Assembly (NCBI GenBank): GCA_026991225.1 | Contig: JALXCB010000149.1 | Coordinates: 1 to 42,003 of the forward strand | Origin: Anaerolineae bacterium | GTDB taxonomy: Bacteria; Chloroflexota; Anaerolineae; J102 | Length of the DNA stretch: 42,003 nt | Direction of reading: 5' to 3' | Shown here: piece after piece, positions 1-42,003 of the stretch | How the letters are laid out: each line of letters opens with the position of its first letter | Position numbering within the stretch: the stretch's first letter is position 1 | Program-made: the position numbers and the translations under genes | Notes under the pieces: generated by a model | Databases searched by the model: none | What the model was told of the DNA's origin: nothing | Seen by the model: only the letters and a program-made list of their open reading frames with translations

Positions 1-2
1 CC

Positions 3-3000
3 CCGACACTGCCCCGTCCCACGCCCACCTGGACGCCCGAGCCCAGCGACATCCGCCGCCAGGTCACCTACCGCCACGGCGTAAACGGCTATCAGGGCGC
101 GTCCGACACGTTCATCAACGCATGGTCGGATGAAAGCAACTACGCCCGCTCCGAGACCCTGCGATCGAGGTCATCCAAGTCGCAGCGGGCCATGATCCAG
201 TTCAAAGGCATCAGCCTGCCCGCAAACGTCACCCTCGACCGGGCCTATCTTGACATTTACAGCCTCGACCGCAGCAATGACGCCAATTTCTACGTACGCA
301 CGTTCGAGATGAAGACCCGCTGGGACGCCAACGCGGCGACCTGGCGCAAGGCTACCAGTTCCACGAATTGGGTGAACGCGGGCCTGGCCGCGGACAACGA
401 TTACGTCACCCCTTACACCGACTTCTCCTTCGAAAATCAGGGCGTTGGCCACTGGATTCGCCTGGATGTCACCAAAGCGGTCCGTCACTGGCTGGAAGAT
501 CCCAGCGCCAATCACGGCCTGCTCATCGACATCTACAGCACCGCAGACGTCGCCATCGACTTCGCTTCTTCGGACTACGGCGATTCCAGCTATCGCCCCC
601 GGCTGGTGCTGGCGTATTACGATCCCAACTATGCGCCGCCCACGGCCACGCCCACGCCCGATCGCACCGCCACGCCCCAGCCTTCGCCCACCTCGCCGTC
701 GTCCAGCACACGCGACCTCACCGCCTATCGACTCAGCCCCGCCATCGATGGCGACCTGAGCGACTGGCCCCTGACCAACGGCATCGACATGGACCAATAC
801 AACGCCACCACCCTGGGCGGCTTTGTGGCGCCCGCGGGCCGCGGCGACGCCAGCGTCTCCGTATGGGCGGGTTGGGATGAGAATTACCTCTATTTTGCCG
901 CTCGCGTGCGGGATGACATACGCTTTGTGGATAGCTCCGACATCTGGAAAGATGACGGCGTCGAATTCGCGCTGGATGGCGAGCATGACGACGACTCCTT
1001 CAGCGCCAGCAAGGGCGACCATCAGTACACGGTTCGCCGCGACGGCCTCGTACAGGATCGAAGCGCCAATACCAACAAGGTCACGGCGGCGGTCAAAGAA
1101 CGCAACGATGGATTCGATATCGAGATCGCCATCCCTCGGTCCGAGCTGGGCGGGGCGGCCCTCGCGCCCGGCGCGGTCATGGGCTACAATATCGGCTTGA
1201 ACGATGATGATGACGGGGGCGAGCGGGACAGCCATCTCATCTGGTCGGGCGACAACACCTACAGCGGGGCGGAGAAATTCGCCAATCTGAAGCTTGCGGA
1301 CGAAGGCGCGCCGGCCACAGCCACGCCCACCCCCACGCGACCTCCGACGCATACGCCAACCCCAACGCCCACTCCCAATCCGGTCACCGTCACCCGTCGC
1401 CCCGTGGCTGATTCCCACTTCAGCCAGTGGCATCCCTACGACAATTTCGGCGGAAAAGAGGTCATCAGCGTGCGCTCCGCCAACGTCTCCGACGCCTTCC
1501 TGCGTTTCGACCTCTCCGACATCCCCATCGGTTCGCGGGTCACTGAGGCGCGGCTGGAACTGAACCTCATTTCCACCACCAACAGCAACGCGCTCACCGT
1601 CGAGGTGCAACGGGCCAATCGGGCGTGGACCGAATCGGGCCTCACCTGGAACAACGCCAGTGAAAACGTCCCCTGGAAAGGCGGCGGCGCGTCCGCCATC
1701 CCCGAAGACCGCGAAGGCAAGACCTACGCCAGCCTCACCATCCACGAAGACGCCTCCTCCCTGGCGCTGGACGTCACCAAACTGGTGCAGACATGGATCG
1801 AAGACGGCGTCCCCAACAATGGGCTCATCCTGCATGGAGAAAGCTGGGGGCAGGTGCAGTACAACTTCGCCAGCCGGGAGCGAGGAGATGCGAACCTGCG
1901 CCCGCGGCTGGTGATCACCTATCTGCCTTACGGCGGGCCCCCCGCGCCCACGGCCACGCCTGTCCCCACACGGACGCCCACGCCCACCTTCACCCCGCGG
2001 CCCAGCGCCACCGCAACGCCCACGCCCACAGCCACCTTCACCCCCGCGCCCACGGCCCCTCCTGACGCCATCAAGGAAGTTACATTGCGTTCTAAGGCAG
2101 ACACGCACATCAACCAGTGGTATCCCGATGACAGTTTCGGCTCCGAGACGGTGATGCGGGTGCGCAGCAGCGACATCCATCAGGCCCTGATCCGCTTCGA
2201 TCTCTCCTCCATTCCGCAAAACGCCATTGTGGACGAGGCCGCGCTGGAGTTGACCGTGGTGGGACGCTCCAACGCCAACTATCTCACCGCCAACGTTTAC
2301 ACCCTGCGACGGGCCTGGAAGGAATACGAAGCCACCCACAAACGCGCGGCCCGCGGTCGGGCCTGGGAAGTGGCCGGGGCCCACGGAAACTCGGATCGCA
2401 ACCCCGACCTCATTGACGCCCAGCCTTTGCCCGCCAGCGGCCTCGTCCGCTTCGATGTCGTCCGGGCGGCGCAAGAGTGGGTCAGGAATCCTGGATCCAA
2501 TCAGGGATTCATCATCGGCGGAACCTCCTCCGGTTCGGTGTATTACAGCTTTGCCTCACGCGAAAACTACAATGCCAACGACCGCCCGCGCCTCATCGTG
2601 CGTTATCATATTCCGCCCACGCCCACGCCAACCCCCACCTTCACGCCCACTCCGACCTTCACCCCGACGCCCACCTTCACCCCAACCGCCACCTTCACGC
2701 CCTCGCCCACGCCCTACATCATCCCCACATCCACGCCCGGCGCGCCCAAACGCATCGAAGCCCCTTATGGAACAGCCACCATCGACGGCAACCTGGATGA
2801 GTGGGATGAGGATGGCTTCATGGCCGTCGACTCGGGATCGGTCCACCGCATCAACGATCCCAACGGCAAGCTCGCCAGCCCGGTGGATAGCAGCGCCCTG
2901 GTGCAGGTGCGCTGGGATGACGCGCACCTCTACTTCGCCTTCGACGTGCGGGATGACCGCATTCGCGTGGACAGCAGCGACATCTGGAAGGATGACAGCT

Positions 3001-4019
3001 TCGAGCTGGGCCTGGATGGCGAGCGGGACAAGGACGCGTTCAGCGCCAGCGGCGGCGACCATCAATACACCATCCGTTACGACGGCTGGGCCGCGGACCG
3101 AGGCCTCGATATCGACAACCCCGATGTGCGCTGGGCCGTGCAGCCCAATGACCACGGTTACCAGATCGAACTGGTCGTCCCCCTTTCGGCGCTGGGGGTC
3201 AGCAGCCTGACCTCAAACCAAATTTTGGGCGTCGATTTCGCGGTCAACGACGATGACGATGGCGGCGAGCGAGACAGCCAGCTCGTTTGGGCCAGTTGGT
3301 CCACTTACAGCGACGCGGCCGCTTTCGGCGAGCTTGTGCTGAAAGGCGCGCCGCCCACGCCCATGCCAACGCCCACCCGAGCGACGACGCCCATTCCCAC
3401 ATCCACGCCCGGCGCGCCCAAACGCATCGAAGCCCCTTATGGAACAGCCACCATCGACGGCAACCTGGATGAGTGGGATGAGGATGGCTTCATGGCCGTC
3501 GACTCGGGATCGGTCCACCGCATCAACGATCCCAACGGCAAGCTCGCCAGCCCGGTGGATAGCAGCGCCCTGGTGCAGGTGCGCTGGGATGACGCGCACC
3601 TCTACTTCGCCTTCGACGTGCGGGATGACCGCATTCGCGTGGACAGCAGCGACATCTGGAAGGATGACAGCTTCGAGCTGGGCCTGGATGGCGAGCGGGA
3701 CAAGGACGCGTTCAGCGCCAGCGGCGGCGACCATCAATACACCATCCGTTACGACGGCTGGGCCGCGGACCGAGGCCTCGATATCGACAACCCCGATGTG
3801 CGCTGGGCCGTGCAGCCCAATGACCACGGTTACCAGATCGAACTGGTCGTCCCCCTTTCGGCGCTGGGGGTCAGCAGCCTGACCTCAAACCAAATTTTGG
3901 GCGTCGATTTCGCGGTCAACGACGATGACGATGGCGGCGAGCGAGACAGCCAGCTCGTTTGGGCCAGTTGGTCCACTTACAGCGACGCGGCCGCCTTTGG
4001 CGAGCTTGTGCTGAAATAG
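3..4019 (+). CDS. Secreted multi-modular protein with DNRLRE-type and CBM9-like domains (5' partial)
   Basis: The frame is open from the first codon of the window, so the true start lies upstream; the ATG at 192 falls inside the first domain and is not the start. Modules in order: DNRLRE-type beta-sandwich (about 60-626), CBM9-like domain (712-1297), DNRLRE (1384-1915), DNRLRE (2068-2612), CBM9-like (2746-3344) and CBM9-like (3418-4016). They are separated by Thr-Pro linkers such as TPTPTFTPTPTF. DNRLRE modules show the closing pattern (FAS..RGDANLRPRLVI.Y); CBM9-like modules show IDG.L.DW near the start, SSDIWKDD in the middle and NDDDDGGERDS near the end. Such domains are usually extracellular and carbohydrate- or surface-associated, so an exported adhesin or polysaccharide-binding protein is likely. 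No catalytic domain is visible in the part present. The last two modules are a recent duplication. The gene ends at a hairpin terminator. Confidence 0.85.
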   Translation, partial: PTLPRPTPTWTPEPSDIRRQVTYRHGVNGYQGASDTFINAWSDESNYARSETLRSRSSKSQRAMIQFKGISLPANVTLDRAYLDIYSLDRSNDANFYVRTFEMKTRWDANAATWRKATSSTNWVNAGLAADNDYVTPYTDFSFENQGVGHWIRLDVTKAVRHWLEDPSANHGLLIDIYSTADVAIDFASSDYGDSSYRPRLVLAYYDPNYAPPTATPTPDRTATPQPSPTSPSSSTRDLTAYRLSPAIDGDLSDWPLTNGIDMDQYNATTLGGFVAPAGRGDASVSVWAGWDENYLYFAARVRDDIRFVDSSDIWKDDGVEFALDGEHDDDSFSASKGDHQYTVRRDGLVQDRSANTNKVTAAVKERNDGFDIEIAIPRSELGGAALAPGAVMGYNIGLNDDDDGGERDSHLIWSGDNTYSGAEKFANLKLADEGAPATATPTPTRPPTHTPTPTPTPNPVTVTRRPVADSHFSQWHPYDNFGGKEVISVRSANVSDAFLRFDLSDIPIGSRVTEARLELNLISTTNSNALTVEVQRANRAWTESGLTWNNASENVPWKGGGASAIPEDREGKTYASLTIHEDASSLALDVTKLVQTWIEDGVPNNGLILHGESWGQVQYNFASRERGDANLRPRLVITYLPYGGPPAPTATPVPTRTPTPTFTPRPSATATPTPTATFTPAPTAPPDAIKEVTLRSKADTHINQWYPDDSFGSETVMRVRSSDIHQALIRFDLSSIPQNAIVDEAALELTVVGRSNANYLTANVYTLRRAWKEYEATHKRAARGRAWEVAGAHGNSDRNPDLIDAQPLPASGLVRFDVVRAAQEWVRNPGSNQGFIIGGTSSGSVYYSFASRENYNANDRPRLIVRYHIPPTPTPTPTFTPTPTFTPTPTFTPTATFTPSPTPYIIPTSTPGAPKRIEAPYGTATIDGNLDEWDEDGFMAVDSGSVHRINDPNGKLASPVDSSALVQVRWDDAHLYFAFDVRDDRIRVDSSDIWKDDSFELGLDGERDKDAFSASGGDHQYTIRYDGWAADRGLDIDNPDVRWAVQPNDHGYQIELVVPLSALGVSSLTSNQILGVDFAVNDDDDGGERDSQLVWASWSTYSDAAAFGELVLKGAPPTPMPTPTRATTPIPTSTPGAPKRIEAPYGTATIDGNLDEWDEDGFMAVDSGSVHRINDPNGKLASPVDSSALVQVRWDDAHLYFAFDVRDDRIRVDSSDIWKDDSFELGLDGERDKDAFSASGGDHQYTIRYDGWAADRGLDIDNPDVRWAVQPNDHGYQIELVVPLSALGVSSLTSNQILGVDFAVNDDDDGGERDSQLVWASWSTYSDAAAFGELVLK
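2721..4016 (+). repeat. Near-identical tandem duplication, unit 672 bp, encoding linker plus CBM9-like module
   Basis: Bases 2721-3344 recur at 3393-4016, offset exactly 672 bp (224 codons), so the frame is kept. From 2724 to 3344 the only differences I found are two synonymous ones in one Ala-Phe codon pair (GCTTTC at 3321 against GCCTTT at 3993); one more lies at 2723/3395. The encoded modules are identical. The separating linker is different Thr-Pro sequence. Confidence 0.93.
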
Positions 4020-4029
4020 CTAAAAAACA

Positions 4030-4080
4030 ACAGGGGATGGCCGAATGGGAAACGCCTTCCACAATCCGGCCATCCCCTGT
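4030..4080. terminator. Bidirectional intrinsic terminator between convergent genes
   Basis: A perfect 14-bp stem (ACAGGGGATGGCCG at 4030-4043 with its complement at 4067-4080) lies between the stop of the secreted protein (4019) and the stop of the convergent oxidoreductase (4104). On the minus strand the stem is followed by TTGTTTTTTA, a good U-tract; on the plus strand only by CAATTTT, a weaker one. Confidence 0.85.
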
Positions 4081-4103
4081 CAATTTTGGGGAATGACAAT
4101 CCG

Positions 4104-5111
4104 TCAGGCTTCGGACGCTTGCAAGGGCGAGAAGATATCGATCATCAGCCAGGGGTCGCCCAGGGGGTAGAGGATGGGGTATGTGGCTCCGTGATCGATG
4201 TATTCCTGCACTTTGGCCTTGACTTCCTCGGGCGTGCCGCTGGCGGTGATGCGCTGCACCAGGTCATCGGGAACTAGGTGCATGGCCTTGTGGATTTGCT
4301 CTTCCGTGGCCGGCCAGCCCAGGATGGATTGAATCTCTTGCACCACTTCGGGTTTGACGCCGCTGGCTTTGGCAATGTGAGGCTGCTGGGCCAGATATTG
4401 GGTCAGCAACGCCCGAGCGCCGTCCAGCGCCTTCTGTCGGTCGTAATCCACCGAGCACACCACGAGCTGGGGCCGATCCAAATCGTCCACCGAGCGGCCA
4501 GCCTTGCGAGCGCCTTTCTCCAGGTGTTCCATCGCCATATCGTTATATTCGGGCGGAACGCAGTAGTTCAAAACGACGCCATCCGCGATCTCGCCCGCCA
4601 GCTCCATCATCTTGGGGCCGGTGGCGCCGATGTAGATGGGCACATTGCGCGGTTCGCGGCGGCCATGCACCACATCCAGCTCAATGCCATCCACATGATG
4701 AAACTCGCCATGGAAGGTGACGCGTTCCATGTTCAGCAGCTTGCGCATCACATAGATGGTCTCCCGCATGGCCTTCAGGGGTTTGCGGCGATCGATGCCT
4801 ACGTTTTTGGCCAGAGGGTCCCACCAGGCGCCAATGCCGCAGATGATGCGATTCGGTGCGAGATCATCCAGGGTGAGGAAGGTGGCCGCCAGCAAGCCAA
4901 TGTTGCGCGTCCAGTTGTTGATGACGCCGCTGCCGATTTTGATGCGCTCCGTCACGGCCGCGTAGGCTGCCATGGGCACGATGGCGTCGCGCACCAGACG
5001 GGATTCCGCCTGCCATACGGCCTCGAACCCTTTTTCCTCGGCGTATTTGGCCAGTTCCATGCCCACGCGAATGGGATGGGCGTCTTGCAAATAAAGTCCA
5101 ACTCGGTCCAC
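4104..5111 (-). CDS. LLM-class flavin/F420-dependent oxidoreductase
   Basis: A 335-residue luciferase-like (beta/alpha)8 protein, the usual family length. It resembles the F420-dependent methylene-tetrahydromethanopterin-reductase-like branch: N-terminal GLYLQDAHP strand, [17 protein letters not shown], then [13 protein letters not shown] and the conserved [19 protein letters not shown] segment, later [26 protein letters not shown]. These enzymes move hydride between reduced FMN or F420 and an organic substrate; the substrate cannot be told from sequence. Start: GTG at 5111, preceded by GGAGG with 5-nt spacing. The frame-shifted ATG one base upstream would not give this protein. The gene stands alone, converging with the secreted protein across a terminator. 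A mobile element has inserted only a few bases upstream of the ribosome-binding site (duplication 5122-5129), so its original promoter has been displaced about 350 bp. Confidence 0.88.
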
Positions 5112-5129
5112 ATTGACCTCCGTGAAAGA

Positions 5130-5474
5130 GTAACTGCTAAGGTAGTTGGCCCCAATCGTCCCTCTTTTGCCACGAAAACACGAAGGAAACGAAGGCGCGA
5201 AGCCATTCCAAAAAGATTTTGTAACTATACACGTATCCCATCATAGCGAGGCAAAACCACAAAGACACGTAGGCGCGAAGGGGAAAGTGGCAGGTGAGAA
5301 ACGTCGCTGCTAGGAGAACTTGCCACTTGCGACTTGCAGATCTGCAAACCTGCATTGTCTTCGTTCTTTTTAGCCTTCGTGGCAAGACGTTGTGGTGGAT
5401 ACCTGCATAGTTACAAGATTTTATCCGTGTTTCCTCGTATTCGTGTCGAGTGAACAGGGCTACGTTAGCAGTAC
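5130..5474. mobile_element. MITE-like element, GTAACT family, with a second copy nested inside
   Basis: The ends are inverted: GTAACTGCTAA at 5130 and TTAGCAGTAC ending at 5474 (one base short). The element is flanked by a perfect 8-bp direct repeat, GTGAAAGA at 5122-5129 and 5475-5482. The interior has the CACGAAAACACGAAGG palindromic motif and no coding capacity. A second element (5221-5414) interrupts it; without that copy it would be about 143 bp. An uninterrupted relative lies at 14657-14779. Confidence 0.82.
5221..5414. mobile_element. MITE-like element, GTAACT family, nested copy
   Basis: 194 bp running from GTAACTATACACG (5221) to CATAGTTAC (5414), inverted termini. It is flanked by a perfect 8-bp target duplication, AAGATTTT, at 5213-5220 and 5415-5422. 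It sits inside another member of the same family, so it is the younger insertion. No ORF. Confidence 0.85.
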
Positions 5475-5588
5475 GTGAAAGATGAGATTGGGAAAATGAA
5501 TTTCCTGCATTGTACGCGGTTTCCGGCTTCTGGTCAAACCAGACCGGCGGGCCACGTAGCCGCCCCGTAAGCCGGGAAACCAGCCGGG

Positions 5589-5742
5589 GTAACTGCTAAC
5601 GCACTTGACTTTAGGCCGCCAAAAGCCACGAAGGCTCGAAGTTTTTCGAAGACACGAAGGGAAAATAAAGAAAGATACGTCGTGTCTTCGCTTTTCTTCG
5701 TGTCTTCGTGGCAAAAAGCGGCAGCGCGACCTTCGTAGTTAC
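5589..5742. mobile_element. MITE-like element, GTAACT family
   Basis: 154 bp from GTAACTGCTAACG (5589) to GTAGTTAC (5742). The interior is a long imperfect palindrome of GCCACGAAGGCTCGAAG and CTTCGTGTCTTCGTGGC. It is closely related to 37685-37839 across its whole length. The flanks CAGCCGGG and AAACCGGG match at 6 of 8 positions, consistent with a decayed target duplication. Between this element and 5474 I see nothing else recognisable. Confidence 0.75.
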
Positions 5743-5750
5743 AAACCGGG

Positions 5751-5786
5751 ACGCGAAACTCCCCGGACGGAAGCCGCCCGGGGAGT
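5751..5786 (-). terminator. Probable terminator of the S8 protease gene
   Basis: A 9-bp perfect stem, ACTCCCCGG at 5758-5766 with CCGGGGAGT at 5778-5786, lies 38 bp past the protease stop on the minus strand. It is followed in that direction only by TTTCG, so the U-tract is weak. Confidence 0.55.
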
Positions 5787-5823
5787 CGAGATGGTGAGGA
5801 TGGAGGATGGTCGGAACGCAGGA

Positions 5824-8800
5824 TCAGCGCCCGATGAAAACGCCGTCCATCAGCTCGTAGCCGAAGCCGTGGTCATCCCCGTTCCAATAGCTGCTGAAGG
5901 TGCAGGAGGTATTGGCTCCCAGACTGCTAGGCGTGCAGATGAAGATGTCATCGCCATCGCCGCTCAGGCCCGAGACGGCGAAGCCGCCGCGGGTGGTCAG
6001 ATAGATGTCGCCGTTGGCCGCGAGCCAGGTTCCCCACACATCCTCGGTGCCTGACTGGGAAAGACCCACATCGGAGCCGTCGAAGTACTGACTCCAGGAG
6101 CCGCTGGTGTCCTGGCCCAGGCTGGTGGCTGTAAACTTCCACAGGTCCTCATCCTTGCCCGAAAGGCCGCCCGCGCTGAAGGAGCCCAGCGTGCTGATGA
6201 TCAGATTGCCGTCGCTGTCGAAGCCGATGGCGTCGATGTCCTCGCCGCTGGCCGTTAGTTCCACGTCGGAGCCGTCGAAATACCATTCGAAGCTGCCCGA
6301 GGTGTTGTCGCCGGTGGAGGTGGGGATGAATTTGATGATATCCTCATCTCGCACCGTGCCAATGCTGAGGGTAATGTCGGTGTTGATGCTGATGAGGATG
6401 CCGCCGTCGCTGAGGATGGAGAAGGCGTTGACATCCGAAGGGCCCAGGCCCACATCGGAGCCATCGAAGTACATGGACCACGTGTCATTGACGGTGTCGT
6501 AGACCAGGATATCCTCGTCCTTGAAGCTGACGCCGTCCACGCTGCCACCGGTGTTGGAGCTGACGTAGACCAGATCGCCGCCTGAGCCCGGCGTGGGCGT
6601 GGCCGTGGGCGGGACGGATGTGTTGGTGGGCGTGGCCGTAGGCGGAACCGGCGTGTTCGTTGGAGTGGCCGTGGGCGGCGCTGGCGTGTTTGTCGGGGTG
6701 GCAGTCGGTGGCACGGGCGTATTCGTGGGCGTGGCCGTGGGGCCAGGCGTGTTCGTTGGGGTGGCCGTGGGCGGGACGGGGGTATTCGTGGGTGTGGCCG
6801 TGGGCGGCACAGGCGTGTTGGTCGGCGTCGCCGTGGGAGCCGATCCGAAAGCGCCATCCACGACCAAAGCGAAGGGCTGCGGGCCGTTGGGCACGTTGTA
6901 GCCCTTGACCTCGACGGTCCAGGTTCCCGACGCGGCGGATTGCACATACACGTTTTCCACGTTGTTGGTGCGATCGGGGCCGCCGCCCGTGATGGACCAG
7001 CCGCCATTGAAGACGTTGCCGTAGTAAACCTGGCCGTTGGGCGAGGTGACCACCAGGTCCAGGTCGTTGACCAGGGCCTTGGAGGCGGTGGTGGAGCCGG
7101 GATAGTCGGTCCAGACCAATGTCACTTTGAAAGGCGAACCGGATGAGGCGATGTTGTACTGGTAGGAAGCGCTGCCGCCAGTGTTCAGGCCCGTCGCCTC
7201 ATCGACGAACTGCGCCGTGCCGTCGGTGGCGTTGGCCACGTTCACCCGACCCCAACCTTCGTGGTTGTTGGGGATGGGATAGGCGTTGTCGTTGACGCCG
7301 TCGTTGTTCTCATCCAGCATATCCACCGCGGAGTTGATAAGGGTGGCTTTGGTGAGGGCGGCGCTGGCGCTGTGGCCGTAAGCCTTCTGGTAGTAATCGC
7401 GCACCACCGCGGCCGCGCCTGCGGTCAGCGGGTTCGACATGGAGGTGCCGCCCATGTACTTATAGTACGGGTTGTAAGGGTAGCCCCAGCCATCGTACTG
7501 CCAGGCGTTGTTCTGAGGGTTGGGGGAGGGATCGTACCCCTGCTGGTACATGTCGGAGTAGCCGGAGAGCACGTAGGTGCCGGGGGCCACGACGTCAGGC
7601 TTGATGCGCCCGTCATCCGCGGGGCCGCGGCTGGAGAAAGCAGCCAGTTGCTCCTGGTTCCCGGCCATCGAGTCGCCGGCGATGGGATTGGCGGGGAAAT
7701 CGCTGGGCCAGGCTTCACCGTAGGTGAGAATGTTGTTCTGGCCGCCCTGGGCCGCGCAATCGGTGTAGCTCAGACCCGTATCGCAAGGATAGCCGTCGCC
7801 CCGATCGTTTTCGCTGGCCCCCACGCTCAGCACATTCTTGGCCGTGGCAGGCGATCCCAGGGAATCCTCGTCCACATAGCCATCGCTGTTGCCATCCACG
7901 CCGTCATTGCCCGCGGAGAACGTAATGAGCATGTCGGGATGGTTCCACATGAAATCGTCAGCGTTCACGGCGTCGTCGGTATATTCGCCATTGACGCTGC
8001 TGCCCCAGGAGTTGGAGTGGATGCGAGCGCCCGCGTTGTAAGCCTGGGTGAAAAGATCGCGGATGTCATCGGGCAACCCCAGCAAATAGTACCCGTCCGC
8101 GTAGAAAAACGCACAAAAGCCCTTCATATCCGCGTAATCCTCAGTGGCCTGGAAGACCAGCTTGGCGGCAGGGGCCACGCCCTTGCCCACGCCATTGGCG
8201 TCACCGCCGCCGAGGACGGAAAGGGTGGTGTGGGTGCCGTGACCGCTGTCCACATCCTGCGGGCCGTCGTTGATGGCGTCGTAGCAGTTGGGATCATCGG
8301 CTGCGGGCCAGTCGTAGATGGCGGTGATGCGATTGGCGGGCAGGTCGGCATGCGCCCCCGAAGACGAGCCATCGCCGAGGCCCGTATCGGCCACGGCCAC
8401 CGTCTGGGTGGAGCCGTCGTAGCCATTGGCGTTGGCCGCGTTCGCCCCCAGGATGACGCCGCCGCCATATTCATTATGCTTCTCCCGCATAACGAACGCC
8501 TCGATCCAGGCGACGTCGGGAATGCGGGCGATGGCGTCGATCTGGTCCGCGGCGGCCCAGACGCGCAGCACCTGACCGTTGCCGGTCACCACGCGCGCGC
8601 CCGTCGCCTGGATCGCATCGGCCACAGCCACCAGGGAGACGCCCTGCTCGGCGCGCACCCAGACCAGATTGTGATCCTTGCGCTGCAGGCTGGGACTGAT
8701 TTTGAACGCGGGCTGGAAGACGCCGATCCAGTTGACCTCGGGCGCTTGCGACAGACTTTCGACGAGGGTCGCGTTCATGCGCACTTTGAAAGCGAAATCG

Positions 8801-9102
8801 GGGATGTAATCCAGGAACTCGACCCCGGACGCCTCGAGTTGACGCTTCCAGTTGGCCTGCACAGGCCCGCGGAATTGCAGGATGTAATAACCGGTTTCAT
8901 CCGGACCGAATCGATCGATGCTCAGGCCGTCGGGCAGAACTGGCATTTGCCCCGTGGCGGGCGTAAACGTGTATGCTTTCAACAAAATGGGAATGGGAAG
9001 AGGCTCCTGGTCGCCTCCTCGGGCGAAGCTGGTGGTCAGGCCCGAAAGTGAGGGAAGTATCAACGCCAGGGCCAACAGGAGATAGAACAAACGTCGCATC
9101 AC
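5824..9102 (-). CDS. Secreted subtilisin-like serine protease (S8) with P/T linker and C-terminal repeat region
   Basis: 1092 residues. A signal peptide is clear (MMRR then a hydrophobic core to about residue 28), followed by a propeptide-like region to about 215. The S8 catalytic triad is Asp239 (AVADTGLGDG), His288 (SGHGTHT) and Ser554 (GGTSMSNPL); Asn399 in SAGND fits the oxyanion-hole residue. After the catalytic domain comes a jelly-roll of the type after KP-43-like subtilases (about 645-751, KVTLVWTDYPG and LVNDLDLVV). Then a linker of PTNTPVPPTAT repeats (756-838), and a C-terminal region (840-1092) with four diverged units around YFDGSDVGL and DEDI, possibly a beta-propeller; I do not recognise that part as a named family. 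Start ATG at 9102 has AAGGAG about 7 nt upstream. An extracellular scavenging protease is the likely role. Confidence 0.93.
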   Translation of the reverse strand: MMRRLFYLLLALALILPSLSGLTTSFARGGDQEPLPIPILLKAYTFTPATGQMPVLPDGLSIDRFGPDETGYYILQFRGPVQANWKRQLEASGVEFLDYIPDFAFKVRMNATLVESLSQAPEVNWIGVFQPAFKISPSLQRKDHNLVWVRAEQGVSLVAVADAIQATGARVVTGNGQVLRVWAAADQIDAIARIPDVAWIEAFVMREKHNEYGGGVILGANAANANGYDGSTQTVAVADTGLGDGSSSGAHADLPANRITAIYDWPAADDPNCYDAINDGPQDVDSGHGTHTTLSVLGGGDANGVGKGVAPAAKLVFQATEDYADMKGFCAFFYADGYYLLGLPDDIRDLFTQAYNAGARIHSNSWGSSVNGEYTDDAVNADDFMWNHPDMLITFSAGNDGVDGNSDGYVDEDSLGSPATAKNVLSVGASENDRGDGYPCDTGLSYTDCAAQGGQNNILTYGEAWPSDFPANPIAGDSMAGNQEQLAAFSSRGPADDGRIKPDVVAPGTYVLSGYSDMYQQGYDPSPNPQNNAWQYDGWGYPYNPYYKYMGGTSMSNPLTAGAAAVVRDYYQKAYGHSASAALTKATLINSAVDMLDENNDGVNDNAYPIPNNHEGWGRVNVANATDGTAQFVDEATGLNTGGSASYQYNIASSGSPFKVTLVWTDYPGSTTASKALVNDLDLVVTSPNGQVYYGNVFNGGWSITGGGPDRTNNVENVYVQSAASGTWTVEVKGYNVPNGPQPFALVVDGAFGSAPTATPTNTPVPPTATPTNTPVPPTATPTNTPGPTATPTNTPVPPTATPTNTPAPPTATPTNTPVPPTATPTNTSVPPTATPTPGSGGDLVYVSSNTGGSVDGVSFKDEDILVYDTVNDTWSMYFDGSDVGLGPSDVNAFSILSDGGILISINTDITLSIGTVRDEDIIKFIPTSTGDNTSGSFEWYFDGSDVELTASGEDIDAIGFDSDGNLIISTLGSFSAGGLSGKDEDLWKFTATSLGQDTSGSWSQYFDGSDVGLSQSGTEDVWGTWLAANGDIYLTTRGGFAVSGLSGDGDDIFICTPSSLGANTSCTFSSYWNGDDHGFGYELMDGVFIGR

Positions 9103-9168
9103 AAACTCCTTGGTTTGGGGGATTGTTTGGAAAGAGCAATTGGTATGTCCGAATCTGCGAACAATGTA

Positions 9169-9188
9169 TTACATAGGACACCCTCCTT
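9169..9188 (-). other. Start-stop minimal uORF with strong Shine-Dalgarno in the protease leader
   Basis: On the minus strand AAGGAGGG (9188-9181) is followed after 6 nt by ATG (9174-9172) and directly by TAA (9171-9169). It lies about 70 nt upstream of the protease start, inside the transcript expected from the promoter at 9198-9227. Ribosomes could initiate and terminate here; a regulatory role is inference. Confidence 0.45.
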
Positions 9189-9197
9189 TGAAATAAA

Positions 9198-9227
9198 ATC
9201 ATACTGCTTGGAAAAAACACTTGACAA
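9198..9227 (-). promoter_or_regulatory. Candidate sigma70 promoter for the S8 protease
   Basis: TTGTCA (9227-9222) and TATGAT (9203-9198) on the minus strand, separated by 18 bp, about 95 bp upstream of the protease start codon. Both boxes are close to consensus; the spacing is one above optimum. Confidence 0.5.
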
Positions 9228-9334
9228 TTCTTCTGAAATCGGTTGGAGCCGATGCAGCCGCATGAAACATTCTTAAGCAAGCGACGGCTATTGTACGTGA
9301 TCGAGGAGGATTGTGCAAGCCCACTTTTTCAAGA

Positions 9335-9552
9335 GGGCGTGTCCTAAATTTTTGGCAAATCGCGTTGTCATCAGGAATTCGGTCATGCGGGCTCCACCCG
9401 GCGCTGAAGCGCTGGGCTACAAAACAACGCCGAGTGAACCCGGCTTTTGGCGCGGGCTGGCTCTGAAAGCCCCCTTGAGGGGGCGTCATTTCTAGCCCGG
9501 AGTTCACCTCCGGGGCGCCAGGCGCAACGCGCCCATAATTTGGGACACACCC
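9335..9552. mobile_element. MITE-like element, GGGTGYGTCCCAA family, with REP-like core
   Basis: 218 bp with inverted ends GGGCGTGTCCTAAAT and ATTTGGGACACACCC. It is flanked by a perfect 9-bp target duplication TTTTCAAGA (9326-9334 and 9553-9561). The core (about 9393-9535) is a string of hairpins such as GCCCCCTTGAGGGGGC and is shared with 10364-10510 and, in reverse orientation, with 21145-21290. No coding sequence. Confidence 0.83.
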
Positions 9553-9578
9553 TTTTCAAGACAAGATTTACCCTCAGC

Positions 9579-9698
9579 GGGTGCGTCCCAATTTTTGGCA
9601 AGACCTCCGGGAGGTGGCGTCAAACGCTTCATTTTGACCCAAACCCTGTTGCCACCTCCCGGAGGTCATCTGCGGCGCCAATTATCTGGGTCGCACCC
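9579..9698. mobile_element. MITE-like element, GGGTGYGTCCCAA family, 120 bp
   Basis: 120 bp, starting GGGTGCGTCCCAA and ending in TCGCACCC, with an internal inverted pair GACCTCCGGGAGGTGGC/GCCACCTCCCGGAGGTC. It is flanked by a perfect 9-bp target duplication ACCCTCAGC (9570-9578 and 9699-9707). A second 120-bp copy lies at 33764-33883. It follows the previous element by only 26 bp, so the 695-bp gap before the next gene is mostly mobile DNA. Confidence 0.85.
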
Positions 9699-9797
9699 AC
9701 CCTCAGCCTGGCATTTCGTACAAATCGGAAAAACATTTTATACTGATGCCTGATCATCCCCTTCATTGCCCCCTTCCCGCTCCCAAAGTGATTGCTC

Positions 9798-10313
9798 ATG
9801 GACGCCAAACGCAAAGCCGAGATCATCGCCACGCAAAAACCCTTTCAGGATGACTACCCCGACCATCTCGCCCACTGCTATGGGTGCGGTCGCCTGAACG
9901 AACACGGCTATCATATCAAAAGCTATTGGGATGGAGACGAGACTGTGGCCTGGTTCACGCCCAAGCCCTACCATATCGCCATCCCCGGCTATGTGTATGG
10001 CGGACTCATCGCCTCGCTCATTGACTGTCATGGCACAGGGTCGGCTGCGGCCTTCGCCTACCGCGCCGCGGGCCGGAAGATGGATGACGATGGCCCGCCC
10101 CTGCGCTTCCTCACCGCCTCCCTCCATGTGGATTATCTGAAGCCCACGCCTTTAGGCAAAGAGCTGGAGCTGCGAGGGCGGCTGGCCGAGATGAAAGGGC
10201 GTAAGGCCGTCATCGATATCGACCTCAGCGCCGGAGACGAAGTCTGCGCCAGGGGCCGAGTCGTGGCCGTACAGGTTCCCGACAGGTATATCGTCGATCT
10301 GGTTCGGGAATAG
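9798..10313 (+). CDS. PaaI-family hotdog thioesterase
   Basis: 171 residues, the usual size for a single hotdog acyl-CoA thioesterase. The N-terminal HCYGCGRLNEHGYH motif and the central helix segment with GYVYGGLIASLIDCHGTGSA are typical of the PaaI-like branch in which substrate-contacting residues lie in the HGG-type turn. Here the usual HGG is YGG, which may alter the active site. The C-terminal strands VDYLKPTPLGKELELRGR complete the fold. The substrate is not predictable. Start: ATG at 9798 is preferred over the in-frame TTG at 9792; no good ribosome-binding site is visible for either. A paralogue of the same length with a more canonical HGG lies at 24628-25143. The gene stands between two repeat elements. 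Confidence 0.82.
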   Translation: MDAKRKAEIIATQKPFQDDYPDHLAHCYGCGRLNEHGYHIKSYWDGDETVAWFTPKPYHIAIPGYVYGGLIASLIDCHGTGSAAAFAYRAAGRKMDDDGPPLRFLTASLHVDYLKPTPLGKELELRGRLAEMKGRKAVIDIDLSAGDEVCARGRVVAVQVPDRYIVDLVRE

Positions 10314-10338
10314 ACGGTCGTCACACATGACGAGCTTA

Positions 10339-10516
10339 AACTAAAGACGGATTGAAACCAATTCACCCGGCGCAGAAGCGCCGGGCTACAAAACAACGCC
10401 GGATGAACCCGGCTTTGGGCGCGGGCTGGCTCTGAAAGCCCCCTTGAGGGGGCGTCGTTTCTAGCCCGGAGGTTCACCTCCGGGGGCGCCAGGCGCAACG
10501 CGCCCATAATTTGGGA
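10339..10516. repeat. REP-like mosaic element related to 9335-9552 and 21078-21320
   Basis: The left end (AACTAAAGACGG after a TA at 10337-10338) resembles the terminus of the antitoxin-splitting element at 21078-21320. The core (10364-10510) is nearly identical to that in 9335-9552, and the right end ATTTGGGACGCAC resembles the GGGTGYGTCCCAA family. It looks like a mosaic; I see no matching target duplication. Together with short spacer it fills the gap 10314-10619. Confidence 0.7.
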
Positions 10517-10619
10517 CGCACTTCCCGGCAGGACTTACCTTGCAAATCCGCGCCATTTCCACTATACTCAACCCATCCCCCGCTCCTCTTACGCTCTCAG
10601 GTTCCCCCGCTTTCTTGCC

Positions 10620-12056
10620 ATGAGCGCACAAGTGCATTCCCCCGAACCTCAAATGGATACGCCTCCCTCAAACACAGATGGGGAGGCTCTTACTGAACAG
10701 AAATCCGCGGCCAGTCCCCTTTTGATGTATGCGGGCGTGTTCGTGGTTGGGCTGTTGATTGGGTGGTTCGTGTTGGGATGGTATCTGTTCCCGGCCCAAA
10801 GCAGCGACGTTTACCCCAGCGATCTGCGTCCTGATATCCGCGATGACTATATCCTCATGGTGGCGGAAGCCTACGGGGCCACCCATGACCTGCGCACCGC
10901 GGCCAAACGCCTGCGCTACTGGGAGCCCGGCGTCCTGGCCGTCAGGATCAAGCAAATGTCCCAGGCGCTGGCCAGGGTCGAGCCGGAGCGATCGGTGTAT
11001 CTCGAGGTGCTAGCGAAAGATCTGCATCTGGACGCCTCGGCCGCCGCGCCCGCGCAGCCGCCGCCCCCGCCATCCCGCAGTGCAGGCGGCGTCCCTCTCT
11101 CCTCCATCCTGGGCATGATCGCGTTCATTGCCCTGCTGGGGCTGGCCTTCTATCTGGCCAAACGCCGAGGTTTTCTGGACCTGCTTCGCCGTCGGGCCGC
11201 AGAGCCCGACGAAGCGCCCGCACCGCCGCCAACGCCCCAACCTCCCGCTGATACGATCTATCAGGATATCCCCGTCCACACCATGCCCGTCACCCAACCT
11301 GCAGCCGAGGAGGAAGCCGCGGGTGAGGGGCAGGTAGCCATGGGCGAGGAGCTCATGACCGCGGGCGAGTACGAATTCATCCCTCTGCCCGACCGGGAGG
11401 CCGTGCGGATGCCGGAAACCCGCTCGGAGGCTGCACCGCCGGAGGTGGCCCTGCCCGAGCCAGCACCCTGGGAGCCCGACTTCGAGGAAGCATCCCTGGA
11501 AGAATCGCCCGAAGATTTCATAAATCATATCGAAACCCCGGAGGACTTCACCACCGTGCCCGCACCGCCCCCGGCAGAGGTTGCCACAGAGGCCGGGGAT
11601 GAAAAACCTGGCGGGGAGGAGATCGGCGAGGCAGGTCAGACCCGAACCCTTCGATTCGATGGATCGCCCGACTACAACAGGATTGTTCCCATCGAAATCG
11701 ACGATGATTTCGGACAGTTTGTGCTGGGCGTCGCCCTGACCGCGCCGCACAATCCCAACCAGGTCATCGCTCTGGAAGTCATGCTTTACGACCGTAACGA
11801 TATTCGGACGGTCACCGCGCTGCTGGCTCCCCCCGTTCTGGCCAACGATCCCGAACTCCTGCGCCAATTCGCCGACAAGGAACAGACGGTCTTTCCCCTG
11901 CAGCCGGGCCAGCCCTTCCATCTGGAGACCGCGTACCTGATGGTGACGGGGAAAGTACGCCGGGTGCAATTCGGACCACACACCCGGGATGGCGCGCCCG
12001 TGATCGAATTCGCGGAAATCGAGTTTGTCGCCGAACGCGCGGGCGAGGGGTTGTAA
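10620..12056 (+). CDS. Two-TM protein of unknown function with conserved C-terminal domain
   Basis: 478 residues, not recognised as a named family. A short hydrophilic N terminus precedes TM1 (about 34-57). A helical segment of about 80 residues follows (YPSDLRPDIRDDYILMVAEAY, A.KRLRYW), then a Pro-rich stretch and TM2 (160-180). Next is a long acidic, Ala/Pro/Glu-rich region of low complexity (about 195-340). The C-terminal 130 residues look folded (RTLRFDGSPDYNRIVPIEID, VALTAPHNPNQVIALEVMLYDR, LMVTGKVRRVQF). The two spans suggest that the middle helical part lies across the membrane from both termini. Start ATG at 10620; no strong ribosome-binding site. It converges on dgt with only 6 bp between stops, so there is no room for a separate terminator. 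Confidence 0.72.
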   Translation: MSAQVHSPEPQMDTPPSNTDGEALTEQKSAASPLLMYAGVFVVGLLIGWFVLGWYLFPAQSSDVYPSDLRPDIRDDYILMVAEAYGATHDLRTAAKRLRYWEPGVLAVRIKQMSQALARVEPERSVYLEVLAKDLHLDASAAAPAQPPPPPSRSAGGVPLSSILGMIAFIALLGLAFYLAKRRGFLDLLRRRAAEPDEAPAPPPTPQPPADTIYQDIPVHTMPVTQPAAEEEAAGEGQVAMGEELMTAGEYEFIPLPDREAVRMPETRSEAAPPEVALPEPAPWEPDFEEASLEESPEDFINHIETPEDFTTVPAPPPAEVATEAGDEKPGGEEIGEAGQTRTLRFDGSPDYNRIVPIEIDDDFGQFVLGVALTAPHNPNQVIALEVMLYDRNDIRTVTALLAPPVLANDPELLRQFADKEQTVFPLQPGQPFHLETAYLMVTGKVRRVQFGPHTRDGAPVIEFAEIEFVAERAGEGL

Positions 12057-12062
12057 CGCCCC

Positions 12063-13223
12063 CTACACCCGCTGGTTGGGATCGAACAGGCGGTTGTATT
12101 CCTGGATCGCATAGCGATCGGTCATCCCCGCCATGTAATCGCAGACCACCCGATGCAGCTCGTCATCTCCCTGGTTGATTTTCTTCTGGGTGTCGGGAGG
12201 AAGCATACGCGGCTCGCGCACATAGGCCTCGAATAGCCGGGCCAACACCATTTCCGCTTTGGAGGCCATGCGCATGACGCGGTAGCTGCGATAGAAATGG
12301 TCGTAGAGATAGCGCTTTTGCACGGCGTTGGCCTGTCGAAGTTCGGGGCTGAATCCGGCGATATTGCGGCCCATGGCCCGCACGTCTTCCACCGATTGAA
12401 TGTTGTGCTCGATGAGCTGGGCGTAGGTGTACTCGATGGCGTCGGTCATTTCGATGCCCACCAGACGGCGAATGATGCGGGCGCGGGTCAAAGAATCCAG
12501 TTTGGGCGGATGGTAAGGCAGGCCGAGACTGTCCATCACCCGCCGCCACAGGGGCTGCTCCGCCAGATCGGCCACATCGAGGATGCCCGCATAGAGCCCG
12601 TCGTCCAGATCGCTGGTGTTCCAGGCCAGCTCATCCGCGATATTGGCCAACTGACATTCCAGCGTGCCCGCCAGCTCGGGCTCATAGCCTTCGGCGTTGA
12701 TAACGTCGTAATCGGTGTCGTGCTTGACCAACCCCTCCCGCACTTCGTAGGTGAGATTCAGGCCGGGGAAATCGGGATAGCGCCGCTCCAGCTTCTCCAC
12801 AATGCGCATGGTTTGACGCTGATGGTCGAAGCCGCCATGATTGGCCATGAGCGTGTTGAGGATATGTTCGCCCGTGTGACCAAAGGGGGGATGGCCCAGA
12901 TCGTGAGCGAGGCAGATGGCCTCGGTCAGCTCCTCGTTCGCGCCCAGGGCCCGGGCCAGGGTGCGCCCCAGTTGAGCCACTTCCATGGTGTGGGTCAGGC
13001 GATTGCGATAGTGATCGCCCTCGTGATAGACGAAGACCTGGGTCTTATAGGCCAGACGTCGAAACGCGGTGGTGTGGACGATGCGATCCCGATCCTTCTG
13101 ATATGCGGTGCGATAGTCGGCCTCTTCATCCGGATAGACCCGGCCGCGGGTGTCCGCGCTTTTCATGCCCCACGGCGCCAGAAATCGACGCTCCCGCTCC
13201 TCTAGCATGGCTCGTGAGATCAT
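12063..13223 (-). CDS. dgt: Deoxyguanosinetriphosphate triphosphohydrolase-like HD-domain protein
   Basis: 386 residues, HD superfamily. The metal-binding residues are visible: His78 in RLTHTMEV, His107-Asp108 in LAHDLGHPPFGHTGEH, and a downstream Asp in IADELAWN. The family hydrolyses dNTPs (classically dGTP) to nucleoside and triphosphate, tuning nucleotide pools. The bacterial branch of about 380 residues is often annotated dGTPase-like with unverified substrate. Start: ATG at 13223 is chosen over the ATG at 13241 because AAGGAGG lies 5 nt before it, whereas the 13241 codon overlaps the rpoD stop and has no ribosome-binding site. The Shine-Dalgarno lies just after the rpoD stop (13234), so it is the third gene of the dnaG-rpoD-dgt cluster and probably translationally coupled to rpoD. 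Confidence 0.9.
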   Translation of the reverse strand: MISRAMLEERERRFLAPWGMKSADTRGRVYPDEEADYRTAYQKDRDRIVHTTAFRRLAYKTQVFVYHEGDHYRNRLTHTMEVAQLGRTLARALGANEELTEAICLAHDLGHPPFGHTGEHILNTLMANHGGFDHQRQTMRIVEKLERRYPDFPGLNLTYEVREGLVKHDTDYDVINAEGYEPELAGTLECQLANIADELAWNTSDLDDGLYAGILDVADLAEQPLWRRVMDSLGLPYHPPKLDSLTRARIIRRLVGIEMTDAIEYTYAQLIEHNIQSVEDVRAMGRNIAGFSPELRQANAVQKRYLYDHFYRSYRVMRMASKAEMVLARLFEAYVREPRMLPPDTQKKINQGDDELHRVVCDYMAGMTDRYAIQEYNRLFDPNQRV

Positions 13224-13233
13224 CTTGGCCTCC

Positions 13234-14559
<1,326 letters not shown>

Positions 14560-14600
14560 TAGTGCCTAATCAGTATGCTAGCCCGCGAAAAATTACATAG

Positions 14601-14810
14601 AGCTCACAGAGCGGTTTTGGGGTTGCACAGAGCGCACAGAGATTCATTGATCATTTGCAACTGCCAAGGCGGTTGGCCCCAATATCCCTCTTTTGCCACG
14701 AAGATGCGAAACTCAAAAAGGATTTCATCCGCGTTTCTTCGTATCCGTATTGAGTCAAAAGGGCTCCGTGACTCGTTACGATCATTTTTTCTCTGTGCAA
14801 CTCTGTGTTC
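14601..14810. repeat. CACAGAG palindromic repeat between dnaG and rpoD
   Basis: Left arm CACAGAG units (14605-14641) face CTCTGTGCAACTCTGTG (14791-14807) in inverted orientation. A GTAACT-family element (14657-14779) has inserted between the arms. Confidence 0.6.
14657..14779. mobile_element. MITE-like element, GTAACT family, un-nested relative of 5130-5474
   Basis: 123 bp starting GCAACTGCCAAGG and ending CTCGTTAC, flanked by a perfect 8-bp duplication GATCATTT (14649-14656 and 14780-14787). Its sequence (GTTGGCCCCAATATCCCTC, TTTTGCCACGAAGA, GGATTTCATCCGCG, GGGCTCCG) follows the outer element at 5130-5474 without the nested insert. Its terminal repeats are more diverged than those of other members. 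It lies between dnaG and rpoD, so read-through must cross it. Confidence 0.75.
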
Positions 14811-14845
14811 CTTCTTGGTTCCGGCTTGTCCGGGTCAGGGTTGAG

Positions 14846-16945
14846 TCATGCGTCGTTGACCGGCGCGGCGGGAGGGGTGGAGGACATCACATAGATGCGG
14901 CGGTTGTGCGTCCAGTGCATGGTTTGGGAATAGCGTGACAGGGATTTCTCCAGCTTCTTACGGGCGAAGGTCAATTCGATGAAGCTGTTGCTCAGTTCCC
15001 GACGTTCTTCGGGGGTCGCAGCCTCATTCAGAGCGATTTCGAGCTGGCGAAGCGTCTCTTTGATCTTTTCCAGACGCAACCGCAACAGGCCGGTGACGAC
15101 CTCCCGTTGCAGGTGCTGTTCCTGAATGTATTTCGGTTTCGATTTCTCGAAGACCTGGGCGTAGTGCCACAGCAGATGGAAATGATCGGCGACGGCGTCG
15201 TCGAGGCGGGCGATGAAATCGACCAGGTCTTCTTCCGGCTCGTCGAAAAGATAATCCTCTACGATCTGAAAGATGGCCCGATTGAGCGGGTCCGTAAAGT
15301 CCTCGACGTAGAAGGGGTCCAGTTCCAGACCGGCGAGCTCCGCATCCAGCCAGGGCCACAGGGTGTCGTGATGGAGGAGCATCAGGCCCAGCAGGTGCTC
15401 CTCCGGCCCGATGCGGCGAGGTTGGGAAGCGGGGGTAGGAGGCAGCGCGGGCTCAGGCGCAGGGGAGGCGGTCCCGTCGTCCATCCACAGCGGAGGCTCC
15501 TCGGCGGCTCCGAGGATGGCGTTGTCGGGAGGCTGATCGACCACGCCGGGTGGCGGTTCGGGGGGAATGGGCGACTCGGGCGTTTTTCGCTTGAGAGATC
15601 GTCGCCGTTCTCCCCGTTCGAACTGGGCCAGGGCCTCCTCCACATCGATTTCCCGCACCCGGGCCAGGGCGGCCACCCGGCCGATATAATGCCGTCGCTG
15701 GATGGCGTCACCGATCTTGCTCAGGGTGGGAAGCACTTCGGCTACAAACTGGGATTTGCCCGAAGCTGTGGCGAGATCGTGCTGCGCAGCGGTCTGCTGG
15801 ATGATATAGTCTACCACGGGAATGGCGTTCTCGATAAGCGCCCGCCACTGTTCCGGGTCCTGACGCAATACGTCATCGGGGTCCTGCCCCTGGGGCATGA
15901 TGGCGATGCTCACATCCGCGAACAGGCGTTTTTCGGTGCGGAAACCGGAGGAGGTCGGTGCGAGGACGCCCCGTTCCGACAGGGTTTCCTGCACGATCAT
16001 GACGCCCCGCCAGGTGGCCCGGGCCCCGGCCGCGTCCGCATCCAGGGCGAAGACGAAGTTGCGCGAATAGCGGCTGAGCAGTTGCACCTGTTGGGAGGTC
16101 AGAGACGTGCCCATGGCCGCGACCACATTCTTGAACCCGCGCTGATGCGCGCTGATCACGTCCATGTAGCCTTCCACCAGCACGACCTGATCCCGGGCGC
16201 GGATGGCTCGTTTCGCCATATCCAGGCCGAAGATGACCCGGCTTTTGTCGAAGAGAGGCGTTTGGGGCGAGTTGAGATATTTGGGCTCCCCCTCGCCCAG
16301 AATGCGCCCGCCAAAGGCGATGACCCGGCCCTGCACATCGCGGATGGGGATGATCAGGCGGTTGCGGAAGCGGTCATACGCGCCACCCGTGTCGCGGGGG
16401 ATGGCCAGGCCCGCCTGGATGATCTCCTCCAGGGAGTAGCCCTTGCTTTTGAGATGGTGAATGAGATGCTCCCAACCATCCCGAGCAAAACCAAGCTGAA
16501 ACTGCTCGATAGCCTCCTGCGAGACGCCGCGATGCGCCAGGTACACGCGGGCGCGTTCGCCTTCGGGCCCGGTCAGCAGATTGCTCTGGAAGAAGGACGT
16601 GGCCGCGTTGTGGATATCCAGCAGGCGCTGGCGGGCGTCGCGCACCTCGGGCCGAACCTCCTCCAGAGGCACGCCCGCTTCCCGGGCCAGCATCCGCAGC
16701 ACGTCCGGGAAGGGCAGATTCTCCCGCTTTTCCACAAAAGTGAAGATATCTCCGCCCGCGCCGCAGCCGAAGCACTTCCACGTATTGGTTTGAGGGAAAA
16801 CGTGGAAGGAGGGCGTCTTCTCCGAATGGAAAGGACAGAGCCCCTTGTAGCTGCTCCCCGACTTCTTCAACTGCACATAGCGGCCGATCACCGACACCAC
16901 ATCCAACCGGTCTTTGATTTCCTGGATGACTGAATACTGGGTCAT
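14846..16945 (-). CDS. dnaG: DNA primase DnaG
   Basis: 699 residues from ATG 16945. The CHC2 zinc finger is at the N terminus: Cys37-Pro-Phe-His40 and Cys58-Phe-Gly-Cys61 within KGLCPFHSEKTPSFHV and WKCFGCGAGGD. The catalytic Toprim domain has Glu258 in VEGYMDV and the Asp302/Asp304 pair in ALDADAAG. The C-terminal third (from about 470) begins with a Pro-rich spacer and ends in a helical domain of the DnaB-helicase-binding type. It makes RNA primers at the replication fork. An in-frame TTG at 16963 would add six residues; neither start has a clear ribosome-binding site. It is the first gene of the minus-strand dnaG-rpoD-dgt cluster, a variant of the classical macromolecular synthesis operon without rpsU. 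Confidence 0.95.
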   Translation of the reverse strand: MTQYSVIQEIKDRLDVVSVIGRYVQLKKSGSSYKGLCPFHSEKTPSFHVFPQTNTWKCFGCGAGGDIFTFVEKRENLPFPDVLRMLAREAGVPLEEVRPEVRDARQRLLDIHNAATSFFQSNLLTGPEGERARVYLAHRGVSQEAIEQFQLGFARDGWEHLIHHLKSKGYSLEEIIQAGLAIPRDTGGAYDRFRNRLIIPIRDVQGRVIAFGGRILGEGEPKYLNSPQTPLFDKSRVIFGLDMAKRAIRARDQVVLVEGYMDVISAHQRGFKNVVAAMGTSLTSQQVQLLSRYSRNFVFALDADAAGARATWRGVMIVQETLSERGVLAPTSSGFRTEKRLFADVSIAIMPQGQDPDDVLRQDPEQWRALIENAIPVVDYIIQQTAAQHDLATASGKSQFVAEVLPTLSKIGDAIQRRHYIGRVAALARVREIDVEEALAQFERGERRRSLKRKTPESPIPPEPPPGVVDQPPDNAILGAAEEPPLWMDDGTASPAPEPALPPTPASQPRRIGPEEHLLGLMLLHHDTLWPWLDAELAGLELDPFYVEDFTDPLNRAIFQIVEDYLFDEPEEDLVDFIARLDDAVADHFHLLWHYAQVFEKSKPKYIQEQHLQREVVTGLLRLRLEKIKETLRQLEIALNEAATPEERRELSNSFIELTFARKKLEKSLSRYSQTMHWTHNRRIYVMSSTPPAAPVNDA

Positions 16946-17094
16946 GTTGTTGTGTGTGGGCAAGGAACGGAGCGCGAGATTCGCCGACTTCTATTGTACA
17001 CCATCCAGGGCCATCGTCCAATGTCCATGGAGACGAGATGAAAGCGGATGTCTTGCTCGCGGCCTTGAAACGTGCTAAACTTAGTCCAATCTGA

Positions 17095-17210
17095 TAACCC
17101 CGTTGGAGACAGCGTCGTCGCCACTCCAGCGGGTTTCTTTTGGCCCAAAATCCAGACCTCCAGGAGGCGCTTGGCCTGGCGATTCTCATCCACCTCCCGA
17201 AGGTCATAAA
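17095..17210. repeat. Degenerate hairpin repeats upstream of dnaG and pfk
   Basis: Contains CCCCGTTGGAG facing CTCCAGCGGG (17098-17134), and a diverged CCTCCAGGAGGCG/CCACCTCCCGAAGGTC pair (about 17158-17207) resembling the interior of the 120-bp elements at 9579 and 33764. No gene. With 17221-17365 it fills most of the divergent gap 16946-17412. Confidence 0.45.
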
Positions 17211-17220
17211 ATCATCCTTT

Positions 17221-17365
17221 GTAACTATACACGCACCCTCTCATAGCAAGGCAAAAACCACTAAGGACACCAAGGCGCAAAGGGAAAGATAAAAAATTTC
17301 TTCGTGTCTTTGTGACTTTGTGCCTTAGTGGTAAAAACGTCTTGCAGAAGGAGCTGTATAGTTAC
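17221..17365. mobile_element. MITE-like element, GTAACT family
   Basis: 145 bp from GTAACTATACACG to TATAGTTAC. The interior is a palindrome of CCACTAAGGACACCAAGG and GTGCCTTAGTGG. The flanks CATCCTTT (17213-17220) and CATCTTTT (17366-17373) match at 7 of 8 positions. It ends 47 bp before the pfk start codon and so forms part of the pfk upstream region. Confidence 0.8.
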
Positions 17366-17412
17366 CATCTTTTTGTCATGACTCCTATCATTCCCATCAT
17401 CGAGGCCATAAA

Positions 17413-18588
17413 ATGAACGCAAAAAAACAAAAAACCCTGGCAGTGCTCACGGGCGGGGGCGATGTGCCCGGCCTGAACCCCACCATCAAGATGGTTGTGC
17501 GTCGCGCTATCGACAATGGCTGGCGGGTGTTGGGTTTTCGTCGCGGCTGGGCGGGCCCGCTGCGTTACAATCACGATGATCCCAACAGTTGGGGCCAGTG
17601 GGTTCTGGAATTGAACAAGCAGATGGTGCGCACCATCGACCGCACGGGCGGCACCTTCCTCCACACCTCCCGCACCCATCCCAGCCGCATGAAGGCGGAG
17701 CACCTGCCCGACTTCCTCAACCCGGATGATTTTCCCGTCAACGCGGATGGCACGCTGGACGCCACCCAGAAGGTGCTGCAAACGCTGGAGCAATTGAGCG
17801 TGGACGTGCTCATCCCCATCGGCGGCGACGACACCCTGAGCTATGGCGCCCGCATTCACAACGAGGGCTTCCCCGTGGTCTCCATTCCCAAGACCATGGA
17901 CAATGACGTCTACGGCACCGACTACTGCATCGGCTTCAGCACCGCGGTCACCCGATCCGTCAACTTCATCACCGACCTGCGCACTGCGGTGGGGTCGCAC
18001 GAGCGCATCGGCGTGGTGGAACTGTTTGGCCGCAACTCGGGCGAGACCTCCCTCATCGCCGCCTTTTGCGCGGACGTGGATCGGGCCATCATCTCCGAAG
18101 TGCCCTACGACGTGGAGAAGCTGGCCGATCTGCTGATGAAGGACAAACGCAACAACCCCAGCAACTACGCCATCATGACCATTTCCGAGGGCGCTTATCC
18201 CATCGGCGGGCAGGTGTTGGAGACGGGGGAAGCGGACGCGTATGGACACAAGAAGCTGGGTGGCATCGGCTACATTGTGTCCCAGCAGATCAAGGAGATC
18301 ACGGGCCAGAACATCATCTACCAGCAATTGGCTTACCTGATGCGCTCGGGCGCGCCCGACGCGTTGGACCGGATCGTGGCCGCGAACTTCGGCGCGCTGG
18401 CTGTGGACCTGGCCACGCGCGGCATCACCGGGCGCATGGTCGCCCTGCGGGAGGGTCGTTACACCCACGTCGCCGCGGATTACAGCACCCGCGGGGTGAA
18501 ACGAGTAGACGTGCCCGAGTTCTATGATGTGGATGAATACAGGCCCAAGATCACCCACGTCCAGGGCAAACCCATGTTCCTCTATTGA
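17413..18588 (+). CDS. 6-phosphofructokinase, motifs of the pyrophosphate-dependent type
   Basis: 391 residues. The N-terminal phosphoryl-donor loop is [10 protein letters not shown]. The donor-determining motifs are GGDD at 137-140 and PKTMDND at 159-165. In the PFK-A family ATP users usually carry GGDGS and PGT(I/M)DND, while Asp in GGDD plus Lys in PKT mark pyrophosphate users; by this rule it is PPi-dependent and would make glycolysis at this step reversible. Catalytic Asp163 and Asp165 are present, as are the substrate segments [19 protein letters not shown] and MTISEGAYP. Start ATG at 17413 has GAGG about 8 nt upstream. It ends at a strong intrinsic terminator (18611-18650). The PPi assignment is motif-based. 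Confidence 0.88.
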
Positions 18589-18610
18589 CCTCCTCTCGAT
18601 TTTCATCGAC

Positions 18611-18650
18611 GCGGCGCACGTGACATCCTCCATGTGCGCCGCACTTTTTT
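18611..18650 (+). terminator. Intrinsic terminator of the phosphofructokinase gene
   Basis: A 9-bp GC stem, GCGGCGCAC (18611-18619) with GTGCGCCGC (18634-18642), followed by ACTTTTTTG. It is a textbook rho-independent terminator 22 bp past the stop codon. Confidence 0.9.
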
Positions 18651-18653
18651 GTC

Positions 18654-18962
18654 ATGAGCCGCTTTCTCGATAAACTCACCGCCCGCCTGGCCGGCGTGCC
18701 TTACGCCGCCCTGCCCCTGGGGATCGCGGCCAGCCTGGAGATGGGCGTCCCCCTCATCTACCCCCGCAAAGAGGTCAAAAGCCATGGGCGGGGCAAACAG
18801 ATTGAGGGCGAATTTCAGACCGGGGATCGGGTCATCGTCATCGAGGATCTGGTCACAACCGCGGGGAGTTTGATACAATCCATCGATATCCTGCGCGACG
18901 CTGGCCGCATCGATCAGGCTCAATGCGATAGGATTCGGACCAATCTCAACGAACATCTATAA
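18654..18962 (+). pseudogene. Orotate phosphoribosyltransferase-like fragment, truncated at both ends
   Basis: 102 codons. The middle matches the core of OPRTases: [18 protein letters not shown], then [18 protein letters not shown] (catalytic-loop segment with Lys and His) and the PRPP-binding loop [15 protein letters not shown] full enzyme is about 170-210 residues. Here about 50 N-terminal residues are missing, and the sequence ends about 25 residues past the PRPP loop, in [10 protein letters not shown]. The ATG lies 3 nt after the T-tract of the pfk terminator and has no ribosome-binding site. I infer a remnant. A shortened functional PRTase cannot be excluded, because the PRPP motif is intact. 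Confidence 0.6.
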
Positions 18963-18999
18963 TCTGCATGCCACCATCTATTTTCAGGAGCCTATCTAC

Positions 19000-20259
19000 A
19001 TGAGCGCATCCAAACGTCGTTACAGCGCTTCGGACGTGGCGCTGGCCCAGTTCGAGAGAGCCGTGGCCCACATGGACCTGGACCCCGATCTGGTCGCCTA
19101 CCTTCGCGAGCCACGGCGAGAGCTGATCGTCCATTTTCCCGTCTATCTGGATAATGGACACATGCGGATGTTTACCGGCTATCGGGTGCATCACAGCACC
19201 GTGCGCGGGCCCACAAAGGGCGGCATCCGCTACCATCCCGACGTGAACCTGGACGAAGTGCGCGCCCTGGCCATGTGGATGACCTGGAAGAACGCGCTTA
19301 TGAACCTGCCCTATGGCGGGGCCAAGGGCGGCGTGGCCGTGGACCCCCGACAGCTTTCCCGCAACGAACTGCGTCGGCTCACCCGCCGCTTCGCCAGCGA
19401 GATCAGCCTCCTCATCAGCCCCGAGGGGGATATCCCCGCGCCCGACGTGGGCACAAATCCCCAGGTGATGGCCTGGATCATGGACACCTACTCCGTGGCC
19501 CGGGGCTACGCCACGCCCGCGGTGGTCACGGGCAAACCTCTGAGCATCGGCGGCTCCGAAGGGCGCACCGAGGCCACGGGCATCGGCGTCACCATCACCG
19601 CCATGGCCATGATGAACAAGTTTGGCATGAAGCCGGAAAACACCCGGGTGGCGGTGCAGGGCTTCGGCAACGTCGGGTCGGTGGCTGCCAGGAAAATGTG
19701 GGAGGAAGGCTGCAAGGTCGTGGCCGTCAGCGACGTGAACGGCGGCATCTACAACGAAAACGGCCTCAATATCAGCAATTTGCTGGAGCATGTCGCCCGC
19801 ACGGGCACGGTGGTGGATTACCCCGACGCCGATCCCATCTCCAACCGTGAGACCCTGACCGCGCCCTGCGACGTCCTCATCCCCGCAGCCCTGGAAGGGC
19901 AGATCGATGACACCGTGGCGCCCGACATCCAGGCCCGCATCATCGCCGAGGGCGCGAACGGGCCTTGCACCCTGGAAGGGGAGCAGATTTTGCTGGAGCG
20001 GGGCGTGGAATTCGTTCCCGACATCCTCTGCAACGCGGGCGGCGTCCTGGTCTCCTACTTCGAATGGGTGCAGAGCCTGCAATCCTTCTTCTGGTCGGAG
20101 GATGAGATCCTGGCCCGGCTGCGTCGCTTGATGATCGAGGCGTTCGAGCAGGTGTGGGACGCATCCCGCCAGCAGGAAATCGATATGCGCACCGCGGCCT
20201 ACACCATCGCCATCCAGCGCGTGGTGGATGCCATCGAGGCTCGCGGCATCTATCCGTAG
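19000..20259 (+). CDS. gdhA: Glutamate dehydrogenase (Glu/Leu/Phe/Val dehydrogenase family)
   Basis: 419 residues, normal for the hexameric catabolic-type enzymes. Substrate-binding residues lie in [11 protein letters not shown] (Lys73) and WMTWKNAL (Lys97); the catalytic Lys109 is in [11 protein letters not shown]. The Rossmann motif [11 protein letters not shown] opens the nucleotide domain at about residue 215, with the acidic end of the second strand in VAVSDVNGG. It interconverts glutamate with 2-oxoglutarate and ammonia using NAD(P). Cofactor preference is not decided here. Start ATG at 19000 has CAGGAG about 10 nt upstream. It follows the OPRT remnant; its promoter must lie between 18651 and 18999. 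Downstream is 480 bp of repeat-rich DNA. Confidence 0.93.
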
Positions 20260-20263
20260 CGGT

Positions 20264-20400
20264 CGCGTGGTCGATCAGTCGATCAGCCGCCTGGTCGCGT
20301 GGTCGTTTGGTTGGTTCGACGGCGGACCAGCCGGGCGGACGAATATGACGACCAGTAGTCCGGTAAACCGGTAGACCAGGAAACCAGGTCGCTCGCTCAC
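20264..20400. repeat. Degenerate octamer repeats (GGTCGATC / CCAGTAGA type)
   Basis: Short units such as GATCAGTC, TAAACCGG, TAGACCAG and GAAACCAG repeat through the region directly after gdhA. The last part is the reverse complement of the octamer array at 41392-41447. No coding sequence. Confidence 0.6.
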
Positions 20401-20494
20401 ACCTTCCGGGCTGGTTGACTGACAAATCTTGAGGCTTTCCGATCGCATTCACCGAGGTAACTCGGACTCTTTAGGCGCAAGCCCCCTCCTTTGC

Positions 20495-20528
20495 TTCCTC
20501 CCCCGCTTCGAGACGGGCGGGGGAGGAA
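20495..20528. other. Perfect 12-bp hairpin downstream of gdhA
   Basis: TTCCTCCCCCGC (20495-20506) and GCGGGGGAGGAA (20517-20528) with a 10-nt loop. No T-run follows on either strand, so it is not a clear terminator. Nothing else is recognisable between 20401 and 20745. Confidence 0.5.
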
Positions 20529-20745
20529 ATAAGGCAGGAGGATTCGATGGCGCCTGTGTTCGACCTTCGTCGACCTGATTTCCATCATAAACATGGACGG
20601 CGGAGGCTGTCATCTTATTCCCTTCCGATATTTCCCCCCGTTTTGCGGGAGAAGAGATAAAGAGGGGGCGTTGTCGCAGACCTGAAGAGTTCGACTTCAA
20701 TCGGCCGCTCTTCCACCGAAAAAGGACGCACTCAAACAAAATGGG

Positions 20746-21005
20746 TTATCGATACACGTCCCGCCTATGTCGTATTCTCACGATCTCAATGAGGAGAAGC
20801 GCCGATTCGACCGTATACACCACGCGGTAATCCCCACCCGCAGACGATAGGAACACGTTGACCCAGTGAGCTTGACAACGCCTTGGGGATATGGATTCTC
20901 GGAGGGCTCCTCTATGGCTTGAAAGATTCTCCGTTGGACAGACGAAGGCAACCGTCGGAATTCCTTCAGCGCCGAGCGTTTCCATTCAATCTGATAAGAC
21001 GCTAT
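20746..21005 (-). pseudogene. RelE/ParE-family toxin, inactivated (lost start codon and frameshift)
   Basis: On the minus strand an 86-codon RelE/ParE-like toxin can be reconstructed: (M)ASYQIEWKRSALKEFRRLP near the start, QAIEEPSENPYPQGVVKLTG in the middle, then YRLRVG, and after a frame change GDYRVVYTVE, ending in RIRHRRDVYR and TAA. Two lesions are visible. The codon where ATG is expected is ATA (21005-21003), with a TGA two codons further upstream. One G is missing from the G-run at 20832-20835, shifting the frame after YRLRVG. The reading 260 nt long is one short of a whole number of codons, as expected. The C-terminal half alone appears as an open 79-codon frame, but it is not a gene. 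It lies downstream of, and overlaps, its antitoxin remnant. Confidence 0.82.
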
Positions 21006-21437
21006 CAGATTTCAAAATTTCATACACTTCCTGGTGGGAAATCGTAGGTTCTTCCTTACGTTCAGCAATGACGGCTAAACTGAAAGCAAAATGAAACCAA
21101 GACTTTTGGTTCGCATTGGATCATCAATGAAAGGCGATTCTCTGGCCGTGCCGCCGCCCGCAGGTGAACCTGCGGGCTAAAAACGACGCCCCATAAATGG
21201 GGCTACGGCGCATGTCGCGCGCCGCGAGAAGCCGGGTTCACCCGGCGTCGTTTCGTAGCCCGGAGCTTCAGCTCCGGGTGGCCGAGGCCGAAAACACCTG
21301 ATTTCAAAATGCGTTTAGTTTAGATCCTGGATGCCTTCGAGTAGTTGATTGAATCGTTCAATGGAGATGATAACAGCCTGCTTTTGACCATCTTCATCGG
21401 TTATGTATTGAACGTTCAGATGTTGTACTGTGAGCAT
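20986..21437 (-). pseudogene. Type II antitoxin gene split by a mobile element
   Basis: The N-terminal part starts at ATG 21437 with GGAGG 8 nt upstream and reads MLTVQHLNVQYITDEDGQ, then AVIISIERFNQLLEGIQDL, before a TAA created by the insertion (stop at 21315). The C-terminal part resumes past the element as AVIAERKEEPTISHQEVYEI and ends SDSVLSD at 20986. Removing 21078-21320 and one TA gives a continuous frame of 68 codons reading ...GIQDLAVIAERK..., a normal size and pattern for small antitoxins of RelE/ParE systems. The 3' end overlaps the toxin remnant by 20 bp. A 40-residue truncated protein could still be made from the intact start. Confidence 0.82.
21078..21320. mobile_element. TA-flanked MITE-like element with REP-like core, inserted in an antitoxin gene
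   Basis: 243 bp between two TA dinucleotides (21076-21077 and 21321-21322). The terminal inverted repeats are AACTGAAAGC at the left and GCGTTTAGTT at the right; the similarity continues inward through TGAAACCA and TGATTTCA. The core (about 21145-21290) holds GAACCTGCGGGCT and GCCGGGTTCACCCGGC hairpins and is homologous, in reverse, to the core at 10364-10510. A TA duplication is typical of IS630/Tc1-mariner-type movement. That assignment is inference; no transposase is present. Confidence 0.8.
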
Positions 21438-21455
21438 AGGCATTTCCTCCACGAG

Positions 21456-21487
21456 GTGATTATAATCACACGCTTTTTTCGTGTCTT
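21456..21487 (-). promoter_or_regulatory. Promoter and palindromic operator of the former toxin-antitoxin module
   Basis: GTGATTATAATCAC at 21456-21469 is a perfect 14-bp palindrome containing TATAAT (minus strand, 21464-21459). AAGACA lies 17 bp upstream (21487-21482). The box is about 20 nt before the antitoxin start codon. An operator overlapping the -10 box fits autoregulation by an antitoxin or antitoxin-toxin complex. Confidence 0.55.
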
Positions 21488-21523
21488 CGTGGCATAAAGC
21501 GGCGGCGCGACATTAGCGGTCAC
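21470..21523. repeat. Partial GTAACT-family element
   Basis: Contains CGTGTCTTCGTGGCATAAAG followed by CGGCGGCGCGAC and TTAGCGGTCAC, matching the right half of 5589-5742. The left half is absent. It forms the -35 side of the antitoxin promoter. The rest of the gap to 21679 shows nothing recognisable. Confidence 0.55.
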
Positions 21524-21679
21524 CTCAAATATAACAAATGGGGTGGGATAAAGCAACCATCTTCCATCGGCCTCCTCTCCCATCCGTCATGATACGCCCA
21601 TGCTCCTTTTGGAAAAGAGCGCTATCCCCGTCATCCGCGGCGAATTGAAACGCCCGGGATACGCTCATGTGGATGCGTT

Positions 21680-22741
21680 TTATTCAGGTTGGGTTGTCAC
21701 CAGAGGCAGGTTGGGGATCACGTCCATCGCCAGGCCCGAGCGCTCGCCCGCGAGGAAGCGGAAATGGCCCGCGGCCGCGATCATGGCCGCGTTGTCGGTA
21801 CAGAGATAGATGGGCGGGACGGAGACGGGCACGGGAGCTTGCTCCCGCATGGTCTGGCGCAGCAGCGCATTGGCCGAGACCCCGCCGCAGACGCAGATTT
21901 CGGTGACGCCCGTGGCCTGCGCGGCCGCGACCGTCTTCTCCACCAGCGCATCCACCAGGGCCCGCTGGAAGGACGCGGCCAGGTCGGCCACGATCTGCGG
22001 GGGCAGGTTGTCGCCCGGGGTGAGCTTGCGGCTGACCGAGAGGTCCTGGCCCTCGATGCGCTGCACAGCGCGCAGCACCGCGGTCTTCAGACCGCTGAAG
22101 CTGAAGTCGTAGGGATTTTTGGTGCGGGCTTTGGGAAAGCGAAACGCGCGGGGATCGCCCGTCTGCGCCGCGTTCTGAATGGCGGGGCCGCCGGGGTAGC
22201 CGAGACCGAGGACCCGGGCCACCTTGTCGAAGGCCTCTCCCGCGGCGTCGTCAATGGTCCCGCCTAGCCGTTCATACCGGCCGTGACCGCGCATGAGGAT
22301 GAGTTCGGTGTGACCGCCGCTGACGATGAGCACGAGCACGGGAAAGGTCTTGTCCGGGTTGTTGCCCTCCGCCTCGATCCAGTTGGAGTAGATATGCCCT
22401 TCCAGGTGGTTGACCCCCACCAGGGGCAGACTGCGGCTCCAGGCCGCGCCTTTGGCCGCATTGACGCCCACCAGCAGGGAGCCGGCCAGGCCCGGGCCGC
22501 GGGTTACGGCCACCGCGTCCAGCTCCTCCCACCCCACACCTGCGTCCGCCAGGGCCTGACGGATGACGGGAATGATGGCCAACACGTGCTGGCGGGAGGC
22601 CATTTCGGGGAAAACGCCGCCATATTGGCGGTGCAGATCAATCTGCGATGCCACCACATTGCTGAGCATGGCGCGGCCATCCCGCACCACCGCGGCCGCG
22701 GTCTCATCACACGACGTTTCAATGCCAAGGATAAGCGTCAT
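21680..22741 (-). CDS. tsaD: tRNA N6-adenosine threonylcarbamoyltransferase TsaD
   Basis: 353 residues, full length. N-terminal [15 protein letters not shown] is the ASKHA nucleotide-binding start. The metal ligands of the family are visible: His112 and His116 in [10 protein letters not shown], and Asp316 in [20 protein letters not shown] and [13 protein letters not shown] are further signatures. With TsaB, TsaC/Sua5 and TsaE it makes t6A at position 37 of ANN-decoding tRNAs; the partners are not in this window. Start ATG at 22741 lies 9 bp after the stop of the TPR protein, so the order mce - TPR protein - tsaD looks like one transcript. A heptamer repeat fills that short gap. No terminator is evident downstream before the dead toxin-antitoxin locus. 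Confidence 0.96.
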
Positions 22742-22746
22742 AAGAA

Positions 22747-22774
22747 CTGATCACTGATTACTGCTCACTGAATA
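22747..22774. repeat. Heptamer repeat CTGATCA overlapping a gene end
   Basis: Four diverged 7-bp units (CTGATCA, CTGATTA, CTGCTCA, CTGAATA) span the stop codon of the TPR protein. On the coding strand they read as QYSVSSNQ-stop. The same unit ends lon at 25362-25389. Confidence 0.7.
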
Positions 22775-24067
22775 CTGTCTCCCGCCTTCCTCCGCCCGGC
22801 GGATGCGCAACTGGTCCAGCTCCAGACGGGCGCGGTCGCCCTGGTCGGGCAGGTTGCGGGCGTGGGCCAGGGCCTGCTGGTAGAATTCTTCGGCCTCGGC
22901 GAGTTCGCCCCGTTGGGCCAGCAGCCGGGCCAGGGCCACGGCCGCGGGCGCGTTCTGCGGATGCTGCTGCAATTCCCGACGCAGGCGCTGTTCCTCGGCC
23001 TCCTGCTCGCGCGAGGGTTGCAGAGCCAGGGCCGCGTCCATGGCCGCGAGGGGGCCGGGCAGTTGCGCGGCCAGGCGCACGATGGCCCGGCGCCGGGGCA
23101 GCAGCATGTCGGCCTCGCGGGTGATGCGGGCGTGGAGGAGGATCTCGCCCCGTTCGGGTGGCGTCACATGCAGGGCGAAGCCCTGCTCCGGCTCCACCAT
23201 CATGCTCAGCTCCTGCGTGCGGTCGCCCACCTGAATGCGGTCCAGAAGCAGGGGATAAGCGCCCTGATTGCGGATCTCCAGCCGCCCGTTCTCCCACTGC
23301 CAACGCAGGGTGAGCTCCTGGCCCGCGCCTTTCTCGGGCGAGGGGCGCACCTGCACCTGCTCGGAAAGAGGCGCGCCCGTCAGGAACAGGAACCGGGGCG
23401 AGTAAGCCGTCAGGACGCCCTGATGGCGGTGGAGGCTGTGGGCGGTACGGTGGCGGACGACCACCGGTTTGCCGATGAGGGCCTGAAGCAGCGCGTTGTA
23501 GCCATCCCCCGCCAGGCCGGTGAGCAGGGAGCCGCCGGTGACGGGGTGGGGGTGGAAGTCGGTTTCGGGGAACGCCCGCCGATGGAGGCCCATCCACAGT
23601 CCGACCATCCAGTCGGCCAGACGGTCGGGCCAAAAGGTGAACGCGCGGGGCTGCCTGCGGCCCAGGGGATTGCTGACCGCGTCGATCTGTTGTTGGCGGC
23701 GGGTGCGGTCCTGCTTGTCCAGCTCATCGACGAAGCGGTAGATGGCGTTGATAGCCTCGTTTTCGGGCCCGTAGTGCAGGTAGGTGATGGGCAGGGTGGG
23801 GGAATGCCCGGTGGCGGGGATAGCGAATTCCAGGGTGATCCCGTCATCCCGCACCCGCAGCACGCCCGCATGACGCACGCCGCTCTCGTGTTCGATGACC
23901 GCGGGGAACGCATCCAGCAGGGCCAGCGCCCGGTCGCGGCTCCGTCGTCGAAAGCCGATGAGGGCCGTCGCCGCCAGCGCCAGGAGGCCCAGGACGGCCA
24001 GGGGCGTCAGCAGCCGGGCGATGAATATCAGGGTGAAGATGGCGACTTCGAGGGGAGACATGGTCAT
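22751..24067 (-). CDS. Membrane-anchored protein of unknown function with C-terminal TPR-like region
   Basis: 438 residues, not recognised as a named family. One strong N-terminal hydrophobic segment (about 8-37, IFTLIFIARLLTPLAVLGLLALAATAL) is followed by basic RRRSRDR, so the rest is probably cytoplasmic. The large middle part (50-345) contains strands and WPDRLADWMVGLWMG. The C terminus has a tetratricopeptide-like helix pair: LQQHPQNAPAAVALARLLAQ, then GELAEAEEFYQQALAHA. The last residues (QYSVSSNQ) come from a heptamer repeat and are unlikely to matter. Start ATG at 24067 overlaps the mce stop (ATGA), which predicts translational coupling; a second Met two codons on is possible. The neighbours are tsaD and mce. 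Confidence 0.75.
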   Translation of the reverse strand: MTMSPLEVAIFTLIFIARLLTPLAVLGLLALAATALIGFRRRSRDRALALLDAFPAVIEHESGVRHAGVLRVRDDGITLEFAIPATGHSPTLPITYLHYGPENEAINAIYRFVDELDKQDRTRRQQQIDAVSNPLGRRQPRAFTFWPDRLADWMVGLWMGLHRRAFPETDFHPHPVTGGSLLTGLAGDGYNALLQALIGKPVVVRHRTAHSLHRHQGVLTAYSPRFLFLTGAPLSEQVQVRPSPEKGAGQELTLRWQWENGRLEIRNQGAYPLLLDRIQVGDRTQELSMMVEPEQGFALHVTPPERGEILLHARITREADMLLPRRRAIVRLAAQLPGPLAAMDAALALQPSREQEAEEQRLRRELQQHPQNAPAAVALARLLAQRGELAEAEEFYQQALAHARNLPDQGDRARLELDQLRIRRAEEGGRQYSVSSNQ

Positions 24068-24471
24068 GAGGAGAACGGTTCCAGGAATTCGATGAGGACG
24101 CCGTGCGCGGCTTTGGGATGGACGAAGAAACCCATGCCCTCTGCGGCGCGGATGGGCTCCTCATGGATGAGTTGCACGTCCCGCGCGGCCAGCTCTTCCA
24201 AACTGGCGTTCACGTCGGGCACTTCCAGGCAGATATGATGGAGCCCTTCGCCCCGTTTGGCCAGATATTTGGCCACGCCCGAGGTCTCGGTGATGGGGGA
24301 GATGAGCTCGATGGCGCTCTCGCCCGCGGGCAGGAAGGCGATTTCCACCTCCTGCTCGGGCATAACCAGGCGCTTGCTCACGGTCAGGCCCAGTTGGTCC
24401 TGATAGGTGCGGATGGCAGCGTCCAGGTCGTGCACGACGATGGCGACGTGGTTGATGCGGGTGATATCCAT
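24064..24471 (-). CDS. mce: Methylmalonyl-CoA epimerase
   Basis: 135 residues, a single-domain VOC (glyoxalase-fold) protein of the right size. Metal-ligand positions of the family are visible: His8 in INHVAIVV, Glu about 55 in SAIELISP, His about 78 in LHHICLEV, and the terminal Glu in LIEFLEP. The enzyme interconverts (2S)- and (2R)-methylmalonyl-CoA, linking propionyl-CoA carboxylase to methylmalonyl-CoA mutase in propionate, odd-chain fatty acid and branched amino acid breakdown. The mutase is not in the window. Start ATG at 24471 has GGAG about 11 nt upstream. First gene of the mce - TPR protein - tsaD run. Confidence 0.9.
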   Translation of the reverse strand: MDITRINHVAIVVHDLDAAIRTYQDQLGLTVSKRLVMPEQEVEIAFLPAGESAIELISPITETSGVAKYLAKRGEGLHHICLEVPDVNASLEELAARDVQLIHEEPIRAAEGMGFFVHPKAAHGVLIEFLEPFSS

Positions 24472-24523
24472 GGAGGGTTACTCCGTAAACTGCGCGCGAT
24501 GAGTGTGCATGCTGTTTATTCAT

Positions 24524-24592
24524 AACACGGATGAAAGGACACGGATTGGGTTAAGACATATCCTTTTATCCGTGTTTCTTCTTATCCGTGTT
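24524..24592. repeat. CACGGAT palindromic repeat
   Basis: AACACGGAT and GACACGGAT on the left face ATCCGTGTT and ATCCGTGTT on the right, 69 bp in all. It lies between mce and the hotdog thioesterase. A T-run follows on the plus strand, but no plus-strand gene ends here. Confidence 0.65.
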
Positions 24593-24627
24593 TTTTATTG
24601 TGGCTTTGCCATCATATGGTATACGAC

Positions 24628-25143
24628 CTACTCAGGATCGGGGACGATAAAAAGCTCCAAATTGGGGTCCAGTCCCGCGGCCGCGGTCTCCTCCAGGATG
24701 CGCTCCAGGGGGACTTTGAGGTATTTGCCGTGGGCGACCACGGCCACCCGGCCGTCCGCGGTGAGGAGTTCGCCTTCGGCCTCGAAGATGCGGCGGGTGT
24801 CGCGGGTGAGCCTGCCCACCACGGTGAGCATCTCGCCCATGGGCACAGGCAGCTTGTATTTCAGGGTCAGTTCGGCGGTGACGCCCCAGGTTTTGGCGTC
24901 GCCCCACACGGCCCGGCCCATAGCCTCATCCATGATGGAGGCGATGACGCCGCCATGCACCCGGCCCGGATAGCCCTGGTGATGGTCCGCAGGCAGGAAG
25001 CGGGCCACGCAGGTGACGTCGTCGATCTGGTAGAAGTGGGCGTGCAGACCCGCGGGGTTCTCGACGCCGCAGACGAAGCACATGCGGGAGTTGTATTGCT
25101 TTTGGGCGTTGTGTTGGTTGATGTGGTCGTAGGGGGTGGGCAT
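24628..25143 (-). CDS. PaaI-family hotdog thioesterase
   Basis: 171 residues from ATG 25143. It shares architecture with the protein at 9798-10313: N-terminal MCFVCGVENPAGLHAHFY, then the hotdog helix with GRVHGGVIASIMDEAMGRA, where the HGG turn and following Asp-Glu are the canonical PaaI-type active-site region. The strands LTLKYKLPVPMGEMLTVVGRL follow. It probably hydrolyses an acyl-CoA thioester; the acyl group is unknown. The frame continues upstream to an ATG at 25230, but those 29 codons lie in low-complexity intergenic repeat, so the internal Met is preferred; neither start has a clear ribosome-binding site. It stands alone between mce and lon. Confidence 0.83.
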   Translation of the reverse strand: MPTPYDHINQHNAQKQYNSRMCFVCGVENPAGLHAHFYQIDDVTCVARFLPADHHQGYPGRVHGGVIASIMDEAMGRAVWGDAKTWGVTAELTLKYKLPVPMGEMLTVVGRLTRDTRRIFEAEGELLTADGRVAVVAHGKYLKVPLERILEETAAAGLDPNLELFIVPDPE

Positions 25144-25219
25144 GGTCGTTCGGTGGATGGCGTGGTGTTCGATGGCGAAGGGGCTTGTTGCCCCAATGTT
25201 GGGCGGGCTTGCAGCCACG

Positions 25220-25290
25220 TGATGCGTCATGCGTAATGCGTAACGATCTCACGTTTCACGTTTTTACGCACCACGCATGACGCATTACGA
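25220..25290. repeat. ATGCGTAA-type octamer repeat downstream of lon
   Basis: Units such as ATGCGTCA, TGCGTAATGCGTAA and TCACGTTTCACG occur in both orientations. The same sequence, inverted, lies at 28028-28084 on the other side of lon. Confidence 0.6.
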
Positions 25291-25361
25291 GATTCGCTTC
25301 CAGCGCCAAATGGTTGGCCCACATTTTCATCCGTATCAGCGCTGGCAAGCCAGCCGTTGGA

Positions 25362-25389
25362 CTGCTCACCGATCACTGAACACTGATCA
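25362..25389. repeat. Heptamer repeat CTGATCA at the 3' end of lon
   Basis: Units CTGCTCA, CCGATCA, CTGAACA and CTGATCA span the lon stop codon; on the coding strand they read ISVQ-stop. Same family as 22747-22774. Confidence 0.7.
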
Positions 25390-27946
25390 CTTCCTCAGGC
25401 GTGGCGGGCGCGTCGCCGTCGTCTTTCAGGCCCGGCGGGGGCGGCTGCACCACATCCTCGCACAGAGCCAGGTCCCACACATCCTGCACCGTCCGCACGA
25501 AGTGGAACGCAAGCTGCTCGCGCACTTCGTCGGGCACGTCCTCCAGGTCGGGCTCATTGTGCTCGGGCAGGATGACGTGGGTGAGGCCCTGGCGATGCGC
25601 AGCCAGCACCTTCTCGCGTACACCGCCGATGCGGGTGACTTTGCCGCGCAGGGTGATCTCGCCCGTCATGGCGAATCCCTCGCGCACGCAGCGCCCGGTC
25701 ACCAGGGAGAGCAGGGCAGTGGCAATGGCGATGCCGGCGGAGGGGCCGTCTTTGGGCTGGGCCCCGGCGGGCACGTGGACGTGAATGTCGTGCTGGTAGA
25801 ACCACTGGCCGGGGATGTCGTAGCGGTCCGCGGCGCTGCGCACATAGCTGAGCGCGGTCATGGCCGATTCCTTCATCACGTTGCCCAAATGCCCGGTGAG
25901 GGTGAGCCGTCCCTTGCCGGGCATGGCCGTGGCCTCGATGTAGAGCACCTGCCCGCCGAAGGGCGTCCAGGCCAGGCCCGTGGCCACGCCCGGAGCCTTG
26001 ATCCATTCGTGGGCCTCGTCGAAGAATTTGGGGCGGCCCAGCCAGTCGGCCAGGTTGTCTTCGGTGATGTGAACGGGTTCGTTGTCGCCCGCGGCGACGC
26101 GGGTGGCGACTTTGCGGGCGATGGCCCCGATGCGGCGCTCCAGGGTGCGGACGCCCGCTTCGCGGGTGTACTCGCGGATGATCTTGCAGATGGCCTCGTC
26201 GTCGAAGGAAATTTCCTCGGGCCGGAGGCTGTTCTCACGGATCTGGCGGGGGATGAGGTAGCCTTTGGCGATGGCCACCTTGTCCCGGTCGGTGTAGCTG
26301 GAAAGTTCGATGATCTCCATGCGGTCCCGCAGGGGGCCGGGAATGGGGTCGAGCCAGTTGGCCGTGGTGATGAAGAAGACCTCGGACAGGTCGAAGGGCA
26401 CGTCCAGGTAGTGGTCGCGGAATTCGCTGTTCTGTTCGGGGTCGAGGACTTCCAGCAGGGCGCTGGCGGGGTCGCCGCGGAAGTCGCGGCCCAGCTTGTC
26501 CACCTCGTCCAGCATGAAGACGGGGTTGCGGCTCTCGATGCGGCGCAGGGATTGGATGATGCGTCCGGGCATGGAGCCGATATAGGTGCGACGAAAGCCG
26601 CGGATTTCGGCCTCATCGCGGATGCCGCCCAGGGCCAGGCGCACGAACTTGCGGTTCATGGCCCGGGCGATGCTCAGGCCCAGGCTGGTCTTGCCCACGC
26701 CGGGCGGTCCCACAAAACAGAGGATGACGCCCTCCCGATCCTTGCGGATGTAATCCACGGGCAGGTCGTCCGACGGCTCGTCGTCCTTGCGCTCCTGCCG
26801 CAGCTTGCGCACGGCCAGAAATTCGAGGATGCGGTCTTTGATATCCTCCAGGCCGTAGTGGTCCTCGTCCAGCACCCGGCGGGCGTGCTCGATATCGAGA
26901 TTGTCTTCCGTGCGCTGCTGCCAGGGCAGGCTCACCATCCAGTCGAGATAGGTTTTGATGACGGAGTATTCGGGGGCCTGGATGGGGATGCGGCGCATGC
27001 GCTCCAGCTCGCGGCGGGCCTCCTTCTCCGCCTCTTCGGGCATGCCCGCGGCGTCGATGCGCTCTTCCAGCTCCTTGATCTCCTCCAGTTGGGGATTCTC
27101 CTCCCCCAGCTCCCGCTGGATGACTTCTATCTGCTTGCGCAGGTAGAAATCTCGTTGGGCTTTCTCCATCTCGCCCTGGGCTTCCTCCTGAATCTTTTGG
27201 GAGAGCTGGCGGATCTTGACCTCGGTGCGCAGCAGGCTGTTGAGCATGCGCAGTTTTTCTTTCAGCGGGTCCGCTTCGAGGATGGCCTGGGCGTCGGTGA
27301 ATTTGAATCCGGCGCTGGAAGCCAGCAGGTAGGCGAGCTGCAATTCCCCCTCCACATTGCGGGCCGCGGATTCCATCTCCTCGGGCATTTGGGGGGAAAG
27401 GGAAACCAGTTGCGAGAACAGGTCTTTGGCCGATGCGGCCAGGGCCTGCTCTTCCAGATCGCGGGCTTCGCGGTCGGGGATCTGCTGGTAGCGCACCTTC
27501 AGGAAGGGCTCCACCGCGGTGTATTCCTCGATGCGGATGCGTTCGAGGCCGTGCAACATGAGCCGCACCGAGCCATCGGGAGCGCGCACCATGCGATGGA
27601 TGCGGGCGATGGCCCCCACCCGGTAGATCTCCTCCGGGCCCGGCTCCTCCAGTTCGGGGTCTTTGCTGGCGGCCAGGGCGATGAGCTTCAGGTCCTTCTC
27701 CACCAGATAGTCGAGGAGGCGCATGGAGCGAGGCTGGCCCACGGTGATGGGCAGCCACATGGTGGGATACATGACTACCCCGCGCAGGGGCAGCAGAGGC
27801 AATTCACCAAACGCTGCCTCTTCCACGGGCGATTCCGGCTCCTCTTCTAGGGGCGTTTGCTCTTCTTCCTCGACGTCTTCGTTCAAATCTTCTTCTTTTT
27901 CTTCGTCTTCGGGGGTGAAAATTTTATCTCGCAGATTCTTGAGCAT
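25373..27946 (-). CDS. lon: ATP-dependent Lon protease
   Basis: 857 residues from ATG 27946. An acidic N-terminal extension (11-45, rich in Glu) precedes the LON substrate-binding domain ([19 protein letters not shown]). The AAA+ module has Walker [12 protein letters not shown] and Walker B with [10 protein letters not shown]. The protease domain carries the Ser736-Lys779 dyad (DGPSAGIA and VREKVLAAH), with the 43-residue spacing of the family. It degrades misfolded and regulatory proteins in the cytoplasm. Start: ATG 27946 has AGGA 6-7 nt upstream; the frame runs open to 28021 but that part is not Lon-like. The last codons (ISVQ) come from a heptamer repeat, so the C terminus differs from other Lons only in dispensable tail. 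Confidence 0.96.
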
Positions 27947-28027
27947 AGGGTTCCTGTTTCGTAAATAAGGTTCATTCCGTTTGCAAGGGCGTCTCGAAAT
28001 CCATGTTGGGCGAGGTTGCAACGAACG

Positions 28028-28084
28028 TAAAACCGTGATGCGTGAAACGTGAGGACTTTACGCATCACGCATTACGCATTACGG
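28028..28084. repeat. ATGCGTAA-type octamer repeat upstream of lon
   Basis: GTGATGCGTGAAACGTGAGG and CGCATCACGCATTACGCATT, inverted relative to 25220-25290. It starts 82 bp before the lon start codon. Confidence 0.6.
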
Positions 28085-28272
28085 CATTGGTCTCCCGCGC
28101 CACGCTGGCATATTGTGTCGATATGTGCTGAATACGGCCAGTGCAATGGTAACACGAATCAGCCGCGATTGGGAACTCAATGACCTGTTCTATTTCCGAA
28201 TTCCCCTCGTTTTATGATAGGCTAGGCCCAACAGCGGCGCATGTCCGACCACTTTTCTCTATCCCGAAATTC

Positions 28273-28461
28273 GGCATGGTTCAGATGACCGTCTCGCATC
28301 TTTACAAATCGATGTCCGCGAATCAAAGACGAAAGATCAAAGATTAAGGGCCTAGGGCGATTGACGGAAGATTCTTCAATCTTTCATCCATTAATCATTG
28401 ATTTTTCGTAGTCGCAAACCTGGATTTGTAAAGATATAAACCTGGCGGAATGAACCATGCC
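28273..28461. mobile_element. MITE-like element with GGCATGGTTCA ends, upstream of adk
   Basis: 189 bp with 11-bp perfect terminal inverted repeats (GGCATGGTTCA and TGAACCATGCC) and an inner 13-bp perfect pair ATCTTTACAAATC/GATTTGTAAAGAT (28298-28310, 28423-28435). The flanks CGAAATTC (28265-28272) and CGATATTC (28462-28469) match at 7 of 8. The interior holds CAAAGACGAAAGATCAAAGA-type palindromic repeats. It ends 30 bp before adk. Between 28085 and 28272 I see nothing else. Confidence 0.75.
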
Positions 28462-28491
28462 CGATATTCCAATCCTTCGACGAGGTTGGCT

Positions 28492-29175
28492 ATGGCATCA
28501 AAGGATCGCACTTTCATTGTCTTTCTTGGCCCGCCCGGCTCGGGCAAGGGGACGCAGGCCAAGATTTTGGAGAAACAGTTGGGGTTGCCCCAGGTGGCCA
28601 CGGGCGATCTCTTCCGGTTTAATCTGAAAAACGAGACGGAGTTGGGCCTGCTGGCGAAAAAATATATGGATGCGGGCGAACTCGTGCCCGACGAGGTCAC
28701 CATCCGCATGGTCGAAGACCGGCTGGCGCGGGAGGATTGCGCCCGCGGGGCCATCCTCGACGGCTTCCCCCGCAACCTGCATCAAGCTGTGGCCCTGGAC
28801 GCCATGCTGGAACCCTATGGCGGCGTGACCGTCGTTCCCCTGTTCGTGGTGGAAGATGATGTGGTGGTGGAACGCATTTCGGGCCGCCGCGTGTGCCGGA
28901 ACTGCGGCGCAGTCTATCACGTGAAATTCAATCCCCCAAAGCGCGATAATGTCTGCGATGTGTGCGGCGGCGAACTCTATCAGCGGGACGACGACCGGCC
29001 CGAGACCGTGAAGAACCGTCTCTACGTCTACTACAAACAGACGGGCCCGCTCATCGGCTATTACTTCGCCAAAGGGCTGCTGGAGGAGATCGACGCCTCC
29101 AAACCTGTGAATGAAGTGACCGAAGCGCTGAAGGCCGTGCTGGCCAAACGCGGGGTGGCTATTCCCAAGGCGTGA
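28492..29175 (+). CDS. adk: Adenylate kinase, long zinc-LID form
   Basis: 227 residues from ATG 28492, which has GAGG about 7 nt upstream. The frame is open back to an ATG at 28450, but that codon lies inside a mobile element. The P-loop is GPPGSGKGT (13-21). The AMP-binding segment ATGDLFRFNL and the DGFPRNLHQA motif follow. The LID domain is the long type with four cysteines for a structural zinc: Cys135-X2-Cys138 and Cys155-X2-Cys158. The enzyme equilibrates ATP + AMP with 2 ADP. It is not next to secY or ribosomal protein genes here, the usual place in many bacteria, but stands between repeats with a DUF123 gene downstream. Confidence 0.95.
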   Translation: MASKDRTFIVFLGPPGSGKGTQAKILEKQLGLPQVATGDLFRFNLKNETELGLLAKKYMDAGELVPDEVTIRMVEDRLAREDCARGAILDGFPRNLHQAVALDAMLEPYGGVTVVPLFVVEDDVVVERISGRRVCRNCGAVYHVKFNPPKRDNVCDVCGGELYQRDDDRPETVKNRLYVYYKQTGPLIGYYFAKGLLEEIDASKPVNEVTEALKAVLAKRGVAIPKA

Positions 29176-29230
29176 GATATAGAAGGCCAGAGAGCCAGAA
29201 CGCCGGAGGGCCAAGCGACCGCATGACAGC

Positions 29231-29695
29231 GTGACCAGACGACTGCACGACGAACCGACCAAACGCGCCCTCCCGCCCGCCGGGGCGAAGGGAACGTACG
29301 CCCTGTTCTTTCGTTTGGAGCAATCGCTGGCGCTGGAGGTGGGGCGGTTGGGCCGCGTCACCCTGCCCGCGGGGTGGCTGGTCTATGTGGGCTCCGCGTT
29401 GGGGCCCGGGGGATTGCGCGTCCGTCTGCGCCGCCATCTGGCCGCGGCCAAACGTCCGCACTGGCATATCGACGCTCTGACGCAGGTTCACCCTCCCGAC
29501 GACTGGCTGGCCCTGGCCGATGGGCGGCGTCGTGAATGCGATTGGGCGCAGCAACTGGCCGGGCATCCGCGGGCGTCGATCCCTGCGCCCGGCTTTGGCA
29601 GCAGTGACTGCCGCCGCGGCTGCCCCGCGCATCTCATCCACTTCCCCGCGTCGATGCCTCTGGCCGCCATCCGGGCCATTGTGGCGCGCGCCTGA
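29231..29695 (+). CDS. DUF123 (GIY-YIG-like) protein
   Basis: 154 residues. The segment GTYALFFRLEQSLALEVGRLG, then LPAGWLVYVGSALGPGGLRVRLRRHL and PHWHIDALTQ, matches the DUF123 family, a compact relative of GIY-YIG nucleases sometimes fused to endonuclease III. The GIY and YIG cores are replaced by TYALF and YVGSA. The C-terminal part has GFGSSDCRRGCPAHLIHF, with a conserved Cys pair and the usual SSDC...C..HL ending. DNA-repair association is family knowledge, not shown here. Start GTG at 29231 is uncertain: there is no ribosome-binding site, and the first 12 codons lie in low-complexity CCAGA/CGACC repeat DNA (29182-29265). It follows adk by 55 bp. Confidence 0.78.
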   Translation: MTRRLHDEPTKRALPPAGAKGTYALFFRLEQSLALEVGRLGRVTLPAGWLVYVGSALGPGGLRVRLRRHLAAAKRPHWHIDALTQVHPPDDWLALADGRRRECDWAQQLAGHPRASIPAPGFGSSDCRRGCPAHLIHFPASMPLAAIRAIVARA

Positions 29696-29727
29696 GAGGT
29701 CTGGCCGGACGCGTCGGGCAAAACAGG

Positions 29728-29770
29728 ACGCAGCCCGGTTTCCCCTGCCTCCTGGTCTACCGGGCTGCGT
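29728..29770. terminator. Hairpin between convergent genes
   Basis: A perfect 12-bp stem, ACGCAGCCCGGT (29728-29739) with ACCGGGCTGCGT (29759-29770), lies between the stops at 29695 and 29818. There is no T-tract on either strand, so termination is only suggested by position. Confidence 0.4.
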
Positions 29771-29817
29771 GACCCGCCAGTTTCATCCGTGTCGGTGCGG
29801 GCTTGTCCAACGTTGGG

Positions 29818-31863
29818 CTATTTCCGCACCATCGGCAGATACTGTCGCTGGCTGTAATCCCAGATGCGCACCCGCACCCGGTCGGCGAAGCCATCCTCGG
29901 GGCGCCGATAGACGGCCACTTTATCCGTGGTCAGGGAACGCCAATAAGAGCCCACCCGATCGTTGGCGCTGTATCCCGACGGGGGATGGGTTCCGAAATC
30001 TGCGCCGCCAATGTGCCGCTGGTTGGTGTAGTTGTAGGTCAGGTCATATTGCCACATTTGCAGTAGCAGATGATCGGGATGGCCATACAGCCTGTGATAG
30101 AGAATTTTTGCCTGGTTGGGGTTCAGAACCACCCAACCACTGTCGTAGTTGGGAGGAGCCATGCGCCAGATGCGCACCCGCACTTGTTGGGCGTATTTAT
30201 CTTCGGGACGCCGATAGACGGTGATGGAGGCGGGGTTCAGGCTTCGCCAATAAGCCCCCACCCGAGCGTTTTCACCGACGCCTGGCAGCCCATGAACGCC
30301 CACATCCATGCCGCCGTAATAGCGTTGATTCACGCCGCTGCCGTCGCGATATTGCAAGTCCACCAGATAGTCATACACACTGCCCCCCAGGTTGTGGTTG
30401 AACGTCTTGGCCTGGTTGGGGTTGATGGGCGTCCAGCCGCTGTCGTAATCGGGCTTGGGCATGTTCCAGATGCGCACGCGCGCCTGGGGAGCGTAGGTGT
30501 CTTCCGCCCGGCGGAAAAGGGTGATGGTGGAGCTGTTGAGGGAGCGCCAATAGAGGCCCACCCGGTCATCGGGCGAATGACCGGGCGCAGGGTGGGTTCC
30601 GAAGTCCGCGCCGCCATAATAACGCTGATTGACGCCAGTGACGCCTTGAGCTTTGTACGTGACTCGAACCAGATAATCGCTGGCATTGCCCGATGCCTGA
30701 TGGTTCAAGGTGAGGGCGGGCCCGCCTGCGTTCAGACTCACCCAACCGCTATCATAATCGGGCGCGACGGGCCGCCAGTAATGCCAGATGCGGATACGCA
30801 CTTGTTGGGCGTACGGGTCTTCAGGACGACGATAGACGGTGATGGATGTCTTTTTCAATGAACGCCAATAGGCGCCAATGCGGTCGTTTTCACCCACGCC
30901 GGGAGGGGCCTGCGCGCCAACGTCCATGCCGCCGTAGTAGCGCAGGTTGATCCCGCTGCTTGTGTTCTTGTAGAGCATCGACACAACGTAGTTGTCGGGA
31001 TCGCCGCCGATGTGATGGTAGAGGGTGATAGCCTGGTTGGGGTTGATGGACACCCAGCCGCTGTCGTAGGTGGGTTGGGGGCGTTTCCAGATGCGCACGC
31101 GCACCTGACCGGCGTAACCATCTTCCGCCCGCCGGAAGATGGTAATGGTGGAACTGGTGAGGGAGCGCCAGTACGCGCCCACCCGGTCGTTGTTGCGCGC
31201 GCCGCCAAAGGATTTGGATCCGAAGTCGACGCCGCCGAAGTAGCGTTGGTTGACGCCGCTGCCTGCACTTTTGTATTCCAGATCCACCACATAATCGATG
31301 GGGTCCCCGCCCAGATTGTGATTGAGAGAAAGAGGAGCGCCCTGGCTGAGAGAGACCCAGCCCGAGTCGTAATCGGGATAGGGATCAACCCAGATGCGGA
31401 TGCGCACCCAGTCTGCATAGGTGTCTTCTGGCCGACGGTAGATGGTAATGGTGGAGGTTGTGAGAGAGCGCCAGTACGCGCCCACCCGGTCATTGGCGGC
31501 GTGGCCGGGGGCAGGGTGAGTTCCGAAGTCCGCGCCGCCATAATAGCGCTGGTTGACGCCATCGACACCTTTGGCTTTGTAATCCATGATGACCACATAA
31601 TCATCCAGATTGCCGCCCAACCCATGCCGAAGCGTGAGGGTTTGTCCCCGCCGCACAGGAACCCAGCCGCTGTCATAAGCGGGCCCGCCAGAGAAGGCGG
31701 CGGAAGTGAGTGCGTCGATGGAGGCGGGCTCAATCACGTCCTGGCCTACGCCCGGCTCCTCGGGCGTGAAGGGCCCGCTTCCCTCTTGGGCCCAGGCCGC
31801 ATTGCTCATGAGCAGAAGCGCCATGAACGCTACAACGAAACAGAGTCGTCGAAAGACATGCAT
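29818..31863 (-). CDS. Secreted protein of six YDSGW repeats, unknown family
   Basis: 681 residues from ATG 31863, which has a perfect AAGGAGGT 5 nt upstream; ten codons of open frame before it are not used. Signal peptide MHVFRRLCFVVAFMALLLMS with likely cleavage after NAAWA. After a 35-residue spacer come six tandem modules of about 100 residues. Each reads YDSGWV.....Q...L.H.LGG...DY.V.L.YK, GVNQRYYGG.DFG, a variable turn, GAYWRSL..STIT.YRRPED, Y...VRVRIW. The protein ends QYLPMVRK, a short hydrophobic tail like those often seen in Chloroflexota secreted proteins. YDSGW at the module start faintly recalls H-type lectins, but I cannot assign a family. It is probably an extracellular beta-rich binding or surface protein. 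Neighbour genes give no functional hint. Confidence 0.8.
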   Translation of the reverse strand: MHVFRRLCFVVAFMALLLMSNAAWAQEGSGPFTPEEPGVGQDVIEPASIDALTSAAFSGGPAYDSGWVPVRRGQTLTLRHGLGGNLDDYVVIMDYKAKGVDGVNQRYYGGADFGTHPAPGHAANDRVGAYWRSLTTSTITIYRRPEDTYADWVRIRIWVDPYPDYDSGWVSLSQGAPLSLNHNLGGDPIDYVVDLEYKSAGSGVNQRYFGGVDFGSKSFGGARNNDRVGAYWRSLTSSTITIFRRAEDGYAGQVRVRIWKRPQPTYDSGWVSINPNQAITLYHHIGGDPDNYVVSMLYKNTSSGINLRYYGGMDVGAQAPPGVGENDRIGAYWRSLKKTSITVYRRPEDPYAQQVRIRIWHYWRPVAPDYDSGWVSLNAGGPALTLNHQASGNASDYLVRVTYKAQGVTGVNQRYYGGADFGTHPAPGHSPDDRVGLYWRSLNSSTITLFRRAEDTYAPQARVRIWNMPKPDYDSGWTPINPNQAKTFNHNLGGSVYDYLVDLQYRDGSGVNQRYYGGMDVGVHGLPGVGENARVGAYWRSLNPASITVYRRPEDKYAQQVRVRIWRMAPPNYDSGWVVLNPNQAKILYHRLYGHPDHLLLQMWQYDLTYNYTNQRHIGGADFGTHPPSGYSANDRVGSYWRSLTTDKVAVYRRPEDGFADRVRVRIWDYSQRQYLPMVRK

Positions 31864-32008
31864 GAAAGACCTCCTTGTCGAAAAGCGAATCACGGAAACA
31901 TGCCGTCGGTTTGAACGGCCATGCGGGTGAATGTTGGTGGTGCGCTATGCGGTTGCCCTTATATGCCCCCAAATTTCAATGGGAATGCTTTGACAAGATA
32001 AATCCGGG

Positions 32009-32042
32009 CCAATCAAGACCCACTTCATGGGTTGTGGATTGG
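32009..32042. other. Interrupted palindrome upstream of the YDSGW protein
   Basis: CCAATC..ACCCA..TGGGT..GATTGG over 34 bp, about 150 bp upstream of the start at 31863 and about 200 bp past the HAD stop. It could be an operator or a weak hairpin. Nothing else is recognisable in 31864-32240. Confidence 0.3.
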
Positions 32043-32240
32043 GTTGTTTTTCCTGTCAATGTCCCCCATTGAAGTCCATATCCCATTCATTATACACGAA
32101 ATCTCAGGTTTTGTGGGGAGATTAGCCAGGAAGTGAAGAAATTTTCATGATACCGGTCTACCGGTTTCCCAAATCTGTTTCCAAATCAGTCCGAATGCTG
32201 GATTCTGTCCAGGCCCGAGCGCTTACGCGCAGCTCCGACT

Positions 32241-32849
32241 TCATGCCTGCACACCCAAAGCCTGCAACGCCCGCTCGGTTTGCAGTGCATTTTCATACAG
32301 CACGGCGTGCATGCCAGCGGCCTGGGCCGCTTCGGTGTTGCGGACCTTGTCGTCGATGAGGACGCAAGCGTCCGGGGGGAGGTTCAGGCGTTGGGCTGCG
32401 ATGAGAAAAGCCTCGGGTTCGGGTTTGCGGAAGCCCTCGATGGCGCTGATGACCACGGCGTCGAACAGCCCCGCGAAGCGGGGTTCACGCGCCACGTCCC
32501 GGGCCAGGAGCCGGGTGGCGTTGGAGAGCAGTCCGATGTGATAGCGGGACCGCAGCCGCCAGGCCAATTGCACGGTGGCCAGGTCCAGCGTCGCCCGGAA
32601 GAAGTTGTCGCGATAGCCCAGAAAGTCGGGCGGGAGATGCTCCTCGAACGCCTCGCCCACCTCTCGCCAGTAATCATCCAGACTGATCTCGCCCTTGGAG
32701 ACCGCTTCCCAGGCCGGGCCGCTGTACAATCGCATCCGCAGCGTCCCCGGCTCCAGCTTCAGCATGGCATCGTAGGAGGCCAATAGTGCGTCGCTTTCGT
32801 GGGTGTGGGCCAGCACGCCCCCCATATCGAAGATCACCGCCCGGATCAC
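32241..32849 (-). CDS. HAD-superfamily hydrolase (subfamily IA-like)
   Basis: 202 residues. Motif I is VIFDMGGVL, with the nucleophile Asp8 and Gly where many phosphatases have the second Asp. Motif II is LLSNAT, motif III Lys in GFRKPEPEAF, and motif IV CVLIDDKVRN. The helical cap lies between motif I and II, typical of subfamily IA (YihX- and epoxide-hydrolase-N-like). It probably dephosphorylates a small metabolite; the substrate is unknown. Start is GTG at 32849; its GTGA overlaps the stop of the upstream acetyltransferase, so the two are translationally coupled. No clear terminator follows. Confidence 0.85.
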   Translation of the reverse strand: MIRAVIFDMGGVLAHTHESDALLASYDAMLKLEPGTLRMRLYSGPAWEAVSKGEISLDDYWREVGEAFEEHLPPDFLGYRDNFFRATLDLATVQLAWRLRSRYHIGLLSNATRLLARDVAREPRFAGLFDAVVISAIEGFRKPEPEAFLIAAQRLNLPPDACVLIDDKVRNTEAAQAAGMHAVLYENALQTERALQALGVQA

Positions 32850-33712
32850 GGCGTCGCCAGCTCCTTGATCAAGACGGGAATGCGTCGCCCCACGGCCCGG
32901 AACCCGAAGCCCTTGTAGAGCCGCTGGGAGACGGTGTTATGCCATTGGGTGTTCAGTGTCACAAAGCGGGCGCCCCTTTCCGCGGCGAAATCGAGGGCGT
33001 CGGCCAGGAGGTAACGGCCCAACCCCCGGCCCTGCCATTGGGGCGAGATGGCCAGCCGCACGATTTGGGCCTGTACGCCATGCACCTGCGTGCAGGCGTA
33101 CCCCACCAGCTCACCTTCCGCCTCCAGAACGACCAGCCGGTCCGCGATCATCAGCCATTTCACCAGTTCGCCGCTGCTGAATTGCCAGGGCCACTCGAAG
33201 GCTTGATGGTCGAGCAGGGTGAGGGCCTGGATCTCGTGGGGATGAAGGGGGCGCAGGGTGGCGTCCTCCAGACGATACTCCGGGGTCAAAGGCTGCACGG
33301 GCGTGGCCCGCTCGAAGTGGATGATGTAGTCGTGGGGGATGAAGCCCTGTCGCATGAGAGGGGCGGCCAGCCACACGTCCACCGCCAGGTGCATGAGATA
33401 ACGCATGTTTCGCTGGCGCAAGGTTTGCTCCAGGGGGCGCAACAGGTAGGAGAGGCCGTCGTCGATGCGCCAACCGTTGATGAGCCCGATGCCCCGCAAC
33501 ATGGCCAATCCCGGCTGATGGCTGGCGAAGCAGGCGAATCCCCACAACAGCGGGCCCGTGTCCGCCACAAAGCACGCATCCCGCTTCACCATCTGCACCA
33601 AATCCTCATAGCCAAAGTGCATGACCACGCGCCGCGCGTGATCCCGGAACTGCTGAATGCGTTCGATATCCGCAGTTCGGGCGGGGCGGACGACGATCTG
33701 GATGTCATGCAT
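32846..33712 (-). CDS. GNAT-family N-acetyltransferase with two GNAT-like halves
   Basis: 288 residues, about twice a single GNAT. The C-terminal half (about 145-288) is a recognisable acetyltransferase: strand VGYACTQV, VRLAISPQWQGRGLGRYLLADAL with the acetyl-CoA pyrophosphate-binding loop Q/R-x-x-G-x-G/A (QGRGLG), and VTLNTQWHNTVSQRLYKGFGF. The N-terminal half (IVVRPARTADIERIQQF to VDVWLAAPLMRQGFIPHDYI) has the order of GNAT strands but no acetyl-CoA loop and is probably a degenerate copy. The substrate is unknown. Start ATG at 33712; no strong ribosome-binding site. First gene of a two-gene unit with the HAD hydrolase. The divergent gap to 34015 contains a mobile element. Confidence 0.82.
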   Translation of the reverse strand: MHDIQIVVRPARTADIERIQQFRDHARRVVMHFGYEDLVQMVKRDACFVADTGPLLWGFACFASHQPGLAMLRGIGLINGWRIDDGLSYLLRPLEQTLRQRNMRYLMHLAVDVWLAAPLMRQGFIPHDYIIHFERATPVQPLTPEYRLEDATLRPLHPHEIQALTLLDHQAFEWPWQFSSGELVKWLMIADRLVVLEAEGELVGYACTQVHGVQAQIVRLAISPQWQGRGLGRYLLADALDFAAERGARFVTLNTQWHNTVSQRLYKGFGFRAVGRRIPVLIKELATP

Positions 33713-33763
33713 AATTCATTCTATCATAGAGCAGATGACGGGCGAAAGATGATTGGGGGCTGT

Positions 33764-33883
33764 GGGTCCGTCCCAGATATTTGGCGGACGCAATGGACCT
33801 CCGGGAGGTGGCGACAAACGCTTCATTTTAACTAAACCCTGCTGGCACCTCCCGGAGGTCTGCCAGGAAATTGGGACGCACCC
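33764..33883. mobile_element. MITE-like element, GGGTGYGTCCCAA family, 120 bp
   Basis: Same length and same internal GACCTCCGGGAGGTGGC palindrome as 9579-9698, with ends GGGTCCGTCCCA and TTGGGACGCACCC. The flanking bases do not give a clear duplication, so it may be an older insertion. It sits in the divergent intergenic region upstream of the molybdenum hydroxylase promoter. Confidence 0.75.
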
Positions 33884-33945
33884 GGGGCGATCTACGCCCT
33901 GTTTCCCCTCCCCCCCCCGGTTTTTGGAGTCTCCCAGACCTGCAA

Positions 33946-33974
33946 TTGGCAATTTTTCAAAAATAAGGTACTAT
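33946..33974 (+). promoter_or_regulatory. Sigma70-type promoter of the molybdenum hydroxylase operon
   Basis: TTGGCA (33946-33951), a 17-bp spacer and TACTAT (33969-33974). Transcription would start near 33981. This argues against the ATG at 33991 as the first start codon, since it would leave about 10 nt of leader with no ribosome-binding site. Confidence 0.6.
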
Positions 33975-34014
33975 AACCATCGACTATTTCATGACTCGCC
34001 ATGCGTTTATTTCT

Positions 34015-34899
34015 ATGGAGACGGTCTTTTTGAAATCATTCCAATACATTCGGCCGGAGAGCCTGGAAGAGGCTGGACGCTTTCTTGCGGGCGATGCTCC
34101 GGTAAAGCTATTAGGCGGCGGCAACACGCTGTTGTTGCGCATCCAATCGGGCGAGGAGGAGCCCGCCATTTTGCTGGATGTCAAGCATCTGCCCGGATTC
34201 AAGGACGTGCGCTATCATCACAATCAGGGCCTGAAGTTGGGAGCCGCCGTCAATTTGCAGCATCTTGTCATGGGGTTGGAAATCCGCCGCCATTACGCCT
34301 TGTTGCACCAGACCGCGCAGAAGCTGGCCTCGCCTCAGGTGCGCAATCGGGCCACCATCGGCGGGACCCTGGCCTGGGCCTCGCCCGTGTCGGAGCTGGC
34401 CGCGCCCATGCTCTGTTACGACGCCGTCTGTCATGTGTGGAGCTCGCGCGGGCTTCGGGAGATCCCTTTGTCCGAGTTCTATTTGGGGGATTTTCAGACG
34501 GCGCTGGCGGGGGATGAGATCATCACCCACGTGCATCTGCCTGCCTTCCCCAACCGCACCTATGGCGTCTATCGTCGGCAGACGGTGCGGCATGACGGGC
34601 GCAGGATGATCGCGGCCGCGGCCGTGCTGGCCTATCGCAGGCAACAGGCTCTGACTCACTGGCGCATTGCCGTGCTGGGCGTGGATGATCGCCCCAAACG
34701 CATTCCCGAGGCCGAGGCGGCGCTGGAAGGCGCGCCCACGGAGGAGGAGGTAGACCGGGCGTTGCATATCGTTCAGGAGCAAATCCATCCGGTGGACGCC
34801 GATTACGCCCGGGCCGACTATCGCCGCGCCTCCCTCAACGTCCTGCTGCGGCAGGCTATCCTCGACGTGATTCAACAATTACAGAGTATGCGCTCATGA
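34015..34899 (+). CDS. Molybdenum hydroxylase FAD-binding subunit (xanthine dehydrogenase subunit M family)
   Basis: About 294 residues. SFQYIRPESLEEAGRFL opens the FAD domain, followed by the FAD-binding loop KLLGGGNTLL and the second loop RNRATIGGTLAWASPVSE (usual form RNxATIGGNLxxxxPxxD). The C-terminal CO-dehydrogenase flavoprotein-like domain ends in ADYRRASLNVLLRQAI. The subunit takes electrons from the 2Fe-2S subunit and passes them to NAD or another acceptor. The start is uncertain: ATG 34015 is chosen, ATG 33991 is possible, and a TTG at 34030 with GGAG 9 nt upstream would give the typical MKSFQY start. The stop overlaps the next ATG by 4 bp, so subunits M, S and L are co-translated in that order. 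Confidence 0.88.
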   Translation: METVFLKSFQYIRPESLEEAGRFLAGDAPVKLLGGGNTLLLRIQSGEEEPAILLDVKHLPGFKDVRYHHNQGLKLGAAVNLQHLVMGLEIRRHYALLHQTAQKLASPQVRNRATIGGTLAWASPVSELAAPMLCYDAVCHVWSSRGLREIPLSEFYLGDFQTALAGDEIITHVHLPAFPNRTYGVYRRQTVRHDGRRMIAAAAVLAYRRQQALTHWRIAVLGVDDRPKRIPEAEAALEGAPTEEEVDRALHIVQEQIHPVDADYARADYRRASLNVLLRQAILDVIQQLQSMRS

Positions 34900-35363
34900 A
34901 ACATGACATTACCTTCACCATCAACGGTGAATCCGTTCATTTGACCGTGCTTTCCCATCAGACCCTGTTGGAGGTCATTCGCAATGATTTGGGGTTGACG
35001 GGGCCGAAATATGGCTGTTCCACCGGCGAGTGCGGCGCGTGCAGCGTCCTCCTGGATGGCGAGGTCGTCAATTCGTGTCTGGTGCTGGCCCCTGAGGCGG
35101 ATGGAGCCGAGATCATGACCGTGGAGGGGCTGTCCGAGGACGACGAACTCCATCCCCTGCAGAAGTCCTTCATCGATCACCATGGCGTGCAGTGCGGCTA
35201 TTGTGCGCCGGGCATGCTCATCTCGGCCAAGGCGCTGTTGAGTCGCACCTCCCGTCCCCATGAAGAGGAGATCCGGGAGGCGCTGGTGGGGAATCTGTGT
35301 CGATGCGGCGCGTATGCCGACATCATCAAATCCATCCAGGTCGCCTCCAGGGCCCGACGCTAG
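34896..35363 (+). CDS. Molybdenum hydroxylase 2Fe-2S subunit
   Basis: 155 residues. The plant-ferredoxin-type cluster is bound by Cys41, Cys46, Cys49 and Cys61 (GCSTGECGACSVLLDGEVVNSC). The second, all-helical domain binds a cluster through Cys100, Cys103, Cys135 and Cys137 (VQCGYCAPGM and GNLCRCGAY). All eight ligands are present, so electron transfer from the Mo site to FAD looks intact. The ATG at 34896 overlaps the stop of the FAD subunit. The next gene starts 10 bp after its stop. Confidence 0.95.
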   Translation: MKHDITFTINGESVHLTVLSHQTLLEVIRNDLGLTGPKYGCSTGECGACSVLLDGEVVNSCLVLAPEADGAEIMTVEGLSEDDELHPLQKSFIDHHGVQCGYCAPGMLISAKALLSRTSRPHEEEIREALVGNLCRCGAYADIIKSIQVASRARR

Positions 35364-35373
35364 AGGTGCTGTC

Positions 35374-37695
35374 ATGGTCATGCGAAAAACCCACGTTATT
35401 GGCAAACCTTTTCCCCTGGTCGAAGCGCAGAAGAAGCTGACGGGCGTTAGTTGCTATGCGGGCGATGAGCGTTTCGGGCCCGAACTGCTGCACGCCCGCA
35501 TTCTGTTTAGCGAACGGGGCCACGCTCGCTTTCGCCTGAGGGGCGTCGAGGCCGCGCGCAAGCAGGAGGGCGTGGCCGCACTGCTCACCGGTCGGGATCT
35601 GCACACGCGGTTGGGCGCGGTCATCGAAGATCGGGAGCTGCTGGCCGTGGACGAGGTGAAGTATGCGGGACAGCCGCTGGCCGTGGTGGCGGCGGAGTCG
35701 ACCGAAGCGGCCATGCAGGCGCTGGCGATGATCCAGATCGAGTATGAGAGGCTGCCGGGCGTGTATGATATCGAGAGTGCGCTCGCTCCCAATGCGCCCC
35801 CGGTGCATCCCCATATGGCTTCCTATCGCGGCTTCGATCAGGTGCAGGCTGAACCGGAACGCAATCTCGCCCATCAGGTCGCGTTCCAGCGGGGAGATGT
35901 GGAGAAAGCGCTGGCCAGTGCGGCTTTCGTGCTGGATCACACCTACACCGCCGCGCCGCTGCAACATGCGCCCATGGAAACCCATGGCGGCGTGGCGCAA
36001 AGACAGGGGAAGGGTGGGCTGATCATGTGGATGCACACGCAAGCGCCCTTCCTGCAGCGGGAGGTCATCGCCCGGGCGCTGCACATGGATCCAAAGGACC
36101 TGCGCATCATCACCCAATGCGTGGGGGGCAGTTTCGGCAGCAAAGTGTTCGTCAGTGTGGAGGGACTGCTGGCGGCCATCGCCCGGGAGGTGGATAATCG
36201 CCCCGTGCGCCTTCATCTCACCCGCGAGGAAGAATTTCGGGCGGTGTTCATGACCCCAGCCATGCGGGCGCGGGTGACCATGGGCCTGGATGATCAGGGC
36301 CACATCGTCGCCATCCGTGCCATCTATGATTGGAACGTGGGCGCGAGCGTGGACGCGTTTCTGATGGAAATGCAGCGCATCGCCCTGGCGGGCGCGGGAC
36401 CTTACGCCATCCCCAACGCAGACATTCAGGTGAACGCCATCTACACGCATCTCCTGCCAGCCGCGCCCATGCGGGGACTGAGCATTGCACAGGTGCATTG
36501 GGCGGTGGAACAGCATGTGGATGAGTTGGCCGAGATGGCGGGCGTCTCGCCGCTGGCCCTGCGTCAGCGCAACCTGGTGAAGGGCGGAGACCAGCTTTTC
36601 CCCAACTTCGTCATGCACGCCAACGGGCTGGAATCCTGCGTTCTGGAGACGGCCCGGGCCATCGATTGGCAGCCGGACCATCAGCGAGAGGCGTCGGGCG
36701 CTGTCGCCTCGGGCAAGGGCCTGGCCATGGGCTGGAGTCCCATTCTCGTCTCTCCGCATTGCAAGAGCCGGGCCATCATTCAGTGCGATGGCGAGAATCT
36801 GTGCACGGTTATCGTGGACGGGGTCGATGTGGGACAGGGCTATTACGCGTTTATTACCCAGCTCATCTCGTTCGAGTTGAATTTTCCCATCGAATGGATC
36901 ACGGTGCAGCCCACGGACACGGGGAATTATGACTCTGACTGGCGCGCCATCTACAACAATCTGCTGTGGAGCACAGGCCGGGCGTTGTTACAGGCCACGG
37001 CCGAGCTGAAACGCCAGATCCTCTCGTACGTGTCGGAGATGTGGGAGGAGCCGATGACGAATCTGGACATCGTGGAGGGCGAGGTCATCTCGTACGCGAC
37101 GAAACGTCGCCTCTCGGTGCTGACGTTGCTGCAGGAAGGAACGGGGGAGGGCGCGCCGCCCGTGTTCCGGGCCGCGGGCGTCTACGAACCCGAGGTCAAA
37201 GCCGAGAGTCTGGATGGCGCGTTGCAGTCCTTCGCCACAACAGGCTACGCCGCGGAGGTGGCGGTGAATCTGGAAACCGGCGATCTAACGGTGCTGCAGC
37301 TGGCCGGGGCCGCGGATGTGGGACACGCCATCAATCCCGAAGGCGTCAAGGCCCAATTGAAGGGCGGCATCATCCAGGGCGTCAGTCAGACCTTGCTGGA
37401 GGAGATGCGGTTCAAGGATGGCGCGCCTGTGACCATCGACTTTATGAGCTATCCCATCGCCACCACCGCGGATATGCCCCAGCAGATTCATCCCATCGTG
37501 GTAGAAATTCCCCAATCCACCGGCCCGTATGGCGCTCGCGACCTCTCCAATCATGTGCTGGTGGGCGCGTCCGCGGCCATTGGCAACGCGGTCTATCGGG
37601 CCACGGGCGTGCGCATTCGGGAACTGCCCATCACCCCCCAGCGCATCTACGATGCATTGCAAACCCAGGCCAAAACGGTAGAAGGTAACTGCTAA
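35374..37695 (+). CDS. Molybdopterin-binding subunit of a xanthine dehydrogenase-family hydroxylase
   Basis: 773 residues from ATG 35374 (GAGG about 8 nt upstream); the longer frame from 35260 overlaps the 2Fe-2S gene and is rejected. The N-terminal domain contains ARILFSERGHARFRLRGV and DEVKYAGQPLAVVAAES. The Mo-pterin loop is QCVGGSFGSKVF, close to the usual GGGFGGK. The segment PMRGLSIAQVHWAVEQHVDELA corresponds to the family's RGFG-type active-site loop. It lacks the AYRCSFR motif of form I CO dehydrogenases, so CO oxidation is not supported. The position of the catalytic Glu (usual GVGEP or GMSEH) reads GARDLSNHVLV, giving Asn726. Substrate unknown; altered chemistry or loss of hydroxylase activity is possible. 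The last three codons before the stop were altered by a mobile element at 37685. Confidence 0.9.
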   Translation: MVMRKTHVIGKPFPLVEAQKKLTGVSCYAGDERFGPELLHARILFSERGHARFRLRGVEAARKQEGVAALLTGRDLHTRLGAVIEDRELLAVDEVKYAGQPLAVVAAESTEAAMQALAMIQIEYERLPGVYDIESALAPNAPPVHPHMASYRGFDQVQAEPERNLAHQVAFQRGDVEKALASAAFVLDHTYTAAPLQHAPMETHGGVAQRQGKGGLIMWMHTQAPFLQREVIARALHMDPKDLRIITQCVGGSFGSKVFVSVEGLLAAIAREVDNRPVRLHLTREEEFRAVFMTPAMRARVTMGLDDQGHIVAIRAIYDWNVGASVDAFLMEMQRIALAGAGPYAIPNADIQVNAIYTHLLPAAPMRGLSIAQVHWAVEQHVDELAEMAGVSPLALRQRNLVKGGDQLFPNFVMHANGLESCVLETARAIDWQPDHQREASGAVASGKGLAMGWSPILVSPHCKSRAIIQCDGENLCTVIVDGVDVGQGYYAFITQLISFELNFPIEWITVQPTDTGNYDSDWRAIYNNLLWSTGRALLQATAELKRQILSYVSEMWEEPMTNLDIVEGEVISYATKRRLSVLTLLQEGTGEGAPPVFRAAGVYEPEVKAESLDGALQSFATTGYAAEVAVNLETGDLTVLQLAGAADVGHAINPEGVKAQLKGGIIQGVSQTLLEEMRFKDGAPVTIDFMSYPIATTADMPQQIHPIVVEIPQSTGPYGARDLSNHVLVGASAAIGNAVYRATGVRIRELPITPQRIYDALQTQAKTVEGNC

Positions 37696-37839
37696 CGTAC
37701 TTGACTTTAGACCGCCAAAAGCCACGAAGGCTCGAAGTTTTTTCGAAGACACGAAGGAAAAATAATGAAAAATACGTCGTGCCTTCGATTTTCTTCGTGT
37801 CTTCGTGGCAAAAAGTGGTAGCGATACCTTAGTAGTTAC
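37685..37839. mobile_element. MITE-like element, GTAACT family, overlapping the end of the Mo-subunit gene
   Basis: 155 bp from GTAACTGCTAACG to GTAGTTAC, flanked by a perfect 8-bp target duplication GGTAGAAG (37677-37684 and 37840-37847). It is closely related to 5589-5742. The element supplies the present stop codon of the upstream gene. Confidence 0.9.
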
Positions 37840-37859
37840 GGTAGAAGGGTGATAACGGG

Positions 37860-38315
37860 CTACGGTTCAGTGGTTTCTGTCGCGGACTGGGCCGCCCGAT
37901 AAACTTCGGCCAGGGGGACGTCGTGGACGCGGGCCGCGGCCAGGCAGTCCTCGAACTCGGGCGCGGCCTTCCAGCGGCCCGGCGCGTACTCGGCCAGCTT
38001 GACGCGGATAGGTCCAAAAGGGGTGGCGACGGTCTCGACGCGACGGGGGAGGCTGTATCGCTGCACTTCCTGCTGGCGGACGCCCAGGGTGGTGGTGTGG
38101 GCGAAGATCAGCGCCCGCAGTTCGGGCGCTCGTTCGGGCGGGCAGAGGACGCTGAGCTGGGCCGCGGGCCGGTTCTTCTTCATCTGGATGGGCGTGAACC
38201 ACGCATCCAACGCCCCGGCCGCCAGCAGTTGCTCCAGCAGCGGGCCAAGCCACTCCGCGGGCATGTCGTCCAGGTTCGTTTCCAGGAGGATGAGGGTTTC
38301 GCGCTGTTCGGGCAT
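37860..38315 (-). CDS. Stand-alone LarC C-terminal domain (nickel-pincer cofactor nickel insertion family)
   Basis: 151 residues. It matches the C-terminal (LarC2) half of LarC/DUF111: LLETNLDDMPAEWLGPLLEQ, LLAAGALDAWFTPIQMKKNR, LSVLCPPERAPELRALIF, TTTLGVRQQEVQRYSLPR and FGPIRVKLAEY. Full LarC is about 400 residues, sometimes made from larC1 and larC2 by frameshifting. This half is known to bind CTP in LarC, which cyclometallates the pyridinium cofactor with nickel for lactate racemase. No N-terminal LarC1 sequence is present in any frame in the upstream 200 bp, and no larA, larB or larE is in the window. It may work with a separate LarC1 elsewhere, or have a different role. It converges with the Mo-subunit gene; before the element inserted, the stops were about 7 bp apart. 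No strong ribosome-binding site at ATG 38315. Confidence 0.8.
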   Translation of the reverse strand: MPEQRETLILLETNLDDMPAEWLGPLLEQLLAAGALDAWFTPIQMKKNRPAAQLSVLCPPERAPELRALIFAHTTTLGVRQQEVQRYSLPRRVETVATPFGPIRVKLAEYAPGRWKAAPEFEDCLAAARVHDVPLAEVYRAAQSATETTEP

Positions 38316-38395
38316 GATGGGTGTCTTGAAGGCGGGTTTGCAAGTGGTGGGAGGCAGGCGGGATGGCCGCTTGCGGCTTCTTGCGTTGGTTGCAC

Positions 38396-38459
38396 ATAAC
38401 CGCTAACGCATCCCAGTTAATAAACTACAAAGGGCACAAAGGCACACCTTAGTAGTTAC
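38396..38459. mobile_element. MITE-like element, GTAACT family, short internally deleted form
   Basis: 64 bp from ATAACCGCTAACG to GTAGTTAC, with CACAAAGGCACACC inside. The flanks GGTTGCAC (38388-38395) and GGTTTCAC (38460-38467) match at 7 of 8. It lies in the leader of the LarC2 gene. Confidence 0.7.
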
Positions 38460-38472
38460 GGTTTCACGGGAC

Positions 38473-38500
38473 AAAAAAGACCCGCCGAAGCGGGCCTTTG
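38473..38500 (-). terminator. Intrinsic terminator of the four-CNBD gene
   Basis: On the minus strand GGCCCGC-TTCG-GCGGGTC is followed by TTTTTT (38478-38473). A 7-bp stem with a stable UUCG loop and a full U-tract, 26 bp past the stop codon. Confidence 0.93.
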
Positions 38501-38526
38501 GGTTGGCAAGGGGAATGCCTTGGGGT

Positions 38527-41136
38527 TTACCAGTTCTTGCGGAAGATCACCGAGAAGGAGTTGTGGAACAAGGTGTTCCCGCCGCCGCCATCGGGGCAAT
38601 TGGCCTCGTCGGTGAAGGCGGAATCCAGCGCCTGGGTGATGTCGGTGCTGGCCGGGGTCACGCCATCTTCGGAAATGTAGACCACATATTGGGCATGTTT
38701 GAACATGTCGAAGGTGACGCGCCCGTCCTCAGGATTCATGAGCCAGTAATCCTTCTGCTCGGTGCGCTTCTTGGCCAGAATCTGGCCCAGATTGCCCGCC
38801 ACGGCCTGGATGACCCAGACGCCATTGACGCCGTTGCCGTTGGCGTCCACAACCTTGACGTAGATGTTGTGCTTGCCGCGGTTCTCACAAGGGCTCAGAC
38901 GCCGCACCTCAAGCAGGGTGTATTGCTTGGCAGGCTTGGGGGTGGGCGTGGGCTGAGCCGGAGCCGCCGCGGCGGCCGCTCGCACGACAGGCCGCGGGGT
39001 GGGTGTAGGCGGCAGGGGCGTATTCGTGGGCGTGGCCGTGGGCGTACTGGTGGGCGTCGCCGTGGGCGTGTGCGTCGGCGTGGGGGTGATGGTGGGCGTG
39101 TTGGTGGGAACCGGCGTGTCGGTGGGGAGGGGCGTGTAGGTGGCCGTGGGCATGGGCGTGTGCGTCGCCTCGCGCTTGGCCAGAGCCATGGCCACAGGCT
39201 GCATCACGTCTTCCGCAGCCACTGCAACCACAGGAACACCGTCCTGGCCAACGGGCGTCTTGGAGCCCTTCGCCTTCAGCGCGTTGGCGACGGTAAAGGG
39301 CGCCGACACGCCAATGAGTAGCGCCAGCAACAAGATGAGCAGGGCCAGACGCCATTTGGCTCCCCGGGAGAGGCCGCCAAACCACAACGCCAGGGAGTCG
39401 AACATGCCCGGCTTGGCGGGCTTCTGCGGCTGGATGGTGGCGACGGGCGCGGGGGCCGCGGGCTGCATAACCCGAGTGGGGGCCGCCGCGGGGACGGGTG
39501 CAGGAACCGGCGCAGGCTGGACGCCCGAGGCTTTCTGCTCGGCCAGCCGATGCAGCTTGCGGCTGAGCTCCCGGCTCATGTTCAACCCCACGATGGGGTA
39601 TTTGAGGATGAGCGCTTCCAGCTCCTCCCGGGTCAGCTCCCAGAATTCGCCGTCAGTTTTGGCGAAGGCGGTGTCGAGATGGGGCTCGCCGGAGAGGATG
39701 GCGGCCTCGCCGAAGAAATCGCCGTCGCGTAGGGTGAGGGTTCCCTCAGGCCCGCGCAGCTCGACCACGCCTTTCTCGATGATGTGCACTCGGTTGGCGG
39801 GAGCGCCTGCCTTGTAGATGATGTCGCCAGCCCGATAGCGGGCGGGCAACAGGCGTTCCGCCACATCTTCCAACTGTTCCACGCTGAGGCCGCTGAACAG
39901 GGCGATCAGACGCAAATGCTTTTCCACAAATGCGTGCCCCGCCGCGCCCAGGCGATCTTGCAGCACCTCGCTGAGGGCTTTGCCGATGACCGGATAGGCG
40001 CTAACCAACTCCTCGAAGTCAGAGCGGTAAAGGGCCCACAGCACCGTATTCTCCGCCGCCCGAGCGCCCGTGGATCGGGGCTTGCCCGTCAACAGGGCCA
40101 TCTCGCCGAAGAAGCCGCCCGCGTTGATGCGGGCCAGGATCTGGCCCTTGCGGCTGACGCTGCCCACGATCTCGACCCGGCCCTTGTCCACCAGGTAGAG
40201 GGCGTCGCCGACGTCCCCCTCCTTGTAGATGATATCGCCTGCGGCGATGGGGCGGACGACGAGCCGTTGGGTGACGGCGCGCAGGGTAGCGTCATCCAGG
40301 TTGGCGAAGAGGGGCAGCGCCCGCAGCCGTTCGATGGCCAGCTCTTCATCGCTGACGGGCAGGGGCGTATGCAGGCCCGCGCTGAGGTGCGGCACGAATT
40401 CGGGCCGTTCGGCGGCGATAGTCTCGAACGCCTCCCGGTTCAACTTCCACAGGGCGGCATCGGTCTCCGCGACCGCGGTGGCGTCGTAGGGCTTGTTGGC
40501 CAGCGTTGCGGCCAACCCGAAAATATCGCCAGCCTTCAGGATGCGGTCGCCCGCATCGGAACGCACCCGAACCTCGCCATTCTCCAGGATGAAGAAGCCA
40601 TCGTTCGCCTCTCCCGCCTGAAAGATGGTCCGCCCCGCCTCGAAATCCTGGAGCTCCAGGTGGGCGGCCAGTTCCTGCAATTCCTCATCGGTCAGGCCCT
40701 GCAGTGCCTCGGCCGGGCGCAAGCGATTGTGGATCAGGTGCTTTTCCACCTGAATGATGCGCGAGCCGAAGTTGCGCGAGAGCTTGAGCCCGATGGCGGG
40801 GTGGTCCTGGATGATCTGTGCCAGGTCCTCGCTGGTCAACGCCCAGGCGTCGGTGCCAATGGTGGCTTCAGCGGAAACAGCGCGTCGGCGTCCCAAGAAG
40901 ACGCCCGATTCGCCGAAGGTGGCGCCTGCGCCCAGGGTGGCCAGAGACACCGGCCCCACGCTGAGACGCACGCCGCCATGCTCGATCAGATAGAAGGCGG
41001 TGCTGGCATCGTCCTCGGCATAGATCAGCTCATGCGCGGCGAAATGCTGCAAGCGCATGCGCTGGACGATGACCGCCCGCTCTTCCTTCGTCAAGCCGGC
41101 GAAAAGCGTAGCGCGTTTCACGAAATCAGATATCAC
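38527..41136 (-). CDS. Membrane protein with four cyclic-nucleotide-binding domains and a secreted C-terminal domain
   Basis: 869 residues. Four CNBDs follow each other: about 8-130, 145-250, 270-395 and 408-525. The phosphate-binding cassette (FGE...R.A) is complete in domain 3 (FGEMALLTGKPRSTGARA, Glu345 and Arg354) and probably in domain 1 (FGESGVFLGRRRAVSA, Glu76). Domain 2 lacks both residues (FGLAATLANKPYDATA). Domain 4 has Glu477 but no Arg. A Pro/Ala linker leads to one TM helix (about 596-612), then a Thr-Pro linker (about 657-736) and a C-terminal domain (739-869) with VKVVDANGNGVNGVWV, an Ig-like motif. The CNBDs should be cytoplasmic and the tail external. A receptor or gating role is inference. 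Start GTG at 41136 has AGGAGG 12 nt upstream. The neighbour at 41519 carries a paralogous tail. Confidence 0.87.
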   Translation of the reverse strand: MISDFVKRATLFAGLTKEERAVIVQRMRLQHFAAHELIYAEDDASTAFYLIEHGGVRLSVGPVSLATLGAGATFGESGVFLGRRRAVSAEATIGTDAWALTSEDLAQIIQDHPAIGLKLSRNFGSRIIQVEKHLIHNRLRPAEALQGLTDEELQELAAHLELQDFEAGRTIFQAGEANDGFFILENGEVRVRSDAGDRILKAGDIFGLAATLANKPYDATAVAETDAALWKLNREAFETIAAERPEFVPHLSAGLHTPLPVSDEELAIERLRALPLFANLDDATLRAVTQRLVVRPIAAGDIIYKEGDVGDALYLVDKGRVEIVGSVSRKGQILARINAGGFFGEMALLTGKPRSTGARAAENTVLWALYRSDFEELVSAYPVIGKALSEVLQDRLGAAGHAFVEKHLRLIALFSGLSVEQLEDVAERLLPARYRAGDIIYKAGAPANRVHIIEKGVVELRGPEGTLTLRDGDFFGEAAILSGEPHLDTAFAKTDGEFWELTREELEALILKYPIVGLNMSRELSRKLHRLAEQKASGVQPAPVPAPVPAAAPTRVMQPAAPAPVATIQPQKPAKPGMFDSLALWFGGLSRGAKWRLALLILLLALLIGVSAPFTVANALKAKGSKTPVGQDGVPVVAVAAEDVMQPVAMALAKREATHTPMPTATYTPLPTDTPVPTNTPTITPTPTHTPTATPTSTPTATPTNTPLPPTPTPRPVVRAAAAAAPAQPTPTPKPAKQYTLLEVRRLSPCENRGKHNIYVKVVDANGNGVNGVWVIQAVAGNLGQILAKKRTEQKDYWLMNPEDGRVTFDMFKHAQYVVYISEDGVTPASTDITQALDSAFTDEANCPDGGGGNTLFHNSFSVIFRKNW

Positions 41137-41346
41137 GTGGCGTTCAAACCTCCTTGTTTTGACCGGAAGGGCGTTGCAAACCGCCCGTTCGGGCCAGGAT
41201 GCCCCGAATCAACCTTCGGGGAAATCGGAGTAAGCTTACCCCAGGTGGGGCGAAAGCTGCAAAATGAAAGAACCTTCATAAACCGGTCAGCAGTCGACAT
41301 GAGTGACGACTCGCCGATACGGATGAAGAGGGCGGGGTGCGTAACC

Positions 41347-41452
41347 CCGTAGACCGGTAAACCAGAAAACCAGGGAAACCGGGACATCTTCCTGGTCTAC
41401 TGGTCTACTGGTCTACTGGTCTACTGGTTTCCTGGTCTACCGGTTTACAACT
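41347..41452. repeat. Octamer tandem array CTGGTCTA with inverted left arm
   Basis: Seven 8-bp units from 41392 to 41447 (CTGGTCTA four times, then CTGGTTTC, CTGGTCTA, CCGGTTTA). The left part, GTAGACCGG and TAAACCAG (41349-41364), is their reverse complement, so the whole can fold. Related units lie at 20340-20390 and 32154-32170. It occupies the gap 41137-41518 upstream of the four-CNBD gene, where no gene or clear promoter is visible. Confidence 0.75.
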
Positions 41453-41518
41453 CTATTTTCAAAATAGCATTCAGCGTGGGCGTGTACGTAGGCCGGGGAA
41501 TAGCAGGTGCGGGCCGAA

Positions 41519-42003
41519 TCAATAGGTGCGCTGGAAGGTGACATCCCAGGAGTAATGGCCGTGACAGGCGTTGGCGTCGCGCAGCGCCTGGCAACTGGCC
41601 GCGTCGTGGCAATAACCCGCGGCGATGAAAGCCTCATCCGAGATGCGGTGCGGGTCGGTGACCATGCCCTCGGCGGTCTCGCTGACCACCTGACGCCCGT
41701 CCACGTCCCGGACCACGCGCAGACCGTCGCCATCGCCCAGAATCCACTCGGCCATGCCCGGGCCTTTGGAGCCGGTCACTTGCTCCACGCCGCTGTAAAT
41801 GCCCAGCACGGTGACGCCGTTCAGGGGCTGGCCGTTGGCGTCCAGGACGATGGCGCGCAACTGGCGCTTTTCGCCGCAGTGGAGGGAGGGGCCGTCGAAC
41901 CAACCGCCGTTCTCCTGCGGCCCCCACAGCCGCACGCTCTTGACCACAAAGTCCACCGGCGGCTTCGTGGGCGTGGGAGGGGGCGCGGGCGTGGGCGTGG
42001 GAG
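41519..42003 (-). CDS. 3' end of a gene for a secreted protein with a domain paralogous to the four-CNBD protein tail
   Basis: The frame is open to the window edge, so the 5' end is missing; the GTG at 41956 is internal. The visible part begins with a Thr-Pro linker (PTPTPAPPPTPTKPP) and continues as a 145-residue domain: VDFVVKSVRLWGPQENGGWF, HCGEKRQLRAIVLDANGQPL, NGVTVLGIYSG, and an end of HYSWDVTFQRTY. The order of motifs (VR.L, .ENGG, .LR..V.DANG.P.NGV.V, final aromatic strand) parallels the tail of the four-CNBD protein (EVRRLSPCENRGKHNIYVKV, DANGNGVNGV, FHNSFSVIFRKNW). Four cysteines are present. The unseen N-terminal part could also carry CNBDs and a TM helix, but this cannot be seen. 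No terminator is evident downstream. Confidence 0.75.
   Translation of the reverse strand, partial: PTPTPAPPPTPTKPPVDFVVKSVRLWGPQENGGWFDGPSLHCGEKRQLRAIVLDANGQPLNGVTVLGIYSGVEQVTGSKGPGMAEWILGDGDGLRVVRDVDGRQVVSETAEGMVTDPHRISDEAFIAAGYCHDAASCQALRDANACHGHYSWDVTFQRTY

Follow-up and report, generated by a model that had tools for sequence, protein, structure and literature searches.

The cyclic-nucleotide-binding domains (CNBDs) of bacteria normally deliver their signal to a transcription factor, a channel or an enzyme. Which output can then be expected from a protein in which four CNBDs in series are followed by a membrane helix, a linker and a C-terminal beta-sandwich head? This question is raised by an 869-aa protein encoded near one end of the window, that is, the whole stretch of 42,003 nucleotides that was analysed (Table 1). 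The open reading frame starts with a GTG codon and has exactly the extent that had been given for it from the sequence alone. The same original prediction had described four tandem CNBDs, one membrane helix, a long Thr-Pro linker and no catalytic or DNA-binding domain, and this description is borne out in all four respects. Indeed, the Pfam scan returns four matches to PF00027 (cNMP_binding, E 8e-77) above cut-off and no other domain above it, and no enzyme or DNA-binding domain is found by Pfam or NCBIfam. In an AlphaFold model of the full-length protein, built from 20 homologs, four CNBD folds (about aa 2-139, 141-252, 261-408 and 410-536; pLDDT mostly 80-95) precede a disordered stretch (aa 538-577), a helix (591-622), a second disordered stretch (623-732) and a beta-sandwich (738-868). 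The predicted helix contains the only hydrophobic segment of the protein, aa 598-616, and is separated from the head by a linker of 113 residues predicted to be disordered.

Table 1. Positions in the window of the CNBD protein, its parts and the truncated upstream gene
Feature	Positions	Strand	Residues and remarks
869-aa protein (four CNBDs, TM helix, Thr-Pro linker, head)	38527..41136	-	ORF, Pfam, AlphaFold, homologs of like layout
CNBD1	40720..41136	-	aa 1-139; E76 and R85 present
CNBD2	40363..40719	-	aa 140-258; degenerate, L208/Y217
CNBD3	39922..40362	-	aa 259-405; E345 and R354 intact
CNBD4	39526..39921	-	aa 406-537; E477 present, Arg replaced by H486
Juxtamembrane stretch and TM helix	39271..39405	-	aa 578-622; hydrophobic core 598-616
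Disordered Thr-Pro-rich linker	38932..39270	-	aa 623-735; pLDDT mostly <50
Putative CnaB/transthyretin-like beta-sandwich head	38530..38931	-	aa 736-869
3' part of upstream partner gene	41519..42003	-	Thr-Pro linker and homologous head; cut by contig end

This layout is shared by a family of proteins. Matches at E <= 1e-30 were obtained in 34 of 61 genomes (the genome of origin and its relatives), including most of the genomes of its own family. Twenty homologs belonging to several families of the same class have in common the CNBDs, a single strong helix (aa 600-715), the Thr-Pro linker and the head; aligned, they keep this architecture at 32-88% identity, and the whole of it recurs in homologs as distant as 32-40%. 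In the membrane region, Pro613 is invariant among the homologs, and W585, K594, R596 and G609 are nearly so. A search by domain architecture had been proposed as a check; a scan of species genomes showed the layout in 55 further members, a set overlapping that of the 20 homologs. Almost all are labelled Anaerolineae, Caldilineales, Ardenticatenia or Chloroflexota (MAGs), and a small number of unexpected labels (Propionibacteriaceae, for example) probably reflect bins assigned to the wrong taxon. Lower-scoring matches in Calditrichota, Myxococcota and others were excluded, since with the full-length profile they fall short of 1e-60. The family must be regarded as patchy, since an even sample of the whole phylum contains members in only 3 of 151 genomes. 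No description of four CNBDs combined with a TM helix and a head was found in the open-access literature, nor any characterised family of this architecture. This conserved architecture, in a conserved envelope-type locus, is real and apparently undescribed. The genome of origin encodes another unusual tandem-CNBD membrane protein, on contig C64 (L019:2200-4632), whose 810 aa comprise three CNBDs, two bPH_2 (bacterial PH) domains and several TM helices.

The head was predicted alone, aligned with the homologous heads of a partner protein encoded next to it, and reaches a pLDDT of 88.6. Foldseek relates it to the sandwiches of CnaB, transthyretin and HIUase with E values of about 1e-3 to 1e-2, and VIA-align gives Z 7-9 over 80-90 residues against 8bdw, 3kpt and 2igl. 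With a sequence identity to these sandwiches of about 10-18%, the likeness is one of fold, and the model supports the assignment of a CnaB/transthyretin-like fold with moderate confidence. No Pfam family reaches its cut-off for the head. The label 'Ig-like' of the original prediction is acceptable as a loose term, but CnaB/transthyretin-like is to be preferred. This head has no match to Big_1 (bacterial Ig-like); the head of the partner scores 15.4 bits against Big_1, under the cut-off of 34.9. Elsewhere in the genome, on contig C112, a protein of 1024 aa (L018:5901-8972), matched four times by CarboxypepD_reg and also by SdrD_B, is followed by a 310-aa protein (L018:9175-10104), and both weakly match the sequence of the head.

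On which side of the membrane does the head lie? CNBDs are otherwise cytoplasmic domains. Among the 48 homologs with a helix, the mean number of lysines and arginines is 2.5 in the 15 residues preceding the helix versus 0.5 following it; the preceding count is the higher in 43 of them, and the reverse is seen in none. The copy under study is neutral, with three such residues on either side, and its orientation is therefore deduced from the family. An N-in/C-out topology is predicted on this basis, with the CNBDs inside and the head outside, as had been proposed for the C-terminal domain. The two cysteines present in the head of most members are weakly suggestive of the same location.

The capacity of each CNBD to bind a cyclic nucleotide can be appraised from the Glu and Arg of the phosphate-binding cassette, the pair expected in cAMP- or cGMP-binding CNBDs. 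Both residues occur in CNBD1 and CNBD3 of the present protein, and the original count of two intact and two degenerate domains is correct for this copy, but only CNBD3 is consistently intact in the family. The pair is present in CNBD3 of 53 of 56 sequences, in CNBD1 of 20 of 54 members, in CNBD4 of 19 of 53 and in CNBD2 of none of 54. The Glu of CNBD3 is found in 56/56, a count biased by one search pattern that contained this residue (FGE); the Arg count is free of this bias, as is the set of 20 homologs, found without the pattern, where the pair occurs in CNBD3 of 17 and in one or more CNBDs of every member. Among the four domains, CNBD3 also shows the highest conservation, with a median identity of 43% versus 32-37% for the others. 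The rule for the family, as read from these alignments, is one dependable site, CNBD3, whose pocket is predicted to be consistently competent for nucleotide binding. The Crp/Fnr-type proteins of the same genome that were inspected by eye, a part of its CNBD matches, do not possess the canonical pair.

A pocket of this kind raises the question of its ligand, and cyclases were searched for, as the original prediction had suggested. No class III cyclase (PF00211) is detected in the genome of origin, which is 97% complete, nor in genome G006 of the same genus, which is 100% complete; G005 is the one genome of the genus that has it. The class I cyclase (PF01295) is absent from all 21 genomes searched. 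A stand-alone CYTH protein is present; it gave no NCBIfam match at 1e-5 and was hence not counted as a class IV cyclase. A cNMP signal is therefore not demonstrated, most of the genus being devoid of detectable class III and class I cyclases. Among the aligned members from genomes lacking PF00211, 7/7 keep the Glu and Arg of CNBD3. Either the ligand would be made by an unrecognised source, or it would be imported, or the pocket would bind something else.

These observations bear on two other explanations. The CNBDs could be ligand-free rigid beads in a structural envelope scaffold linking membrane and wall. This would agree with the constant absence of the pair from CNBD2 and its frequent absence from CNBD1 and CNBD4, with the missing cyclases of some genomes and with the long stalk and the sandwich head, but the persistence of both residues in CNBD3, the occurrence of at least one complete site throughout the 20 homologs and the preservation of the CNBD3 pair in genomes without PF00211 render it rather improbable. 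The other explanation is the one first put forward, an inside-out control of surface display: cAMP or cGMP would bind, the helix would relay the signal and the head would change its display or its binding, in the manner of LapD for c-di-GMP. The intact CNBD3 pocket, the N-in/C-out topology and the invariant Pro613 and conserved Gly609 of the helix speak for such a receptor, and LapD offers a precedent for second-messenger signalling of this type (PMC5231407). A direct relay to the head is nevertheless implausible across a disordered linker of this length, the Pfam scan detects no HAMP-like relay, and the cyclases are lacking in most of the genus, so that this reading, as originally worded, is disfavoured and has to be considered unlikely.

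The surrounding genes provide a further line of evidence, which was invisible to the original prediction because the partner, tRNA and sigma genes lie mostly off the window. In locus L049 of a close relative, genes for a zf-HC2 anti-sigma factor and an ECF sigma factor are followed, divergently, by a tRNA-Leu(CAA) gene, the gene of a 418-aa partner and that of the CNBD protein; the zf-HC2 match narrowly misses the cut-off in L049 but clearly exceeds it in L058. The partner has a membrane anchor at its N terminus (lipobox-like in some members), then a helical stretch and an SH3b domain flanked on both sides by Thr-Pro linkers, and bears a head homologous to the one on the CNBD protein; the intact copy at L049:1992-3245 has SH3_3. 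In 40 of 46 loci the partner gene directly precedes the CNBD gene in the same orientation, with a gap mostly <250 b. Where the flank is sufficient, an ECF sigma gene is nearby in 26 of 36 loci and a zf-HC2 anti-sigma gene in 25 of 34; the pair is missing nearby in about a quarter of loci. From the approximately 10 ECF-like genes in the 3.9 Mb of the genome of origin, the chance of encountering one at <=4 kb on the right strand is roughly estimated at about 1%. In this genome, the remainder of the locus is found at the end of contig C19: a 5' part matching the truncated partner gene of the window (TM anchor, helical region and SH3b-like stretch) and, in the divergent half, an ECF gene that shares 92% identity with its L049 counterpart. 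On C19 the partner reading breaks off a little short of the Thr-Pro linker, and it is with this linker that the partner part of the window begins; we infer that contigs C19 and C149 abut. On the other side of the CNBD gene, close by, stands a molybdenum hydroxylase trio (FAD, 2Fe-2S and molybdopterin subunits; window 33991-37695, plus strand). Of a LarC-type nickel insertion protein, window 37860-38315 encodes no more than the C-terminal portion (PF01969 240-375); the N-terminal portion is on another contig, C38, and LarC seems therefore to be split into separate genes.

The gap between the ECF and partner genes bears a tRNA-Leu signature in 38 of 39 loci (for example L162:12426-12512), which ARAGORN confirmed in the loci tested, and Rfam reports only tRNAs in this region. 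A sigma-70 promoter of the tRNA-Leu (TTGAC-N18-TATA) is present in 32 loci. An initial motif-scan signal was rejected as a regulatory site, being due to the tRNA-Leu gene and its promoter. In 33 of 34 loci a minus-strand TATAAT is located 3' of the tRNA-Leu; it may represent the promoter of the ECF gene, in which case transcription would proceed antisense through the tRNA. Since no conserved ECF-type promoter was found before the partner gene across loci, the sigma factor need not control the partner-CNBD operon.

SH3b domains are often cell-wall binding. The conserved linkage to an ECF sigma factor and a membrane zf-HC2 anti-sigma factor, together with the SH3b domain of the partner, could thus point to signalling in the opposite direction: the head or the partner would sense the state of the envelope, and the CNBD rod would be a docking platform modulating the sigma/anti-sigma pair. 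The selective retention of Glu and Arg in CNBD3 would be unexplained if the CNBDs were mere platforms, however, some loci are without the sigma pair, and evidence for a contact with the anti-sigma factor is lacking; such an outside-in device is improbable.

The explanation that we prefer, while granting it slightly less than an even chance, is that the protein, encoded in an envelope locus of Chloroflexota and crossing the membrane once, acts as a nucleotide-responsive tether. The head would dock in the envelope, probably on the SH3b partner or next to it, and the docked head would keep the cytoplasmic CNBD rod close to the membrane. Binding of a nucleotide to CNBD3 (in some lineages also to CNBD1 or CNBD4) would alter the packing or the self-association of the rod, and the altered rod would cluster the heads or expose a surface on which a cytoplasmic protein could dock. 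Given the length and disorder of the stalk, the coupling would be expected to operate by clustering and avidity, without a push transmitted along the helix to the head, and a tether or scaffold that responds to a nucleotide is more probable than an inside-out allostery carried by the helix. The linked ECF sigma/anti-sigma pair is suggestive of a function in envelope homeostasis. A more far-reaching proposal, a Chloroflexota-specific trans-envelope nucleotide receptor that would couple one CNBD pocket both to an ECF sigma pathway and to a partner bound to the wall, in some lineages in response to a cyclic nucleotide from an unrecognised enzyme, is very unlikely. A conserved protein with four CNBDs inside and a head outside, whose gene has those of an SH3b partner and of an ECF/anti-sigma pair as neighbours, would connect nucleotide signalling with the envelope of Chloroflexota, about which little is known, and the intact CNBD3 of genomes without a recognised cyclase raises the concrete, testable question of what this domain binds.

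Several known systems share a part of this arrangement. Loci of ECF sigma factors with class I anti-sigma factors (PMC7406223) are comparable to the divergent ECF and membrane zf-HC2 anti-sigma genes adjoining the partner-CNBD operon; no linkage of a CNBD protein to such a locus was found in the open-access literature. Crp/Fnr regulators and the CNBD channels SthK and MloK1 have in common with the 869-aa protein the CNBD fold and its phosphate-binding cassette, but this protein has no channel pore and, in the Pfam scan, no C-terminal HTH of the Crp/Fnr type, its NCBIfam matches falling on the CNBD part, far below cut-off. By domain, the nearest multi-CNBD protein is the apicomplexan PKG, a soluble kinase with four CNBDs in series on one chain (PMC6628679), which provides the best Foldseek matches (PDB 5dzc and 5dyk) and is among the best profile matches. 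The serial CNBDs are shared, whereas the kinase domain expected of a PKG/PKA-R protein is absent from the Pfam scan and a TM helix and an outside head are added; the low global TM-score to PKG (0.2) indicates that the domains match and that their arrangement does not. The nearest functional analogy is LapD, an inside-out c-di-GMP receptor (PMC5231407), in which a cytosolic second-messenger-binding fold is likewise linked across the membrane to an extracytoplasmic domain. LapD achieves this with EAL/GGDEF domains, a HAMP relay and a structured periplasmic domain, of which the Pfam scan finds neither HAMP nor EAL/GGDEF in the 869-aa protein, where CNBDs, one helix and a long disordered linker stand in their place.
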